Assembly: GCA_003963305.1 (NCBI GenBank)
Contig: RXJR01000001.1
Span: 62,001-126,000 of the forward strand
Origin: Candidatus Melainabacteria bacterium
Lineage (GTDB): Bacteria; Cyanobacteriota; Vampirovibrionia; Obscuribacterales; Obscuribacteraceae
Direction of reading: 5' to 3'
DNA: 64,000 nucleotides
The notes below the pieces were generated by a model. That model made no database searches, was not told where the DNA came from, and worked only from the letters and a program-made list of their open reading frames with translations. Each line of letters begins with the position of its first letter. Position 1 is the stretch's first letter. The translations under genes were made by a program, and so were the position numbers. This document shows positions 1 to 64,000 of the stretch, one piece after another.

Positions 1-105
1 GCGCTGACAACAACGGGACGAATGGTTCCTCAGATGTTCATGCAGGCGGCCATGATGTTGATGCTCAGACAAGCTAACAACAGCAATACCAGCAGCGGCA
101 GATGA
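1..105 (+). CDS. C-terminal end of an unidentified protein (partial)
   Basis: An open frame enters from the left edge and stops at TGA 103-105. The 34 visible residues are methionine-rich (MFMQAAMMLMLRQ) with a polar Asn/Ser tail. The stop overlaps the ATG of the next gene as ATGA, the usual sign of translational coupling, which is the main reason to believe it is coding. Function cannot be judged from this fragment. Confidence 0.5.
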   Translation, partial: ALTTTGRMVPQMFMQAAMMLMLRQANNSNTSSGR

Positions 106-1235
106 ACGCTCGGTTTCGACGCTTAGTCTGCATGATGCTGGTTGCGTGGATATCAGCAGCTGGCATGATTCAGCCAGCTGAAAGCAAAGAAGATCGAGAG
201 ACTGAACGTGCCATCCGAGACGCTATGGAGGCACCGCCAACGCCACTGGAAACGGTAAACGAATTCGTGGCGCACAGCACGGCAGTAGGTGTTCCGAAAC
301 CAGAGACAGTGACAGTTCGGAACGGTCTTATTTTCGTGCGGTTATTAACGCCCTTAAATTCTTCGTTCAACATGAGCGGCGATGTCGTGCGAGCAGTGGT
401 TGTCGGCTCGCAAGGTGAAAACGGAAAACCCTGGCTTCAGGAAGGCGCAATCCTCGAGGGGTGTGTGGAATCGGCAAAGAAAGCCACATACGGACAGACC
501 GACGGCGCTCTGGTAATCAGATTTTACGCCGCCAAGATAGACAACCGTCGTGTTGAGTTGTTCACGACACCCGACACGGATGACCACACACTCAAGCCCT
601 CACCCGTACACCTCACCACGAAAAAACAAAAAATTCGCGGCATTCTTATGACCGTGACAAGAATCGCCGTGCCGGCCGCAATCGGCTCAGGCGGCATGTC
701 CATCGCCATCACGGCGGGTGCCGGCGCTGCAATCGGATTAGCATTTTCTGAGAAAGGGAAACGCATTCAGGGCACGGTGCGCGGAGCTTGGGAAGGCGCC
801 GGTCTGACAGTTTTTGACCCCATAGTGCGCAAGGGCGATTCAGTAGTTTTGCCGGAGGGAACGCCTCTTCAACTGCAACTAACAGAAACGTTGCAAGCAC
901 CGAAATATGTGCCAAACGTTACCAGTGTTAAGAGTGAAGGAGAACTCGCCAATCTCCAGACAGACGCATCTATTACGCAATTGAAGACCCATGCTGAAAT
1001 TGTGAAGAATAATTCGACTACAGGGGAAAGTGTTCCGATAACTGAAAAAGTCGATCCATTAGCGACTGTAAACAGAAAAATTCTTCAAAACGACCTTGCC
1101 GCTGCTATTACGGCATTAGCTGAGGCCGAGAGGCTCTATCCAGACGATGAAAACGTTAGAGCCATGCACACTAAGATATACGAGCTAGTTTCAGGACAGA
1201 AGACGTCCGGTACCGAGAGTGGTACCACACATTAA
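102..1235 (+). CDS. Exported protein of unknown function with a glycine-rich hydrophobic segment
   Basis: This 377-residue protein has a likely Sec signal peptide (basic start MNARFRR, hydrophobic core, cleavage near PAES about residue 28). Residues about 70-170 form a beta-rich stretch (LLTPLNSS, then AILEGCVESAKK) that loosely recalls the VirB10/TrbI beta-barrel pattern of an inner segment ending in 'G.I..G'. A Gly/Ala-rich hydrophobic segment follows at about 186-215. The C-terminus has one TPR-like helix pair (LAAAITALAEAERLYPDDENV). It overlaps the preceding gene by 4 bases and sits 104 bases before the Wzc-like gene, so an envelope role tied to polysaccharide export is plausible. The family is not recognised with confidence. 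Confidence 0.75.
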   Translation: MNARFRRLVCMMLVAWISAAGMIQPAESKEDRETERAIRDAMEAPPTPLETVNEFVAHSTAVGVPKPETVTVRNGLIFVRLLTPLNSSFNMSGDVVRAVVVGSQGENGKPWLQEGAILEGCVESAKKATYGQTDGALVIRFYAAKIDNRRVELFTTPDTDDHTLKPSPVHLTTKKQKIRGILMTVTRIAVPAAIGSGGMSIAITAGAGAAIGLAFSEKGKRIQGTVRGAWEGAGLTVFDPIVRKGDSVVLPEGTPLQLQLTETLQAPKYVPNVTSVKSEGELANLQTDASITQLKTHAEIVKNNSTTGESVPITEKVDPLATVNRKILQNDLAAAITALAEAERLYPDDENVRAMHTKIYELVSGQKTSGTESGTTH

Positions 1236-1339
1236 TGAATCTTCGTCAACAATCCATTATGTCGTTGTGCAGTATACTCATATGACAACGTAGGTAGTTT
1301 TTCTTAACTGCCCTTAACGCGCATCGAGGAGCCGAAGCT

Positions 1340-3496
1340 GTGATTAAGCCTCAGTCCATTATGTCGATACTATTCTCATTGCCTGCAAAGATTGCTCTGC
1401 CGCTGATAGTGCTCAGTGCTGCACTTGGTGTCGCGGCTGTCCGCACAGCGCAAATTCCGAAACAGTATCAAGCCACAGCAAGAATCTGGGTGCAGACGCG
1501 CGGAGCCGACATGAACGGAAACGGCACCGGCGCACAGTATTTGAGCTCCCCCCTGACCACAGGGATGAACGCCCTGGCAACAGCTTGCGAAGTTATCAAA
1601 TCTGAAGCTGTAGTCACGGCTGCGCGTGAACAAACCGCTCAAACCGTACCAGCAAAATTTTGTCCATCTGCAGCGGAGATGAACGGCAACCTCAAGATCG
1701 AGCTGGTTAAGGACGCAGATATCATCAAGCTGAACTACGTATGCGGCAACGATAAGATAGCTCTAACCTGCTTGCAATCCTTTATAGATGCTTTTTTCCA
1801 CGAGAACACCGTCGCGATGGTTGGTAATGCAACCAAATCAAAGTTCTACCTGCAGAAACAACTGGAAGAAGCGAAGGCGCTCAGTCAAAAAACTCATAAC
1901 AATCTCAGACAGTTCCAGGAAGCCACGCAAACAATCAACTTAGAAGCCCAATCAGGGTCTCTTCTCTCGGAGAAGGATGATCTGGAGAAAGAGATCATCC
2001 AGGTTCAACAGATGGCAGACTCGCAGAAAAGAAAGCTGCAATTTCTGGAAAAGCAATTGGGTTTCAGCGGCAGTGACGTGATGAACGTAGACGCGCTGGC
2101 CAAGGATACGATTTTAAAAGGCTTGAGAATGACAATTGCAGAATACGAGGTCAAACTCGTGGACCTGCGAGCCAAATATCAGGAAGAACATCCTAAGATG
2201 AAGCGCCTGAGAGCCGCGCTTGATGAAGCAAAACAAGCAATGGCCAATCGAACCAAAGAATTGATCGGTTCAGCAGCAGCCAACACCAATATCTCTTCAG
2301 ATCTGGGCGATAGCGAAGTGCGCGGCAAGATGCTCGACGAGATGGTGCAGATTCAAGCCAGTGAAGTCGCATCAGCCCAAAGACTGGTGTCACTGCAATC
2401 GGTACTGGCGACTGTTAAAAGCAAACTGTCTCAGATTCCCAAACAACAAGTAGGTCTAGCAGAATTAGTTCGCGCCGATGCGGTTGCCACAGATTCGTTA
2501 GCCGGTGTTGAGAAAGAACTGCAAAACGTTATCCTGACTGAATCGGTAGCGATGGGTGTATCCAACCTGAAGGTGATCGACCGCCCACAAGTATCCGAGT
2601 GCACACCGAATGTAGCCAGCAACGGCTTGCTGACGGCTTTTGGTCTAGCCATATTCGTTGCAGTCTTGCAATATGTGTTTGATCCTAAAGCACTAAGAAT
2701 TGGACAGATCACTGGTCGCCTGCGCCTGCCTATCGAAGGCTGGTTCCCCAAGCTGAAGCCAGGTACTTCTATTGCTCAAACGCTCGTATCGCTTCAGAAG
2801 CTCCGCATAACAATTCAAAATTGGTCAAACCAGGGCGAAAAGGTAGTGATGGTGACCAGCGCCGATACGCATGACGGCAAATCCACCATTGCATATGCTC
2901 TGGCCCTGACCCTTTCCGAAAACGGAACGAGGGTTATGCTCATAGACGCCAACCTGAGTCATCCCACACTGCACATCTTCTGCCGAGAGCAAGCGTCACC
3001 CGGTCTGGCTGACTTTATGGAAGAACCCAGTGCTGAGCAAGCCGAAGAAAGCGTGCGTGTGGTCAACGAAAGATTGATGCTCATCCCGGCAGGCAGAATC
3101 GATCCAGACAACAACCCAATCGGTTCGGCAGCCTTCAATAGTCTGCTCAAGTATTTCGATCCCAAAGTGGACGTGTTCCTGATCGACTCACCCCGAGCCG
3201 GCTCAGCACTAAATGATTTGATTCTGCCCAAAACAGAAACGCATCTTCTAGTCGTGGCCCGTATTGGAAAGACGCTGCTCGGCTCGATGAAAACACTGGC
3301 GGCTCAATTGGCTATGTTACCGACAGCTGAATCGTTCCTCATTATCAATGATGTTAGCGAACGAACCCTCGCAGCCAACGTTACGTCAAGTGCGCCGCAA
3401 GCAGGGGCTCAAGCCGTAGCAATGGCACCGCAGCAAGTAGCGTCAGGAAACGTACAGATAAGCGAAGCAGCTGAAGCAGCTGAAGCGAGCTGGTAA
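1340..3496 (+). CDS. Wzc-like polysaccharide co-polymerase with BY-kinase-type ATPase domain
   Basis: This inner-membrane protein of 718 residues should control chain length and export of the polysaccharide made by the surrounding genes. An N-terminal Wzz domain begins with a membrane helix at about 12-32. A long periplasmic coiled coil spans about 170-310, and a second membrane helix lies near 425-446. The cytoplasmic P-loop domain shows Walker A ADTHDGKST (about residues 506-515), Walker A' VMLIDANL and Walker B VFLIDSPRAG. The tail is Ala/Gln/Glu-rich and lacks the tyrosine cluster that BY-kinases normally autophosphorylate. The GTG start is supported by GAGGAG at 1326-1331. It is the first polysaccharide gene of the locus. 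Confidence 0.9.
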   Translation: MIKPQSIMSILFSLPAKIALPLIVLSAALGVAAVRTAQIPKQYQATARIWVQTRGADMNGNGTGAQYLSSPLTTGMNALATACEVIKSEAVVTAAREQTAQTVPAKFCPSAAEMNGNLKIELVKDADIIKLNYVCGNDKIALTCLQSFIDAFFHENTVAMVGNATKSKFYLQKQLEEAKALSQKTHNNLRQFQEATQTINLEAQSGSLLSEKDDLEKEIIQVQQMADSQKRKLQFLEKQLGFSGSDVMNVDALAKDTILKGLRMTIAEYEVKLVDLRAKYQEEHPKMKRLRAALDEAKQAMANRTKELIGSAAANTNISSDLGDSEVRGKMLDEMVQIQASEVASAQRLVSLQSVLATVKSKLSQIPKQQVGLAELVRADAVATDSLAGVEKELQNVILTESVAMGVSNLKVIDRPQVSECTPNVASNGLLTAFGLAIFVAVLQYVFDPKALRIGQITGRLRLPIEGWFPKLKPGTSIAQTLVSLQKLRITIQNWSNQGEKVVMVTSADTHDGKSTIAYALALTLSENGTRVMLIDANLSHPTLHIFCREQASPGLADFMEEPSAEQAEESVRVVNERLMLIPAGRIDPDNNPIGSAAFNSLLKYFDPKVDVFLIDSPRAGSALNDLILPKTETHLLVVARIGKTLLGSMKTLAAQLAMLPTAESFLIINDVSERTLAANVTSSAPQAGAQAVAMAPQQVASGNVQISEAAEAAEASW

Positions 3497-3509
3497 ATCG
3501 GCGTCAACT

Positions 3510-5030
3510 TCAGTTGGAAAACTGTTTGAGCGCAAGAACGACGACGTCCTTGAATGCGAAATTCGTCACAGGCAAACGAATTAATTCACGAGCCTCAGTG
3601 GAAGTCTCTAGTTTTGAGCCGACCGCAAACTTAGCCTGCCGTTGCCAACTCCCATAACGCTCCACATAGCTCTGCGGCTCATTGACGCCCGGCTTGAGAG
3701 ACTCATGACAGAACCAGGCCCAACCAGCATCAATTTGATCAGGTCGAAAGCCTCTCTCAATCAGCCTTTGCGCAATGTTCAATCCAGCATAGTCCACCAT
3801 TCGGATCTGCTGTAGTTTCAGCACATTTGTGATCAAAAGCAAGCTACTCAAGACAAAAATGATCTGTGCTGATTTGACTCTCCACTTGTTAGCAATCGCC
3901 GTTAGAGCGATAAGCGATACCATGGCCGGTATCACGTGACGCACCAGCGGATGTGCCATAATTGGCAAAACAGCGAGCCCAAGAGCCATAAACACAAGCA
4001 GAATTATCGACAGAGAGCGGTTGTTTCTGAGCGCCTCAGCGAAAACCGGCGGCAGGTGAAATGCTCCCAGCGCGACAAAGACGACGGCGACCGGACGCAA
4101 CCAACCCTCGAGCGGTTGAAATAATCCTTTGTATGAAAAGTAAATGGCAGCCACTGCACATACGGCAGCACAGAGAAATTGAAGCAAGCGCCATTTTCTG
4201 TCGCCGCTCACCGCCACGAGAACCGGACTGGCAGCGAATATCACACTGAGTGTGGCAATAGCTCCCGCACGCAGATTGAAGCGTGCAAAATCATGAAGCT
4301 GAAATATCTCCTTCAAAGCCGTAGTTTGAAGGAAAGAGAGAGGATTAATAGTCAACATTCGAGCCACGCCTGCTGATATAACCCAGCTCAAAATGAACAA
4401 TCCTGTCAACGTCAGCAACTGTTTCCGCTTGTTACTACATAAGACTGCTGCCGCCATCAAAGCCGGCAAAGCCATAAGACCTGTGCTGCGAGTCAGAAGA
4501 GCCAAAATCAGTAAAGTGCACCAGAGCAGTGCATCTAAAGCATTCACCCCTTCGGTACTGCGCAGAATTCGCTGCGTTAAAACAAGCCACCAGATGCAGT
4601 AAGCCAGAAATGGCATGTCTGTCATGAAAGTGGGTGTAACAAAAGTAATTTCGTTGAAACAAAAAATCGATAAAACCAATAAAAAAGATAGCGTTGTTGG
4701 TAACGAGAGTGCACGAAAGAGCGTGTAGAGTCCAGCCAGAGCTGCCAGAGCGAAGACTACGCCGACAAGGTCCAATTGCACAAAACCACTGCCCGCAGTA
4801 CACGCCACCAGCCACCCCGGCAGCAGTAAACCGACCGCAGTCGGCTGAGACCAGCGCATCAAATCGACCTTTCCAGTCTGAACAAAATAGTTCAGCATCT
4901 GCATATATCCGCCGTCATCTGCGTAGTAGCACGGCGTCAAAAAACAGATTGGAACAAAAATGGCAAGACAGATTATGGCCAATCCTAGAAGAGCTCGCCC
5001 ATCATCGCCAAAAATTCTTGCTCTGTTCAC
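3510..5030 (-). CDS. Multi-pass membrane protein, GT-C (GT39/PMT-like) glycosyltransferase candidate
   Basis: A hydrophobic protein of 506 residues with about 11-12 predicted membrane helices. An early periplasmic loop contains acidic YYADDGGYMQ (about residues 35-44), and a later FMTDMPF motif follows. This arrangement matches GT-C enzymes that use polyprenyl-phosphate sugars, where an acidic pair in the first loop is catalytic. It probably adds a sugar on the periplasmic face to a lipid-linked glycan. It is convergent with the Wzc-like gene (13-base gap). The start is GTG with no clear Shine-Dalgarno sequence, so the N-terminus is uncertain. Family assignment is by topology and motif only. 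Confidence 0.75.
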   Translation of the reverse strand: MNRARIFGDDGRALLGLAIICLAIFVPICFLTPCYYADDGGYMQMLNYFVQTGKVDLMRWSQPTAVGLLLPGWLVACTAGSGFVQLDLVGVVFALAALAGLYTLFRALSLPTTLSFLLVLSIFCFNEITFVTPTFMTDMPFLAYCIWWLVLTQRILRSTEGVNALDALLWCTLLILALLTRSTGLMALPALMAAAVLCSNKRKQLLTLTGLFILSWVISAGVARMLTINPLSFLQTTALKEIFQLHDFARFNLRAGAIATLSVIFAASPVLVAVSGDRKWRLLQFLCAAVCAVAAIYFSYKGLFQPLEGWLRPVAVVFVALGAFHLPPVFAEALRNNRSLSIILLVFMALGLAVLPIMAHPLVRHVIPAMVSLIALTAIANKWRVKSAQIIFVLSSLLLITNVLKLQQIRMVDYAGLNIAQRLIERGFRPDQIDAGWAWFCHESLKPGVNEPQSYVERYGSWQRQAKFAVGSKLETSTEARELIRLPVTNFAFKDVVVLALKQFSN

Positions 5031-5162
5031 AAATGTAGTAATTGTTTATTCTGCGATGGGCAGATAGGATGCAGCCGGTCAGTCTAGTATTATGAACAAT
5101 CAGCCGCCAGAAAGGGGTTCTTTGAGACGCTCTTAATAAGTGCAGTCTATCAGAAGCAACTT

Positions 5163-6248
5163 ATGACTCCACAACCGAAAGACCTCAGCCAATTTCCGGT
5201 TCTTCTATGGATTCCTGGGTCCTTGCAGATCTTTGGCGGACATACGATTCAGTTTGAACGCACAGCGACCTACTTGCGCGCCCTGGGCTGGGACGTAACT
5301 GTTGACTTCACGCCAGAAGTTGATCTATCCAGATTTAAAGTCGTGCAAGGGCTCGGTCTAACGCCGCGTCAAATAACTGAATGCAAAACGCGCGGTGCAG
5401 CAGTACTTCTATCGACCGTTTACTGGTCAGTCGAATATGGCTATCCGACCTACAGAACTTCTGACTGGCTGCGCCAGAAATTGGGGCGCTCAAAACTTGC
5501 AATCAAGACCGGACTGCAAATAATCAGGGGTACAGGTAGTGCAGCAGGTCTCAAATTAGCCCAGCAAGCCTATTCACAGAAAGCCCGCTATGATGTTGCC
5601 GACATTTTATTACCCAACTCGCAACTTGAAAAGGAATGCATAATTCGCGAACTGGGCACGACTACTCCCCAGATGATCGTTCCGAATTCGGCAGACCGTA
5701 ATATTTTTCGCATAACAGAGCCCTGGCAAAACAGAAAAAATTCAGTCGCGTATTGCGGGAGAATCGAACCTCACAAAAATCAACTAAATTTGATCAGGGC
5801 GGCCAAAAGCATCAATGTGCCGCTCACAATTGTGGGTCCGAGCCATCCGCACCATCAGCACTATTACGACACATGCGTCCGCGAAGCGCAGGGTGCAGAT
5901 ATCAAGTTTCTGGCATTACAAAAGCAAGAAGATCTGGTGGCTCTATATAATTCGGTCAAAGTTCATGCAGTCCCCAGTTGGTTTGAAACAACCGGGCTCG
6001 TTTCGCTGGAATCAGCACTATGCGGATGCGGTGTAGTTTCAACAAACCAGGGCTTCGCGCGAGAATATCTCGGCGATCATGTTGAATATTGCCATCCAAA
6101 CGATATTCAGGGTATCGCCAGAGCAATTCAGGCGGCCTTCCAGCGCCCCCCCAATCAAGAATTCATCAATCACATCAAAGAAGATTTTTGCTGGGAACGA
6201 ACAGCTGAAGCCACTTCCAATGCATACCTGGCAGCACTAAACCAGTAG
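5163..6248 (+). CDS. GT4-family glycosyltransferase
   Basis: This cytoplasmic enzyme of 361 residues has the GT-B fold and would transfer a sugar from a nucleotide donor to the growing lipid-linked glycan. The C-terminal domain starts at SVAYCGRIEPHKNQLNLI (about 197), the usual 'GR..p.KN' motif of GT4. It contains the E-x7-E signature in ETTGLVSLESALCG (about 279-292). The N-terminus IPGSLQIFGGHTIQ matches the glycine-rich acceptor-side loop. It stands alone on the plus strand between two minus-strand genes. Donor and acceptor cannot be read from sequence. Confidence 0.9.
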   Translation: MTPQPKDLSQFPVLLWIPGSLQIFGGHTIQFERTATYLRALGWDVTVDFTPEVDLSRFKVVQGLGLTPRQITECKTRGAAVLLSTVYWSVEYGYPTYRTSDWLRQKLGRSKLAIKTGLQIIRGTGSAAGLKLAQQAYSQKARYDVADILLPNSQLEKECIIRELGTTTPQMIVPNSADRNIFRITEPWQNRKNSVAYCGRIEPHKNQLNLIRAAKSINVPLTIVGPSHPHHQHYYDTCVREAQGADIKFLALQKQEDLVALYNSVKVHAVPSWFETTGLVSLESALCGCGVVSTNQGFAREYLGDHVEYCHPNDIQGIARAIQAAFQRPPNQEFINHIKEDFCWERTAEATSNAYLAALNQ

Positions 6249-6271
6249 ACCAAGCAAATCTAAATGTGGTG

Positions 6272-7417
6272 TCAATTGTCGACCCACAGTTTTGCTTTCA
6301 ATCTTTCTGCCAGTGCAAGGCTTGGCTTTTCAGCGAATACATAGAGAAGGTGCGCCGCTGCTATGCTCACAACAGCAGCGAAAACAAACCAGACCACAGC
6401 AAAGGTCGTGTTGTTTCCAGTTATTTTGTAGCCGATTCTCAGAATCGACATGGCGCTGAGAACGTTGATCAAATAAAGACTGTAGGAGATTTTCCCAAAA
6501 TATTGAAAAATCGGATGAGCGAGCCATGAACCAAGCTTGTTCAGACGGCAGGCAACGAATACCGCGACAGCTGTAACCGCGCCAACCAGCAATGCCACGT
6601 TTACTCCGACTATTCCAGTAATCATCAAAACTGCAGCCGCAACACCGAAGAAAAGCGGTGAAGTCGTGCCTTTGTAAGCGCGATAACAGAGAAGTCCACT
6701 GGCAAAATAGAACCAGAAATCAAAAAACCAGGGGCCCAGTGCGCCGTGAAAAGCGCGAATGTTGGAAAAGACAGCCAGTGCTGTGATCAAGAGAGAGACT
6801 GTAAAGTCTCCAACTTTTGCGCTCGTGCGTTTGGCAATAAAATGGCCAAACATAAGAAAGGAAGCTGTGAGTAGATAAAATTGCACCTCGAGACAGAGAG
6901 TCCACGAGCCCGCGACAATATTTCGAACGTGAGTAACACCCTGAAGATAAAAGAGGTTGAGCAAAACCTCGCGCAGATCAGGAACCGGCTCAGACTGCAA
7001 CCCCGGCATAAAACGCTCCGCCGCCAGAGCCGCAAATGAGAGCGCCAGTACACACCAGTAAGGTGGATCGAGACGAATTTGTCTTCTTAGAACGAATTTT
7101 GTGAAATCCTTTGCTGATGCCATTCTGCGCATAGAATGAGCAATTACAAATCCGCTGATGACAAAAAAAATCTGGACGCCAAAAGCACCATACGAGCACA
7201 CAAGTTGAACTACTTGAGGCAATATCATGCGCAGTGGCACTTCCATCGAAGTGCCCAGGAGACAATGATGAAACAACACACAAAGAGCGGCTATTCCGCG
7301 CAAACCGTCAATGAACAAATAGCGATTTTTCACAGGCGGCGCGGCACCGCCATGACCTGGTTGAGACTGAGGCAGCTCGACTGACTTAATGGGCTTCGTT
7401 TGAGCAGCCAGGGTCAA
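6272..7417 (-). CDS. Acyltransferase-3 family membrane O-acyltransferase
   Basis: This integral-membrane protein of about 381 residues belongs to the OafA/YrhL-type acyltransferase-3 family, which O-acetylates or otherwise acylates surface sugars. The diagnostic first helix reads FIDGLRGIAALCVLFHH. The later motif FGVQIFFVISGFVIAHS and the basic loop VLRRQIRLDPPYW are also typical. About ten membrane helices follow. I prefer the TTG start at 7417, which has AGGA nine bases upstream; the frame stays open to 7474 and the start could lie there. It probably decorates the polysaccharide of this locus. A second family member lies at 46149-47366. Confidence 0.88.
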   Translation of the reverse strand: MTLAAQTKPIKSVELPQSQPGHGGAAPPVKNRYLFIDGLRGIAALCVLFHHCLLGTSMEVPLRMILPQVVQLVCSYGAFGVQIFFVISGFVIAHSMRRMASAKDFTKFVLRRQIRLDPPYWCVLALSFAALAAERFMPGLQSEPVPDLREVLLNLFYLQGVTHVRNIVAGSWTLCLEVQFYLLTASFLMFGHFIAKRTSAKVGDFTVSLLITALAVFSNIRAFHGALGPWFFDFWFYFASGLLCYRAYKGTTSPLFFGVAAAVLMITGIVGVNVALLVGAVTAVAVFVACRLNKLGSWLAHPIFQYFGKISYSLYLINVLSAMSILRIGYKITGNNTTFAVVWFVFAAVVSIAAAHLLYVFAEKPSLALAERLKAKLWVDN

Positions 7418-7562
7418 ATGACTATATCCTTGAAAGCGCTTTTGAAAACAGCATTTGCGTGCGGCAAATGACAAGTGATCTTAGCAATGCCCTCACGCGC
7501 GCTCCCTTAACTCCACTTAACTGGAATGTTTATGTCATCGTCATAAAGGTGCACATGTGCGT

Positions 7563-8399
7563 TCATGCAAACCGATGACACCGCATCGTGTGTGCAGACC
7601 TCTCTAACAGTGTCCTGGCAAATGCGACCAGTTTTTCGTTAGCAACTGCACTGCCATATTGAATATATTTCTGATAAATTTCGGAGTGGTCAAAGGCGTT
7701 GGCAGCAGCCTCGTTCCCAGCTAATTCACGCGAAAAACAAGTGACCAGATGTTCCATCACCTGTGCCGCATTGAAGTGCCGAAGGATTTTTACCCACATA
7801 TCGCAGGAGGCCCCGATGCCCAACATCGGGTCGAACAAACCTGTGTATGGCAGACAGCTTCGCCGTATCATAACTGTGCTCAAAGGAATGCATTGTTCCT
7901 CGAGAAACATCAGAGCAGCAACATCGCGCTCGACCGCTTTCGTGCGGAAGGTTCTTATCTTTGCTGCATCTAATTCGATTTCAAACAGCTGCTCAAGGGA
8001 AGCCAACTTTGAGTGTGCTGATTCTCTTACGTCGACAACACTGGCACTACTGAATTCTGTAAAACAAAAGGCAATGTCTGCATTTGTCCTGAATACATCG
8101 ATTTGAGCAGCCAACTTGCCTGGCATCCATCTGTCATCGGGATCAAGGAAGGCGATAAATTCACCAGACGCAGCTCCCAAACCAGCATTACGAGCACACG
8201 CAATGCCTCGATTCGGCTGACAAACCAGTTTGATGTTTGAATGAGTGTTGCTTGCACTCTCTAAAAACGGTGAGAATTCCTCGTCAACGATTATCAGCTC
8301 GTAGTTCTCGCTTCTCTGACTTAAAACCGATTCCACCGCTTGCTGCATGCGCTCACGGCTGCTCTCGACGGCGATGATCACACTTATCTTTTCAGTCAC
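7563..8399 (-). CDS. GT2-family glycosyltransferase
   Basis: A GT-A fold enzyme of about 278 residues. The N-terminus KISVIIAVESSRERMQQAV is followed by LIIVDEEFSP, the RGIACARNAGLGAA segment, and FIAFLDPDDRWMPGK carrying the DxD-like DPDD metal-binding motif (about residues 90-93). The GTG start at 8399 overlaps the stop of the upstream GT2 gene by eight bases (GTGACTGA), so the two are translationally coupled. The frame continues to a TTG at 8429, but that would place the start well inside the neighbour. The partner gene is a clear paralog, which suggests a duplication that now adds successive sugars. Confidence 0.88.
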   Translation of the reverse strand: MTEKISVIIAVESSRERMQQAVESVLSQRSENYELIIVDEEFSPFLESASNTHSNIKLVCQPNRGIACARNAGLGAASGEFIAFLDPDDRWMPGKLAAQIDVFRTNADIAFCFTEFSSASVVDVRESAHSKLASLEQLFEIELDAAKIRTFRTKAVERDVAALMFLEEQCIPLSTVMIRRSCLPYTGLFDPMLGIGASCDMWVKILRHFNAAQVMEHLVTCFSRELAGNEAAANAFDHSEIYQKYIQYGSAVANEKLVAFARTLLERSAHTMRCHRFA

Positions 8400-9321
8400 T
8401 TTGAGAAACTCGCGGTAAGCGCTTCCCAACCCAACTTGACAGTCCTTCGTAAACGACCTGGGGATTCAAGAACAACGCCGATATAAACTCTTGTGCAAAG
8501 CCTATAATTTCACGATTTTTCAAACGAGCCCGGCAATTGTCGTAGGCTCTCGCGGCACAAAAGAGTGAGAGGCGATCACTGAGTCCATCTGCAACCCGGG
8601 ACAACTCAGAGTCTTTGATGTAACTACCGAAACGGTGATGGCGCCTCAGTGTCTGACAGCCGAATTGATAGGCTTGCTTGTAGCGAGCAGAGACGTTTGA
8701 GTCCCATATTCTGTAACTCACTTCAGCCGTGGAAACATATCCGAGCCGCCGAAAAAACCGGCCAATTCTCAAAAATAAATCATAATCTTCACTGAAGGAC
8801 AGCAATGGATCAAACCAACCGCAAATATTCAAAGCCTCGCGTCTGATCATCACAGTGCTTGTGCAGATGTTGCACTGATCCATAATCTCGAATGCAGAAC
8901 GAGAGAAATCTACATGTGAGTCTCCTGGAGCCACGACTGGCTCTCCTGAACGCCCAGAGCGTTGGTCAAGGGTGGCCACATTGGTGTAACAAAGAGCCAT
9001 GTCAGGATCTGCTTGCATCATTTTTGTTTGCAGAGCAAGTTTGTTCTCATGCCACAGGTCATCAGCGTCAAGAAATGCGATGTAATCGCCTGTGGTTACC
9101 GAGAATCCTACATTTCTGGAAATAGCCACGCCATCATGCTCTCGTCGAACGTATTTGATGCGGCTGTCGGTCGGCAAAAACGTGCTCACATCAACGGTAG
9201 AGCCATCATCTATGACGGCAATTTCGAAATCTTGCAACGACTGTTTTAAAACCGAATTAATAGCATCGGTGAGGTAGGCGTTCGGGTTATAGCAGGGGAT
9301 GATAACGCTTACCAGCGGCAT
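8392..9321 (-). CDS. GT2-family glycosyltransferase
   Basis: A GT-A fold enzyme of about 309 residues. It begins MPLVSVIIPCYNPNAYL and contains IAVIDDGSTVD, VAISRNVGFSVTTGDYIAF and the metal-binding LDADDLWHENK (about residue 86). A further motif, FDPLLSFSEDYDLFLRIG, matches the catalytic-base ED region of GT2 enzymes. I start at ATG 9321 because it gives the canonical N-terminus; a GTG at 9354 is in frame. It is upstream of, and overlaps by eight bases, a second GT2 gene. Both are divergent from the GT4 gene at 9489, leaving a shared promoter region. Confidence 0.9.
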   Translation of the reverse strand: MPLVSVIIPCYNPNAYLTDAINSVLKQSLQDFEIAVIDDGSTVDVSTFLPTDSRIKYVRREHDGVAISRNVGFSVTTGDYIAFLDADDLWHENKLALQTKMMQADPDMALCYTNVATLDQRSGRSGEPVVAPGDSHVDFSRSAFEIMDQCNICTSTVMIRREALNICGWFDPLLSFSEDYDLFLRIGRFFRRLGYVSTAEVSYRIWDSNVSARYKQAYQFGCQTLRRHHRFGSYIKDSELSRVADGLSDRLSLFCAARAYDNCRARLKNREIIGFAQEFISALFLNPQVVYEGLSSWVGKRLPRVSQSD

Positions 9322-9488
9322 GGCACTTCGGACCTGTAACGTAACTACAGTCACCCATGATACCCAACAAGAGCGGTCATCATCAGTGTGGTTACAGAGA
9401 AAGTGGCCGGGAAAAGATAGTCTTAATTAATATGAAGCGACTTTATGGAAAACTGATCAGGCGAAGCGGCGTGAGCTACATTTGCTAA

Positions 9489-10631
9489 ATGATCAGGATC
9501 CTACTGAGTCCAAGTGCCTTCTATCCGAGCCTCGGCGGCGTCGAAGAAATTTGCAGAAACCTCGCGCATCGTTTGGCCGCAAAGAACTTTGAAGTCGCCG
9601 TTGCAGTAAACAGACATCCAACATCGCTACCCGATCATGAAGAGATCGAAAGCATCGACGTTCATCGTTTTGCCTTTGAATACCCAAGCAAAACCGTATC
9701 AGGGCTCGGTCCGGTGTTTCGCTTTCCACACAATACAAAGAACTATCTCGCTTTCGTCAAATCGTTTGCACCAGATTTAGTGCACCTCATCTGTCCGAGT
9801 TCCAATTCGCTCTATGGCTACGTGGCAATGGAACTGCTCAAGCAGAAAACGCTGGTTACGCTGCAAGGCGAGTTTTTCATGGACATGAATGGTCTCTACG
9901 ATCGCTCCGCTTTCGCTCGTCTGTGCGCCTCTAAGCTGCTTCATAAAGCCAATGGCGTGACTGCCTGTTCTCAATACGTCATGGATGATGCAAAACGGCG
10001 GTTCAACTTCAATGCACCAATCGAGCAAGTAGTTTTTAACGGTGTCGATCTGGCTGAAAACTCTCTGACTGCGTCATTGAAACCGCATTCAAGACCGTTC
10101 ATTTTTGCCATCGGTCGCTTGGTAAAAAACAAGGGCTTTGACTGGCTGCTGCGCGCATTCAAACGACTGACGGAGACACAGACTGAAGTCGATCTGATTC
10201 TCGCCGGCGACGGCGAAGAACGCCAAAACCTGGAAGCGTTGAGTAAAGAGTTGTCTCTCTCCGAGAGAGTCCATTTCTTAGGACGCCAGGGCAGAGCCCA
10301 GGTAAGCGACTTATTTAAGTCCTGCTTATTCTTTGTGCTTCCCTCCCCCGTAGAACCGTTCGGCATTGTCTGCCTGGAAGCAATGCGCGCCGGAAAACCG
10401 CTGATTGCAACAAACACGGGTGGTCCACCAGAGTTTGTTCGAGATCATGTCGATGGACTGCTGGTGCCACCGGAAGATGACGTTTCCTTGTTTCAAGCGA
10501 TGGATCAACTTTGCTCGAGCAAAGAGTCACAAGCACTGTTTGGTAGAAATGCCCTGGACCAGGTGCAAGGCTTCGATTGGCAAAAGATTACAGATCAATA
10601 CATCGAACTCTACAAGCAGATCTTGAACTGA
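9489..10631 (+). CDS. GT4-family glycosyltransferase
   Basis: A GT-B fold enzyme of 380 residues. The N-terminal loop SAFYPSLGGVEEICRNLA is the standard GT4 acceptor-domain motif. The C-terminal domain shows FIFAIGRLVKNKGFDWLLRA (about 198), LILAGDGEERQNLEAL and the E-x7-E signature EPFGIVCLEAMRAGKPLIA (about 284-302), followed by GGPPEFV. It likely transfers a hexose from a nucleotide sugar on the cytoplasmic face. The gene is monocistronic or leads into the FkbM gene 161 bases downstream. Confidence 0.92.
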   Translation: MIRILLSPSAFYPSLGGVEEICRNLAHRLAAKNFEVAVAVNRHPTSLPDHEEIESIDVHRFAFEYPSKTVSGLGPVFRFPHNTKNYLAFVKSFAPDLVHLICPSSNSLYGYVAMELLKQKTLVTLQGEFFMDMNGLYDRSAFARLCASKLLHKANGVTACSQYVMDDAKRRFNFNAPIEQVVFNGVDLAENSLTASLKPHSRPFIFAIGRLVKNKGFDWLLRAFKRLTETQTEVDLILAGDGEERQNLEALSKELSLSERVHFLGRQGRAQVSDLFKSCLFFVLPSPVEPFGIVCLEAMRAGKPLIATNTGGPPEFVRDHVDGLLVPPEDDVSLFQAMDQLCSSKESQALFGRNALDQVQGFDWQKITDQYIELYKQILN

Positions 10632-10750
10632 TAACGAAGCAGTACCTGCTCCACTACAGTTTGGTTTACGTTCTGGGGTCATAAAGACGTCCTTTAAATC
10701 AATTAAACGAGACTTCCTTTCAGAAGATTGCGCAAATAACTGAATGAACC

Positions 10751-10778
10751 TTGTACCAGCGCGTCTCATTGTTAAAAT
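10751..10778 (+). promoter_or_regulatory. Candidate sigma70-type promoter for the FkbM gene
   Basis: TTGTAC at 10751-10756 and TAAAAT at 10773-10778 are separated by 16 bases. Transcription would begin near 10785, leaving only about eight bases before the ATG at 10793. Either the message is almost leaderless or the true start is further in, for example GTG 10850. This was found by eye only. Confidence 0.35.
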
Positions 10779-10792
10779 AGTCCAGTCGGCAC

Positions 10793-11815
10793 ATGCTCGG
10801 AGACCAGGATGAGCGTCGAGGACTGTTGCGCTCCAGGGACTGGGCAGAAGTGAATCGGGAAGCTTTGAAATCTGAAAAGCTCGAGAGCTCCGAGCACTGG
10901 TTAACACCAGACAGCTACAAGCAATGCTTGGCAGAGATAGAGCCATTTATAGCCAACTACAACTGGCTATGGAAGGTGCTGCGGTGGCGCGCAGGTTTGC
11001 ACGGCGGCATGTTCCCAGAGCGCGCCTACGCTGCTCTGAAGCCTTTCGGCAATCAAAAGAAGCCATACTTCATTGGCACAACTACTGCCGGTGTCAAATT
11101 TGTCGGAGATTACCGAGACCTTTACTCAGTGCTGCTCGTCGTCGACCCGAGCTTTCATTTAGATTTTGTCAAATTCATCTGCGAAAAACTGACAGCCCGG
11201 CGCGGCAAAGTATTTATCGACGTCGGTTCCAACATGGGAATTGTTGCAGCATCAGTGGCAAAGTTGCTCGGACCGGATTATCGAGTCATCGCAGTCGAGC
11301 CAGTTCATGCGACCGCAACAAGAGCAGCCGCCACCTTTGCTCTAAATTCCCTGTCAAACGTGGAACTATTCAAGGGCGCAATCAGCGAAACCAACGGCGA
11401 AATTTCTTTCTTCCAGATACCGGGTCACTCTGATAGAGCGTCAATTCATGCCGATGCAATCGAGAGAGATCAAAATCTGATCAAGATCACAGTACCGAGC
11501 AGAACCCTCGATTCCATTGCCGATGAGCGAAAACTCGGCGAAATCGGATTTATAAAGTTCGACGTCGAAGGGCACGAACCCTCCGCAGTTGCGGGCACAC
11601 AGTCGATCATTGAAAGAGATAAGCCTGACATTATCTACGAATATGCCTTTGCAGTGGCGGAAAAAATGGGATGGGAAGCATCAGATGTAGCAGCGCTTAT
11701 CGGAAAAATCACTCCTTACAAGTTTTTCTCCATGGTCGACGATCAAACGCTCGGAGATTTCCCGCCCCCTGCTAAAAATGAGGGACTGGTCAATATCTAC
11801 TGTAGCCCTGAATAA
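10793..11815 (+). CDS. FkbM-family methyltransferase
   Basis: A 340-residue SAM-dependent methyltransferase of the FkbM type, often found in O-antigen and exopolysaccharide loci where it methylates sugar hydroxyls. The SAM-binding glycine loop is FIDVGSNMGIVAASVAKLLG (about 142-161), followed by acidic VIAVEPVHATATRAA. The FkbM signature FIKFDVEGHEPSAVAG appears near 260. An N-terminal extension of about 100 residues precedes the core. No clear Shine-Dalgarno precedes ATG 10793, and GTG 10850 is an alternative start. Confidence 0.9.
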   Translation: MLGDQDERRGLLRSRDWAEVNREALKSEKLESSEHWLTPDSYKQCLAEIEPFIANYNWLWKVLRWRAGLHGGMFPERAYAALKPFGNQKKPYFIGTTTAGVKFVGDYRDLYSVLLVVDPSFHLDFVKFICEKLTARRGKVFIDVGSNMGIVAASVAKLLGPDYRVIAVEPVHATATRAAATFALNSLSNVELFKGAISETNGEISFFQIPGHSDRASIHADAIERDQNLIKITVPSRTLDSIADERKLGEIGFIKFDVEGHEPSAVAGTQSIIERDKPDIIYEYAFAVAEKMGWEASDVAALIGKITPYKFFSMVDDQTLGDFPPPAKNEGLVNIYCSPE

Positions 11816-11954
11816 AATACTGTACAGATTAAAGTCATCGAACGTCCAAAACACAATGACAGCACAGTTCGTCACATTAGACGTGATCACTATATGACTA
11901 CTTGCAAGTTTGTGTATTATGCCCGCAGTGACGAAGGTAGGAGTCGGGGTGAGT

Positions 11955-13418
11955 ATGACGACCAAGGAACCGAAGCTTAGTATTCTCGTGCCCGTGTACA
12001 ACGAGCGCAGAACGCTACGAACTCTAATGCGGCGGTTGCTACAATCTCCGATCCAAATTCCCTTTGAGATAATCGCCGTCGACGACTGCAGCAGGGACGG
12101 TTCGCGCGAGATCTTACAAGAGCTAGCCGCAGAGGATTCACGCATCCGTCTGGTTTTCCACACGGAGAACACCGGCAAGGGCGGAGCCATTCACACAGCT
12201 ATAAAAGAGATGACCGGTGACATAGCACTGGTTCAGGACGCCGATCTTGAATACGATCCAAATGAAATACCGAGAGTGATCGCGCCTATTCTCGATGGCA
12301 GGGCTGATGCGTCTTTTGGTAGCCGTTACGCAGGCAGAGAATGTCGCCGAGTTTTGTACTACATGCATACGGTCATGAACAAAACACTGACCTGGCTGAC
12401 CAATCTTGTCACAGACCTGGATCTGACCGACATGGAGACATGCTACAAAGCGGTCAGAGCAGACATTCTCAAGCAAACACCTCTCAAACAGAAACGCTTC
12501 GGCATGGAACCAGAGCTGACAGTACGTCTAGCTCAGTGGGGGGCACGCATTTATGAAGTGCCTATAAGCTACTCCGGACGAAGCTATGCAGAAGGAAAGA
12601 AGATAACCTGGAAAGACGGCGTGCAAGCGTTGTTTGTAATTTTCTGGGTGGCTTTTATCGACCGAAAGTTCACCACTCATGATGGTTACTATCACCTCAA
12701 AGCCGTACGCGGACCAGGTGTGAACCACTGGATGTTCGATACGATCAAACCATTTGTAGGCAATGATGTGCTCGAAGCAGGTTGCGGTATCGGCAACCTT
12801 TCAGAAATGATGCTCAACAAATCGAGCCTTACTTGCGTCGATATCGATCCTTTGTTTGTGGAGTTGATCTCCAGACGGTTTTCTCATCTCGAAAATTTCA
12901 CCGCCATCAAACAAGACATTGTCGACCTGAAAACAGATAACCTGAAGAATACGCCTGACACGGTCATCTGTTTAAATGTTCTAGAGCTCGTCAACAACGA
13001 CGAACAAGCCCTGCAAAACTTCTACGACGTCTTGCAGCCAGGCGGCAATCTGATTTTGATGGTGCCTCAACACGGAGCATTATTCAGCGGCTTGGACAAC
13101 AGATTCGGACACCTGCGCCGTTACGACAAAGAGAAGCTGGAACAACTCTTAACCAAAGCAGGTTTCGAAGTTCGATCAGTGAAAGATTTCAATCGTTTAG
13201 GTTTCCTGGGTTGGCTCGTCTTCAGCCGCCTGTTACAAGAGAAAGAACTTTCAGGCTCTGCCATGTGGCTGTTCAACTTGATTTTGCCGATCGCAAAAAG
13301 ACTGGAGTTTCTCAGCTTCGTTCCAGGAGTGAGCATCGTTGCCGTAGCTCGCAAACCCGCCGAAGCCGGAGCAAAATTTTTTTCCCCAGCGAACCAGTTC
13401 CAAATAGCTAGAACCTAG
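11955..13418 (+). CDS. Bifunctional GT2 glycosyltransferase / SAM-dependent methyltransferase fusion
   Basis: A two-domain protein of about 487 residues. Residues about 7-235 are a dolichyl-phosphate-mannose-synthase-like GT2: LSILVPVYNERRTLRTL, EIIAVDDCSRDGS, NTGKGGAIHTAI and LVQDADLEYDP. Residues about 255-430 are a class I methyltransferase: GNDVLEAGCGIGNLSEMM, CVDIDPLFVELI and later LQPGGNLILMVP. It may make a polyprenyl-phosphate sugar or transfer a sugar, then methylate it. I prefer ATG 11955, preceded by AGGAG at 11938-11942; ATG 11919 and TTG 11910 are in frame. It is one base from the next gene. A second fusion of the same design is at 21676. Confidence 0.88.
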   Translation: MTTKEPKLSILVPVYNERRTLRTLMRRLLQSPIQIPFEIIAVDDCSRDGSREILQELAAEDSRIRLVFHTENTGKGGAIHTAIKEMTGDIALVQDADLEYDPNEIPRVIAPILDGRADASFGSRYAGRECRRVLYYMHTVMNKTLTWLTNLVTDLDLTDMETCYKAVRADILKQTPLKQKRFGMEPELTVRLAQWGARIYEVPISYSGRSYAEGKKITWKDGVQALFVIFWVAFIDRKFTTHDGYYHLKAVRGPGVNHWMFDTIKPFVGNDVLEAGCGIGNLSEMMLNKSSLTCVDIDPLFVELISRRFSHLENFTAIKQDIVDLKTDNLKNTPDTVICLNVLELVNNDEQALQNFYDVLQPGGNLILMVPQHGALFSGLDNRFGHLRRYDKEKLEQLLTKAGFEVRSVKDFNRLGFLGWLVFSRLLQEKELSGSAMWLFNLILPIAKRLEFLSFVPGVSIVAVARKPAEAGAKFFSPANQFQIART

Positions 13419-13419
13419 C

Positions 13420-14748
13420 ATGGCAAACGATCTACAAATACAGCCAAAACTCAGTAGCAGTCGAGCAGCTGTGGTACAGACGACTGGCGCACGTCAATAT
13501 GTAATCGCCCTGGCCGTAGTTGCCACCATCTTTGGTGCACTGTACTTATTCTACGCGCGCCCGGGAAGTGCTGGCGATGAGCCAGCCCACTATGCCAATG
13601 TTATCTACTACGCCCGCCACAAGTGCATGCCCATTTTGGGACAACCTGAAGTCTCTTATGAAGGACAGATGGGTCCGGTTTACTACGCGCTTTCAGCACC
13701 GGTTTGGTTAGCTTGTGCAGGACTTGGAGAGCACGAGGCATTCTTTGCCTTACGAATTTTTGACTTGCTCCTCGTGCCTTTGACGGTATTCCTTAGTTAC
13801 AGGTTGGCTTCGATCGCCAAGCCAGAGGACAAGACGTTTGTTCTCGCCACGACGACTTTTATGGCGCTCAACCCCAGTTTGCTCTCCATTGCAGCCAGTA
13901 TTCAAAATGATGCCCTGACATGCGTTTTGACGATGGCGATTTCACTTCTGTGCTTCAAGTTCATGCAAGACGATACCAATCTCATAAGGAAGGGTGTTCT
14001 GATCGGCTTGCTAACAGGCGTTGCGATTCTCACGAAAGCAACAGCGGTTTTTCTGGTCGTCGCCATCCCCGTATATGCCATTGTTTGTTGGCGCTGGCGC
14101 AGTGCCAAATTTATTGCAGCTTTTGGCTCCGCGGTTGGTCTCAGTGCCGGCTGGTGGTTTGTGCGTAATGTCGTGCTCTACGGAGACCTTTCAGCCCAGG
14201 CAGCTCTGACGAAATTCAATTACAACAATAATCCACCGCCATTCGATTTTAGAGAATGGCCAAAATTACGCCATTTCTTATGGGAGACCGAAACCTATTA
14301 TTGGATGCCAATTCAATACTACAGAGACGTCTTCCACACTCCAGTCTGGCTGAGAAGCATTGTTGGCATATTCACGGCTTTAGGCTTAATCGGAGCTTTC
14401 GGCATAGTCGTGAAGCACGTCAAAGACTGCCTGCAAAACAAAACTCTGAAGCCGTTTTTTCCTCTATTTATGGCCACGCAATACGCTGTATGCATGTTGG
14501 TTTTCATTTACTCATGCGCACGTATCACACACTTTGCCGCTCGAGTAACCTTCCCCACAATCATCATCTACGCAGCGATGATAGCCAGTGGTTGCTTCGT
14601 GGTCAGAAAGTTCAAGCAGTCAGAAAAAGCATTTTTGGCTCTATTGGCGGCTGGAATGATCGCAGCCAACGTGTACGTCCTTATTCAATTGAACTCGATG
14701 CCAGTGCTTCCGTTTCATCACATCTTCTCAGTGCCACCTTACCTTTGA
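13420..14748 (+). CDS. DUF2142/GT-C-like multi-pass membrane protein
   Basis: A protein of 442 residues with about ten membrane helices. The first periplasmic loop has AGDEPAHYANVIYYARHKC, then VSYEGQMGPVYYALSAPVW. This D-E-P-x-H pattern with a later Gln/Pro-rich loop is typical of DUF2142 and related GT-C glycosyltransferases that use polyprenyl-phosphate donors. It starts one base after the GT2-methyltransferase fusion, so the two probably work together: the fusion could make the lipid-linked sugar and this protein use it outside. The enzymatic role is an inference. Confidence 0.82.
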   Translation: MANDLQIQPKLSSSRAAVVQTTGARQYVIALAVVATIFGALYLFYARPGSAGDEPAHYANVIYYARHKCMPILGQPEVSYEGQMGPVYYALSAPVWLACAGLGEHEAFFALRIFDLLLVPLTVFLSYRLASIAKPEDKTFVLATTTFMALNPSLLSIAASIQNDALTCVLTMAISLLCFKFMQDDTNLIRKGVLIGLLTGVAILTKATAVFLVVAIPVYAIVCWRWRSAKFIAAFGSAVGLSAGWWFVRNVVLYGDLSAQAALTKFNYNNNPPPFDFREWPKLRHFLWETETYYWMPIQYYRDVFHTPVWLRSIVGIFTALGLIGAFGIVVKHVKDCLQNKTLKPFFPLFMATQYAVCMLVFIYSCARITHFAARVTFPTIIIYAAMIASGCFVVRKFKQSEKAFLALLAAGMIAANVYVLIQLNSMPVLPFHHIFSVPPYL

Positions 14749-14856
14749 TAAACATTTGTCTCAGAGTTTTTTGTCTTCTTGGAATCATTAGACAGACAAC
14801 ATTCTGCTTTCAATTCTCTATGTTATGGTTTTAAGACCTTTTGATTGGGCTAAGAA

Positions 14857-15588
14857 ATGAACATCAAGAAACACATTCCGTATTCAGTTAAACAGTCGAT
14901 CCGCAATCTCATCGTGCAGACCGTCACGTCCCCTCCAGTGCGAGCGTTTTACTGTACAAAGTTCAGACAAACCGTTGATGCAATTGGATCAGGCGAGGTC
15001 AAACTGCACTTCGGCTGTGGTCCAAGACATCTGGACGGCTGGGTCAATGTCGACCTGATTCCGAATCGTCCGCAACCGGATATTTTGATCGATGTTCAAC
15101 TAAAGTTGCCGCTTCGCGACGCCTGTGTCGATTACATCTACTCAGAAGACTTGATCGAACACCTCACTTACGATGGCGCGAAAAATTTTCTCAGCGAGTG
15201 CTCGCGTGTCCTCAAGCCGGGCGGCATGCTCAGAGTAGGTACGCCGGACCTGGAATCTTTCATGCGTGCCTATCTCGATCGCTCACAGGGCGACCTTGAT
15301 TTTTATCGTGAACATGAAGGCTGCCAGACCTTTGCAGAGATGTTCAACTGCGGCATGAGAGCCTGGGGTCATACATTCATTTACGATGAAGAGACTCTCA
15401 GCGGCATCCTCGAGCAGCGAGGCTTCCAGGTGGCACGCAAAGATTTCAATGACACGGAGGCAACTGCCTTTGAAGGTCTGGATCTGCGCAATCCTGTCGA
15501 AGGTGCTCACAGCTTCTTCCTCGAGTGTCGAAAACTCCCTGCTACAGCCACTACAAAGCAGCAGAAGAGCCTCGTCGCCGCGCGCTAG
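14857..15588 (+). CDS. Class I SAM-dependent methyltransferase (Methyltransf_11-like)
   Basis: A 243-residue protein. VKLHFGCGPRHLDGWVNVDL (about 49-68) is the SAM-binding motif variant common in polysaccharide loci, followed by LPLRDACVDYIYSEDLIEHL and VLKPGGMLRVGTPDL. The first 45 residues are basic and may contact a lipid-linked substrate. A promoter or terminator in the 108-base gap before it is not evident. The substrate, presumably a sugar or a nucleotide sugar, is unknown. Confidence 0.87.
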   Translation: MNIKKHIPYSVKQSIRNLIVQTVTSPPVRAFYCTKFRQTVDAIGSGEVKLHFGCGPRHLDGWVNVDLIPNRPQPDILIDVQLKLPLRDACVDYIYSEDLIEHLTYDGAKNFLSECSRVLKPGGMLRVGTPDLESFMRAYLDRSQGDLDFYREHEGCQTFAEMFNCGMRAWGHTFIYDEETLSGILEQRGFQVARKDFNDTEATAFEGLDLRNPVEGAHSFFLECRKLPATATTKQQKSLVAAR

Positions 15589-15754
15589 AACTTTCAACCT
15601 GATACAAAAGTCACATTCGACACTATAGATAAAGAGGCTTTCATCTCTCTATTTCTATAAGAGAATGTCACGTTGCGAATCTTTTTTATATCGATTTCGC
15701 TTACCCTATTTGGTTGTAAGGCGCTACAATTGAGCGATTCGTTGGGGAATTGAA

Positions 15755-16744
15755 TTGAAGTTATCTGTCATAGTACCTGTCTATAACAGTGAACGTAGCT
15801 TGTTCACGCTAATCGAGCGCCTGGAGCCAGTTTTGCGCCAGACAGCAAGTGACTTCGAGCTTATTTTTGTAAATGACGGCAGCACCAACAGCACAAAAGA
15901 AATTTTGACCCAGCTAACCCACCAGTACAGCTGGGTGCGCGCCATCAACTTCATGCGCAATTTCGGGCAGCACAGTGCGGTGCTCTGCGGAATCCGTGCC
16001 GCAAAATTTCCTGTCATCATCACGATGGACGATGACTTGCAACACCCACCGGAAGAAATTCCAAAACTGATCGATACGCTCAACGAAGGTTGGGATGTAG
16101 TCTACGGAACACCTGAAGCGCAACAGCACGGTATCTGGAGAGACCTTGCTTCCGAATTGACCAAGATCGTCTTATCCGGAGCCATGGGTGCCTCTACTGC
16201 TCGAAACATCAGCGCTTTTAGAATATTCCGCACAAAATTGCGCGACGCTTTCAGCATGTACTACGGTCCAGCAGTTTCCGTTGACGCGCTTCTCACCTGG
16301 GGCACGACAAAATTTGCCGCTATTCCTGTGCGCCATGACCCCAGACACGCCGGAGTCTCCAATTACACGTTCGGTAAATTGCTCATACATGCAATCAATG
16401 TGGTTACCGGTTTCAGCACCATTCCACTGAGATTGGCGACACTCAATGGGTGCATTTGCCTGGGTCTGGGATTCATACTACTGGTCTATGTTTTCGGTAG
16501 ATTCCTGATTCAAGGTTGCGACGTACCGGGTTTCCCATTTCTCGCATCTGTTGTGATCATTTTTTCAGGAGCGCAACTTTTCTCGCTGGGAATTGTCGGC
16601 GAATACCTGGCTCGTATGTACGCCAAATCAATGGCCAAACCGACTTACGTCATAGAGACAGAAGAGGAAGTTGGTGCCTTGCAAGCTTTTGAAGAAATTC
16701 CAGGTCGCCTGGACAAATCAAGCCAGCTCACATCAGTGCGTTGA
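15755..16744 (+). CDS. GT2 glycosyltransferase with C-terminal membrane helices (GtrB/ArnC-like)
   Basis: A 329-residue enzyme of the GtrB/ArnC/DPM1 type, which moves a sugar from a nucleotide to polyprenyl phosphate. The catalytic domain has LSVIVPVYNSERSL, LIFVNDGSTNSTKEI, MRNFGQHSAVLCGIRAA and ITMDDDLQHPPEEIP (DDD metal motif). Two C-terminal helices (about 235-260 and 268-292) carry the typical LGIVGEYLARMYAKS ending. The start is TTG with GGGGAATTGAA upstream. It is followed at ten bases by the aminotransferase gene. The paralog at 49300-50307 is strikingly similar in motifs. Confidence 0.92.
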   Translation: MKLSVIVPVYNSERSLFTLIERLEPVLRQTASDFELIFVNDGSTNSTKEILTQLTHQYSWVRAINFMRNFGQHSAVLCGIRAAKFPVIITMDDDLQHPPEEIPKLIDTLNEGWDVVYGTPEAQQHGIWRDLASELTKIVLSGAMGASTARNISAFRIFRTKLRDAFSMYYGPAVSVDALLTWGTTKFAAIPVRHDPRHAGVSNYTFGKLLIHAINVVTGFSTIPLRLATLNGCICLGLGFILLVYVFGRFLIQGCDVPGFPFLASVVIIFSGAQLFSLGIVGEYLARMYAKSMAKPTYVIETEEEVGALQAFEEIPGRLDKSSQLTSVR

Positions 16745-16754
16745 GGTGACGATA

Positions 16755-17951
16755 GTGATTGATTCTTTGAAGAAACAGAACATCAGCCCGGCAGCTGACA
16801 CCTCTACAAAAAATGCGGGGTACACGATTCCTTTTAATCGCCCCTGCTTCGCCGGTCCTGAACAAGAATATATAGCGCAGTCAATCGCCAACAGTCACGT
16901 CTCAGGCGACGGGCCATTTACCAAGAAGTGTCATGGCTTGCTCGAAAATTTCCTGGGCGTAAAAAAAGCATTGCTTACGACTTCATGCACACACGCATTG
17001 GAGATGTCTGCTCTCCTTCTGGATATAAAAGAAGGTGATGAAGTCATCGTTCCGTCTTTTACTTTCGTCTCCACAATCAACGCTTTTGTACTGCGCGGAG
17101 CTAAACCTATTTTTGTCGATGTGCGCCCGGACACGCTTAACCTCGATGAGAAGCTGGTCTCAAAGGCTATAACGGCAAAAACCAAAGCCATTGTGCCGGT
17201 GCACTACGCCGGAGTTGCCTGTGAAATGGACGAAATCATGGCAGCAGCAGGCTCAGAAATAGCCGTTGTTGAAGACAATGCTCACGGCTTTTTCGGTGAA
17301 TATAAAGGCAGAAAGCTAGGAACATTCGGTCAAATGTCGACCTTGAGCTTCCACGAAACCAAAAACTTCCAGTGTGGTGAAGGCGGCGCCCTCATTCTCA
17401 ACGATGAGAAGTTGATCGAACGAGCTGAAATAATCAGAGAAAAGGGTACCAACCGGAGCAGATTTTTCAGAGGACAGGTAGACAAATACAGCTGGGTTGA
17501 CCTGGGTTCCAGTTATTTGCCTTCAGACCTTTTAGCAGCCTTCCTTTACGCTCAATTGCAAGCCAATAAGGCGATCCAAACGAAACGCCAGCAAATCTGG
17601 AACATGTATCACGAACACCTGCATGAATGGGCCGGCGCAGGCAATGTGACACTACCTACGGTGCCAGAGCACTGCCGACAGCCCTATCACATGTTTTACA
17701 TGCTATTGCCTTCTCTGAAAGTGCGACAGGCATTAATTGCGCATCTCAAAAAGGACGGCATTCTGGCTGTCTACCACTATCTGCCGCTGCACATCTCCGA
17801 CATGGGCAAACAATACGGCGGTCAGGCGGGTGATTGCCCGGTCACCGAAGATATAAGCGATCGCTTGCTGAGACTGCCTTTCTACAACAGCCTGACGGAA
17901 GAAGACCAGATGAAGGTAGTCGAGTCGATTCTGAGATTCTCGGAATTCTAA
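16755..17951 (+). CDS. rffA: RffA/WecE-type DegT aminotransferase (dTDP-4-keto-6-deoxyhexose transaminase)
   Basis: A PLP-dependent sugar aminotransferase of about 398 residues. IPFNRPCFAGPEQEYI, the VSGDGPFTKKCHGLLE region, TTSCTHALEMSALLL and the catalytic-lysine motif LSFHETKNFQCGEGGAL (Lys near residue 203) are those of RffA/WecE, which makes dTDP-Fuc4N for enterobacterial common antigen. GTG 16755 is preferred, with GAGGTG at 16743-16748 just upstream; GTG 16746 is also in frame. It is convergent with a GNAT acetyltransferase that could N-acetylate the product. The exact sugar isomer is not determined by sequence. Confidence 0.9.
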   Translation: MIDSLKKQNISPAADTSTKNAGYTIPFNRPCFAGPEQEYIAQSIANSHVSGDGPFTKKCHGLLENFLGVKKALLTTSCTHALEMSALLLDIKEGDEVIVPSFTFVSTINAFVLRGAKPIFVDVRPDTLNLDEKLVSKAITAKTKAIVPVHYAGVACEMDEIMAAAGSEIAVVEDNAHGFFGEYKGRKLGTFGQMSTLSFHETKNFQCGEGGALILNDEKLIERAEIIREKGTNRSRFFRGQVDKYSWVDLGSSYLPSDLLAAFLYAQLQANKAIQTKRQQIWNMYHEHLHEWAGAGNVTLPTVPEHCRQPYHMFYMLLPSLKVRQALIAHLKKDGILAVYHYLPLHISDMGKQYGGQAGDCPVTEDISDRLLRLPFYNSLTEEDQMKVVESILRFSEF

Positions 17952-18011
17952 GAACCAGTTCAGAGCTTCGCCGCACAGACGACTGTATTCCGGAGACTGT
18001 GCCTTCAGTTC

Positions 18012-18569
18012 TCAGCGTCCGCGAACATTCTCCACAAATTGCTGCCTGGTCAGGGCCATGATTATCAGGTCGTGATACTCACCCTTAGCGAAGAAATGCT
18101 CCTTCAAGAGTCCTTCCTCTACAAAGGCAAGTGACTTATACAGCTTTATCGCAGGCAGATTTGTCGAGATTACTCGCAACCAGATCTTGTTTAAATTGAG
18201 AGACTCAAATCCGTAATGCAAGCCTTGAATCAAGCTCTGAGCACCGCGACCGCTGCCCCTGAATTCTCTGGGACCGATATAGATGCCGAGTTCGGCCACA
18301 CGGGAAATCCAATCAATGTACATGAGCCGGAACAGACCAATCAATTGTTTCGGTTCTTGACTGTAAATACCAAGCAGCGCCTGATTACGATCGGCGTTAG
18401 TGCTGGCATACCAGGACTCGACTTGTTGCATAGTCGACGGCATCGGTGTAGCCGTCATCGTAAACGACAACTCTCGATCGTTGCGCCATTTCAAAATCTC
18501 TTCCAGATCGGCATGCTCGACTGCGGCGAGTTCAACAGCGGTTACAGTCTTGCTTCTCTTATCTTGCAT
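18012..18569 (-). CDS. GNAT-family N-acetyltransferase (RimJ/RimL-like)
   Basis: A 185-residue acetyl-CoA-dependent acetyltransferase. The sequence ILKWRNDRELS, the acyl-CoA loop GPREFRGSGRGAQSLI (pyrophosphate-binding R/Q-x-x-G-x-G/A), and RVISTNLPAIKLYKSLAFVEEG with the late N..A...Y..lGF motif define GNAT. Proteins of this shape acetylate amino sugars (PseH- or WecD-like roles) or proteins. Its position tail-to-tail with RffA and next to a WbqC-like gene favours amino-sugar acetylation. GTG 18584 is an alternative start; neither has a good Shine-Dalgarno. Confidence 0.85.
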   Translation of the reverse strand: MQDKRSKTVTAVELAAVEHADLEEILKWRNDRELSFTMTATPMPSTMQQVESWYASTNADRNQALLGIYSQEPKQLIGLFRLMYIDWISRVAELGIYIGPREFRGSGRGAQSLIQGLHYGFESLNLNKIWLRVISTNLPAIKLYKSLAFVEEGLLKEHFFAKGEYHDLIIMALTRQQFVENVRGR

Positions 18570-18592
18570 AAAGTATTGCACCACTCATAGTA

Positions 18593-19330
18593 TCAAGTTT
18601 GAGACGACACGAGATTCTGAGCTGACGCCTCAGCAAATGATTTCATGAATTTGGTGGCATTTGGACCCTCGTTGAAAATGAGATCCAGAACCGTCACGTA
18701 GTGATCGAAAGGTGGGAAAAGCTGTGTGTACTCAGGATAATTGCTGTAATCCATCCACTCCACTGCAATACTTTCATTTCCAAACAACGATTCATCCAGA
18801 TAATCCTGAGCGGCAGGGCCGGAGAGGTAGACAGTAGCACCTGCTTGCTTGCATAAATTGACCAATCGCTCGTTGCGATCGCCTATCAATTGGTACTCAG
18901 TGCTGTCTGTGATTTTCGTTTGAATGCCCAGAACCTGACAAACTGTTTTTATAAATCTCTGATTGATTTTAGAGAGCGAGAGCTCCTCGTCATCATAGAG
19001 TGCCTGAAATATTTTCGAGTATTCTTGAAAATATCGCGCTCTGGAATAATTTTGACTGAGAGACGACCAGTGCTTGCGCCGCCACTGAGGATCGGCAACT
19101 TGCGCTTGCGCGACAGTAAATGTTGAGGTAAAGAGATCGGTAGTTGTAACCGGGATAGTCAGCCACTTCGACCCGGCTGCCGTCTTTATCTTGTTTCGAT
19201 TGCGCCAGTCATGTTTCGTGTATTGGACGCAATCATAGAATATGAACTCATCGACACAATTGATCAAGTCGAAATAGCCCTTCCAGGGAATGTAGTTGGA
19301 CTGAAGAATTGCTACTCTCTTGCTTTTCAT
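18593..19330 (-). CDS. WbqC-like family protein
   Basis: A 245-residue protein beginning MKSKRVAILQSNYIPWKGYF, followed by CVDEFIFYDCVQYTKHDWRN and KTAAGSKWLTIPV. This is the WbqC family hallmark (an N-terminal QSNYIPWKGYFD and a later D.vQ...dWRNRN). WbqC proteins sit in O-antigen clusters beside 4-amino-sugar genes and are thought to be transferases, though their reaction is poorly defined. ATG 19330 overlaps the TGA of the upstream membrane-protein gene as ATGA, which fixes the start. It is 23 bases from the GNAT gene downstream. Confidence 0.9.
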   Translation of the reverse strand: MKSKRVAILQSNYIPWKGYFDLINCVDEFIFYDCVQYTKHDWRNRNKIKTAAGSKWLTIPVTTTDLFTSTFTVAQAQVADPQWRRKHWSSLSQNYSRARYFQEYSKIFQALYDDEELSLSKINQRFIKTVCQVLGIQTKITDSTEYQLIGDRNERLVNLCKQAGATVYLSGPAAQDYLDESLFGNESIAVEWMDYSNYPEYTQLFPPFDHYVTVLDLIFNEGPNATKFMKSFAEASAQNLVSSQT

Positions 19331-21420
19331 GGTTTCTCTTCTGCGCTCGCTTTTGTCCAGATTTCCCAGCCGTCTCGCGTTGACGTATGACGATAGTATC
19401 GAGAAAGACGATGTCTGAGATCGACAAAACAATCGACCCATGACTTATAGCCAACCAACTCCGTTTTCGATGAATCAACGAGAACAGTTGGAACGTCACG
19501 TTTTTCGAGAAGCTCCACCAGTCTATCAGTATCGCTTTCAAAGGCGAGACAGCTGAACAAATCGATTACAGGAGCAGCAGTCTGGACACCGGAGAGACAG
19601 GGGATCATAAAAGATGACGCGGTCAAATAATATACGGGTCCGCTCTGGCTGGACGCTTTTACATAATTTGCTTTCTCAGTCAGTTCCAACGCCATGGCGC
19701 TGGGCAGGTATATTCCTGACACAATAGTTGCCGGCTTCTGAGCTGGACCATGCAACAGCTCCAATGCAGTAGTTTTAGCTGTGATGCCGGCGTTTTTCAG
19801 TTGCTGGCTTATGCGCGGCACAATCAGTAGCGATAGAACTGCAAGGGTCACCACAGCCGGCTCGATTATGCGAGATTTTCGATTCACACCGACAATTGCA
19901 GCCCGGATCAAATCAATCACCAGAAATGCATACAAGAAATAGCAGCCAATCAAGTACTGATCGCCTGGTGCCGGTCTATTGACGAAATAGGTAAACCAGA
20001 GCAAACACATAGTTGCAGTGGCAACTCGCAACGAGTTACGAACACCACCAGGAAATCTCGTATCCAGTGCAATACGCAAGATCGTGTATAGCGAATGGAC
20101 GACCATAAGGAATGGAATAGGTTGAAACTCAAGACGACCGCCACCAAGATAACCGGACTGCACCAGCAGCTGTTTGTTCTGAACGAGTTTCACGTAAGCA
20201 TTCAAATCAGGTGCATAACCGAGCATTAGCCATGCAGCAGCGTAACCGACGGTGGCAGCAGTCAACAGACCGCCCACAAATATCGCAGCCGTTTTAAGCA
20301 AGCCGAGCAATTTTGCAAAGCCGCTCTCAGGATTTCGCATATACAAGAACGCAAGAAAGCCTGCGGTTATGCAAAGGCCAGTTTCAAGATTGAAGAAAAT
20401 GACAAAACAAGAAACTGCGCCAAGCGTGAAAGCAAGCGCCTGCCTGGAGAGCGAACGACATGAAAGCATCGTCACTATGGCGATGGGAAAACCCAGAAGC
20501 CGCCATGCCGTTTGATTCGGGAAATACTCGTTCATTTGATTGAGCTGAATCAATGGCGCAAAAAAGGCTATGGCAAAAAGGCTGGCTACTTTTGCTCGAC
20601 CCGACAGTTTATAGAACAAAAAGGCAGCTGTGATGATGAATATGGCTTGAAAACTGCGCACCATTTCCACGTAGGTGCCAAAAGAGAAAGTGCCAGACTT
20701 ACTGCTGACAAAGGCGATCAAAATAGGTTGTATCAAACCGTAGAAAGGATCTACTTCGCGAAACAAAGGCTTGCCCGCCGCAAGCAATGCCCCTGGTCCG
20801 ACAACGTCGCTGTAGTGCGTTTGTATCTCGAGGAATTTACCGGCGGTCGAGGCAGTCAAATCAGGCACAACTATCAGCCCTGGAACCACCATCAATGCAA
20901 CGAAGAAGGTCAGCGCCGCACTGTAAAAGATTTTGGGAATGCCCCGACCCTTCTTGAAGAAAAAATACAAAACGGGCAAACAGACAAATCCGAAGGCAAT
21001 TCCAGCCGGATTTTGAAAAGATTTGAAGAGGAAAGCGGCAATGGCTATGAGCGCCACCAGATAGCGCCCACCATATGAGTTGTACTGGCGGAGCAACTGG
21101 TCACGCATGAACGGCGCAGCAATGACAAACAAGGCGCAGGCACCCAGCAGAGTGAAATACCCTTTGCTTTGCCAGATGTAGTGGCCGCCGCACCCCATCC
21201 ACTCAATAAGATGGGAGTGGATACCATACTCACGCGGAGGGCGGCTGCACTCACCGTTCAGCATTATGCAGATAGCCAGAGCGGCCATAGCAAAAGTGAC
21301 AATAGCGGCTACACCCGCTGAACTAGCCAGAGGTACGAATCTTTTGGCAGCAAAAGCCGTGCCACTTTCTACGGTGGCAGAGACAGGCACTTCAGATGTG
21401 TCAGCAGAAGTTTTGATCAT
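19327..21420 (-). CDS. Large multi-pass membrane protein, putative polysaccharide polymerase or GT-C enzyme
   Basis: A 697-residue protein with about 13 predicted membrane helices and a soluble C-terminal domain of about 150 residues. The domain includes VSGIYLPSAMALELTEKANYV and DTDRLVELLEKRDVPTVLVD. The first large loop has IQTHYSDVVGPGALLAAG. I do not recognise a catalytic signature, but size and topology are like GT-C proteins with a periplasmic C-terminal domain. It heads a minus-strand operon with WbqC-like and GNAT genes (ATGA overlap). It may polymerise or extend the lipid-linked repeat. Confidence 0.8.
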   Translation of the reverse strand: MIKTSADTSEVPVSATVESGTAFAAKRFVPLASSAGVAAIVTFAMAALAICIMLNGECSRPPREYGIHSHLIEWMGCGGHYIWQSKGYFTLLGACALFVIAAPFMRDQLLRQYNSYGGRYLVALIAIAAFLFKSFQNPAGIAFGFVCLPVLYFFFKKGRGIPKIFYSAALTFFVALMVVPGLIVVPDLTASTAGKFLEIQTHYSDVVGPGALLAAGKPLFREVDPFYGLIQPILIAFVSSKSGTFSFGTYVEMVRSFQAIFIITAAFLFYKLSGRAKVASLFAIAFFAPLIQLNQMNEYFPNQTAWRLLGFPIAIVTMLSCRSLSRQALAFTLGAVSCFVIFFNLETGLCITAGFLAFLYMRNPESGFAKLLGLLKTAAIFVGGLLTAATVGYAAAWLMLGYAPDLNAYVKLVQNKQLLVQSGYLGGGRLEFQPIPFLMVVHSLYTILRIALDTRFPGGVRNSLRVATATMCLLWFTYFVNRPAPGDQYLIGCYFLYAFLVIDLIRAAIVGVNRKSRIIEPAVVTLAVLSLLIVPRISQQLKNAGITAKTTALELLHGPAQKPATIVSGIYLPSAMALELTEKANYVKASSQSGPVYYLTASSFMIPCLSGVQTAAPVIDLFSCLAFESDTDRLVELLEKRDVPTVLVDSSKTELVGYKSWVDCFVDLRHRLSRYYRHTSTRDGWEIWTKASAEEKP

Positions 21421-21675
21421 TCAAACCGCGCCGAGACCGAGCCATCGACATTTGCCAAGTATCGCATTCCTGAGCTCATTGAAACTGAGAACAAGTTCAA
21501 CAAAGCAGCCTGTTACGTAATCAGCATCCTGTATTACCGTTCAGGCTCGGGGCGGCTTGCTTGATGAGGAGGAGTTAACTCACGCTTCGTTGAGATTCAT
21601 TACCCTCTGAACTTTCGCAGATATAATTGTCAGGAATCAAAAGTCATCAGCAGGCTGCCAATCCGGTAAGTAATC

Positions 21676-23223
21676 ATGTCTAAAAACGGACCGAAAATTC
21701 TAGTTTTCATCGTCGCGTATTTCGCGGCCGACCATATCCAGTCGGTATTCAATCGCATCGATCCTGCACTGCTGAAAAGTGACGACATCCACGTCCTCTG
21801 CATCGATGACGCCTCGACAGACAGCTCGTCCGAGACAGCGGCACAGTGGGTGAAGCAAAACGGTTACAAGAACATCACCATATTGCGCAACCCGGTTAAC
21901 CAGGGTTACGGCGGCAATCAAAAAATCGGCTATCGCTATGCCGTAGATAACGGATTCGATTACGTCATTCTCTTGCATGGAGACGGTCAATACGCACCGG
22001 AACTGCTCGGCGACTTCATTGACATTTGGAAGAAGACCGACGCCGATGTCGTACTGGGAAGCCGCATGCACTCAGTAGTCAGTGCCCGCAAAGGTGGCAT
22101 GCCTCTGTACAAAATCCTGGGCAACAAGATTTTGACAAACTTTCAAAATGCAGTCTGCGGCAAAAATTTGTCTGAGTACCACACCGGTTATCGAGCTTAC
22201 AGCACAAGATATTTGCGCTCTGTGCCATTTGAAGTCAACACCAACGATTTCCACTTCGACACCGAGATATTGCTGCAGGCATTCCAGGCTGACGCCAAAA
22301 TCGCCGAACTGCACATTCCCACTCACTACGGCGATGAAGTATGCCGCGTAAACGGAATGCGTTACGCAAAAGACGTTGCCATCGCGACCCTACAGTACAA
22401 ATTGAATAAATTTGGCATGTTCTGCTCGCTTAAATATCGCAACATCGGCACAAATATCTACGAAAACAAAAAAGACCAGCAATTTTCTTCTCACGCAGTA
22501 GCTCTTAAACAAGTTAAGAAGTATCAGCCTGCCAGATTGCTCGAGATCGGATGCGGTCAGGGTCTGCTTGCCAAATCGTGCGCAGATATGCCTGTAAAAG
22601 TAAGCGGCATCGATAAGATTTCAGCACCGACGAATCATTCAATGGAGAAGTACTACCAGGCCGATCTGGAAACTGACGACTTGCCTGTGGATCCGCTCTC
22701 ATACGACATGGTTGTGATGATGGATGTGATCGAGCAATTGGCCGCTCCAGAGAAATTCCTTTTGAAACTTCGCAATGAAACCACAGCAGATCTCGTGGGT
22801 GCAAAAGCTCCTGTGATTGTGATTTCAACTCCGAACGTTGCCTTTGCCAGCCTCAGGCTCGGCCTGCTGTTTGGTCGATTCAATTATGCAGACCGTGGAA
22901 TTTTAAACATCAACCACAAGAGGTTATTCACGAGCGCCTCGTTGCGTCAAACTCTGGTCGATTGCGGCTATGAGATTGAAGATTGGCGAGCTGTCGGACC
23001 ACCGTTTGAGCTTGTCTTGAAAGGTAAACTTGGCACTGAGTTGAGTCGTGTCTGCGACGTACTGGCTCGAGCTTTTCCAAATCTTTTCGGATTTCAGTTC
23101 ATCGCCATTTGCCGTCCAAAACCAGGTGTTAAGCAGCTGCTTAACCGCAGTGAAAAGTGGTTAGTGAGCGAGTCATCGTTTGACAACCGAGCTAAAGCAG
23201 ATCTTGAGCTAGTGCCGGTCTAA
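21676..23223 (+). CDS. Bifunctional GT2 glycosyltransferase / SAM-dependent methyltransferase fusion
   Basis: A 515-residue two-domain enzyme. Residues about 5-235 form a GT2 domain: ILVFIVAYFAADHIQSV, VLCIDDASTDSSSE, NQGYGGNQKIGYRYA and ILLHGDGQYAPELL, where HGDGQ replaces the usual DxD. Residues about 280-440 form a methyltransferase: ARLLEIGCGQGLLAKSC, MVVMMDVIEQLAAPEKFL and VIVISTPNVAFASL. The order matches the fusion at 11955, although the two differ strongly in sequence. A TATAAT at 21622-21627 lies 49 bases upstream and may be the -10 element. It is convergent with the next gene at a six-base gap. Confidence 0.9.
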   Translation: MSKNGPKILVFIVAYFAADHIQSVFNRIDPALLKSDDIHVLCIDDASTDSSSETAAQWVKQNGYKNITILRNPVNQGYGGNQKIGYRYAVDNGFDYVILLHGDGQYAPELLGDFIDIWKKTDADVVLGSRMHSVVSARKGGMPLYKILGNKILTNFQNAVCGKNLSEYHTGYRAYSTRYLRSVPFEVNTNDFHFDTEILLQAFQADAKIAELHIPTHYGDEVCRVNGMRYAKDVAIATLQYKLNKFGMFCSLKYRNIGTNIYENKKDQQFSSHAVALKQVKKYQPARLLEIGCGQGLLAKSCADMPVKVSGIDKISAPTNHSMEKYYQADLETDDLPVDPLSYDMVVMMDVIEQLAAPEKFLLKLRNETTADLVGAKAPVIVISTPNVAFASLRLGLLFGRFNYADRGILNINHKRLFTSASLRQTLVDCGYEIEDWRAVGPPFELVLKGKLGTELSRVCDVLARAFPNLFGFQFIAICRPKPGVKQLLNRSEKWLVSESSFDNRAKADLELVPV

Positions 23224-23229
23224 CTCGGT

Positions 23230-24777
23230 TCACTGATTTCGTACGTAGATAACAAAGGTCTCGGTCGACGTTATTGGCGGTTGCGTATTGCGATAGAGCA
23301 GTTTGTATCCGCGCTGCGCCAGTTCCGGTGACTCCTTATCAGTCAACAAATAGAGCTTTTTATCTTTGCCAAAACGAGCATCGATAATCTGACAGAGTTC
23401 ATCTGTGGTCAAAACGCGCTTCTCCGGACGGTTCCAGAGAGCGTGTGTGCCGAATTGATTGAGATTGGGATAAAACAACTTCAAATCAGGAAGATAGGGA
23501 AGCACTGTCAATCCAACATTGGGCGAGCAGACAACCGGGTCATTCTTCAAATCAAGTGTCCTTAAGACCTGCACAGTCTCTTCACCTGCAGAAAACGGGC
23601 GCTGATACTCAATGACACAGGCATAAATGCCAACGGCGGAAGAATAGATCAAGCTCAATAGGAGAGCTAAACTCAGTACAGAATCAAGCCGCGGTGTAGC
23701 TGTTTTTTCTTCTCGACTATCATCGATCCACAGACAATAGAGTGCCACCAGCAGGTAGAAACCCCAGTGTCGAACCGATCCAAAATATTTGATTGCAAAT
23801 AGCAAAAACAAGCCGGTATACGAAAACAAAAAAGTCAGCAACGCAAATCTGTTACTCCAGAGCCTTTTCACGATCAGAAAAATAGTTGCGAATGCAAGAA
23901 CCTTCATAATCAAGAGAACTGACGCGCTGAACATCGGTGCACAGACTCCGTGGTCCAATGACGTTGCGGGGTCCGGGAAAAAAGCGCCTTTGAACGTGTT
24001 CAAAACCGGATGAGCCAAAATGTTGAATGAAACTGTTGGCGGAAACTGTCCATCCGCTGGCGGTCTTACCTGCAAGATACCGATCAATATTCCCAAACTG
24101 GAGACAAGAAATGGTAGAAGCATCTTCGCCTTCTGCCGCCAGTTGGTGAGCAGATAGGCAGCAGTAATTGACATGGCAACAAGCATGCCGTGAACGTTTG
24201 TATTTGCAAGTACAGCAATCAATACAGCCGCCAGCAAACCGATACGCTTTTGTCGATGATAGAGTGCGGCCAGAGCAACGATAGAAAGAACACTGATTCC
24301 GTAACTTCTGGCAATCACTGAATATTCATAGACAAAGAGATAAGAAAAACAGATCAAGGCTCTCAACAGAAAGCTGAACGGAGCACAGAAGATGATGATT
24401 GCTGCAGTGGCCAGGGCAATCAACAGATTGGCTGCAGTCATTGCAAAATATGGCAGACCGGCTTTGGCGAATGGCACCAGAAACAGATACCAGAGGGCTG
24501 GAGAACCAATGTAGCCGGTGCGCGACACGATATTGAAAAAGTTTTCATCCCTGGCCAGCAGCCAGGGATCAGCTTCGTCACACCAGGGTTCGTGATGAAC
24601 CGCGGTGAACCAGGTCACTGCTGCGTAAAGCACTAGCAGTAACACATTTGCGATCAACGGTTTCGCAATTAACTTCCGTTCGAATGCTGAAGGACAAAGC
24701 AAATTGAATGACATAGCGCTAAGCTTAGCGGTACTCGCATTATGTGCCAAGTAAACGGCTGGAAGAGCGGCAGTCAT
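23230..24777 (-). CDS. Multi-pass membrane protein, GT39/PMT-like glycosyltransferase candidate
   Basis: A 515-residue protein with about 11 membrane helices. The first periplasmic loop reads HHEPWCDEADPWLLARDENF, followed by GYIGSPALWYLFLVPFAK. The acidic DEAD-like cluster plus the 'G.P.lwy...P' motif is what GT-C lipid-sugar-dependent transferases show. A short soluble C-terminal part contains VLTTDELCQIIDARFGKD. ATG 24777 has GGAAGG close upstream. The gene is divergent from a GT4 gene and convergent with the GT2-methyltransferase fusion. Function is by topology and motif. Confidence 0.78.
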   Translation of the reverse strand: MTAALPAVYLAHNASTAKLSAMSFNLLCPSAFERKLIAKPLIANVLLLVLYAAVTWFTAVHHEPWCDEADPWLLARDENFFNIVSRTGYIGSPALWYLFLVPFAKAGLPYFAMTAANLLIALATAAIIIFCAPFSFLLRALICFSYLFVYEYSVIARSYGISVLSIVALAALYHRQKRIGLLAAVLIAVLANTNVHGMLVAMSITAAYLLTNWRQKAKMLLPFLVSSLGILIGILQVRPPADGQFPPTVSFNILAHPVLNTFKGAFFPDPATSLDHGVCAPMFSASVLLIMKVLAFATIFLIVKRLWSNRFALLTFLFSYTGLFLLFAIKYFGSVRHWGFYLLVALYCLWIDDSREEKTATPRLDSVLSLALLLSLIYSSAVGIYACVIEYQRPFSAGEETVQVLRTLDLKNDPVVCSPNVGLTVLPYLPDLKLFYPNLNQFGTHALWNRPEKRVLTTDELCQIIDARFGKDKKLYLLTDKESPELAQRGYKLLYRNTQPPITSTETFVIYVRNQ

Positions 24778-24875
24778 AACCTTCCGAAACCTGAACCACT
24801 AACAGGTTCGACTGTTGTTAAACTTTGATACTGAGGCAGCCGTGGTTGTCTCGTTGCTTAGACGGGAGTAATACA

Positions 24876-26084
24876 GTGTCCGGCAGTAAAGCGGTCGAAA
24901 ACAGGGAGTCAGGCCATGCTACGCCTGGCAGCCAGTCTAAGCTGAGGGTGCTGCGAATCTCTCACAGTGCCACGGTAGACGCCTACAGAGAGCGCGATCG
25001 ACAGCTATCAATTCGTGAAGGCATAGAGCTGGAATTGATTACTCCCAAGTATTGGGACCATCTGGGTGGCAAGAACGAAGATATAAAAGAGAGGTTCCCG
25101 GTTTACCGAGCAGCCACTTTCGGCACAGGTTCGGTGCCCCTCTTCGCTTTTGATCCATTGATAGTAAAAAAGGCTCTGCATGACTTTAAACCCGACATAG
25201 TCGACGTACATGAAGAACCATATTCGGTATCAGGCTACGAGTGTGTTCTTCTCTCTCGGCTCTATGCGCCGGATTCAGTGTGTGTATTTTATTCCGCACA
25301 AAACATCCTCAAGCGCTATCCGCCGCCCTTCTGCTGGACTGAACAGTATGTATTCAAAAACTCTTTCGGAGCTTATCCTTGCAGCGAAGGCGTGCAAACT
25401 GTTCTGAAGACGAAAGGATTTGCGCAAAACTCGGCCGTTATTCCGCTGGGCGTAGATCTGGACTTATATACTTCGGTCGGCTCAAACAAGCGCGCAGACT
25501 ACCAGATCGAGAACGGTCAATTTGTGATTGGTTATTTCGGGCGCATCGAATCATACAAAGGCATTCAGTACCTGGTTGAAGCTCTCGCTCGCACTAAAGA
25601 AGCAAACTGGCGGCTGCTGGTAGTCGGCAGTGGTCCTTACGAATCAGACCTGCGGACTCTGGCAAGCAATCTCGCGGTGAACGAACGCATCATCTGGACA
25701 GGTCCGGTTGCGGGTACCGAAGTACCCGCTTACATGAGGTCTTGTGATCTCATTGCGGTGCCGAGCCTGACTACACGAACCTGGAAAGAGCAGTTCGGAA
25801 GAATAATTGTCGAGTCAATGGCTTGCGGCGTTCCATGCGTAGCGTTCGACTCCGGCAGTCTGCCCGAGGTGGTCGCTGACGCAGGGCTGGTTGTCGCAGA
25901 GGGAGATGTTGCCGAACTAACCGAGGCAATAAATCGGGTGGCAACAGATCCCGAGCTTAAAAAGACGCTCAGAGAGCGTGGCTTGGAAAGAGCTCGCAGT
26001 GAATATTCCTGGGGAAAAGTGGCACAGCTTATGCACGACATGTACGATAGAGCCATCATGCTGCGCAACCAGAGCCGATCTTAA
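24876..26084 (+). CDS. GT4-family glycosyltransferase
   Basis: A GT-B fold enzyme of about 402 residues. The C-terminal domain has VIGYFGRIESYKGIQYLVEA (about 212), LLVVGSGPYESDLRTLA and an E-x7-E region, KEQFGRIIVESMACGVPCVA, followed by GSLPEVV. The first 25 residues are polar and poorly conserved in appearance. I choose GTG 24876 because GGGAG lies seven bases upstream (24864-24868); the frame is open to TTG 24825. It is probably co-transcribed with nothing else, as the TPR gene 80 bases on has its own Shine-Dalgarno. Confidence 0.9.
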   Translation: MSGSKAVENRESGHATPGSQSKLRVLRISHSATVDAYRERDRQLSIREGIELELITPKYWDHLGGKNEDIKERFPVYRAATFGTGSVPLFAFDPLIVKKALHDFKPDIVDVHEEPYSVSGYECVLLSRLYAPDSVCVFYSAQNILKRYPPPFCWTEQYVFKNSFGAYPCSEGVQTVLKTKGFAQNSAVIPLGVDLDLYTSVGSNKRADYQIENGQFVIGYFGRIESYKGIQYLVEALARTKEANWRLLVVGSGPYESDLRTLASNLAVNERIIWTGPVAGTEVPAYMRSCDLIAVPSLTTRTWKEQFGRIIVESMACGVPCVAFDSGSLPEVVADAGLVVAEGDVAELTEAINRVATDPELKKTLRERGLERARSEYSWGKVAQLMHDMYDRAIMLRNQSRS

Positions 26085-26163
26085 TATTTTTCTACGTTGG
26101 CGCAGATGAAGGTACCCAAGTGGTATGCGATATACTTTAGCGTGCACTTAAGGTCACTAAAAA

Positions 26164-27276
26164 ATGCCGCGAAAGAGTTTTTCATCCGTCCTGAGTTTGC
26201 TGCTGCTCGCGGCGGCGCTAAGCTGTATCCCCGTCAAGGCTCAGGATGCGCTGTGGCGAACCTATTTTGTCTCCGCAGAAAAAGCGTATCAGCAGGGCAA
26301 TTACAAAGAATGCAAGGCATTGTTGGATTCTGCCGTAGGCGCAGCCAGAAAGTATGACGACTCGCTGATTGCATACTATTACCTGGGGCGCGTTTGCGAG
26401 CGGCTGGACAATCTCAAAGATGCCGAAAACAATTACAGAACCGTTCTAGACAATCTTGGTCCCAAGATCTGGGCTACGCTCCGTCCACCAGAAGGTACGT
26501 TGGATTGGGAACAGACAGACACCATAGACAGCCAACATACCCTAAGTTCAACTGAGTTCGTAAAACATTTTCGCCATCACAAAGCTCCTCTTCAGAGCCG
26601 ATTAGCCAAACCTATAACAACGGTCGATGTCTTGACCGACCTGGGACTGCTGATGCAGGAACAAAACCGCATTCAAGAAGCTGAACAGATGTTCAGACAA
26701 GCCCTGATGCTCTCCGAGCTGCGTTCAGAAACTGCAGCAACATCCCAGCCAAAGATTTTGCAGAGACTGGCAAAACTCTACGCAACTCAAAACAGAAAGA
26801 TAGAGTCTGACGCTGTCTACAGGCAGCTAGAAGAGTTGCGCGCAAAATCCATGCCTGGATTCGATCAACTCGTCGACAAAAATGTTAAGGATATAAATCG
26901 ACTCGGCAAAAACCGCGTTCTGACTGCTACACGACTGAATAATTTAGCCCTGTTCTGCGCAATCCACGGCGACTACGCCAAAGCCAGCTCACTGTACGGT
27001 CGAGCTCTGGAAAACTGCGATAGAGACGCCAATAAGGCGGACATGATGATCATCATGCGAAACTACGCCGACCTTCTGGAAGCGATGGGCAAAAACGAAG
27101 AGGCTAAGCGCTTTTTAGTGCAGGCGGGCGGACTTAGCAGTTCACTAGCCGATATTCATAACGTCTCAAAAAACGTGATGATGACTTCGCCAAACCTTTC
27201 TCAATCGACTGACAAAACCGTTGATACGGAAAAGTCTGCAGTCGCCGATAAGACTTCCGAAAACGAAAGCAAATAG
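26164..27276 (+). CDS. Exported TPR-repeat protein
   Basis: A 370-residue protein with a Sec signal peptide (MPRKSFSS, hydrophobic LLLLAAALSCIPV, cleavage after VKA about residue 27). Three TPR-like helix pairs follow: AYQQGNYKECKALLDSAVG (about 38), IQEAEQMFRQALML (about 172) and FCAIHGDYAKASSLYGRAL (about 276). The C-terminus is polar and disordered. TPR proteins of this kind serve as periplasmic scaffolds, and in polysaccharide loci they often accompany secretion machinery. AAGGT sits nine bases before the ATG. No enzymatic motif is present. Confidence 0.85.
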   Translation: MPRKSFSSVLSLLLLAAALSCIPVKAQDALWRTYFVSAEKAYQQGNYKECKALLDSAVGAARKYDDSLIAYYYLGRVCERLDNLKDAENNYRTVLDNLGPKIWATLRPPEGTLDWEQTDTIDSQHTLSSTEFVKHFRHHKAPLQSRLAKPITTVDVLTDLGLLMQEQNRIQEAEQMFRQALMLSELRSETAATSQPKILQRLAKLYATQNRKIESDAVYRQLEELRAKSMPGFDQLVDKNVKDINRLGKNRVLTATRLNNLALFCAIHGDYAKASSLYGRALENCDRDANKADMMIIMRNYADLLEAMGKNEEAKRFLVQAGGLSSSLADIHNVSKNVMMTSPNLSQSTDKTVDTEKSAVADKTSENESK

Positions 27277-27336
27277 TGAGCGCATTCGCCACCACAGACG
27301 GTGCATCAGATCCAACCACTCTGATCAGGCTCTGAA

Positions 27337-28479
27337 TCAAATTGGCGCTGGTGATAGAACTGAACGATAAATACTCACGATTTTCTCAGCCATCTGATCG
27401 CTGCTGAAGTTTTGCATGGCTCGTTCTCGTCCGGCGTTTCCGAAGTTTTCTCGCATCTGCTTATCAGACGAAAGTTGTTGAATCGCTTCACCGAGCGCCG
27501 CATCATCATCTGGCGGCACCAGAAGTCCTGTCACCCGGTCGTCTACGATCGTGCCAAGACCAGGTCCCATCGTCCCAACTACAGGTAGCCCAGACATCAT
27601 GGCTTCGACTGCAGACATTCCGAAGGGCTCAGCTTTCGACGGCAATACAAAAACATCTGCAGATGCCAGCAATTTTCTCACGTCTCGCCTGTAGCCCAGC
27701 AACTTGACGCGATTTTGCAGATTCAGCGTCTGAACCAGTCGCTCAAGCTCTTCCTTCTGAGAGCCGTCACCAACGATCCAGGCGGTCACTTTCTCATCTG
27801 GATCAAGTCTCGCACACGCCTTAACCAAACAGTCGAAATTCTTCTCCGGCTCAAGCCGGCCTACTCCAATTACCACTATCTCATCATCGTCAGCGGCAAA
27901 CTCACGGCGAGTCTCCTTGCGAACGGACCGATCGACATCAAAAACAGGAATACCTGGATGAACAACAGTTGTTTTCTGCTCCGCCACTGCCTCTCTCTGG
28001 ATGAGTTCAGCAGCGACATTTTTCGTAATCGGCAAGAAATGAGCTATAGCCTTATTCTTGAAGATCTGGCAGGTGTTCCACATTTCGCGAGCCGGTGAAC
28101 GATAACTCATATAGTTCGGTTTGTCGAAATGAACCGACATGATTACTGGCAGATCAACCATTTTCGCGGCAATTGTTCCAACAAAAGAATCCAAACCAAG
28201 ATGAACGTGAACGAGGTCAATCTTGTGTTTTCTGAAGAATGTCGAGAGTGCCACCATTGAGCGAATATCAAAATATCCAGACACTGGTACAAAATCGATC
28301 TCGGCATTGGCACCAACGAATTTTTGTGAAATTGCGCCCTCTGCCGTACAGATGATTACGGGCTTAACTGAGCTTGATTTCGAAGATGCGAGTAGATTGT
28401 AAACATAGTTTTCCACACCCCAGACGCCATCGCCAAACAGCAAGTGGGCAACGCGAATAGTGTTGAGAGAAGCGTTCAT
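27337..28479 (-). CDS. GT4-family glycosyltransferase
   Basis: A GT-B enzyme of about 380 residues. The N-terminus IRVAHLLFGDGVWGVENYVY gives the acceptor-side glycine motif. The C-terminal part has VVIGVGRLEPEKNFDCLVKA (about 198), AWIVGDGSQKEELERLV and EPFGMSAVEAMMSGLPVVG (E-x7-E). ATG 28479 gives a normal GT4 N-terminus; the frame remains open upstream to 28548. It is divergent from the O-antigen ligase-like gene, which shares the roughly 180-base intergenic region. Confidence 0.9.
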   Translation of the reverse strand: MNASLNTIRVAHLLFGDGVWGVENYVYNLLASSKSSSVKPVIICTAEGAISQKFVGANAEIDFVPVSGYFDIRSMVALSTFFRKHKIDLVHVHLGLDSFVGTIAAKMVDLPVIMSVHFDKPNYMSYRSPAREMWNTCQIFKNKAIAHFLPITKNVAAELIQREAVAEQKTTVVHPGIPVFDVDRSVRKETRREFAADDDEIVVIGVGRLEPEKNFDCLVKACARLDPDEKVTAWIVGDGSQKEELERLVQTLNLQNRVKLLGYRRDVRKLLASADVFVLPSKAEPFGMSAVEAMMSGLPVVGTMGPGLGTIVDDRVTGLLVPPDDDAALGEAIQQLSSDKQMRENFGNAGRERAMQNFSSDQMAEKIVSIYRSVLSPAPI

Positions 28480-28659
28480 GAGGTTTCCAGCTCGACCAGA
28501 CCTAAGCATTTTACCTGGCTTAGTACTAAGGTGATAGTGCGGGCTCACACATCGACACTTTACGCGATGCAGCCGTCAATCTCTTTGTGGAAACTTTCTA
28601 AGGTTGTCAGGGCGGGCTGACATCACGTATATACTGAGTCTGTTGACTTGGAAGACCTC

Positions 28660-29973
28660 GTGACTGCACAGCCACTAAACATACTAAGCGCTTCCAAAAG
28701 TGCAAAACCGCCGATATGGAAGCAGAAAACAGCAATAATTCTGACAGTCGCCTTCGCACTGACAGTTTCGCCGCATGGCATGTCTTCACCAGTTGGTGTG
28801 ATTACGCCACCAAGTATTGCTTTCATACTTGGTGTTCTATGGGTTTTTTATAGCCGCTTCAGTGTCGGCAAGCCGATAGTTCCTATGGCAGTCTTGTCTC
28901 GTCCCGTAGTTTTCATGTCTTTGTGTTACTTCTTGGTCGGGCTCATCTCCGGTCTCTTTGCGGCAGACAAATTCATGTGGGGTAAAGAAGTGGTTCAGCG
29001 AACCATGATTATCATCCTGCCAATGCTGCTATTTTCCTTAGTACCCAAGAAACCTGAAGATCTCAAATTCGCGATTCTATGGTACCTGCCACTCTGCCTG
29101 ATTATCGTTTTTTTTGCGGGTAAAGACGCCACTCAGACGGGTCTGAACGAAGCGACTTACACATTTGGTATGCACAAGAACCAGATCGCCGGGTCGTGCT
29201 CGATCATGTCAACAATAGCTATTGCGGCGATGGTCACAAGCCGAAGAACCAATTTCAGATGGATTATGTTGTTCTTCGCATTTGCTGGCGCAATTGGATG
29301 TTTTTTCTCGCAGGGAAAAGCGGGCATGGTCTGTATCATCATCGCCGCGTTTGTCATATTTATCGCCTCTCGCACAAAACCGCGCTACATCGTAATCTTC
29401 GCCACCACTTGCGTTATTCTCGGGGCAGGTATGTGGAAGTTGATGCCGGACAAGGCCCGAGAACACGTTGTCTCTACAAAGAAGTGGTCAACCACAGAGA
29501 TTCGTCTGACAATGTGGTCGGATATTTTTCCTGTATTGAAAGACGAACCATTTTCGGCTGTGGGTTGGGGAAATCCGCTTATCAAGCTCATTCACGGTGA
29601 ACAGATGTATTACGGGGACTGCGCAAACGTACTTCTATACGATTGGATGCAGATGAGCATTGTCGGTCCACTCCTTCTAATATCGGTGATTGTTCTAGCG
29701 ATCAAGCAAGGTCTGGATAACGCCCGAAGAATTCCTGTGCATACAGTCTTGCAGTTTATAAACCTAGTAGCGCTTGGTACCGTTTGCGGCCGATTCTGGC
29801 ACGCCATGGTAGATACCTTCTGGATCGGAAGAGGCGTCACACTAACGACCTGGGCCGCCATAGGCATGCTGATCTTCGTAAAGCTCTATCTGGATCAAAC
29901 GCAAAAATCAACTGGACAGGTTGGCGTCGGTCGAGCTAAGCCAGCTCTACCACAGAAAGCCGCAGCGCGCTAA
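28660..29973 (+). CDS. O-antigen ligase / Wzy-like polymerase (Wzy_C family)
   Basis: An inner-membrane protein of about 437 residues with about 11 helices. The central part (GMHKNQIAGSCSIMSTIAI, then FFSQGKAGMVCIIIAAFVIF) and the periplasmic loop with MWSDIFPVLKDEPFSAVGWG are typical of the Wzy_C domain, whose loop arginine and histidine residues join glycan chains. It would either polymerise repeat units or ligate them to a lipid or protein acceptor. GTG 28660 has GGAAG five bases upstream; TTG 28648 is an alternative. The flippase gene follows after six bases, a classic wzy-wzx pairing. Confidence 0.88.
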   Translation: MTAQPLNILSASKSAKPPIWKQKTAIILTVAFALTVSPHGMSSPVGVITPPSIAFILGVLWVFYSRFSVGKPIVPMAVLSRPVVFMSLCYFLVGLISGLFAADKFMWGKEVVQRTMIIILPMLLFSLVPKKPEDLKFAILWYLPLCLIIVFFAGKDATQTGLNEATYTFGMHKNQIAGSCSIMSTIAIAAMVTSRRTNFRWIMLFFAFAGAIGCFFSQGKAGMVCIIIAAFVIFIASRTKPRYIVIFATTCVILGAGMWKLMPDKAREHVVSTKKWSTTEIRLTMWSDIFPVLKDEPFSAVGWGNPLIKLIHGEQMYYGDCANVLLYDWMQMSIVGPLLLISVIVLAIKQGLDNARRIPVHTVLQFINLVALGTVCGRFWHAMVDTFWIGRGVTLTTWAAIGMLIFVKLYLDQTQKSTGQVGVGRAKPALPQKAAAR

Positions 29974-29979
29974 CGAATC

Positions 29980-31476
29980 ATGACAACCACATTAGAAGAA
30001 GCGACAACGACTGAAACGCCACAGCAGTCAAACCTGATGGCCAAAGCGAGCCACGGCATCAAAGCGGTGGTAACTCGACAGATTGTCACCAAGCTCCTCG
30101 GACTTGGCAGTACGCTTGTGCTGGCTCGATTGCTCAGCCCCAGCGATTTTGGTATCTACTCTATCGTTTGTTTTGCAGTCACAATGTTCGGCTTGATCGC
30201 CGATGCGGGCCTGGCGGTGGCATTGCTCAGGCAGCCGCAGGAGCCAACCATAGAAGAAGAGAGTTCAATCTTTTGGTGCCAGTTTCTGTTAGCGCTGACA
30301 CATTGCACACTTGTTCAGATATTTGCCGTGCCAGTTGGAAACATCTATCACCTTTCACCAGGCAGCATTTTACTGATTCGCATGCTCTCTGTCGGCTCCT
30401 TACTGGCAGTATTTATTACGTTACCGATGATCAAGCTGGAAAGACGACTGGATTTTGGCTCGCAAGCTCGAATAGAGATGGTTCAGTCGCTCACGTATAA
30501 CGTCTCGGCCATATTGATGGCACTCATACATATGGGCGCGTGGACATTTGCCCTAGCCTCCATAGCCAGCCAAATTGTGGCGATTATTATGCTTCGGTTT
30601 ATCTCGCCATTTACTCCCAAATTCTGCATGAACATTGGTGTATGCAAAGCAAAACTGGGCTTTGGTCTAAAATTTCAGAGCACGAATATTTTGGGCTTCC
30701 TGAAAGAGACAATAAATCCCCTTTTTGTTGGGCTCGTAGCAGGCACTTCCGCTGTTGGCTTCGTAAATTTTGCTAGCACCACCGCTGGTTACAGCCTGAT
30801 GGTGACGGCTCCATTCGCCAGACTATATTTCCCCATCTTCTGTCGCATGCAAAACGAACCGGCCCAGGTCATAAAAGTAGCAGAAGCTTCTGTTCGATGG
30901 AATTTCCTGGTTGTATCAGGATTTACAGCCATTGTGCTGCCTCTCACTGACATTATTGTCCAACATGCATTCGGCGATAAATGGCTGCCTTGCGTCGTCG
31001 TTATCAACTGCCTCTTGATTGCAAACGTCGTAGCCGGCGTTGCTTATCCTCTATCAATGCTCAGCAATGCATTAAATAGAGCCGATCTCCCCCTGAAGTT
31101 GTCGATTGCTACAACAACCCTTAGCTGGATTACCCTGCCACTGATACTGCCCACAATGGGACTGAGTGGATTTGGTGCACTGCAAATCGCCAATCAGCTA
31201 CTCACCTTGATCTTTGTATACAGCTTACAGAAACTGATGCCCATGAAGCTATGGAAAAATTGTGTTCAGCAGTCGCTCCTCGCAGCCGCACTGACCTTTG
31301 GTTTGATCAGCATTTTGCGAATCTGCTTACCGCAAGTTCTCATCTACTATGTCGGACTGCTCGCCGTATCTTTAGTCGGTCTGGGCTTTTTCTGCATCTG
31401 CAGCAACATTCTATGGAAAGGACTTTTGCTCGCGGAAGCTAAGGCATTCATCGCAACGTTGCGCTCGCGTGTATAG
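29980..31476 (+). CDS. wzx: Wzx-type polysaccharide flippase (MOP superfamily)
   Basis: A 498-residue membrane protein with about 12-14 helices. After a polar N-terminus, the first helices read VTRQIVTKLLGLGSTLVLAR and LLSPSDFGIYSIVCFAVTMF, the standard start of WzxC/PST flippases. The segment SIFWCQFLLALTHCTLVQIF matches the same family. It should move the undecaprenyl-linked repeat across the inner membrane. It is six bases downstream of the Wzy-like gene and closes that operon. The 97 bases after it contain no clear intrinsic terminator. Confidence 0.92.
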   Translation: MTTTLEEATTTETPQQSNLMAKASHGIKAVVTRQIVTKLLGLGSTLVLARLLSPSDFGIYSIVCFAVTMFGLIADAGLAVALLRQPQEPTIEEESSIFWCQFLLALTHCTLVQIFAVPVGNIYHLSPGSILLIRMLSVGSLLAVFITLPMIKLERRLDFGSQARIEMVQSLTYNVSAILMALIHMGAWTFALASIASQIVAIIMLRFISPFTPKFCMNIGVCKAKLGFGLKFQSTNILGFLKETINPLFVGLVAGTSAVGFVNFASTTAGYSLMVTAPFARLYFPIFCRMQNEPAQVIKVAEASVRWNFLVVSGFTAIVLPLTDIIVQHAFGDKWLPCVVVINCLLIANVVAGVAYPLSMLSNALNRADLPLKLSIATTTLSWITLPLILPTMGLSGFGALQIANQLLTLIFVYSLQKLMPMKLWKNCVQQSLLAAALTFGLISILRICLPQVLIYYVGLLAVSLVGLGFFCICSNILWKGLLLAEAKAFIATLRSRV

Positions 31477-31573
31477 AGCTAAGACGGTTCACTCATTTCA
31501 TCAGATCTTGACTGCCAAACATTATGAACAGATGCACTCCTGAATTGAGATTCGGGCAAATCGGAGCGCTCAG

Positions 31574-33076
31574 TTATTCCACAATTATTTGAGTAGCACC
31601 GCCGACGAGGTGTTCCGGCTGGCCCATTGCTTTTGCTTCAGGATTCGGGTCGATGGGATAACCGGCTGCATTTGTCGCACCAGCTAATAAAATCTTGTAA
31701 GCACCATTCACGGCGGATATTGTGGATTGTTCTCCATCCCTATTTATCAAAGTTGCACTCGCTTTCTTAGCCGGCACAGAAACTTCCATCTTCTTACTGG
31801 TATCAGTAAAAGCCATTAAGATGCGACGTTTACCGTCATTGCTTTTGAACTCGAACAGGTCATATCCCTTCTGCCAGGTGGGCACATAAGGTGAATTGCC
31901 CGCCAGGAAACCCACACCACGATTGCCATGCAACTGCGCTACAAAATCAGCATCAGCAAATTGCTTAACGAGTACGTTCTTGTAAGTATTCAAGGCTTTT
32001 CGCGGATTGCCGAGCATAGCCTCGTAAAGACCTAAGCCATTGGAATTGTCCAGCTGAAACTGAAAGAACCGCTCCACACCCGCTAGCTTGCCCCAGGCGA
32101 AAGATTGAAGCAGGTAATCACAGTATTCATCTTCCGTGCCTCCCCAGGGGCTCCCAGGTACCGCAGGGAAACCATATTCTGTTATCCATACAGGTTTCTC
32201 TTCCTTCAGGTAAGTTCTCATCATTGCCCTGTCGATGTCGACATAGTCGAAAAGATCAGTCGCTCGAGAATAGCTATGTTGAGCCATTACGTCGAAGTAA
32301 TAGTTGTGAGCCTTGGCCGCAGGATCCTTTACGCATTCCTGCAGGTACTCCTCAAAGAAACTGGATGGAGCAGGCGAAAGCGTTGGCGGTTTGAGTCCGT
32401 GGGCATGCATATAGCCTTCGATATTGGCAAAAGTCTGACCGGCAAAAAGCACTGTGCACTTCGGATCGGCTTTCTTTGCAGCCAGATAGCAAGCCCGTTG
32501 ATAGGGAAAAAAGTCTCTGCCGTTGCCTTTGAAAAATGGATGACCTGGCAGATCCGGTTCGTTCCAGCTCTCAAAACAATCCACCACATCTTTGTAGCGA
32601 CGAACTGTCTCGTAGACATAGTTACCATAAAGGTTGTCAGGCGACTCAGCCGGCATAATGTTCACACCGCGCTCTCCACCCGCAAATCCATCACCCTGGA
32701 TCTTTGCAAATTTGGGATCTTCAGCCCAGGCCGCTCCATAACCTAAGAGCACAAGCCACTTGAGCTGCGGGAACTGCCCTCGCAAAGCACGCACCTTGTC
32801 CAGCTCCACCCAATTCCATTGATTAGGATCAGCACCCTCTTTCGGTCTGATGCTGCGAAAAGAAAAGTCGATCCGCACCATACGCGCACCGGCGTCGATA
32901 ATTTTTGGAACGTATGCTTGATTCGTGAATATGTTCACGTTCGAGCACATTGCTATCGGAAATATAGGACTCCCTGCAGACGCCTTTGACTCCACCAGAT
33001 ATAGTGGCGCCAGGCAAAGCACGACCGTGATTACGGTCAGCACCACGGACTGTGGCACTAATTTCAGCTTCAACAA
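31574..33076 (-). CDS. Secreted glycoside hydrolase-like TIM-barrel protein (clan GH-A, GH39/GH5-like)
   Basis: A 500-residue exported protein. A signal peptide (hydrophobic VVLTVITVVLCLAPLYLV, cleavage near SKASA about residue 34) leads into a (beta/alpha)8 barrel. The acid/base is probably Glu in CFESWNEPDLPGHP (about residue 169) and the nucleophile Glu in KPVWITEYGFPAVPG (about residue 299). These are the two clan GH-A positions. A beta-rich domain ends the protein. It starts at TTG with GGAG nine bases upstream and is the last gene of the minus-strand peptide operon, 44 bases after PqqD. It may trim or release the polysaccharide. Confidence 0.85.
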   Translation of the reverse strand: MLKLKLVPQSVVLTVITVVLCLAPLYLVESKASAGSPIFPIAMCSNVNIFTNQAYVPKIIDAGARMVRIDFSFRSIRPKEGADPNQWNWVELDKVRALRGQFPQLKWLVLLGYGAAWAEDPKFAKIQGDGFAGGERGVNIMPAESPDNLYGNYVYETVRRYKDVVDCFESWNEPDLPGHPFFKGNGRDFFPYQRACYLAAKKADPKCTVLFAGQTFANIEGYMHAHGLKPPTLSPAPSSFFEEYLQECVKDPAAKAHNYYFDVMAQHSYSRATDLFDYVDIDRAMMRTYLKEEKPVWITEYGFPAVPGSPWGGTEDEYCDYLLQSFAWGKLAGVERFFQFQLDNSNGLGLYEAMLGNPRKALNTYKNVLVKQFADADFVAQLHGNRGVGFLAGNSPYVPTWQKGYDLFEFKSNDGKRRILMAFTDTSKKMEVSVPAKKASATLINRDGEQSTISAVNGAYKILLAGATNAAGYPIDPNPEAKAMGQPEHLVGGATQIIVE

Positions 33077-33120
33077 GATATGTGCACTCCAGAGACAGGA
33101 GAACGACTTAACGACGCAAC

Positions 33121-33402
33121 TCAGTCGCCAGCTTCGCTAAAAAAACCTTCATCCTCGAACTCTTTGACCAGACCTGAGACTTCTTGCTCGAGCGTCGGTC
33201 TGCTACCCACTTCCGGGATTGCTTTCAAATTCGAAACAATTTCTTCTACAGAATTTTCTCCATCGCAAAACTCCCAGACAAGGGCGCCTAGCGGACTGAG
33301 CGTGTGAGCCCATGAAGTCTTTTTATTGACGAGAATGACCATGCCATCCGGCAAGGAGGTCGACTCCATTTCTTGGCTGCGTTTTGGTTTCGTGATATTC
33401 AT
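33121..33402 (-). CDS. PqqD-family protein (RiPP recognition element fold)
   Basis: A 93-residue protein with the PqqD winged-helix pattern: MVILVNKKTSWAHTLSPLGA, then LVWEFCDGENSVEEIVSNL, and TLEQEVSGLVKEFEDEGFFS. The 'N..g..vW...dG..t..ei' core is diagnostic. PqqD proteins bind the leader of a ribosomal peptide and deliver it to a modifying enzyme. Here it is 42 bases downstream of the phosphatase-fold gene and in the same operon as the ATP-grasp ligase and the candidate precursor. The N-terminus has a basic KPKRSQ stretch. The start ATG lacks a strong Shine-Dalgarno, so translation may be coupled. Confidence 0.85.
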   Translation of the reverse strand: MNITKPKRSQEMESTSLPDGMVILVNKKTSWAHTLSPLGALVWEFCDGENSVEEIVSNLKAIPEVGSRPTLEQEVSGLVKEFEDEGFFSEAGD

Positions 33403-33444
33403 TGGTTATCAAATCGCCGACAGTATCTACATCTGGTCATTATC

Positions 33445-34734
33445 TCAAGCGATCAATAATGATGCCAGATCTGGTGCGTTCATATTGTTACGCTCCGATT
33501 TCTTCGAAATCAACGCAAACCCAGTAGCGCTGTGGGTTGTGAGTGGCATCACTGGCACTGCTGCTCGACTAAGATTTTCGAATTCGACCCCGTCAATCTT
33601 TACAATCAAATCTGGTGCAGAGCTTTTATTCACGTCTTCAGGGTGAACCGCAATTGAAAATCTGCTGCCGAAGCGCGTCATAAGAAAATCAGTCAAATAA
33701 TCCGCGACGGCTGTACGCACCTTCTTGTATTCGGCATCGGAGACGATGCCATCTTCAAAAACGCTACTCTTATTCACATAAACACATCCTGAAACAGGAG
33801 ATGCAGCCACAGTAGACGATGTCCGCAAGCACCCCTCCAGTGTCTTAAAGTAATGAGTGGACGGTTGCCACAAAGCCGCCGCGACCCGAGAACGATCGCT
33901 TCGACTGCGGGCTAACTCTTCTTCGCTTGCCAACTCAAGGAAGCCGCCGCTCTCTAAAACGAGATTCAAGTTGAGCGTGGACTTACAAGACTGATGAGAA
34001 TAACAACTGACCAATGCAAAGTTCACAGGCTGATATTTCAAAAAGAGAACCACAGCTTCGTCCAGAGCTGTCAAGAATTTCTGCAAAGCAGGAAATACAG
34101 CCAAACTATCTGCAGCTAAATATCTCAAACCTAACAAATGAAAAAGCTGATCGAAAACGGTAAGTCGATAGACAAATTTCGACCAGTCCTTTCTCTCGAA
34201 CAAACTTACCGCGCATGCCAAGCGATCCATCTCAACTTCCAGACATCGCTCAACCAGCTGCGATTGGGGAAGTGTCATCGCACCGGCATGAGATTTATAG
34301 GGTCTTGGCTGGTAGTCATGAAAGATTTGCTCTTTACGCAAAGATGCCGGACTGACCGACTTGTTTGTTGACAACGAGCCATCCGACAACCAGACTCTGC
34401 TTTCATCATCTGGGCGCAATATAGGAACATTGATCGATACAGCCCTGGAGCCTGGTTCGACCTCAATGAGAGCTGGCTTGACCAGAAAGTCCGGCTCAGA
34501 GAAGACAGCCAGATTATTCAAAGACGAAACCGGATGTGCGTAGCCCGCACATCCGTTATAAAAGACACTTTTTCCGGTTAGTAACTCGCCCCAGACTAGC
34601 TGAGCGGCAGGAGCAGACAAGGAAAGCTGCAAAACAGCCAGCTTGTCAATCAACTTCTTACTGTGAGGTAAATGAGCAACTAGCGATGGGAGATCAGCCT
34701 CTGACAATCCATCGAAAGCAAGCATGCATAGCAT
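33445..34734 (-). CDS. Degenerate alkaline-phosphatase-superfamily (type I phosphodiesterase-like) protein
   Basis: A 429-residue protein with the AP-superfamily core order. The first metal Asp is in MLCMLAFDGLSEADLP (Asp8). The nucleophile region APAAQLVWGELLTGKS has Ala where Thr/Ser is expected ten residues before the TG. A D..fH metal pair survives in VFDQLFHLLGLRYL. The usual SDHG becomes CYSHQS before TLNLNLVLESGGFLEL. The last His is in LTTHSATGFALISK. The fold is therefore likely kept but catalysis may be lost. It begins nine bases after the peptide gene. It could be a substrate-binding or partner subunit of the modification system. Confidence 0.65.
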   Translation of the reverse strand: MLCMLAFDGLSEADLPSLVAHLPHSKKLIDKLAVLQLSLSAPAAQLVWGELLTGKSVFYNGCAGYAHPVSSLNNLAVFSEPDFLVKPALIEVEPGSRAVSINVPILRPDDESRVWLSDGSLSTNKSVSPASLRKEQIFHDYQPRPYKSHAGAMTLPQSQLVERCLEVEMDRLACAVSLFERKDWSKFVYRLTVFDQLFHLLGLRYLAADSLAVFPALQKFLTALDEAVVLFLKYQPVNFALVSCYSHQSCKSTLNLNLVLESGGFLELASEEELARSRSDRSRVAAALWQPSTHYFKTLEGCLRTSSTVAASPVSGCVYVNKSSVFEDGIVSDAEYKKVRTAVADYLTDFLMTRFGSRFSIAVHPEDVNKSSAPDLIVKIDGVEFENLSRAAVPVMPLTTHSATGFALISKKSERNNMNAPDLASLLIA

Positions 34735-34743
34735 CGAACAATG

Positions 34744-35070
34744 CTACAGGCAGAAATTTCCTAGCGCAGTATCAGTGCCACCGGAGCATGTCGATTGAAG
34801 ACCCGTGTTGACGTTACATTGAACGTAAAGGTTTGGTCTTCCACCACCGAGGTCAATAACGGTGTCTGCACCGCCCTGAGTGGTTCCTGCACCAACTACG
34901 CAGCTGGAAGCACCAGCGAATGCAGGTGGAACGAGAAACTTGTCTAGTATCTTAGGCGCAGCCAACAACCCGCCTGTCAACGCAGCGCCCTTTACTACTC
35001 GCGTAATAAATTCTGCTCTGGTCAATGATTGCTCACACGAGCTTGCTTGGGAATCAAATTCTTCAGTCAT
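34744..35070 (-). CDS. Candidate modified-peptide precursor: exported Cys-containing peptide
   Basis: A 108-residue protein. Residues 1-20 are acidic and polar; residues 22-52 look like an export signal (TRAEFITRVVKGAAL, then LVPPAFA) with probable cleavage after Ala52. It resembles a Tat signal but lacks the second arginine. The 56-residue mature part has Cys57, Cys85, Cys95 and Cys107. It has only three Asp (69, 73, 100), no Glu, no Lys and one Arg. The motif GGxDT occurs twice (66-70 and 97-101). TTAGGAATAGTC precedes the ATG, so AGGA is well placed. It sits between the ATP-grasp and phosphatase-fold genes. I infer a substrate role from context; no known precursor family is recognised. Confidence 0.75.
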   Translation of the reverse strand: MTEEFDSQASSCEQSLTRAEFITRVVKGAALTGGLLAAPKILDKFLVPPAFAGASSCVVGAGTTQGGADTVIDLGGGRPNLYVQCNVNTGLQSTCSGGTDTALGNFCL

Positions 35071-35216
35071 GACTATTCCTAACTTCTTGAACTGGTAAAC
35101 GACTTTTTCTTGAACAAAACAACTTCAGCATTGTAGTGGCTACTAAATGTTCCTGCAAGGTACGTTGAGAAAGATACTGTTTCCAAGCGCAAAATCAGCG
35201 AAGGTTCAGGCTCACC

Positions 35217-36224
35217 TCAATTGACAAGTGGATCGATACTGCCGGCAAGCAATCGAGCTACGGCCAGGGAAATTGGCTGCTGGGTTCGCACCTCGATCCA
35301 CATATACTGGCCGCCGCAGTTTATTTCAAGAAATATGTATTGCCCTTCCTCAGTCAGAATCAAATCGATCGCGCCATAGTTGAGTCCAAGCCTTTTTGTC
35401 AGCAATAGACATTGATCGGATATCTCTTTCGGCAAACTGAATGCCTCAATGGCTACCGAGTAATCGTGCCTCCAATCAACTTTTCCACGACCAGACTGAG
35501 AGTCGATTCTGGTACCAAAAACTTCGCTTCCAACAACGGTTACGCGTATGTCATACGCTTTTTGAACACATCTTTGAAACATGTGTGGTGACAATGAAAC
35601 CTGCTCAAGGTGCGGTAAATCCTCATGACGCAGTGGCAGTGTTGAAACGCCACGAGGATTTTCATTGGCTGGAATAGCTAAATTCGTTTGTTCACCCATG
35701 AGCTTATAAATGACCTGACCACTGCACCTGTCGAAAAATTCACGCACCAAATGCGGTTTGTTCGTCACCAGAGTTTCAGGAATTGTGAAGCCCATTTTCT
35801 GAGCCATTTGTAACTGCCACAGCTTGTCTGCACATGCCAGGTTATTGGCTGGAGCATTTACCCAGAGACAATTCAGTGAGCGAAAGATACCGTCAACAGC
35901 GCTGCGAGCTTCGCTTTCAACCATCTTGCCAATCCAGGGCTCGAAGAAATGGGGGGCTCGCACCGCCCCGGGTCTTCGATACCAGATCGAGGAATATGCA
36001 TGCAAATCGAAGTCCTTGTCCGGCTTTGCGAAACTGCAAACCGGATTTCCGGTGCCTATTTCAAAGGTGATGTCAGCAGTCTCAATCAAGTCATTGAGCT
36101 TGAGAAAATCCACACCCACCTTCATGGACAATAAGATTTCATTGACCTTCTGAGCGTGTTTATCATCTGTAGAAGAAAGGATCAAAACCTTCATTATTTG
36201 TTTGCTTGCGACTTCAAATCGCAA
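35217..36224 (-). CDS. ATP-grasp ligase of the graspetide (MvdD/TgmB-like) family
   Basis: A 335-residue ATP-grasp enzyme. The N-terminal part KVLILSSTDDKHAQKVNEIL, the SSIWYRRPGAVRAP motif, the nucleotide-binding DIRVTVVGSEVFGTRIDSQS with VDWRHDY, and the metal-binding end LGLNYGAIDLIL then YIFLEINCGGQYMWIE match ligases such as MvdD. Those enzymes form ester or amide cross-links between side chains of a ribosomal peptide. The usual NPxGQ is NCGGQ here. The TTG start at 36224 is supported by AAAGG seven bases upstream; ATG 36194 has none. It is four bases after the small Cys-rich gene and 146 bases before the peptide gene. Confidence 0.88.
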   Translation of the reverse strand: MRFEVASKQIMKVLILSSTDDKHAQKVNEILLSMKVGVDFLKLNDLIETADITFEIGTGNPVCSFAKPDKDFDLHAYSSIWYRRPGAVRAPHFFEPWIGKMVESEARSAVDGIFRSLNCLWVNAPANNLACADKLWQLQMAQKMGFTIPETLVTNKPHLVREFFDRCSGQVIYKLMGEQTNLAIPANENPRGVSTLPLRHEDLPHLEQVSLSPHMFQRCVQKAYDIRVTVVGSEVFGTRIDSQSGRGKVDWRHDYSVAIEAFSLPKEISDQCLLLTKRLGLNYGAIDLILTEEGQYIFLEINCGGQYMWIEVRTQQPISLAVARLLAGSIDPLVN

Positions 36225-36228
36225 ACGA

Positions 36229-36447
36229 TCACCTTTCTAAATCACAGACCAAATGTGTCAACGTTTGCAGCATCGCAAATCGGGTCTGAATGCAATGACC
36301 ACAAGGGATGTGTAGATTCGCCGGCCAGGCCGAATTCAAGATTCTCGAAGCCTGCTCGATCTCGAAGCCACCAGGCGCGCAGGAAAAATGGCACCGAATC
36401 CGCAAGTTCGGCTCTGCGAACGCAATCGCTTCGTACAGAGTTTTCAT
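36229..36447 (-). CDS. Small Cys-rich protein upstream of the ATP-grasp gene
   Basis: A 72-residue frame with cysteines spaced like a metal-binding site: RCHFSC (C-x3-C, residues 19 and 23) and PCGHC (C-x2-C, 49 and 52), plus Cys68. The stop is four bases before the TTG of the ATP-grasp gene, and the ligase's Shine-Dalgarno lies inside its last codons. That is strong evidence for coupling. No family is recognised. It might be a zinc-binding accessory protein, or less likely a second peptide substrate. A competing frame at 36242-36460 looks less protein-like. Confidence 0.5.
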   Translation of the reverse strand: MKTLYEAIAFAEPNLRIRCHFSCAPGGFEIEQASRILNSAWPANLHIPCGHCIQTRFAMLQTLTHLVCDLER

Positions 36448-36648
36448 TCACATCTGACATTAGAGCAGTGCCTATGTTCTTTCGCCGGATGCAAAGTATA
36501 CATCATAATACTTTAACTCCCGAACTCGTGCTTCAGCAGACATCTTCAGAGCTTACCGGAGAGTGGTCAAGACCAAGCTTAGACCCAACTAAAATGTATG
36601 CAATTCCTAATTGGTTAGAATGACGCCAACCGAGCATGGAGTATCGCG

Positions 36649-37452
36649 ATGAGCTTGCAGACTGGAGAATCATCTCCCGCGACAAAGCAAATCTACCACC
36701 TGGGCGACGCCGTTTTCACCTTGAAGAACTGCGATGCGACGTTTTTACAAACAGTAGAGAAGATATTGCCCCATTTCACTGGTGATCCCTCAAGCCACCC
36801 TGAAATAGAGGAGATCAATACCGGTTGCACGAAAGAAATTCTTGACTTAATCCGCCATGTTGCCAGCCTGCATCAAAAACAAAAATACGTCTGGATTGAA
36901 GCAAGTTGTTTGCTGACGCCAACAGGAAAAAAAGTGCTGATCGCAGGCAAGTCGCAATCAGGAAAAAGTACCACTGCTCTGGCACTTAGCCTTGGGAAAC
37001 GATGGTCGATACTGGCTGAAAACCTCTGCTTGATCAACTACGACTCCAGACGCGTTCTAAAGCATCTAGCGCCGGCCGCTCTGGATGAAAAGGCTCTGGA
37101 AGTCTTACTGACCCAGGGAGTTTCGCCTGAACGCACCTACTCTCTAGAATGGCGGAAAAATAGAGTCTGGGCACCAGTACTCGACGTCATCGGAGAGCGG
37201 ACATTCGATCCCAATTTTGATTTAGCCATCTGGCTTGAAAGAGATGACCAGGCTGACTCGTCCTTCTCCGTCAACCCGATAAGTAGCGGCGAATTCGCAC
37301 GCAAGGCGCTGACTGTCTCGAATTTGCTCAAAATCAAAGGGTCTTCCGATTCATTTTTTGATTCGATTGCACAAGCGAAGTGCCTGACCGTTACTGGAGG
37401 AGAACTCAATCAACGCCTGGATACGATCACCGGCGCAGTTTCTTCTACTTAA
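36649..37452 (+). CDS. HprK-like P-loop kinase, copy 1 (divergent active site)
   Basis: A 267-residue protein of the HPr-kinase-related fold. After an N-terminal domain of about 80 residues (IYHLGDAVFTLKNCD), the P-loop is VLIAGKSQSGKSTTALALSL (about 101-120). The following acidic motif, AED or ADD in the other three copies, is AEN here (SILAENLCLINYD), so one metal-binding acid is lost. The family C-terminus TVSNLLKIKG and GGELNQRLD is present. GGAG precedes the ATG. No HPr protein is in the window, so the substrate may be the local peptide or a sugar. It is divergent from the peptide operon. Confidence 0.82.
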   Translation: MSLQTGESSPATKQIYHLGDAVFTLKNCDATFLQTVEKILPHFTGDPSSHPEIEEINTGCTKEILDLIRHVASLHQKQKYVWIEASCLLTPTGKKVLIAGKSQSGKSTTALALSLGKRWSILAENLCLINYDSRRVLKHLAPAALDEKALEVLLTQGVSPERTYSLEWRKNRVWAPVLDVIGERTFDPNFDLAIWLERDDQADSSFSVNPISSGEFARKALTVSNLLKIKGSSDSFFDSIAQAKCLTVTGGELNQRLDTITGAVSST

Positions 37453-37475
37453 GAAACAGTTCTGCGGCTGGACGC

Positions 37476-38960
37476 TCAAAAACCCGGTTTTGTAGACCAC
37501 CATTGTTGACCTAACGTGCGGCGGACAAATCCTGCGGGCAGAAGGAGCACATACCAGTGCATAAGCAAGTAACGCAGATAATCAATCAGGCGCATAGGGT
37601 CCCGAGAATTCAGCGAAGCAGCGTCATCACTGACAGAAGAACCGCTTTGACCCTTGCCATAATAAGCAGACAAAAATTCTGCAGATGGCAGGATTGAGCG
37701 GCTCAATAAATCAAACTTTCGCTTCCGGTCAGCAGATACACTTGCGTTCAAAAGCATCATCGGCAAGCTCGTTGAGTTCCAGACAAAGGCAGGCTCGATT
37801 GTGAAGCTAAATAAAGTGGTGAATACTGATTCTCGAGGAGCCAGTTCGCGCAGCACTGAATCTGGTATCGGGGTGTGCAATCGATCAGCTGCGATTCGCA
37901 ATGAAACCCAGGCGGCAACGCTAACTGACTCGGTTTTGCAGATGGCGACAAAGCGCTGCCACGACCCAGGTGTTTGGTTCAATGACATCGTTAACATGTG
38001 AATATCAAGCAACGTTCTCCAGGTCTTGAACCTATTTTTTGCAAAATTGCAAACCATTATGACCAGATGATCAGGACGTGACGGACCCAGATAGCTCGTG
38101 CCAAGACAGGCTGCTTTCTCAGCCTCGGCAAACATTCTGTCGAACTCGATCGCTTGCACTCCACGTTCGAAGGGTCCGACTTTTATATCAACTAGCCCAC
38201 CATCAGATTGCCTGTTCATGGTGATTGCTCCGGTTGGTATCCAGCCTGGTAAGGGCACCCTGATCACGTCGAACGGCCGGTTGACGGGACCGACGCCCAA
38301 CTGGTTGCAATAAGCAGGAGAATGAAAAGAAGTAAATCCTGCACTACGCAAGCTTTCTACAAATGGCTCCAACTGGGAAGGTTCAACTATCACATCAAGA
38401 TCACCAAAATGTCTGAAGTACGCCGGTTCATACACAGTACGCGATAAATGCGCACCCTTCACCCACAGCGCGTGATCGCGAAAATCGCTTGTCACACTCA
38501 AGACGCGGGAAAATTTCTGCTCAAGTTGATAATGATTGGATGCATTCACCATTGACATTCTTCGTATTGAATCCAGCGCTTCGGCGATCGAAGGCTCATT
38601 GCTGCGCTGAAACTCTTGCAGAAGCCCTAGTTTCACCAATCTCTCGTAAATTATGCAGGCTAACGACTCGATGCGAACCAGTTCGGCAAGCGCTTCGCAG
38701 ACGGTCTTCAAATCATCCTTACCAGCGAAAATCGCCTGAGCAGCAGCACAATCATCTCGAAGCAAGGCCGCGAAAAGTCTCTCAGCCGCCGACAATTGTT
38801 CGAGAGTTTTGATGTGAGTGAACTCATTCGAAAAGCCGAGAGAACGCACCCAAAACTTAGTCAGATCGGGTCCAAAATTTTCGATATGCAGAAGAGCTGT
38901 GTCCATGCTATTTGACTTGGCAAAACCATTCAGGATACCATTTCTCAAGAAGTTGCTCAT
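37476..38960 (-). CDS. NTP_transf_5-like nucleotidyltransferase
   Basis: A 494-residue protein of the uncharacterised nucleotidyltransferase family often found with HprK-like and PqqD-like genes. The core is ALWVKGAHLSRTVYEPAYFR, then HFGDLDVIVEPSQLEPFVES, where DLD is the metal-binding DxD of the pol-beta fold. The N-terminal 140 residues and the C-terminal 200 are helical and include LVIMVCNFAKNRFKTWRTLLD. It is convergent with HprK copy 1 (23-base gap). Its ATG (38958-38960) overlaps the ATG of the divergent HprK copy 2 by two bases; ATG 38906 is an alternative start. Confidence 0.82.
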   Translation of the reverse strand: MSNFLRNGILNGFAKSNSMDTALLHIENFGPDLTKFWVRSLGFSNEFTHIKTLEQLSAAERLFAALLRDDCAAAQAIFAGKDDLKTVCEALAELVRIESLACIIYERLVKLGLLQEFQRSNEPSIAEALDSIRRMSMVNASNHYQLEQKFSRVLSVTSDFRDHALWVKGAHLSRTVYEPAYFRHFGDLDVIVEPSQLEPFVESLRSAGFTSFHSPAYCNQLGVGPVNRPFDVIRVPLPGWIPTGAITMNRQSDGGLVDIKVGPFERGVQAIEFDRMFAEAEKAACLGTSYLGPSRPDHLVIMVCNFAKNRFKTWRTLLDIHMLTMSLNQTPGSWQRFVAICKTESVSVAAWVSLRIAADRLHTPIPDSVLRELAPRESVFTTLFSFTIEPAFVWNSTSLPMMLLNASVSADRKRKFDLLSRSILPSAEFLSAYYGKGQSGSSVSDDAASLNSRDPMRLIDYLRYLLMHWYVLLLPAGFVRRTLGQQWWSTKPGF

Positions 38961-39786
38961 GCATCAACAACAGGACAAAGCGAATATTCCAACTTACCAG
39001 CTGGGGCAGGTCAAATTCGCTGTCACTAATTGTGATGAACTTCTGGAACAGGAATTACGAAGCTGCCTGCCGATTTGTCGCGTAGCTACTGCAGAAAACA
39101 CGACCTTCTATGATGCAAAAAGCGATTCGATCAAAAACATCGTTGATTTGATCAATCACATTCACAAGCGCCATGAAGGAACGCTATGGATACTGGGCGC
39201 CGGTATCGTCTCACCTTCTGGGCGGAAACTACTGATTGCCGGACCATCTCATACGGGCAAAAGCACGACAGCTATGGCACTCGTCTTCGGTTTTGGGTGG
39301 AAGGTGCTGTCCGAAGACATCACACATATAGACATAACCGAAAACGAGATAATAAATTTCGCATCACCATTTGCAGTGAAACGAGGCACTTTGTCCAGCA
39401 TTCAAAATGCTCTAAAAGCATTCGATAAGACATTGGATCTGAGCTCATTCGATACGAGCTCCGTCAAACCTACATGCTGGGCACCTCTCGAAAATGCCAG
39501 TACGGGGTGCAACCTCAGCACGCCTTTCGACCATGCTGTTGTCTTCGAGCAATTCGACGACCACGATCTAAGATGCGATCACCTGACAAGCCTCGATTAC
39601 ATGAGAGCCCTCTTGCCGATATCGAATATCGCCCGACTCAGCCAGGTGTCTAACAAGTTTTACAACTATGTTGCAGAAGATAGTTGTTATCGACTGGCTG
39701 GAGGAAATTTGAAACAAAGACTGGATAGAATAATTCAACTTTGTGACGAGCCTGCCGTAAGAGACAAACAAAATGAACTGTCCTGA
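38959..39786 (+). CDS. HprK-like P-loop kinase, copy 2
   Basis: A 275-residue paralog. The start MHQQQDKANIPTYQLGQVKF is chosen by alignment to the other copies, which all begin just before a Y-x-L-G motif. The P-loop is LLIAGPSHTGKSTTAMALVF (about 92-111), followed by VLSEDITHIDITENEIINF with the SED acidic pair, and FAVKRGTLSSIQNALKA. The C-terminus has PISNIARLS and GGNLKQRLD. The frame is open further upstream but would overlap the nucleotidyltransferase N-terminus on the other strand. Its stop overlaps the start of copy 3 by 14 bases. Confidence 0.85.
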   Translation: MHQQQDKANIPTYQLGQVKFAVTNCDELLEQELRSCLPICRVATAENTTFYDAKSDSIKNIVDLINHIHKRHEGTLWILGAGIVSPSGRKLLIAGPSHTGKSTTAMALVFGFGWKVLSEDITHIDITENEIINFASPFAVKRGTLSSIQNALKAFDKTLDLSSFDTSSVKPTCWAPLENASTGCNLSTPFDHAVVFEQFDDHDLRCDHLTSLDYMRALLPISNIARLSQVSNKFYNYVAEDSCYRLAGGNLKQRLDRIIQLCDEPAVRDKQNELS

Positions 39787-40516
39787 CAAATCCAAGTCAA
39801 CACCTGTATACAAACTTGGTCGCATATCATTTGCAGTAGAAGGGTGCAATCAATCGTTTCGAACAGAACTGGACACTTTGCTGCCCCAAAGCGAAGAGCA
39901 GGCACAAGAAATTGTTCAAAGCCCGAGTACACTTCGTACTTTGCAAAATCAAATCTACGAAATGCATGACGATTGCCTGTGGATGGATGCTGGTTGCTTA
40001 CTCACTCCTGACGGAAAGAAAGTGCTGATTATCGGCCGGTCAGGTGCAGGAAAAAGCACTACAACAATGGCGCTGGCGCTGGCTTACGACTGGAAAGTAC
40101 TGGCCGAAGACATACTGTTGATTGATTACACAAAAGATATTCTTATCACTTTTGGTGCACCTTTTTCACTCAAGCCAGGCACACTGGAATTGCTTCAAGA
40201 CTCAATAGGTCGAGTGCCAGAGCCAATCATCAATGGAGAATGGTCTCCGCTGGGACCTATGGTGGCACCACGCGATTTGAAAGCGCATTTCGATGTCTCT
40301 TTAGTCTTTACTCGAGATCGCGAACACCCTTCACATAAAATCACTGAGCTGTCACCGGCAGAATTCTTACGAAAATGCCTGCCTGTATCAAACGTGCTGC
40401 GAATGAAAGGCGCCGGAGAAAAGTTGCTCGAGTACGTCAGCAAGGGCGTTTGTGTCGAAATTGCGGACGGAACTGTGCAAGAGCGTATCAATAAGATATT
40501 GGAATTAGTTAGCTAA
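39773..40516 (+). CDS. HprK-like P-loop kinase, copy 3
   Basis: A 247-residue paralog. It begins with VYKLGRISFAVEGCNQSF; the P-loop is VLIIGRSGAGKSTTTMALAL (about 88-107), then WKVLAEDILLIDYTKDILI with an intact AED motif and SLKPGTLELLQDSIG. The C-terminal block PVSNVLRMKGAGEKLLEYVS is the family end motif. The 14-base overlap with copy 2 indicates one transcript. It is convergent with the thioredoxin gene, overlapping it by 12 bases. Of the four copies it has the most canonical GxxGxGKST loop. Confidence 0.87.
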   Translation: MNCPDKSKSTPVYKLGRISFAVEGCNQSFRTELDTLLPQSEEQAQEIVQSPSTLRTLQNQIYEMHDDCLWMDAGCLLTPDGKKVLIIGRSGAGKSTTTMALALAYDWKVLAEDILLIDYTKDILITFGAPFSLKPGTLELLQDSIGRVPEPIINGEWSPLGPMVAPRDLKAHFDVSLVFTRDREHPSHKITELSPAEFLRKCLPVSNVLRMKGAGEKLLEYVSKGVCVEIADGTVQERINKILELVS

Positions 40517-41797
40517 CTTCAACGCGCTGCTCAAATCTTGTGTCAAAATCTCACGCAAATCGGACGGACATCCGACATGCACAGACTTCACCTTTCCGTC
40601 TTTTCCAACAACTACCGTCTGGGGTATACCAACCACATGATAGAGAGCGGCGACCTGGCCTTTTGCATCAAGACCAACTTGACTGGTCAAAGAATTCTTT
40701 TGAAGAAAAGACTTAATTACTGATGCGTCCTCCTTCTGATTCAGCGCAATAAACTGAACACCTTGCCCGGCAAAATCTCCGCATACCCGATCGATAACTG
40801 GCATGGCGCGACAGCACGGGCTACACCAGGTGGCCCAGAACTCTATGACAACAACCTTGCCGCGAAGTTTGGAAAGACTGAAGTTGGCACCATTAACGGT
40901 ACCAACTTCAAATTTAGGAGCCGACTTACCAACCAGTGTCTGCCTGGCATCATTAGCGGATGAGAAAACCAACTGAGAAACTTTCAGGGCGCCCGCCGGT
41001 GGCTTGAATTTCCGTCCATGGGAGCTTGCCTGCCGTCGTCTAAAGTTTGTGTATGTGAATGTTCTGGTCATTGCTGTTTTCGCGGCTGTCTCCACAACAG
41101 GCAATGTTACTAGAGGACAATTCTCTTCAGGACGATAGACCCTAATCCAGGGCTGTTTACCTGCAGTCAGATAATAGTGCTCAGCGCATGAGGCACCCTT
41201 TCTCCTCAAGACCAGATGATGGCAGCTGACACCATCTACAGTGTCAAGCCCCTTATAGCTTTCGATACTCCGACTTTTCATCAATTCAGAATAGGGATCG
41301 TCGGCGGTTAAAACCTCCAACAACGCTGCTTTCAGGGCGCCGTCCGTCACACATCCGAAGTCCTGATCCTTTACAAACTCGTTTATATTGGACAAATTCC
41401 GCGTTGAATAAACTCGCCATTCGGGTTTATAGAACGAAGCGTTTGAATCAATTAATGTCGCTTCTCCCGCTCGTTTGGGACGCCGCGTTTTTACTCTAAA
41501 GTAGGGTGCTCGCTCAAATTGAAGATCGGCAACATCGATCTTATCGGTTACCTTGTCAGTGGTCTTCAGATTCAAATCTGACGTTATTCGGAAAGAGAAC
41601 GCCTGGAGACTTCTATAAAAGGCACAAGTTTCGCGCAGTACTCGCTCGGCTATTGCCGCGTCAGATTCTGTACTCGCAGACATCGTTGACGAGTTAGACG
41701 TAGGCTCTGTCGCGCTGAAAGCTGCAGCAATTTTCGCGCCTGAGCTGCACTGCAGCAATAACGCAACCAACATTACAAGACAGAAGCGAGTTCTCAT
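40505..41797 (-). CDS. Exported DUF2092-like / TlpA-type thioredoxin two-domain protein
   Basis: A 430-residue exported protein. The signal peptide starts MRTRFCLVMLVALLLQ. Residues about 45-270 resemble DUF2092 periplasmic domains (AFYRSLQAFSFRITSDL, then YKGLDTVDGVSCHHLVLR). The C-terminal domain from about 290 is TlpA/AhpC-like with VVVIEFWATWCSPCCRAMP, giving the redox CSPC motif, and a cis-Pro loop GIPQTVVVGKDG. It probably handles disulfides or redox in the periplasm. I set the start at ATG 41797, which gives the signal peptide, although the frame is open to 41998. It might act on the Cys-containing peptide of this locus. Confidence 0.85.
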   Translation of the reverse strand: MRTRFCLVMLVALLLQCSSGAKIAAAFSATEPTSNSSTMSASTESDAAIAERVLRETCAFYRSLQAFSFRITSDLNLKTTDKVTDKIDVADLQFERAPYFRVKTRRPKRAGEATLIDSNASFYKPEWRVYSTRNLSNINEFVKDQDFGCVTDGALKAALLEVLTADDPYSELMKSRSIESYKGLDTVDGVSCHHLVLRRKGASCAEHYYLTAGKQPWIRVYRPEENCPLVTLPVVETAAKTAMTRTFTYTNFRRRQASSHGRKFKPPAGALKVSQLVFSSANDARQTLVGKSAPKFEVGTVNGANFSLSKLRGKVVVIEFWATWCSPCCRAMPVIDRVCGDFAGQGVQFIALNQKEDASVIKSFLQKNSLTSQVGLDAKGQVAALYHVVGIPQTVVVGKDGKVKSVHVGCPSDLREILTQDLSSALKLAN

Positions 41798-41822
41798 ATC
41801 TAATATTTTGTTTCCGAAAACA

Positions 41823-41880
41823 AGCAAATCATCAGAAAGCAGATTTGCTCCAAAGAGTAAAAAGCTTATCATTGGAGCAA
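41823..41880. promoter_or_regulatory. Two overlapping inverted repeats between the thioredoxin and HprK copy 4 genes
   Basis: AGCAAATC (41823-41830) pairs with GATTTGCT (41842-41849). TTGCTCCAA (41845-41853) pairs with TTGGAGCAA (41872-41880). The two perfect repeats share TTGCT, so only one hairpin can form at a time. They lie in the 141-base divergent region, nearer the thioredoxin gene. They could be an operator pair or an attenuator in the thioredoxin leader. Confidence 0.45.
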
Positions 41881-41938
41881 GAAGCTGGAGCAAAAAATCA
41901 ATGCAAGAATTGATTTCAACAATCAAAGGTATGTACAC

Positions 41939-42697
41939 ATGAACTCGGCTAAGCCAATCTACCGATTGGGCCACACCAGTTTTTCGCTCTCTCATCAAGA
42001 TTCTGAGTTCGAACGTGTCGTTAGCAGACTCTTTATCTCTGGCGCGCCGGCTAATTCAGTCGAAACCGAAATCATCGATGTACAGATGGGTTTGTCGCTT
42101 GATGTCGGAGAATGCATGCAACAGTTGATTGCCAGGCATCGAGATTGCTTGTTCATTCAAGCTGCCTGCCTGAGTTCCCCTGACGGTCTAACGGTCTTGC
42201 TGGCGGGCGAATTTGGCAGTGGGAAGACGACAATGACACTGGCACTGGCTTTAGGATACGGATGGAAGGTAATTGCAGACGATTTGCTACTCGTTGATAC
42301 CGTCAAGGAACGGCTTATCAGCCTGGCAGCACCTTGCAAGTTAGCCGACGGTGTTCGCCAACAACTTAGCTGCGCCGGAGTCCAATTGCCTGGATTCATT
42401 TTGCGAGAATGGTACCCACTCTCAAGGACTCACATAGCCGACGACTGCACTGCCGAATTCGACATCGCCGTCTATTTAGATAAACCTGATTGCAAGCCAT
42501 TCTCGTGGGCAGCATGCACGCCTTCTGAATTCACTCGCAAAGTTCTTCCAATATCAAATTTGCTGCAGCTGCGAGGAACGAATACTTTCGTCAATTACCT
42601 GCCGGAGAATTGGTGCTATACCACAGGCGGTGGCAATCTCAAGGAGCGCCTCTCCGCATTATTAGAGTTGTGCCGGGAAGCTCACAGTAAGGAATAG
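41939..42697 (+). CDS. HprK-like P-loop kinase, copy 4
   Basis: A 252-residue paralog starting MNSAKPIYRLGHTSFSLSH. The P-loop is VLLAGEFGSGKTTMTLALAL (about 84-103) with GKT instead of GKS. It is followed by WKVIADDLLLVDTVKERLI, where ADD matches the catalytic acidic pair of true HPr kinases. The end motifs PISNLLQLRG and GGNLKERLS are present. It is separated from copies 2 and 3 by the oppositely oriented thioredoxin gene. The propeller-like gene begins about 30 bases downstream, so both probably share a transcript. Confidence 0.86.
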   Translation: MNSAKPIYRLGHTSFSLSHQDSEFERVVSRLFISGAPANSVETEIIDVQMGLSLDVGECMQQLIARHRDCLFIQAACLSSPDGLTVLLAGEFGSGKTTMTLALALGYGWKVIADDLLLVDTVKERLISLAAPCKLADGVRQQLSCAGVQLPGFILREWYPLSRTHIADDCTAEFDIAVYLDKPDCKPFSWAACTPSEFTRKVLPISNLLQLRGTNTFVNYLPENWCYTTGGGNLKERLSALLELCREAHSKE

Positions 42698-42723
42698 ACG
42701 CGAATAAGCGAGAGGAACCGACA

Positions 42724-43656
42724 ATCGAACGCCCAGTAATAAAAATCGAGTCCAGTCGAAAGCCTGACGAATCATGGCTTTCAAAGACACTGCTGATTGA
42801 ACCGACAATCCTCGAGGGCTTTGCACTGGAAGAAGACTTGCTCATTTCAGCCGTGTGGAAGCCCCCATTCATGGGCGGATTGTTTTCCCTGAAAAAAGGT
42901 AGCCCGACAAAATTGACCACAGTCGATAGACTTTCTACGACTGGACTGTGGAAAGATTGCGATCGGTTTGTGCGCAGCATTTACCACACCGATCAGATGA
43001 TTCTCTACGTCTATACAAGCAATGGCACCGCCTGCATTGCCAATGCAAATTTTAGACAAGTGCACGATGTGCGATTTCAGTTCGGTCAAATAATGGCGGT
43101 ATCCACAGGTACTAACGAAGTAGTGCAATTCGACGCAGAGGGAAACATCTCTTATCAGTGGAAATTTCCAGGCGAACAAGCTTCATGGCATCTGAACTGT
43201 ATTGACGTGTGGGACGGTCGCTATGTCGTCTCATGCTTCGGTCGCCGCTCCAATCCATCTCAATACAAAGGCTCATGGAAGGAAGAAGGCGTTGTTTTCG
43301 ACCTTGAGTCTGGCGATGTGCTCTGGTCAAAACTGACGAAACCGCATACGCCTCGCACTGACGCAGAAGGTCGGCAATATATTTGCGATTCAGATACAAA
43401 TCGACTCTTGATACGAAACAGCCCTGCACATGTAACTGAAATTCACTTTCCGGGTGCCTTTACAAGGGGCTTAGCCTTTGGCAAAAATCACATCTATGTT
43501 GGGCTGAGCGCAATCAGGCATCGAGGCGTTGATGAAATTGGACCTGACTCCATACCAAATGCTCGCCTGGCTGTCTTAGATAAGAACACGCTCAAGATAG
43601 TCGGCCAGCTTGATTTACCGTCCGCAGAAGTATATGACATCCTGATCACATCATGA
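42724..43656 (+). CDS. DUF4915-like beta-propeller protein with an unclear start codon
   Basis: A roughly 310-residue protein made of beta-propeller-like blades (YVYTSNGTACIANANFR, IMAVSTGTNEVVQFDAEGNI, RQYICDSDTNRLLIRNS, ARLAVLDKNTLKIVGQLDL). It loosely resembles DUF4915 proteins seen in polysaccharide loci. The frame is open from 42691 and protein-like from about 42724, yet holds no ATG or GTG before TTG 42838. AGAGGA at 42711-42716 sits seven bases before ATC 42724; GGAAGAA sits before TTG 42838. If TTG is used the protein is 272 residues. It follows HprK copy 4 on the same strand. The role is unknown, perhaps sugar binding. Confidence 0.72.
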   Translation: MERPVIKIESSRKPDESWLSKTLLIEPTILEGFALEEDLLISAVWKPPFMGGLFSLKKGSPTKLTTVDRLSTTGLWKDCDRFVRSIYHTDQMILYVYTSNGTACIANANFRQVHDVRFQFGQIMAVSTGTNEVVQFDAEGNISYQWKFPGEQASWHLNCIDVWDGRYVVSCFGRRSNPSQYKGSWKEEGVVFDLESGDVLWSKLTKPHTPRTDAEGRQYICDSDTNRLLIRNSPAHVTEIHFPGAFTRGLAFGKNHIYVGLSAIRHRGVDEIGPDSIPNARLAVLDKNTLKIVGQLDLPSAEVYDILITS

Positions 43657-43753
43657 ATGCCCTCCAAATTGCGACAAAGTGATTTTGTGCTCATGACATT
43701 TACCGCGAGCTCAGGCATGATCTGACCTGGAGCCCAAACGGCAATCAGGCGAT

Positions 43754-44968
43754 ATGCACTTGGCAGCAACTATCGACTTACAAAAGCAGCCGACATTAGA
43801 AGCGCCAGCGGTTCTCAGACCCAGGGCGTTAAAGCCGTTTTACCGCAGCTCTGGACTTTTCGCGTGCTCATTTTTTGTCCTTCTCAATCTGACGGCTCTC
43901 GCCCTCTACTACTACTCTGTCACAGAGTTGGATTCCGCAGCGGTTAGAGCAGCCCGTGAAACCGGTAAATTTGATTATCGCCTCTGCCTGAAAGACTTGC
44001 CGATGTTCAACTGGGCATTGCAAGACGGTTATGAACGTACGTTCGATGCAAAGTTTCACAAGCTGGCAGCCGACAAAAAGAAGCCGGATGTCGTGCTTCT
44101 TGGCTCCTCTTTGATGATCTTTCCACTGTGGTTTGCCGATCATGGTGATAACTTGCCTGATGAAGCTTATTATTCGTTTCGCTCCGACGCCGTCGATCGC
44201 AAATGCGCTCAACCACACGAAATTTGCAATTTAGCACTGCCACTGCTCAGCGTCGCAGACGCTGAACGCTTGATAGACACACAATTAGTCGGAGATAAAA
44301 CTCCCTCGCTTCTCATCTACGGCGTCGGACCGCGTGATTTTTACGATGCCTTAATCGAGAAACCTGAGTCCAGCGTATATTTCGAAAGAACTGCCGGACT
44401 GGACACATTTACTGAGAAGTGGAACAACTACTTCAGTAACTTGTCTGATGAAGCGGCGTATCTCGGTAACCACGCATATTTCCTCTATGCGAAACACGCT
44501 GAAATCGTCCTGTTGGCAAAATCAATCACAAAAGACCTCTTGCACGCAAATAAACCAGCACCGGTGGCGGCACTGACCGACATGGGACCGCAGCGCAACC
44601 TGCCCGAATACCAGGCTCACTACAAAAACATTTCAGTAAACGGACTGGACCGACAAATTTCATTTCTGGAAAAGCTGATGGAAACGTGCTCGAACCGGCA
44701 CATAAAACTGATTTTGTTAGGCATGCCACTAACTGCAGAAAACCGCGCCATCATTCCACAGCCGGTTTACAAAGCTTTCAATCAGAAGCTGGAACAACTG
44801 GCCTCGGCAAACCACCAAAAATTCGTCGATCTAAATGGTACTGAATTTAATACCAGTGATTTTCTTGACAGTGCCCACTTAAATGCAAAAGGCGCGCAAA
44901 AGTTAGTCTCTGTCATCGCCAGCCAGATCGACAGTTCTTTACCGGCAGCTGAGAGCAGGCGCAATTAA
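43754..44968 (+). CDS. Membrane-anchored SGNH-hydrolase-like protein
   Basis: A 404-residue protein with one N-terminal membrane helix (about 36-56, LFACSFFVLLNLTALAL). The soluble domain, on the periplasmic side by inference, starts with VVLLGSSLMIFPLWFADHGD, where GSS matches block I of the SGNH fold. It ends with LDSAHLNAKGAQKLV, where D-x-x-H gives the block V catalytic pair. Such proteins (DltD-, AlgJ/X- or DUF1574-like) add or remove acyl groups on polysaccharides. The gene overlaps nothing, and a GT2 gene starts five bases downstream. Confidence 0.78.
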   Translation: MHLAATIDLQKQPTLEAPAVLRPRALKPFYRSSGLFACSFFVLLNLTALALYYYSVTELDSAAVRAARETGKFDYRLCLKDLPMFNWALQDGYERTFDAKFHKLAADKKKPDVVLLGSSLMIFPLWFADHGDNLPDEAYYSFRSDAVDRKCAQPHEICNLALPLLSVADAERLIDTQLVGDKTPSLLIYGVGPRDFYDALIEKPESSVYFERTAGLDTFTEKWNNYFSNLSDEAAYLGNHAYFLYAKHAEIVLLAKSITKDLLHANKPAPVAALTDMGPQRNLPEYQAHYKNISVNGLDRQISFLEKLMETCSNRHIKLILLGMPLTAENRAIIPQPVYKAFNQKLEQLASANHQKFVDLNGTEFNTSDFLDSAHLNAKGAQKLVSVIASQIDSSLPAAESRRN

Positions 44969-44973
44969 CCAGG

Positions 44974-45942
44974 ATGCCGAAGGTCAGCATCTCGATAGTG
45001 CATCATCAGGGGCTGGAAATGCTCCGCAATTGCCTGCAATCCATTTGCGCTCAAACCAGAGATCTGGATTTTGAAATCATCGTCGTAGACAACGTCTCCA
45101 CCGATGGAGCGGTTCAGATGGTAACAACTGAATTCCCAAATGTACGATTGATAAGGAATTCGGAAAGACACGGATTTGGCCACAATCAAAACATCGGCAT
45201 CAAAAACTCCCTTGGCGAATACATCTTCATTTATAACGACGACACGCTGATGCACGACAATGCACTGGCTACCCTGTGTAATTTTCTGGATAATCATCCA
45301 AAAGTGGGGTTAGTTGGTCCGAGACTGTTAAACAGTGACGGCTCACTGCAAATGTCTTGCTACAGATTCCCGTCTCCACTGCGATGCATCAATGAAAATC
45401 TTCTATTGACAGCAGCCTTTCCCGATAGCACCATATTCGGTGACTATCGCAATTGGAAACACGACACGGCCAGAGAAGTTGATTTTGTTATCGGCGCAGC
45501 AATGCTCGTTAGAAAAGAAGTTATAGATGAAGTAGGTATGTTCGACGAACTCTTCTTTATGTACGCGGAAGAGACAGACTGGCAGATGCGAATAAAGAAG
45601 GCTGGCTGGCAGATCATGCTTTGCCCGGAGGCACAAATCACGCATCTTGGAGGACAGAGCTCGGAAGGTGTAAAAGATCAGCAATTTTGCGAATTTCAAA
45701 ACAGCTCTGCGAAACTCATAAAAAAACACTATGGCGAGCTGGGCGCGGCTGTTCAGCGCATAGCAATGGTGGTTGGCTCCATTTTGCGCATTGCCCTGTG
45801 GTCATTGATCGCAATAGTAATGCCAAACAAAAGAGAGGCTGCCGAAAAACAGAAGCAGAATTGGAAACGGCTGCTCAAATGGTGGCTCGGGCTGGGCCCG
45901 CATCAAGGTCTGGCGCCCAACCGTTCGCCATCGTCGGCTTGA
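44974..45942 (+). CDS. GT2 glycosyltransferase (rhamnosyltransferase-like)
   Basis: A 322-residue GT-A enzyme. VSISIVHHQGLEMLRNCLQS, IIVVDNVSTDGAVQMV, GFGHNQNIGIKNSLGEY and IFIYNDDTLMHDNAL (NDD metal motif) are followed by DFVIGAAMLVRKEVIDEVGM and FFMYAEETDWQMRIKKAGW. That ordering is characteristic of WbbL-type rhamnosyltransferases. A C-terminal helix near 258-280 suggests membrane association. It is five bases after the SGNH gene, so glycosylation and acyl modification are linked here. Confidence 0.9.
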   Translation: MPKVSISIVHHQGLEMLRNCLQSICAQTRDLDFEIIVVDNVSTDGAVQMVTTEFPNVRLIRNSERHGFGHNQNIGIKNSLGEYIFIYNDDTLMHDNALATLCNFLDNHPKVGLVGPRLLNSDGSLQMSCYRFPSPLRCINENLLLTAAFPDSTIFGDYRNWKHDTAREVDFVIGAAMLVRKEVIDEVGMFDELFFMYAEETDWQMRIKKAGWQIMLCPEAQITHLGGQSSEGVKDQQFCEFQNSSAKLIKKHYGELGAAVQRIAMVVGSILRIALWSLIAIVMPNKREAAEKQKQNWKRLLKWWLGLGPHQGLAPNRSPSSA

Positions 45943-46148
45943 ATTCTTACAGATAATCGAAACAAAGTCGAAGCTGAATTTTTTCGATGTCGAAAACATT
46001 CAATATTTCTCGACAGAACGTTCTAATCGCCGCCCTGACTAGATTTCAAAGTTCGAACTCCCATTCTCTTGATAAGTTGTTAATATTCTTTATTGCGCGG
46101 CAGAAGACAATACTGGTTTGACTCCGGCCTGATAGGCGCAAGAAGCAA

Positions 46149-47366
46149 ATGGCGGACATATTCAACCCGGTCTACATGGTTGCAACCTACGCAGTGGCGT
46201 TGGTCTCCGCCCTGCTGATCGCTCGAATAGTCCCCTACTATAAATCCGCAACAGCGCACGACGGCAGTCGATTCCGCGCTCTGGACGGACTGCGAGGCTT
46301 TCTGGCGATGGGAGTTTTCATTCATCACGCCTCAATAAATTACGTTTGCGAGCACACTCACGAGTGGAAAGCTCCAGCGTCATCTCTCTATCACTTTCTG
46401 GGGGATGGCTGTGTGGCGTTGTTTTTCATGATCACAGGTTTTTTGTTCTGGTCAAAAGCCCTGAAAAATCCAGCCTCTGTTTCGTACGCAAAGCTTATGA
46501 AAGGGCGTGTGTTGCGCCTCATGCCCATGTATCTGGCCACGTACTTTGTCATACTCACCTTAATTGGCGTGGCTACACACTTCAAACTAAAAACACCGAT
46601 TGACTCCATGCTCTGTGCCATCGCAGCAGGTGCTTGCGGCGGTATGTTCGGCATGCCACCTGTCAATAATTTCGACTGCGGCATTTTAAATTGTGGCGTG
46701 GTCTGGAGTCTATTTTATGAATGGCGATATTATTTGCTACTGCCCGTACTGGCATTTCTGTGGCGCGGTCCAGCCAGGCTGAGCGTACTGACGTGCCTCT
46801 TTCTGGGGCTGGCACTGACTCAATCGTTTGATTGGCTGCCACATGTGGGCAACTTTATCGCAGGAATGGCAGCGGCTCAACTGATGATTCTCTACCCCAA
46901 ACATGAGGGACTGAGCAGCAAGATCTTCGGTTTCACTTCTTTCGGATTACTCGCTTGCGTTGCCACGACTTACGCACATCTTCCGTATCTTCTCGTGACA
47001 CTCGGGATCCTGCCATTTTTCATTTCTGTTATCTACGGCTTTTCATGCAGCGGGCTGTTCACCTCGCGAGCCAGCGTTCTCCTTGGCACTGCCACTTACA
47101 GCATTTATCTGGCTCACGGCATAGTTCTACATCTGTGCATGTGGGGGCTGAAACACATCTTCCCAATCAGCGAAATGTCCGCTCCTACATATTGGATGTG
47201 TGTGATGCCATTAGCCGGAATCGTCGTCGCGACGTGCGCCGCCACCTTCTATTTTATAGAGAGACCGTTTATCGATCTGAGCCATAAGAAACGAAACTCT
47301 GTACCACCTGCGACTTATGAAGCAGCGGAAGTGACTCAGGTTCCTGCAGTTGCTGAAGCTATTTGA
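46149..47366 (+). CDS. Acyltransferase-3 family membrane O-acyltransferase
   Basis: A 405-residue integral membrane protein. The family motif RFRALDGLRGFLAMGVFIHH is at about 39-58, then CVALFFMITGFLFWSKALKN and the basic loop LMKGRVLRLMPMYLATY. About ten membrane helices follow, ending YFIERPFIDLSHKKRN. It likely acetylates or otherwise acylates the surface polysaccharide. Its 3' end overlaps the convergent isochorismatase-like gene by eight bases. The 206 bases upstream hold no recognisable gene. Confidence 0.88.
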   Translation: MADIFNPVYMVATYAVALVSALLIARIVPYYKSATAHDGSRFRALDGLRGFLAMGVFIHHASINYVCEHTHEWKAPASSLYHFLGDGCVALFFMITGFLFWSKALKNPASVSYAKLMKGRVLRLMPMYLATYFVILTLIGVATHFKLKTPIDSMLCAIAAGACGGMFGMPPVNNFDCGILNCGVVWSLFYEWRYYLLLPVLAFLWRGPARLSVLTCLFLGLALTQSFDWLPHVGNFIAGMAAAQLMILYPKHEGLSSKIFGFTSFGLLACVATTYAHLPYLLVTLGILPFFISVIYGFSCSGLFTSRASVLLGTATYSIYLAHGIVLHLCMWGLKHIFPISEMSAPTYWMCVMPLAGIVVATCAATFYFIERPFIDLSHKKRNSVPPATYEAAEVTQVPAVAEAI

Positions 47367-47913
47367 CGAGCCTCTGCACCGCTTTAAACTTTTCGGTGCC
47401 CGACTCCACCAGCATCTCAAATAAAGCCATCTCAACAGTACTTAGAACGGCTCCGGATGCCACCATTTTCGCAATTCCTACTTCTTTGTTCCGCGGCAAC
47501 CGACTGCTTACAGCATCAGTGATAATGTGCGGATGATAGTCATGCTGCAATAAGTCATGGACCGTCTGACTTATGCAAACATGGGCTTCAATACCGCAGA
47601 CGATAACCTGCTTTCTCTCAGTATCGTCCAGCGCATTCATAAAAGCATCTGCACCACAACAACTAAAACAACTCTTCTCAAAGTGCTGATGCTGGCTCAA
47701 ACAAGCGGCAATTTCAGCAACAGTCTTTCCTAAGCCTTGAGGATACTGTTCAGTGACGAAGACCGGCAGTTGCAATATCTTGCTCGCCTCCACCAAGACC
47801 GCAATATTCCTTGTTAAATCGGCAAAGTCCGGAATATGTTTACGAAAGCTTTCTTGCACATCTACAATAAGCAAAACAGCCTTTTTACTATCAAGAACGC
47901 GGGGGTGGCGCAT
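47359..47913 (-). CDS. Isochorismatase-family hydrolase
   Basis: A 184-residue cysteine hydrolase of the isochorismatase/YcaC family. The catalytic triad is visible as Asp in AVLLIVDVQESFRKHI (about residue 18), Lys in TEQYPQGLGKTVAEI (near 68) and Cys in VIVCGIEAHVCISQTVHDL (about residue 113). The substrate is not predictable; members hydrolyse isochorismate, nicotinamide or other amides. ATG 47913 is preferred, as GGAGAA lies about ten bases upstream. There is no obvious link to polysaccharide synthesis. Confidence 0.88.
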   Translation of the reverse strand: MRHPRVLDSKKAVLLIVDVQESFRKHIPDFADLTRNIAVLVEASKILQLPVFVTEQYPQGLGKTVAEIAACLSQHQHFEKSCFSCCGADAFMNALDDTERKQVIVCGIEAHVCISQTVHDLLQHDYHPHIITDAVSSRLPRNKEVGIAKMVASGAVLSTVEMALFEMLVESGTEKFKAVQRLVK

Positions 47914-48064
47914 TATGAGTGTTTTCTCCGGCAAGGTTGGGAATTAGTAACAGACGACAGGCAAAACAAACAGCATCAAATGACCCGAAGCTAATATACT
48001 CTACGACGTGCTCATTTGTTCCGGGTTGTAAGCAGGAACACTCGTTGCGTAGGGAGAACAAGCT

Positions 48065-49303
48065 TTGCCACCTGTACTTGCAAATTACTATTTGACCTAT
48101 AAGTGCAATTCTCGTTGCACATACTGCGACATCCCGATCAAACCAGCAAACATCAAGATCAAAGAAACTGCGCCGGAAGTGATCATCGAAAATCTGGCAG
48201 CTTTGAAACGGCTGGGAGTGAAAGCTGTCGACTTTACGGGCGGCGAACCCCTTATCTATAAACACCTGCCTCAGGTGTTACGAGCAGCAAAAGATATGGG
48301 TTTCTTCACGAGCCTGGCCAATACGGGCACGCTCTATAACCGAGTCGCCGAAGAAATTAAGGGGCTTGTCGACGACCTGAAATTCTCGCTTTCGACTACA
48401 GATCCAGATTTCTACAAAGCTGAGCGCGGCATCAATGGATTTGAAAAGGTAATCGAAAGCATCAAACTGGCTAAATCGCTGGGCGAGCATCCATCCATCA
48501 TTGCTACGGCGACACCAGAATCCATTGGCGGCATGGAACAGGTGATCCGCCTGGCGCAAGATCTTGGTGTGGTCGTTCTCCTCGGTCCCGTTTTCGACTT
48601 TTGCGACAACGAATTGCTGCACAATCAGGGCATCGAAGAAATCAGACGGTTGGCGCAATTCGATAACGTCTGCGTCAACTGGGCTTTCCTCGAATTCTAT
48701 CTTGATGGTGGCAATCAAATAACAAAACCCAGATGCAGAGCGGTTTCATCAGTGGTCGTGATTTCGCCCGACGATCATTTGCTATTACCCTGCTATCACA
48801 TGCACGATGAACGATTGAAAATCAAACATGAAAACGGTCGGTCCAATTTGGATGAATTGTGGCACAGCCCTCCAGTTCAAAAGAAGAAGAAAGAAGAAGG
48901 TTCGTGGAGTTTCTGTCAGGGATGCACGATCTGGTGCTACTTCGAAACTTCATTCCTCTGGCCGCCCGACAAATATTTCTTCCTCAACATGAAGAGCAAA
49001 GCGCGCTGGGGCAAAGAAAAGCTCAAACAATTTGTTGAAAGCAGAACCAGTTTGAAATTAACCAGACGCATTGCTGGTAGCTCAGAAAAGCAATTTACTC
49101 ACATCGGTGCAAATCCGATTTCGTCGCCCTCAAGCCACTCTGCAAGCTTGCCGAGTAATTCGAAAGAGCATGTGGAAACAGAAGTCATACCGGTCAAATT
49201 GAGCACAGGCAACGAGGCGCCCACGCCAGATTTATTCGATGCCACGCCCGGCCGCGAAGATAGCGTCGCCGAGACTAAAGTACAAATTCAGACTAAAAGC
49301 TAA
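48065..49303 (+). CDS. Radical SAM protein with SPASM-like C-terminal cysteines
   Basis: A 412-residue protein. The radical SAM [4Fe-4S] motif CNSRCTYC (C-x3-C-x2-C) is at about residues 14-21, with the GGEP motif in AVDFTGGEPLIYKHL. C-terminal cysteines occur in PRCRAVSSVVVISPDDHLLL, PCYH and CQGCTIWC, a spacing like SPASM domains that bind extra clusters. Such enzymes modify peptides, proteins or small molecules. The last 70 residues are disordered. It starts at TTG with GGGAG upstream. Its stop overlaps the convergent GT2 stop. A link to the PqqD-containing locus 15 kb away is only a possibility. Confidence 0.87.
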   Translation: MPPVLANYYLTYKCNSRCTYCDIPIKPANIKIKETAPEVIIENLAALKRLGVKAVDFTGGEPLIYKHLPQVLRAAKDMGFFTSLANTGTLYNRVAEEIKGLVDDLKFSLSTTDPDFYKAERGINGFEKVIESIKLAKSLGEHPSIIATATPESIGGMEQVIRLAQDLGVVVLLGPVFDFCDNELLHNQGIEEIRRLAQFDNVCVNWAFLEFYLDGGNQITKPRCRAVSSVVVISPDDHLLLPCYHMHDERLKIKHENGRSNLDELWHSPPVQKKKKEEGSWSFCQGCTIWCYFETSFLWPPDKYFFLNMKSKARWGKEKLKQFVESRTSLKLTRRIAGSSEKQFTHIGANPISSPSSHSASLPSNSKEHVETEVIPVKLSTGNEAPTPDLFDATPGREDSVAETKVQIQTKS

Positions 49304-50307
49304 TGAGCGTAATGCACGACATTGGGAACAGCGTGCTGTTCGCTGAATTCTCCATGAATAACCGCACCTCGCATGCCCCGGCTGAGAACCTTTGATTTAA
49401 TCACGTAAGGTGGTTGTGCAACTGAGGTCGAATAGATGCGAGCCAGATATTCACCCATCACTCCGATGGCAAGCAGCTGAGCGCCTGAAAGCAGGCTGAC
49501 TACACCGGCAAGCACCGGAACACCGCCAAAACCGTGAGCAGTGATCATCTGCTGGGCGAAGAGTCCAAGCAATAGAACGCTTCCAAGAAACAAACACACT
49601 AAACCGGAAAAAGAGGCTACCCGCAAGGGTAGAACGCTGTAGGCAGTCATGAGATTCATCGCGATAGTGAACAGGTGCGCCCAACTGTAATTAGAACGGC
49701 CGTATTCACGCTCTCGATGCTGAACTGCAACGGCAGTGATTTTCGTTGTAGCCCAGGTGAGCAAAACATCCAACGAAACAAATGGACTGCGAAACTCAGT
49801 GAAGCCCCCACGCAAGCAAGTTCTGAATGCTCTAAAGGAAGTAATCTCGCCTGCGGACTGCACTTTGCAAAAGTGGCGCAGCATCGCGCGCACCATGCGC
49901 GATGTGACCATACGTGAATAACTCTGCTTGTACGTAGCGGGTCTGCCGTAGACAACGTCGTAGCCTTCGGCAAGCTTCTTCAGCAGAACCGGAATTTCGG
50001 CAGGGGGATTCTGCAAATCATCATCTAGAGTGACAATCACATCGTAACGAGCGGCACGCACACCGCACAAAATTGCGTTGTGCTGACCATAATTACGCAT
50101 CAACGTGATTGCCTGAAGTGGATACGACTCCACCGCGGCGAGAATGGTAGCCCAGGTGTCATCGCTGCTGTTGTCGTTCACGCAAATAATTTCAAAAGCC
50201 TGCACGGTGCTTTCTAAAGTGGCGCGAAGCTCTTCCAACAACTGCGGAAGGGAATCCTGACTGTTGTAACAGGGGATAACGACGGAGACAGAGGTTGAAT
50301 ATTCCAC
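49300..50307 (-). CDS. GT2 glycosyltransferase with C-terminal membrane helices (GtrB/ArnC-like)
   Basis: A 335-residue paralog of the enzyme at 15755. It has VSVVIPCYNSQDSLPQLLEE, IICVNDNSSDDTWATI, MRNYGQHNAILCGVRAARYD and VTLDDDLQNPPAEIPVL (DDD metal motif). Two membrane helices lie near 230-255 and 265-290, ending IGVMGEYLARIYSTSVAQP. It should transfer a sugar to undecaprenyl phosphate. The GTG start at 50307 has GGAG seven to eight bases upstream. It is the only gene of this short minus-strand block. Confidence 0.92.
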   Translation of the reverse strand: MEYSTSVSVVIPCYNSQDSLPQLLEELRATLESTVQAFEIICVNDNSSDDTWATILAAVESYPLQAITLMRNYGQHNAILCGVRAARYDVIVTLDDDLQNPPAEIPVLLKKLAEGYDVVYGRPATYKQSYSRMVTSRMVRAMLRHFCKVQSAGEITSFRAFRTCLRGGFTEFRSPFVSLDVLLTWATTKITAVAVQHREREYGRSNYSWAHLFTIAMNLMTAYSVLPLRVASFSGLVCLFLGSVLLLGLFAQQMITAHGFGGVPVLAGVVSLLSGAQLLAIGVMGEYLARIYSTSVAQPPYVIKSKVLSRGMRGAVIHGEFSEQHAVPNVVHYAH

Positions 50308-50404
50308 TTGATAACTCCAGAGGTTCGTATATAATATGCGAACTGTCGAGCTGTGGACTCTTATTTAAGCAATCCTCATCTCCCCCTTTACAATCCATAA
50401 AGAC

Positions 50405-50429
50405 GGAGCCCATCTTCGATTTGGGCTCC
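50405..50429. terminator. Strong perfect hairpin in the intergenic region (terminator-like)
   Basis: GGAGCCCA (50405-50412) and TGGGCTCC (50422-50429) form a perfect eight-base stem around a nine-base loop. On the plus strand it is followed by CTGCATTTTCG, a weak U-rich tract. It lies between two divergently read genes, so it may instead be a leader structure or operator of the methyltransferase gene at 50514. Confidence 0.45.
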
Positions 50430-50513
50430 TGCATTTTCGCAATTAACGGTTTGACGAGGGGGTCAAGCGAAGACTGAGAACGTATTGGAGTGGTATCCCA
50501 GGGGCTGGAATCA

Positions 50514-51140
50514 ATGAACGCCGCGATTTTTCAAGTCGTGAATGAATTTTTCACGCGAACAATAAATCAACACGGGCCGACACCAAAAGGCGTCGATTGG
50601 AACAGCGAAGCAGCGCAGGAAGTACGTTTCGAACAACTGCTAAAAATCCTGCCGGAAGATGGCTCACATTCACTGAATGATTACGGCTGTGGCTACGGCG
50701 CTTTGCTGGACTACTGCCTGAAGCACGGACTCGATGTCGATTACGTCGGATTCGACATTGTTGAAGCGATGATTAAAGAGGCAGTAAGAACGCACGACAA
50801 AATCGAACGTGCAAGGTTCATCTACGGTCAGCAACTGACCGTCGAATCCGACTACACCGTTGCCTCGGGTGTCTTCAATTTGAAAGGACCGATTCCTGAC
50901 GAGACCTGGACACAGTACGTTTGTGACACACTCGAAAAGATCGACAGGCTTAGCAAGAAGGGATTTGCTTTCAACCTCCTGACCAAATATTCCGACGCTG
51001 AAAAGATGCGGTCCGACCTTTACTACGGCGACCCGTGTTTTTACTTTGATCTATGCAAACGATTGTATGCTCGTAACATCGCACTTTTACACAATTACAG
51101 GCAATACGAATTTACTATCCTTGTTCATAAGGAGATTTAG
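50514..51140 (+). CDS. Class I SAM-dependent methyltransferase
   Basis: A 208-residue methyltransferase. The SAM-binding loop SLNDYGCGYGALLDYCLKHG is followed by VDYVGFDIVEAMIKEAV, carrying the acidic residue that contacts ribose. A segment FIYGQQLTVESDYTVASGVF ends the SAM domain, and KKGFAFNLLTKYSDAEKM follows. ATG 50514 has GGAA just upstream; GTG 50490 is also in frame. It stands alone before the tRNA gene. The substrate is unknown; sugar methylation is an inference from the locus. Confidence 0.85.
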   Translation: MNAAIFQVVNEFFTRTINQHGPTPKGVDWNSEAAQEVRFEQLLKILPEDGSHSLNDYGCGYGALLDYCLKHGLDVDYVGFDIVEAMIKEAVRTHDKIERARFIYGQQLTVESDYTVASGVFNLKGPIPDETWTQYVCDTLEKIDRLSKKGFAFNLLTKYSDAEKMRSDLYYGDPCFYFDLCKRLYARNIALLHNYRQYEFTILVHKEI

Positions 51141-51185
51141 ATCCATTATTTGGAAAAGATGTTATATGCTATATAAACGTTTTGC

Positions 51186-51258
51186 GGGGCGTTAGCGCAG
51201 TTGGTAGCGCGCTTCAATGGCATTGAAGAGGTCACGAGTTCGAATCTCGTACGCTCCA
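51186..51258 (+). tRNA. tRNA-Ala (anticodon GGC)
   Basis: The 73-base sequence folds as a complete cloverleaf. The acceptor stem GGGGCGT pairs with ACGCTCC and contains the G3-U70 wobble that identifies alanine tRNAs. The D stem is GCGC/GCGC, the anticodon stem is CTTCA/TGAAG around loop ATGGCAT, and the T stem is ACGAG/CTCGT around TTCGAAT. The anticodon GGC is at 51219-51221. The discriminator is A and CCA is not encoded. Confidence 0.96.
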
Positions 51259-51337
51259 AATTTTTCTATCGCAAGACCTGAAAGCCCGTTAAGGTCATGA
51301 TTTCCGTTTCTCATCCGCCAGTGGGAGGGTTGATATT

Positions 51338-51643
51338 GTGCATTTCATAGTAACTGGGCTCGATGGAACCGACTCCGGAGCGCTGGAACGGCGCATGGCT
51401 GCAAGACCAGCTCATCTGGAAAAATTCGCCGAAATGCAAGCCGCCGGCAAGTTTCTCTTTGCTGCCGCCATGCTGGACGAGCAAGAAAAAATGACTGGCT
51501 CGGTTGTCTTTTGCGACTTTCCGAACCGCGCCGAGCTTGATGCCTGGCTGGAAAAGGAACCATACGTGGTTGGCAAAGTCTGGCAGAACATCGATGTCAA
51601 ACCATGCAAGATAGTTCCCAGTTGCTTGCCTGTCGCGCCTTAG
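51338..51643 (+). CDS. YciI-like family protein
   Basis: A 101-residue protein of the YciI/ferredoxin-like alpha-beta fold: MHFIVTGLDGTDSGALERRM, ARPAHLEKFAEMQAAGKFLF, then GSVVFCDFPNRAELDAWL and EPYVVGKVWQNIDVKP. The RPAHL histidine and the DxP segment match the conserved site of YciI proteins, whose activity is mostly unknown. GTG 51338 has GGGAGG eight bases upstream. It follows the tRNA gene by 79 bases. Confidence 0.9.
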   Translation: MHFIVTGLDGTDSGALERRMAARPAHLEKFAEMQAAGKFLFAAAMLDEQEKMTGSVVFCDFPNRAELDAWLEKEPYVVGKVWQNIDVKPCKIVPSCLPVAP

Positions 51644-51720
51644 AGTTTAAAATGCCATAATCAACGCTTATATCGAGCAGCACAGCTGTACAGAAATTCT
51701 CGAATAATTCGTTGCATGAC

Positions 51721-52650
51721 ATGAATCTATCTGCGGGCAAAAAAACTATACCTCTGATTCTGCTGGGCATTGGCATTGCCCTGGTAGCCTTCCACGTGCT
51801 TGTAAACGGCCCATCCTGGGTGAAAGCTGCATTTGCGAAAATCGAGCACCCCAAGACTTATCGCTTCGAAACCTATGACCGCTTATTGCATGAAGTCGTC
51901 AAAGGCGACAGTGTCGACTATAAATTGGTGAAGCAATCGCCGCTGCTCAATAAAGCCGTGGATGAATTAGCAGTCGTAGCACCAGACAAACTGGAATCAG
52001 ACAAAGAGAAAGCCTCCTATTGGATCAATACTTACAATTTGCTCATGCTGAAACTGCTGGCTGACCGCTATCCGATTGATTCTCCGCGCCGTCTGGGAAA
52101 CGCTGTCAGCTTCACAAAATTCACCATCGGTGGTGACACATATTCAGCTCGTGATGTTGTCGATCTGAAGCTCAATGAGTATTTCAAACGAAATCCTCTT
52201 CTGGCATTCCTCGTCTGCGGCGGTTCGAAAGGCGAGCCCCCCCTGCTTGATCATGCAATTGAGCCCGGAACCATGATCACGGATTCAGAAAAAGCTCTGG
52301 ACCACTTCGTCAACGACCCGGCCAACACGCGCTGGGACGAAGTGGCCAATGTGTTTTACATCTCCCCCTACTTTCAGAGATATGACGACTATTTCGTCGC
52401 ATACTTTGAATCACCACATATTTTGGTCGCTTCTCACCTGAAGAAATCTGTGCCGGCTGCAAACGTGAGCATGCTCAAAAGATTTTTCAGAGACTACGAC
52501 CACAGGCTCAACGACGTCGAGCAGACCAACGATAAAAGCGCAGCGCCGTCTAGCAGTACCAGTGATAAAAGCTCAGCAGCATCTAGCAGTACCAACGATA
52601 AAAGCTCAGCGCCGTCTAGCAGTACCAGCGATAAGAAGGCCAGTCAATGA
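51721..52650 (+). CDS. Membrane-anchored DUF547 protein
   Basis: A protein of about 309 residues. A single N-terminal membrane helix (IPLILLGIGIALVAFHVLV) precedes a DUF547 domain: KEKASYWINTYNLLMLKLLA, then FTIGGDTYSARDVVDLKLNE, and FLVCGGSKGEPPL with the conserved Cys that suggests a papain- or transglutaminase-like fold. The C-terminus is a Ser-rich linker built from three 11-residue repeats. ATG 51721 is preferred; TTG 51712 is in frame. Its stop overlaps the amidase start as ATGA, tying it to cell-wall work. Confidence 0.85.
   Translation: MNLSAGKKTIPLILLGIGIALVAFHVLVNGPSWVKAAFAKIEHPKTYRFETYDRLLHEVVKGDSVDYKLVKQSPLLNKAVDELAVVAPDKLESDKEKASYWINTYNLLMLKLLADRYPIDSPRRLGNAVSFTKFTIGGDTYSARDVVDLKLNEYFKRNPLLAFLVCGGSKGEPPLLDHAIEPGTMITDSEKALDHFVNDPANTRWDEVANVFYISPYFQRYDDYFVAYFESPHILVASHLKKSVPAANVSMLKRFFRDYDHRLNDVEQTNDKSAAPSSSTSDKSSAASSSTNDKSSAPSSSTSDKKASQ
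52531..52629 (+). repeat. Three 33-bp tandem repeats coding a Ser-rich linker
   Basis: Units at 52531-52563, 52564-52596 and 52597-52629 differ by only a few bases and each encode a close variant of DKSSAPSSSTS. They lie near the 3' end of the DUF547 gene. The repeat number may vary between strains by slippage without breaking the frame. Confidence 0.9.
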
Positions 52651-54596
52651 ATAAAACTGCATTCACTGTGGCGATTTCCGTTTTGTGCAGCCTCCTGGTA
52701 GTTTCTTGCAAATCGACCGAAGCACTCAAGCCAGGCGGAGAGCCAGGAGGAGAGCGCAGCGGCGAGCCAGCCAGACAGATCAGTCAGGCGGTAGAACGCT
52801 CAGCAGTCGACGAATGGATCAAAGTGACATATCCGAGCGGATCTGCCATTCCCGCAGCCTCGACATTTATTGCCGGAGCCATTGCCGCGGGCACGACCCT
52901 GACATGTAATGGTGCACCGGTGCACGTTTCACCTGAAGGCTACTTCGTTCATGTCGTACCGCTTAAACCTGGAGAGAACAGCTTTCTTCTAGTACAGCCA
53001 CAGACAGCTAAACAAAAGGAGCTGAGCATCAAGCGGGAAATGCCGCCGCCACCCATCAGCGCTGACACTTTCAAAATAGACGCGGAGCAGTTACAGCCAA
53101 ACAATGATCGAGGCATCGTCGTTGGAGACTTAATCGAATTCAGCGCCAGAGCAACACCAGAAGCGGAAGTAGTAGTCACCCTCGGAAAACGCAAGATTAT
53201 TTTGCGACCAGCGACGGCGGTAGCAAAAGCGGCAAGTGCAAATAGACATCACAAAAAATCAGTGAAAGCTTCAGTAGCCGCATCGCCAGTCAACCAGGGC
53301 TTAGATGCCGCCTATGGCAAAGTTTACCAGCGCCGTTCAGCGTCACCGCCTGATTTATATGTCGGTTATTACAAGGTTCAGCCAGACGACCAGTGGAACG
53401 GCGTGCCAGCCAAATACACACTCAATCATGCAGGGAAAACAAAGTCAGTTTTTGGCAATGCAAAATTTACGACGATTTCCCAGCCCATATTAGCCGAGAC
53501 GATTCATTCAGACACAATAGTAAGAGTCGGTCCCGGCGCAGGTCGCACTACTCCTCTAAATAATGGCATTCGGTTTTTCGTGGACGGCTGGCAAGGCGAC
53601 CAAATTCGCTGCAGCTTTGCACCCGGTCATCACTTCTGGATCAAGAAAGACGATTTGATCTTTGAACCGAACGCCGGCAATTACGGGCAGGCACCGAATT
53701 CGGTGGCACGCACGATCAACATCGGTTCAGACGATTATGGAGTCACAGTGACGATACCGCTCTCACAGAGGCTGCCTTATCAAATCGAACAACATCTCAA
53801 ACCAAACGAGCTGATCCTGAGAATATTCGGAGTCACGGCCGACACTGACTGGATTACGCCCGCCAACGCGACAGCCGCGCTGGTCGATCGTGTCTCGTGG
53901 AAGCAGGCGGCAGATGGTGTGTACGAAGTCAGCGTACCGATAAAATCAACCAGACAATGGGGCTTCAAAGCCGATTACGACGAAACCAGCCTCGTACTTC
54001 ACATCAAGGCCAAGCCCAATGTGCGACCAGACAGCTTGCAAGGGCTGACCATCTGCGTCGACCCGGGACATGGTGGAAAAGAAACCGGCGCTATCGGCTG
54101 TTCCGGAATAAAAGAAGCGACTATTAACCTTGCCATTGCCCTGAAATTGAAGGCATTGCTCGAAAACAGCGGAGCACGAGTAATTATGACTCGAATTGCC
54201 GATCGCGACGTTTCTCTTGACGAGCGGGTCGAAATTGCGAACAAAGCCCACGCCGACATTCTTCTGTCCGTTCACAACAACTCCCTGCCGGACGGGCGCG
54301 ACCCGCTCAGCGAGCATGGCACATCTTCGTACTGGTATCACCCTCAGTCAATCGCGCTTGCTCGAACCGTCAACAGCGGCATGGTGCAAGAAGTCGGCTT
54401 CCCCGACTTTGGCTCCAGATTTCAAAACCTGGCACTGACCAGACCAAGCGGCATGCTCGCCATGCTGGCTGAAGTCGGTTTTGTCATCAACCCGGAAGAG
54501 TACGCCGTGCTCTTAAGTGCGGATGGTCAGCAACGTGCCGCCCAGGGCATCCTAAAAGGTTTGTTTACTTACCTGCATCCACCAGTCAAGCACTGA
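52647..54596 (+). CDS. N-acetylmuramoyl-L-alanine amidase (Amidase_3), probable lipoprotein
   Basis: A 649-residue peptidoglycan hydrolase. The signal peptide ends in LLVVSC (lipobox), so it is probably lipid-anchored at Cys21. About 440 residues of beta-rich and linker sequence precede the catalytic domain from about 465. The zinc ligands are His in CVDPGHGGKETGAIG, Glu in GIKEATINLAIALK and His in ILLSVHNNSLPDGRD; the catalytic Glu is in LAEVGFVINPEEYA. This is the AmiC-type fold. The gene overlaps the DUF547 gene by four bases. The long N-terminal part probably binds the cell wall or controls activity. Confidence 0.92.
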   Translation: MNKTAFTVAISVLCSLLVVSCKSTEALKPGGEPGGERSGEPARQISQAVERSAVDEWIKVTYPSGSAIPAASTFIAGAIAAGTTLTCNGAPVHVSPEGYFVHVVPLKPGENSFLLVQPQTAKQKELSIKREMPPPPISADTFKIDAEQLQPNNDRGIVVGDLIEFSARATPEAEVVVTLGKRKIILRPATAVAKAASANRHHKKSVKASVAASPVNQGLDAAYGKVYQRRSASPPDLYVGYYKVQPDDQWNGVPAKYTLNHAGKTKSVFGNAKFTTISQPILAETIHSDTIVRVGPGAGRTTPLNNGIRFFVDGWQGDQIRCSFAPGHHFWIKKDDLIFEPNAGNYGQAPNSVARTINIGSDDYGVTVTIPLSQRLPYQIEQHLKPNELILRIFGVTADTDWITPANATAALVDRVSWKQAADGVYEVSVPIKSTRQWGFKADYDETSLVLHIKAKPNVRPDSLQGLTICVDPGHGGKETGAIGCSGIKEATINLAIALKLKALLENSGARVIMTRIADRDVSLDERVEIANKAHADILLSVHNNSLPDGRDPLSEHGTSSYWYHPQSIALARTVNSGMVQEVGFPDFGSRFQNLALTRPSGMLAMLAEVGFVINPEEYAVLLSADGQQRAAQGILKGLFTYLHPPVKH

Positions 54597-54682
54597 TTAG
54601 CCGTATAGAATATATATTTGCCGAACTGGTCATCAGGCGATCAGGCGACCGGGGCTTCGTCTCGACAGGATCCAGAGGAACT

Positions 54683-55450
54683 ATGCACAACCGAATTGTC
54701 GTTGATATCGGGAATACGCGTATCTCATGTGGCGTTTTTCTCGACGATAAGATAGTTGATCTCTCGCACCACCTTTTGAGCAATACTCAAAAAGCAGCAG
54801 CCGACATCGCCGAAGATGCAGCCGCCATGCATATAGAACAGATTGCCATCTGTTCCGTGGTGCCTTCTGTGAGTCGCTCTTTAATCGAATATTTGAGCAC
54901 TCATCACCAAAAGGTATTTCAGGTCAGCGGAGAATCTCAGAACCTAATAACTGGAATTTATGATTCGCTAGGAGCCGACAGAATCGCCAACATCGCAGCC
55001 GCTCGCGCACTCTACCTGAAGAAAGACAACGCTATCGTAATTGACTGCGGCACGGCAACGACACTGACTGCGGTATCACACGATGGAAGATTTCTGGGCG
55101 GATTGATAACGCTTGGATTGGGAAATACTTTTCGAGCCCTGCATCAATCAACCGAACAGCTGCCGGATATCGAAGCATCGCACAACGGGCAACCACCATT
55201 GGCACTTGCTTTTGACACACAAAACGCCATCACCAGCGGGTGCATCTATGGACAGGTAGGCATCATAGAACAGTGGCTGAAAGTCGCCAAAAGAGAACTC
55301 GGTTCCAAGACGACTGTAATTGCAACTGGCGGCTACGCCTCGATAATCGCTCCATTAACGAAGGAAATCGATCACATTGCTCCTGACCTGACGCTGCACG
55401 GCATCAATTTTATTGCCGAGGCGGCAATGGTCCCAGCGGATCAAGTTTGA
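54683..55450 (+). CDS. coaX: Type III pantothenate kinase CoaX
   Basis: A 255-residue cytoplasmic kinase that phosphorylates pantothenate in the first step of coenzyme A synthesis. The ASKHA-fold phosphate motif IVVDIGNTRISCGVF is at the N-terminus, followed by YDSLGADRIANIAAARAL and AIVIDCGTATTLTAV with the catalytic Asp. IATGGYASIIAP is the adenosine motif. The length is normal for the family. AGAGGA precedes the ATG. It is convergent with a small gene that overlaps its last 41 bases. Confidence 0.96.
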   Translation: MHNRIVVDIGNTRISCGVFLDDKIVDLSHHLLSNTQKAAADIAEDAAAMHIEQIAICSVVPSVSRSLIEYLSTHHQKVFQVSGESQNLITGIYDSLGADRIANIAAARALYLKKDNAIVIDCGTATTLTAVSHDGRFLGGLITLGLGNTFRALHQSTEQLPDIEASHNGQPPLALAFDTQNAITSGCIYGQVGIIEQWLKVAKRELGSKTTVIATGGYASIIAPLTKEIDHIAPDLTLHGINFIAEAAMVPADQV

Positions 55451-55592
55451 ATGCGGCTTCAAGCTGTTCTCGATAGTGCAAGTTAGTCAATGCTTCATTC
55501 GAGTACATTTCATCTTCCCAATAACTAGCTTCTCTGCCTTTAAGCTCTTCTAGACGCTTAATCAGATTTGCCGGCAAGCTGTCTTCTTGCAT
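55410..55592 (-). CDS. Small charged protein of unknown function
   Basis: A 60-residue frame, MQEDSLPANLIKRLEELKGR onward, with an amphipathic, strongly charged composition (EASYWEDEMYSNEALTNLHY, REQLEAAFKLD). GGGAAA lies four to six bases before its ATG. The frame is open to 55715, but this start is better supported. It overlaps the 3' end of coaX on the other strand. It may be a small helical protein; no family is recognised. Confidence 0.5.
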   Translation of the reverse strand: MQEDSLPANLIKRLEELKGREASYWEDEMYSNEALTNLHYREQLEAAFKLDPLGPLPPRQ

Positions 55593-55929
55593 TCTGTTTC
55601 CCGTTTCTAGTTTGTCATATAAAACGTGCGACTTATCCGACCGTTTTGTGCCATCTGTTATTGATACGACTGTCATATAAAGGTGATACTTCCGTGCAAT
55701 CCGGTCATTTGTCAATATCGTGAAAACCTTTCACTGGAGCCAGTTTAGAGACTTCAAGGAAAAGAGCAAGGCTTGACTACTCGTAAAAACGCCCCCTCTC
55801 GTTTAACAAAATCGAAGCAAAGAAAGTTCAAATATATACAGGTTCGCTCCACATATGGTGCTCATATTCAAGCAGACGACTAAGGATGAACAAAAGATTC
55901 CTTCGAACGAAAACAGGCATCAAAAGCCA

Positions 55930-55961
55930 AATCGACCTGCTTTTGATAAAGCAGATCGATT
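55930..55961 (-). terminator. Intrinsic terminator of the gene at 56004-56735
   Basis: On the minus strand AATCGATCTGCTTT pairs with AAAGCAGGTCGATT; the only irregularity becomes a G-U pair in RNA read from that strand, which fixes the direction. A T-rich stretch TTTGGCTTTTG follows. It lies 43 bases past the stop codon of the secreted protein gene. Confidence 0.7.
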
Positions 55962-56003
55962 ATGAACAGTTGATTTATCAGTCAGATATACTGCCTTGAC
56001 TTA

Positions 56004-56735
56004 CTAGAACGAAGTTGGGCAGGTTGGATATACAGTGACGTCCTTGCCTGGGATTGGCTGCCCGTTAACCAGAACGTTATCGATCAACACACTGCCTGGC
56101 ACAAGTGCCGGAAAGAGCTCTTCCACATCAATCAACAAAAAGGTGAGAGTCGAGCCTGCAGGTATAGGCAGGTTGCCGACACCATTGATCAAGTTCGACA
56201 GGTCAAAGGTGTACTGAAGATTCTTGTTCTTGATCTGATTACCCAAAATCGTGTTGGGGATATTGTCACTGCGGAAAGAGCCAGTGCCGCCGCCTGGAGT
56301 TATGTAGGTGCCACCAACAGCGATATACAAGTTTCGCGTTGTTGAATTCGGTACCACTTCAAAAGAAACAGTATGCGTTGGCACACCAGATGGAAGGTTC
56401 ACGACCAAACCAACCTGGTCTAGCGGACCATCAAGATTAGCCAGGAGAGGGAATCTATTAGCTACGTTAGTGAAGCTCGCGAAAGTGCCACCACCCGTCG
56501 TAGCAGTGTCGATACAAATATAAGGTTGAACGTTGGCAGAACCGCTTATTAGTGCCGTTTGCACTGCATTGCTGGTGAACAGAGCACTGGTCTTTTTACT
56601 CGATGTCAGAGAAGCAAGGCCGGCAGCTCTGAAGTGCTGATTAGAGCTGGTAGCGGCCTCTGCGCTACTGACTCCAAAAATGGTTAGCGCAAGCGCAAGA
56701 CTCGCCGCAAAAATAGGTTTCAATTTGGTCTGCAT
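56004..56735 (-). CDS. Secreted protein of unknown function
   Basis: A 243-residue exported protein. The signal peptide (KLKPIFAASLALALTIFGV, cleavage after AEA about residue 27) is clear. The mature part is beta-rich and low in charge, with ICIDTATTGGGTFASFTNVA, LVVNLPSGVPTHTVSFEVVP and LIDVEELFPALVPGSVLIDN. No domain is recognised. An intrinsic terminator follows, so it is a single-gene unit. The next gene upstream has a similar style (secreted, Gly/Asn/Thr-rich) but is not clearly homologous. Confidence 0.8.
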   Translation of the reverse strand: MQTKLKPIFAASLALALTIFGVSSAEAATSSNQHFRAAGLASLTSSKKTSALFTSNAVQTALISGSANVQPYICIDTATTGGGTFASFTNVANRFPLLANLDGPLDQVGLVVNLPSGVPTHTVSFEVVPNSTTRNLYIAVGGTYITPGGGTGSFRSDNIPNTILGNQIKNKNLQYTFDLSNLINGVGNLPIPAGSTLTFLLIDVEELFPALVPGSVLIDNVLVNGQPIPGKDVTVYPTCPTSF

Positions 56736-56921
56736 TAGTTACGCCTCCACCTTATATCTGTAAGAAATAGCGATGGTTTAACTAAACCAGACCATTTCAC
56801 GCTCGGGCCACCTTCCTGAACGAAACACATATGTATATACAAATGAGCCACACAAGTCAAGTAAAGTAAAACGCGCCAGTGCTCTGATTACTCATCAGTA
56901 GTAAAGCGATCACATATCAAA

Positions 56922-56950
56922 AACCTGGACAGCTAAAAGCCATCCAGGTT
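56922..56950 (-). terminator. Intrinsic terminator of the gene at 56975-57598
   Basis: AACCTGGA and TCCAGGTT form a perfect eight-base stem around a 13-base loop, followed on the minus strand by TTTTTGATA. It begins 25 bases after the stop codon of the secreted protein gene. Confidence 0.78.
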
Positions 56951-56974
56951 CTTAAAAGCGATTTTGGGCAGTAA

Positions 56975-57598
56975 TTACTGGGCTGCGCCGCAGAATGCTG
57001 CTGGTGAAGTCAGGTCATACCCTACGCCACCGAAACCAACGAAGCTCAGTCCATAGATATGTTCAGTAATCGAATTACCTGTACCGATCAAGTTGAAGGT
57101 AACTTCGTTAATTCTGGAACCAGGCTGAAGCTGAATATTTCCATTGGCATTGTTTGTGCCGATGAAGTACAGATTAGGCTGCGCAGCTTTCTGAAGGCTT
57201 CCCTGAGCCAGGTTGTAGTCGAATGGAACGACTGTGCCGCCAGGAATGGTGAAGTTGATGTGCACGCTCAAGTTATTGGCAGGCACGTCACTGTAGAACT
57301 GAATGCCGCCGAGCATCGTTACAGTCGAGGTGTTCAAACCTTTGACTGAAGCAGATGCAACACCGGTTCCAGTTGTCTGGAGCTGCACTGTCTGGCCGAT
57401 GCCAGGAACGTTAACAAAAGATGCACCAGCAGTGTCACCTTGTGCTTTACAAGTGGTGGAGAAGTTGGCGAAATTACGCGGTCCTAGAAAAGTGCTGCCG
57501 CCACCACCGCCGCCTGGTCTAGATCCACGAGCTTCGACTGACTGTACGCCAACTAGTAAAGCGACTGCGGCAACCGCCGACAATGTTTTGAGATTCAT
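56975..57598 (-). CDS. Secreted Gly-rich protein of unknown function
   Basis: A 207-residue exported protein. The signal peptide MNLKTLSAVAAVALLVGVQS is cleaved near VEA about residue 23, then GSRPGGGGGGSTFLG. The mature protein is beta-rich with ASFVNVPGIGQTVQLQTTGT, LSVHINFTIPGGTVVPFDYN and LYFIGTNNANGNIQLQPGS, and two Cys. No family is recognised. It resembles small outer-surface or matrix proteins in composition. A terminator follows directly. Confidence 0.8.
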   Translation of the reverse strand: MNLKTLSAVAAVALLVGVQSVEARGSRPGGGGGGSTFLGPRNFANFSTTCKAQGDTAGASFVNVPGIGQTVQLQTTGTGVASASVKGLNTSTVTMLGGIQFYSDVPANNLSVHINFTIPGGTVVPFDYNLAQGSLQKAAQPNLYFIGTNNANGNIQLQPGSRINEVTFNLIGTGNSITEHIYGLSFVGFGGVGYDLTSPAAFCGAAQ

Positions 57599-57920
57599 GA
57601 ACTATTCCTCTAGAGAACTAACGAGATTCTGGTCAGAGATTGCATTGCATGTTGCCAGAGACAATTGAATTTATACTAACTGCATGACAACGATACTGCT
57701 CAATTTATGCAAAGCAAAAAAACTGCTTGATACCAAATTTTATTGTTTGATTTATTGTTTGGGTTGCAAAGCACACGAGATTCCATAAGTCACCTGACAC
57801 ATTCTGCCCGGATAACCTTGCATCAAACTTTGCGTCGAACCTTGAGAACCCAAAATTAGAATCAAACTCGAAGTGCGCACACCGGTTGCCAAGCAACACC
57901 AGGGTTTTCGCACGGACAAG
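57599..57920. other. Intergenic region without recognised gene
   Basis: This stretch lies between the upstream region of the secreted Gly-rich protein gene and the end of glmU. It contains AT-rich tracts (near 57700-57770) and a GTTGC/GCAAC mini-hairpin on the minus strand near 57890, but no convincing small gene or U-tailed terminator was seen. A 64-residue minus-strand frame at 57705-57899 does not look protein-like. Confidence 0.5.
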
Positions 57921-59321
57921 TTATTTCTTCCGGTCAGACCAACCTTCTTTGTTTTCCTGACGAGCTCTGCCTACAGCCAGAGCACCAGCCGGAACATCTC
58001 GCGTAGCCACAGTTCCCGCTGCTACCGTCGCTTTGTCACCGAGCGTGATCGGTGCCACCAGAACTGAGTTGCTGCCTGTCGACGCGCCATCACCTATGGT
58101 GGTGCGGTTTTTCTGCTTGGTGGCATGATTATAGTTAGCTGTAATCGTTCCTGCACCCAGGTTCGCATTACTGCCAACCGACGCATCGCCAACGTAAGAA
58201 AGATGCGAGACATTCGTCTTCTTGCCGATGGATGATTTTTTGATCTCGACAAAATTTCCAATCCGGACTTGATCAGCAATCTCGTTACCGTCGCGCAGAT
58301 GAGAGAACGGACCAACTTTGCAATCGCTGCCGATGACTGAATTGCTTACATTTGATTGCACCACGCTAGAATTCGCGCCGATAACTACAGGACCTTTGAT
58401 CACGGTATTCGGCCCGATCACGCAATTTGAACCGATTTCAATTTTTCCTGTTAAGTGGCAACCTGGCAGAACCATGGAATCCTGCCCGATAGAAACTTCC
58501 GGTGCAACCCATGTCGTCAGGGGATCGACTATCGTGACACCACTGTCCAGTGCAAGCTCGTGAATGCACATATCACGCAGCAATCTTGTCGCTTCAGCCA
58601 GCTCCAACCGAGAATTTATGCCTGCCACTTCCCGCCAATCGGTTGATTTGATGCCGGCAGTTTTGTGATTCTCTTTGTGGGCCCATGCCACCATGTCGGT
58701 TAAATAATACTCTTTCTGACGGTTATCATTTTTCAAAGTAAACAGTCCGCTTTTGCAAATCGGCCATTCAAAACAGTAAATGGCAGGGTTGATTTCGCGA
58801 ATCTTCTTCTGCTCTTCAGACGCATCTTTATCTTCGATAATTGCGATAACAGATCCATTCTTGTCCCGCAAAATGCGACCATAACTTTTCGCATCTTCGA
58901 CTTCAGTCGTCAAAAGAGTGACAACAGCTTTCTGCTCGACATGCCCATCCACCAGAGCGGCAAGTGTGCGGCCTTGAAGCAATGGCGTGTCAGCCACCGA
59001 AACAAGTAAGGTACCTTTGAAATTTTCCAGAGACGGCACCACTTGCTGCAGCGCATGTCCCGTACCATGCTGCGGCTCTTGAAGATGCACTGATAAGGGA
59101 GTTTTCGGCGGATTCGCCTGCAAGAAAGCCCTGACTTGCTCAGCCTCATGGCCGACTACAACGTGAACGTGATCGATGTTCAACTCGTCCACCGCATCTA
59201 GAACGCGACCAAGAACCGTCTTTCCCAACACATCATGCAGCACTTTAGGCTTTGACGACTTCATGCGTTTTCCCTGTCCGGCAGCAAGAAGAACAGCTTG
59301 AGTGTTGCTACGTTTGGTCAT
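57921..59321 (-). CDS. glmU: Bifunctional GlmU (GlcN-1-P acetyltransferase / GlcNAc-1-P uridyltransferase)
   Basis: A 466-residue cytoplasmic enzyme that makes UDP-GlcNAc for peptidoglycan, lipid A and polysaccharide. The uridyltransferase domain has AVLLAAGQGKRMKSSKPKVL (about 9-28), QEPQHGTGHALQQ and VSVADTPLLQG. The C-terminal left-handed beta-helix carries hexapeptide repeats (IGSNCVIGPNTVIKGPVVIG), GNFVEIKKSSIG, HLSYVGDASVG and GAGTITANYN, which includes acetyltransferase residues. The start at ATG 59321 has AAAGGGA upstream. Its length is normal. Confidence 0.97.
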   Translation of the reverse strand: MTKRSNTQAVLLAAGQGKRMKSSKPKVLHDVLGKTVLGRVLDAVDELNIDHVHVVVGHEAEQVRAFLQANPPKTPLSVHLQEPQHGTGHALQQVVPSLENFKGTLLVSVADTPLLQGRTLAALVDGHVEQKAVVTLLTTEVEDAKSYGRILRDKNGSVIAIIEDKDASEEQKKIREINPAIYCFEWPICKSGLFTLKNDNRQKEYYLTDMVAWAHKENHKTAGIKSTDWREVAGINSRLELAEATRLLRDMCIHELALDSGVTIVDPLTTWVAPEVSIGQDSMVLPGCHLTGKIEIGSNCVIGPNTVIKGPVVIGANSSVVQSNVSNSVIGSDCKVGPFSHLRDGNEIADQVRIGNFVEIKKSSIGKKTNVSHLSYVGDASVGSNANLGAGTITANYNHATKQKNRTTIGDGASTGSNSVLVAPITLGDKATVAAGTVATRDVPAGALAVGRARQENKEGWSDRKK

Positions 59322-59400
59322 GATTTCCCTTTGCTCCTCATAGTATCGAATATGGTTCCAGTGAATGAAGGCGTGAGGTACGGCACAATGGATTCGCACC

Positions 59401-60336
59401 TCAATCGTAATTGAACTTTTTCTTTTCAGAGACAATATTCAAAGGGCGAAGCTTTGTATTCTCATATCCGCGCCAGGCGTAATTTCCAACCACACCCAGC
59501 CCGAAAAGATTCAGCGCACCAAAGAACAGAATCGTCAGCATGGTGCCCGCGTAGCCCGGCACCACCCCGATGCCGCTCAGTCGCCACGTGACGATAACAA
59601 CGCCTAGAAGCAGCGCCAATGCGATACCCAGCGCCCCAGCCACGATCATAAGTCGAACAGGCAGATCGGTAAAAGCGAAAATGCTATCGAGCAAATAGGT
59701 CACTTTCTTCTGAAAGGTCCACGCGCTCTTACCGTGTTCTCTGGCTTTACGATGATATGGCACAAACTTTCTTCTGCCGCCAACCCAGAAGAGCAACCCG
59801 AGAAGACTGCTGTTGGCCTCGCGCATATTGATAATGTGATCGCGAAACGCAGCCGTCATAGCGAACATATCAACGCCACCAACCGGGCAAGCGGGCTCTA
59901 CATATTTACGATAAAACGACCAGAAAATCTGCGACGCAATCGCCGATGACCATGGATCGTCTCGCGACTCGCGCACACCGAAAACAATATCGGCCTCATT
60001 TGCATCGAGGACTTGAAAAAAATCTTTTGCTAGCTCGGGAGGCTCCTGCAAGTCGGCGGACATGACAGCGATGCTGCTTCCGGTCGCGGTTTCCAGCCCA
60101 AGACGAATAGCTGAAAAGGCTCCAAAATTTCTTGACGAACTGAGTAATTGCGCATGTATATTCGTGGACGGCAGCAGTTCTTCTAAACGCGCTTGCGATT
60201 TATCAGGGCTACCATCAACGACAAATACGACTTCCAGATCATTATCAAGCTCTTTACTGAGCTGACTCAAAACTGTGAGCAAAGGCTCGATTGAATCTTG
60301 ATTTTTGTAGACAGGAATGACAAGTGAATGTTTCAT
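59401..60336 (-). CDS. GT2 glycosyltransferase with C-terminal membrane helices (GtrB/DPM-like)
   Basis: A 311-residue enzyme: SLVIPVYKNQDSIEPLLTVL, VVFVVDGSPDKSQARLEEL, SSRNFGAFSAIRLGLETATG and IAVMSADLQEPPELAKDF (SAD in place of the usual DDD). Two membrane helices near 233-257 and 265-290 end in GVVGNYAWRGYENTK. It should make a polyprenyl-phosphate sugar. The 79-base gap to glmU and shared strand suggest co-transcription, which would link precursor supply to sugar transfer. Confidence 0.92.
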   Translation of the reverse strand: MKHSLVIPVYKNQDSIEPLLTVLSQLSKELDNDLEVVFVVDGSPDKSQARLEELLPSTNIHAQLLSSSRNFGAFSAIRLGLETATGSSIAVMSADLQEPPELAKDFFQVLDANEADIVFGVRESRDDPWSSAIASQIFWSFYRKYVEPACPVGGVDMFAMTAAFRDHIINMREANSSLLGLLFWVGGRRKFVPYHRKAREHGKSAWTFQKKVTYLLDSIFAFTDLPVRLMIVAGALGIALALLLGVVIVTWRLSGIGVVPGYAGTMLTILFFGALNLFGLGVVGNYAWRGYENTKLRPLNIVSEKKKFNYD

Positions 60337-60431
60337 GCTTGCATGTATAAGCGCGGCTATTCCACCAAGCTTACAGTAACTGCGCTGCAGGCTCCAATGC
60401 AGACTGACAAATAGAGCTGCAAGTTAATTAA

Positions 60432-60560
60432 GTGGCTGCGGAAAAAGACGCGAAGAAATCGCCACCGGCAAAATATCGCGGCAATCGAGTTAATTACAAG
60501 AAACTAAGCAACGGCGAAATTGCGACGAACTTTACTGGCGAACCAGACGACCCGACGTAA
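60432..60560 (+). CDS. Probable small protein (42 residues)
   Basis: A GTG-initiated frame, directly after an in-frame TAA, runs to TAA 60558-60560. The product is basic then acidic: KKSPPAKYRGNRVNYKKLSN then GEIATNFTGEPDDPT. This composition is protein-like rather than random. It overlaps the 3' end of the oppositely read TolC-family gene by 29 bases. No clear Shine-Dalgarno precedes the GTG. Function is unknown. Confidence 0.45.
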   Translation: MAAEKDAKKSPPAKYRGNRVNYKKLSNGEIATNFTGEPDDPT

Positions 60561-62574
60561 GTGTCTCAACAGAGATTAGCCCGGTATCATGCAGCAATTG
60601 CACCTGAGCCAAATTGAAGGTGATGATGGCATTGGCTTTGTTGACGAGAGCAGTTATGAAGTCTCTCTGAGCGTTGATCACGTCGATATTCGTTCCCACT
60701 CCGTTAGCAAGTCGAACGCGAGCCAATCGCAACTCTTCTGTAGAAGAAATCACAGCTTTATCCGCGACTTCGATCTGACGCTCTGCCGTCTGACTGTTCA
60801 AATACGATTCCCTGACCTGTTGAAGAATATTGATCAAAGACTGATTCGAGTTGAGTAAAGCGATGCGTGCGTTGGCACGAGCAGCCTGGATCGCAGCCAC
60901 CGAGCCCATTCCCATCTGAGGGAAGTTCCAGTCGAGTCTGTAACCAATGCTATAACTCTTGCGCATCTGCCGACTTGAATACTGAGCTGGAGTGTACTGC
61001 TCGCCGGCGGCTACGACCGGACCGTTCTTGGCTATCGCAGCTGTAGAACCGGTCGCTGCGAACTGTTGTGTATTCAAAACAGGTCCTTCAGCAGGAGCAG
61101 CCAGCGGCACGGAATTGAAACTGCCAGGCACGAAGTTATAACTCTTAGAAAAAGTGGCACCATTGCCGAGAATGTTTCCGTAAAACTGAAGCTGCGGATA
61201 CAGCGGCGCAGCGGCAATCTGAATCTGGCGGCGAGCAGCAATTCGCAGTTGTTCGTACTGTTTCAATTCAGGACGATTCAGAATAGCCAGTGCTATCAGT
61301 CTGTTCACGTCGACACTCGGATCGATCAGACGCACCTTTTTCACCGTCGATTCCACTGACAAGAAATTGACGGCAGCATTGAGATTGAGAACTGTAGCCA
61401 GGTCAATTGAAGAGTTTCGCAATGCCACTTCTTGAATCAACAAGTTCTGCTCGTCACGAGCAAGCTGAGTTTCTGATTGCAAAACCTGAAATTTGGTGCC
61501 GGTACCGGCGCTTTCCAGCTGCTGGTTGAGAACGACTTGGGCTTTCGAAACGTCCACCGCTTTAGTTTGAATCTGCAGCAACGCCTGGTTGTTGACAAGG
61601 TTGTAATAGCCGCGAGCCACTGCCAGCAACGTGTCGTTAATCGTCCCGGTGACCTGAGCCTTAGCAGCCCGATAGTTGTGCAGGGAAGCCAATGAACCAA
61701 ACAGCACCGAACCGCCCTGGAAGCCGAAGTACTGGAAACCAGCCTGGGCAGATACGTTCGGAGTTTGAAATGTGGCGGGCACAACACCGCCGATCAACGT
61801 TGACCCTTGTAAATACTGATCTTGACCATTGAGAATAATATTGGGCAGAAATCCCGCCAACGTCCCCATCAAGTTCCACTTTTGCTGCTCTTTATTTGCG
61901 TATGAAATTCGAATCGCAAGATTGTTGGAGACTGCATAGTTGACGGCATCTTTTAACGAAATCGGTTCTGTGTAGTTCGCTTCCAGTCGAATCGGCGGAA
62001 GTTTATTTCCAAGAGGCATCAACTCCTTGGCTTTAGGCAATTTCAACTCGATCGATTCACCAAGCAGGAATTGTTCACCAAACTGCTTTTGCTCTTGGTC
62101 ATCGAAATCTTTGTCGACCTGCCGTTCTTTATCTGAGAGTCCTGACGGACGAGCAGCTTCCCCAGTGCCTGGAATCATTGCTGGCGCTGCGACGCCGTTC
62201 TGAGGAGCGGCGATGGCTGCGCGTTGACTTGGAGAGGCAGTCTGAGGAGTCAGTGCTGGAGTCGCAACACCTGAGGTGTTCGGTGCACTCGCAGGCGCAC
62301 CTTGCAATGTGCCGTTAGGCGAAGTGGTGGCAGAACTGCTCTGGCTGACGCCGCTCTGACCGACAGGTGAGGATGCGTTCGTACCGACTGTGCCTGCGCC
62401 TCCAGGCTGCGGTTGTGCACTTGCAGGCAGTGACAGTCCGAAGCCCAGTTCGAAAAACAATCCGAAACTCAATGCGAGCGCAAGCAGTTGACATCCATCC
62501 TGCATCGATCCGTTGGATCTTTCTCTTTTACTGAAAAACAAACTCAACCGTTCGGTTTGTGGTAAAGCGCGCAT
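60532..62574 (-). CDS. TolC-family outer-membrane efflux protein
   Basis: A protein of about 680 residues that should form a trimeric channel across the outer membrane. A signal peptide (LLALALSFGLFFELGFGL, ending PASA) is followed by a Pro/Ser/Ala-rich linker of about 150 residues. Two OEP repeats then appear: PISLKDAVNYAVSNNLAIRI and VNRLIALAILNRPELKQYEQ, with long helices such as QTKAVDVSKAQVVLNQQLES and VRLANGVGTNIDVINAQRDF. ATG 62574 has AGGAAA about 12 bases upstream; ATG 62658 and 62505 are also in frame. It may export polysaccharide or peptides, but partners are not in view. Confidence 0.88.
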   Translation of the reverse strand: MRALPQTERLSLFFSKRERSNGSMQDGCQLLALALSFGLFFELGFGLSLPASAQPQPGGAGTVGTNASSPVGQSGVSQSSSATTSPNGTLQGAPASAPNTSGVATPALTPQTASPSQRAAIAAPQNGVAAPAMIPGTGEAARPSGLSDKERQVDKDFDDQEQKQFGEQFLLGESIELKLPKAKELMPLGNKLPPIRLEANYTEPISLKDAVNYAVSNNLAIRISYANKEQQKWNLMGTLAGFLPNIILNGQDQYLQGSTLIGGVVPATFQTPNVSAQAGFQYFGFQGGSVLFGSLASLHNYRAAKAQVTGTINDTLLAVARGYYNLVNNQALLQIQTKAVDVSKAQVVLNQQLESAGTGTKFQVLQSETQLARDEQNLLIQEVALRNSSIDLATVLNLNAAVNFLSVESTVKKVRLIDPSVDVNRLIALAILNRPELKQYEQLRIAARRQIQIAAAPLYPQLQFYGNILGNGATFSKSYNFVPGSFNSVPLAAPAEGPVLNTQQFAATGSTAAIAKNGPVVAAGEQYTPAQYSSRQMRKSYSIGYRLDWNFPQMGMGSVAAIQAARANARIALLNSNQSLINILQQVRESYLNSQTAERQIEVADKAVISSTEELRLARVRLANGVGTNIDVINAQRDFITALVNKANAIITFNLAQVQLLHDTGLISVETLTSGRLVRQ

Positions 62575-62861
62575 TGATTCGGGGTTTCCTGATACCTGGT
62601 TACCTAACGAATACTGACTTAACCAGATCGACAGTAAGTTTACATCACTGTTCTGCATTTTTCGTGTCAACAGACAGAATTGTAATGAGCTACAGAATGC
62701 GCATTAGACCTAGCACATATAGGAATAGCATGTCGCACTTAAACAACAATTCGTCGCACCAGATTTAGTGGCGCGGGAAATTCGAGTGAGAAGATTGAAA
62801 AATTTCATGCGAACCAAATAGAAGCTCGGATTTGAATAACGAAATCGATGATAAGGAATCG
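62575..62861. other. Divergent intergenic region upstream of the TolC-family gene
   Basis: No gene is recognised here. Weak short frames exist on both strands but lack Shine-Dalgarno support or protein-like composition. Part of it (62575-62658) may be coding if the TolC-family protein starts further upstream. The region should hold the promoter for that gene. Confidence 0.45.
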
Positions 62862-62945
62862 ATGAACGAGTTGAAGAATGTATTTGAAGCTCGAAATGGA
62901 GGTGCAGAAATGAATCGCAGAAATCGCAAGACACAAAATGCATGA
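62862..62945 (+). CDS. Possible 27-residue small protein
   Basis: An ATG with AAGGA five bases upstream (62853-62857) opens a frame for MNELKNVFEARNGGAEMNRR and seven more residues, ending TGA 62943-62945. A strong hairpin terminator starts about eight bases after the stop. The Shine-Dalgarno, charged composition and terminator together suggest a real small gene, though 27 residues can arise by chance. Confidence 0.35.
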   Translation: MNELKNVFEARNGGAEMNRRNRKTQNA

Positions 62946-62950
62946 AAAGA

Positions 62951-62980
62951 AAAACCCGGCTCATGTGAGCCGGGTCTTAT
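62951..62980. terminator. Strong bidirectional intrinsic terminator
   Basis: ACCCGGCTC (62954-62962) and GAGCCGGGT (62967-62975) form a perfect nine-base stem with loop ATGT. On the minus strand the stem is followed by TTTTCTTTTC, an excellent U tract; on the plus strand by CTTATAATTG. It can serve the small plus-strand frame and a minus-strand transcript from 63032-63262. Confidence 0.85.
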
Positions 62981-63031
62981 AATTGTCCGCAGTGTTGGTG
63001 CCGCCCCAACAGATTCTATCCCTAGATTCCC

Positions 63032-63262
63032 TCAATACTGGAGTAACTGCGATGTCGCCGAGTCACATCTGACTTCGACACTTATTTTGTACCCGAAAAA
63101 TTCCTGATAAGTCCACCCTTTAACAATTCGTTCAACATCTCTGCAATGGAAACCCCGGCGTGACAGGCTGAAGAAGTCAGCAGATGCACTTCCACGTCGC
63201 ACCAGATGTGGAGCACCGTTGTAATAATCGTTCACGTTCCGTTCACACAGCGGTTTTAGCAT
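63032..63262 (-). CDS. Doubtful 76-residue protein, or an RNA of the same extent
   Basis: A minus-strand frame with segments such as RRGFHCRDVERIVKGWTYQE and FFGYKISVEVRCDSATSQLL reads acceptably as protein. There is no Shine-Dalgarno before its ATG. The terminator at 62951-62980 is best in this direction, which argues that something is transcribed here. If it is not a protein, a small RNA ending at that terminator is the alternative. No homolog comes to mind. Confidence 0.3.
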   Translation of the reverse strand: MLKPLCERNVNDYYNGAPHLVRRGSASADFFSLSRRGFHCRDVERIVKGWTYQEFFGYKISVEVRCDSATSQLLQY

Positions 63263-63312
63263 GTATGACGGTAGTCAGGAACGTAGAGCATCTCACGCGT
63301 GGAGGGCACATC

Positions 63313-64000
63313 ATGAAAGTCGCTGTCACCGGAGCCTCAGGCATGGTTGGTTCAGCTCTCATCAAGAAGCTGAAGTCTGAAGGTCACGAAGTCGTGATCT
63401 ATGTACGACACGGGTCTGCAAATGGCACCAACACATATCTATGGAATCCAGACAACGGCACGATCGATGCAGCCGGGCTGGTCGGATGCAACGCAGTTGT
63501 CAATCTAGCAGGCGAGAATATCGCAGCAAAAAGATGGAGCGCCGAACAGAAAGAACGAATTCGCAACAGTCGTGTCAAAGGCACAACCTTGCTGGCCAAC
63601 ACGATTGCCAAAATGACCGATAAACCAGAAGTACTGGTCAGCGCATCAGCAATCGGCTTCTATGGTGATCGAGGCGATGAGACACTTACCGAGAACAGTG
63701 CACCGGGCAGTGGATTCCTGGCAGATGTATGCCGCGAGTGGGAGCAGTCGACCAGAGCTGCTAAAGAAGCAGGAGTGCGTGTCGTACACGCACGGCTGGG
63801 CGTTGTGCTCAGCAAAGAGGGCGGCGCGCTGCACAAGATGCTGCCAATCTTTCAACTCGGTGGCGGCGGAATCATCGGATCCGGTAAACAGTATATGAGC
63901 TGGATCACGCTCGACGACGTCGTCAACGCTCTTATATTCGCCATCAAAACAAAGACAGTCTCAGGAGCTGTTAATCTCGTTGCACCGAACTCGGTGCGCA
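63313..64000 (+). CDS. TIGR01777-type SDR epimerase/oxidoreductase (partial)
   Basis: The frame starts at ATG 63313 with GGAGGG upstream and is still open at the right edge after 229 residues; the family is usually about 300. The NAD(P)-binding start KVAVTGASGMVGSALIKKL is followed by VVNLAGENIAAKRWS, RIRNSRVKGTTLLANTI, SASAIGFYGDRGDE, GVVLSKEGGALHKMLPIF and GSGKQYMSWITLDD. These are the YfcH/SDR39U1 motifs. The substrate of this group is not well established. Confidence 0.93.
   Translation, partial: MKVAVTGASGMVGSALIKKLKSEGHEVVIYVRHGSANGTNTYLWNPDNGTIDAAGLVGCNAVVNLAGENIAAKRWSAEQKERIRNSRVKGTTLLANTIAKMTDKPEVLVSASAIGFYGDRGDETLTENSAPGSGFLADVCREWEQSTRAAKEAGVRVVHARLGVVLSKEGGALHKMLPIFQLGGGGIIGSGKQYMSWITLDDVVNALIFAIKTKTVSGAVNLVAPNSVR

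Follow-up and report, generated by a model that had tools for sequence, protein, structure and literature searches.

A candidate graspetide precursor and its ATP-grasp ligase, linked to a predicted second peptide-modification module in an exopolysaccharide locus of Candidatus Obscuribacterales

The window analysed here is a stretch of 64,000 nucleotides (GenBank contig RXJR01000001.1, positions 62,001 to 126,000) from a Candidatus Melainabacteria bacterium, which belongs to a little-studied lineage of non-photosynthetic relatives of cyanobacteria. The features considered are listed in window coordinates, with the basis of each assignment in brackets.

33121..33402, minus strand: PqqD-family leader-binding (RRE) protein (PF05402)
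33445..34734, minus strand: NPP/phosphonoacetate-hydrolase-fold protein (PF01663 in relatives; AlphaFold model)
34744..35070, minus strand: small exported-looking peptide, 'PEP', 108 aa (TRxEF, hydrophobic segment and A-x-A site; variable tail)
34915..35022, minus strand: signal/anchor-like segment of PEP, residues 17-52, ending PPAFA (alignment)
35217..36224, minus strand: ATP-grasp graspetide synthetase, MvdD/MdnC-like, probable ATG start at 36194 (NCBIfam, PDB, structure model)
36242..36460, minus strand: 72-residue candidate graspetide precursor (kept in 16 loci; third-position substitutions; leader and core motifs)
36377..36391, minus strand: predicted leader recognition motif PFFLR, residues 24-28 (compare microviridin PFFARFL)
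36272..36313, minus strand: predicted core T50...S58-D59-P60-x-C62-D63, with donors T50/S58 and acceptors D59/D63 (alignment conservation)
36649..37452, plus strand: HprK-like kinase paralog 1, degenerate (TIGR04352-related, 20 bits; H/K/EN, second catalytic Asp replaced by Asn)
37476..38960, minus strand: PF14907 nucleotidyltransferase (E-value 3e-20; GDLDV active-site motif)
38818..39786, plus strand: HprK-like kinase paralog 2 (TIGR04352, 29.5 bits; H/K/ED motif)
39773..40516, plus strand: HprK-like kinase paralog 3 (TIGR04352, 24.7 bits; H/K/ED motif)
41939..42697, plus strand: HprK-like kinase paralog 4 (TIGR04352, 29.2 bits; H/K/DD motif)

The same-strand genes for the PqqD-family protein, the alkaline phosphatase (AP)-like protein, PEP and the ATP-grasp ligase are separated by 42, 9 and 146 bases, as reported in an earlier reading of the DNA letters alone (the sequence-only reading). 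The HprK-like kinases and the PF14907 nucleotidyltransferase that it described lie just beyond this operon, and its assignment of the set to an exopolysaccharide locus also holds, as glycosyltransferases, a Wzy-type ligase and a flippase flank the cassette. Polysaccharide genes were present in the surroundings scanned, and this gene context suggests a role for the cassette in polysaccharide assembly.

The fifth gene of that reading, a 'Cys-rich protein' at 36229-36447, was not retained. Compared with a same-genus relative, the substitutions in this frame fall at codon position 2 (11/35/18 at positions 1/2/3), whereas those in the overlapping frame 36242-36460 fall at position 3 (15/7/32). Frame 36242-36460 is open in all relatives tested and frame 36229-36447 is broken in several. 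The conservation sits in the overlapping frame, and the 'Cys-rich protein' is an out-of-frame reading. With two Cys, the 72-residue peptide encoded by 36242-36460 does not qualify as Cys-rich.

The ligase had been assigned correctly to the graspetide type. It matches MvdD/MvdC/GRASP_SAV_5884-like families (NCBIfam E-values 2e-72 and 7e-60), exceeds the cut-offs for PF21068 (28.2 bits) and PF08443 (25.9 bits), and falls below the NCBIfam equivalog cut-offs for MvdD and MvdC (203 against 475 bits for MvdD). The closest structure to its predicted model (pLDDT 89) is MdnC, PDB 5ig9 (Z 32.2, rmsd 2.2, 304 residues aligned), which is also matched by sequence (E-value 1e-39); graspetide synthetases overall gave Z values of 27-32 and RimK 23. 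The protein thus combines MvdD pre-ATP-grasp and RimK-like ATP-grasp domains with the MdnC-type fold. The ATP/Mg ligands (K124, K164, D277, E290 and N292) are invariant among 15 relatives, as is D192, the equivalent of the leader-anchoring Asp192 of MdnC. In MdnC, E191, D192 and N195 touch the leader Arg (PMC7823629).

The 72-residue peptide has a microviridin-type leader helix (PFFLR) and a nearly fixed core, T-x7-S-D-P-x-C-D. The corresponding microviridin leader motif is PFFARFL, and its role has been described (PMC8939145, PMC7823629). In 15 aligned relatives, P24, F25 and W30 of the leader are invariant and R28 is found in 14, with Lys in one. D59, P60 and C62 of the core are invariant, and position 50 is Thr or Ser in 13 of the 15. 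S58 and D63 are each found in 14 of 15 and both are missing from the same copy (locus L072). The combination expected of a graspetide precursor, namely a Phh/PFFxR leader and a C-terminal core with Ser/Thr and Asp/Glu in a peptide adjacent to the ligase, is therefore present at 36242-36460.

Within one family of Ca. Obscuribacterales (Melainabacteria), 11 of the 50 genomes carry this peptide, at 16 loci in total. Among 386 genomes of the phylum, only marginal matches (E-values 0.003-0.007) were seen outside the family, and these were read as noise. At 15 of the 16 loci the peptide gene adjoins a ligase gene, often at a distance of 0-50 bases or overlapping it, and the remaining locus is at a contig end. 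Conversely, 14 of the 15 ligases in this clade have the peptide within approximately 1.5 kb, the lone exception being near a contig end. Peptide-ligase loci on long enough contigs always include the NPP-fold protein and the small exported-looking peptide, and nearly always PqqD. The neighbourhood is thus conserved. Chance falls far short of explaining an arrangement found at 15-16 loci in several genera.

The Obscuribacterales cassette ligases form a monophyletic clade (support 0.999). Related ligases outside the family were gathered by a profile scan with the ligase alignment, and no cassette partner genes were found near 69 of them in other phyla, nor did any small ORF with a P-hydrophobic-hydrophobic motif beside the outside ligases (loci L104-L135) resemble the 72-residue precursor. 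The expectation that ligase homologs keep the peptide and PqqD genes therefore stands for the clade itself, where the partners are consistent, and fails for the 69 loci outside Obscuribacterales. Gene order and strand vary among the cassette loci and intergenic distances are sometimes large, as could be the case if unrelated genes merely lay side by side in a polysaccharide locus without working together. However, given the recurrence of the set across genera and the absence of the partners near other ligases, we consider this barely credible.

PEP is more widespread than the ligase cassette, with 30 copies in 15 of the 50 genomes. PqqD, confirmed as such in the window (PF05402, 40.1 bits against a cut-off of 23.4), adjoins nearly every PEP copy, and an HprK-like kinase or a PF14907 nucleotidyltransferase is usually present too. 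At seven PEP loci (L079-L083, L085 and L091) the ligase is absent and PqqD and an HprK-like kinase are present, together with a PF14907 protein in three. In most pairwise comparisons the hypervariable PEP tail is less conserved than the signal-like part. The N-terminus weakly resembles Rieske PetC and Tat-type N-termini (TIGR01409, E-value 0.017 in 2 of 28), but the PEP copies never have the RR of Tat substrates, only a single R in R-x-x-F.

The sequence-only reading had taken PEP to be the ligase precursor. The two genes are adjacent, the tail of the window copy contains Thr/Ser and Asp, and PqqD proteins, which would present PEP to the ligase, are known to bind leaders. However, the tail is hypervariable, while the other peptide has the PFFxR leader and the fixed T/S-D core. 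Because about half of the PEP copies are found without the ligase cassette and the tails at four ligase loci (L073, L075, L076 and L078) have no Asp or Glu, PEP is not a general ligase substrate, and we regard its being the graspetide precursor as highly improbable. The partner of the ligase is the 72-residue peptide, not PEP.

The reading that the AP-like protein has an AP fold was upheld. Relatives reach PF01663 above the cut-off (best E-value 1.7e-11), and the AlphaFold model (pLDDT 85) matches phosphonoacetate hydrolase 1ei6 (Z 22.0, rmsd 4.0, 331 residues aligned) as well as NPPs, placing it in the alkaline phosphatase/NPP superfamily. D8, D195, H199 and H401 are invariant in the alignment of relatives. 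Judged by spacing only, the window protein has no Thr or Ser where the nucleophile is expected (positions 42-44), Thr44 occurs in 3 of 15, and the Asp-His pair is replaced by Ser-His. Since the active site is thus probably altered, a role in binding or as a transferase partner is more likely than ordinary phosphatase activity. The genome holds only one strong PF01663 paralog.

The His-Lys-Asp-Asp catalytic motif of HprK-like kinases (PMC9266682) was located in paralogs 2-4 by motif alignment, with ED, ED and DD at the last two positions; paralog 1 is degenerate. All four are far below the TIGR04352 (HPr-rel-A) cut-off (20-29.5 against 200 bits). An HprK homolog and a nucleotidyltransferase phosphoglycosylate the lasso peptide pseudomycoidin (PMC8498205, PMC9266682).

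The observed gene content, linkage, reading frame, folds and conserved motifs are best read, with moderate confidence, as a pair of linked modules for peptide modification within an exopolysaccharide locus, one of graspetide precursor and ligase and the other of PEP with PqqD, kinase and nucleotidyltransferase. The cassette would represent a new graspetide group, predicted to be bicyclic (-36 Da) and coupled to a phospho- or glyco-modified exported-peptide module. We infer the linked residues and the substrate of the second module as follows. The PFFLR helix would dock on the ligase via the helix bearing Asp192, and the ligase would esterify T50 and S58 with D59 and D63, giving ester rings and the predicted mass loss; the order T..SD..D is that of marinostatin and microviridin. 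PqqD may carry PEP to the HprK-like kinase and the PF14907 nucleotidyltransferase, and the tail would, by analogy with pseudomycoidin, be phosphorylated and then nucleotidylated or glycosylated, either ahead of export or in its course. On this reading the NPP-fold protein belongs to the ligase module.

Several observations count against two modules. Neither a GG site nor a protease or dedicated transporter could be recognised. The kinases score only 20-30 of 200 bits, one lacks a catalytic Asp, and no kinase lies near two of the cassette copies (L063 and L065). A C-terminal Ser is the residue phosphorylated by characterised lasso kinases, and PEP C-termini have no conserved terminal Ser. The nearly fixed core is unusual for a diversifying graspetide and would also fit a small adaptor protein. 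In that case the 72-residue peptide would bind the ligase in trans via PFFxR as an activator or adaptor, the substrate being PEP, a protein or a polysaccharide-linked amine. SDPxCD is nearly invariant, like a folded adaptor or a metal/thiol site, and microviridin ligases can be activated in trans by leader peptides (PMC7823629). However, graspetide donors and acceptors are present in the microviridin order and S58 and D63 are lost together in L072, and we find an adaptor somewhat unlikely.

A variant of the two-module reading, with which it is compatible, is that cross-linking yields an invariable molecule, cofactor-like or structural, that serves polysaccharide assembly, with Cys62 as a functional group, and not a secreted inhibitor. 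The core, including C62, is near-invariant across several genera, as in constant-core PQQ-type RiPPs, and the lack of any recognised exporter or protease gene and the polysaccharide surroundings are consistent with this. However, it is purely inferential and no graspetide synthetase of the ATP-grasp type is known to us to produce a cofactor; we retain it as a tentative possibility. It is unlikely that the cassette makes a peptide-polysaccharide conjugate, with PEP, phosphorylated and nucleotidylated or glycosylated on a tail containing Ser/Thr, as primer or anchor for the exopolysaccharide and the cross-linked 72-residue peptide as a dedicated assembly component.

Literature searches on HprK-related/PF14907 proteins, Melainabacteria graspetides and Obscuribacterales gene clusters returned nothing relevant, in line with the earlier claim that no equivalent is described, though supplementary tables of graspetide surveys may list the family unnamed. 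Melainabacteria, with no described graspetide in the literature searched, now yield a testable precursor-ligase pair and a new core motif. ATP-grasp cross-linking and HprK/PF14907 phospho-tailoring, both RiPP chemistries, are predicted to meet in one locus, and PEP is a candidate substrate for the uncharacterised PqqD-HprK-PF14907 gene set. The polysaccharide setting raises the question of whether the peptides belong to a surface polymer instead of being secreted as inhibitors.

Among known systems, the microviridin/marinostatin type (graspetide group 1; MdnA-MdnC) shares the PFFxR leader helix, the MdnC-nearest ligase, Asp192 and a core order of T...S-D...acidic. However, the microviridin core is TxKxPSD plus acidic residues, whereas the cassette core, T-x7-SDPxCD, has wider spacing, no Lys and a conserved Cys. 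Each cassette has one ligase, with no MdnB-type lactam ligase, no ABC transporter among the scanned neighbours and no GNAT seen. Unlike microviridin clusters, it lies in an exopolysaccharide locus with PqqD, an HprK-like kinase, PF14907 and the NPP-fold protein. For rosaritide and corallotide (PMC13097080), too, the graspetide synthetase strictly co-occurs with an additional protein; this partner is either PPIase-like or a 2OG oxygenase, and the main text of that paper makes no mention of PqqD, HprK kinase, nucleotidyltransferase or phosphatase. In pseudomycoidin/paeninodin lasso tailoring, too, a small peptide is accompanied by a PqqD-family protein, an HprK homolog and a nucleotidyltransferase, but no lasso cyclase or B2 protease was seen at the cassette, and the signal/anchor-like PEP N-terminus and the exopolysaccharide context differ. 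HPr-rel-A shares the HprK-related kinase and PqqD-family protein, and the SynChlorMet (Scm) cassette shares PqqD (ScmD) and HprK-like ScmC homologs, with scores well short of the cut-offs (22.9 of 100 and 13.8 of 125 bits).

The five genes of the cassette are listed below; the first four stand as the sequence-only reading gave them.

33121-33402, minus strand, PqqD
33445-34734, minus strand, AP-like protein
34744-35070, minus strand, small exported-looking peptide (108 aa)
35217-36224, minus strand, ATP-grasp ligase, MvdD-type
36242-36460, minus strand, upstream of the ligase, 72-residue peptide, frame conserved among relatives

By sequence and fold criteria, the ligase and the 72-residue peptide constitute a probable new graspetide group restricted to one lineage. 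The peptide replaces a Cys-rich protein proposed at 36229-36447, which was dropped because relatives conserve the overlapping frame. Compared with a same-genus relative (ligase 66 % identical), substitutions at codon positions 1/2/3 number 15/7/32 in the 36242-36460 frame and concentrate at position 2 in the earlier one. The product includes two cysteines.

The window's own genome and its relatives were searched and neighbourhoods extracted (loci numbered L063 onwards). The conservation of gene neighbourhood that had been suggested as a check was found: the cassette recurs at 15 ligase loci, spread over several genera within a single family, and named records place it in Candidatus Obscuribacterales/Melainabacteria. 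A second copy (L063) lies about 44 kb upstream in the same genome. The cassette-bearing ligases form a single clade (support 0.999), and 14 of the 15 have a 72-residue peptide within about 1.5 kb, often at ≤50 bases or with the genes overlapping; the sole exception is <2 kb from a contig end. Of 50 genomes from the family, 11 carry the peptide, at 16 loci altogether; among 386 genomes sampled from the phylum, there was no convincing match beyond the family. Near the 69 next-best ligases of other phyla, no partner families were detected, except for one marginal kinase-profile match (E 0.009). More distant ligases of the same family and class (L086, L087, L088, L089, L090 and L092) lack the cassette.

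The ligase model (pLDDT 89) is closest to MdnC (5ig9; Z 32.2, rmsd 2.2, 304 aligned), with other graspetide synthetases at Z 27-32 and RimK at Z 23, which upholds the graspetide-type assignment. Asp192, at a helix start in the model and invariant across the clade, aligns (HMMER, 5ig9) with the leader-binding Asp of MdnC. The microviridin leader PFFARFL anchors on MdnC via Glu191/Asp192/Asn195 (PMC7823629), and its counterpart, P-F-[FILV]-[LV]-[RK]-x-W, is common to all aligned 72-residue peptides. Graspetide leaders share a general Phh motif (PMC8939145).

In the C-terminal part of the 15 aligned copies, D59, P60 and C62 are universal, S58 and D63 are each present in 14 (both missing only from L072), and position 50 is T or S in 13. 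T...S-D...D, the order known from marinostatin and microviridin, is more widely spaced here, and two ester rings (-36 Da) with putative ring partners are therefore predicted.

The exported peptide, previously the candidate substrate, is not a general substrate of the ligase, because about half of its 30 copies (15 of 50 genomes) lack the ligase cassette and the tail contains no Asp or Glu in four ligase loci. It has a conserved TRxEF/SRKEF motif, a hydrophobic segment, an A-x-A site and a variable tail of 6 to over 50 residues, less conserved than the signal-like part in most pairs (the window-L064 signal value was excluded, as the L064 frame carries an upstream extension). At the N-terminus there is a weak match to Rieske PetC and Tat-type signals, but no copy has a twin arginine. 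Three-gene arrays of the exported peptide at L082:9281-10174 and L079:6831-7642 have PqqD and an HprK-like kinase alongside and no ligase.

The proposed graspetide group is coupled to a PqqD/HprK/PF14907 exported-peptide module within exopolysaccharide loci. Exported peptides of L079-L083, L085 and L091 adjoin PqqD and an HprK-like kinase, with a PF14907 nucleotidyltransferase at three of these loci. Four HprK-like paralogs occupy about 6 kb of the window (36649-42697); three keep His-Lys-(Asp/Glu)-Asp, and in the first the second catalytic Asp is missing. Interspersed with them is a thioredoxin-like protein (40505-41998) that carries a DUF2092 domain. The HprK homolog of lasso clusters phosphorylates the peptide made there, and a nucleotidyltransferase homolog is required for a hexose to be added to the phosphate of pseudomycoidin (PMC8498205, PMC9266682). 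By analogy, we infer that the exported peptide may be phosphorylated by an HprK-like kinase and then undergo nucleotidyltransferase-dependent tailoring. The Thr- or Pro/Thr-rich tails of L079 and L080 (L080:9907-10278, a PAPTPAPP... repeat), the latter beside a PMT_2 glycosyltransferase, are consistent with glycosylation. A 2OG-oxygenase/cupin protein also adjoins the L080 peptide.

The AP-like protein, confirmed as having an NPP/phosphonoacetate-hydrolase fold, was seen only with the ligase module among the loci examined; the L069 copy is at a contig end, with the ligase side out of view. D8, D195, H199 and H401 are invariant (AlphaFold alignment). Judged by spacing, the window protein lacks a Thr/Ser where the nucleophile would be expected and has Ser-His in place of the usual Asp-His pair, and the active site is likely altered.

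The exopolysaccharide setting was borne out by family 1 glycosyltransferases, a Wzy-type O-antigen ligase, a flippase and a glycosyl hydrolase in the flanks; related loci also carry sugar transferases and nucleotide-sugar synthesis genes. Hypothetically, a peptide might be attached to the polysaccharide. In several genera, a very large protein (1418-1656 aa) adjoins the ligase (L074:11483-16453, L075:4671-8927 and L077:2-2314, the last with 771 aa visible); at the thresholds applied, neither full-length copy matched a Pfam family. Three loci have a protein of 808-821 aa near the cassette (L072:3166-5631, L073:12505-14952 and L078:3212-5638), in which a weak spermine-synthase-like domain was recognised.
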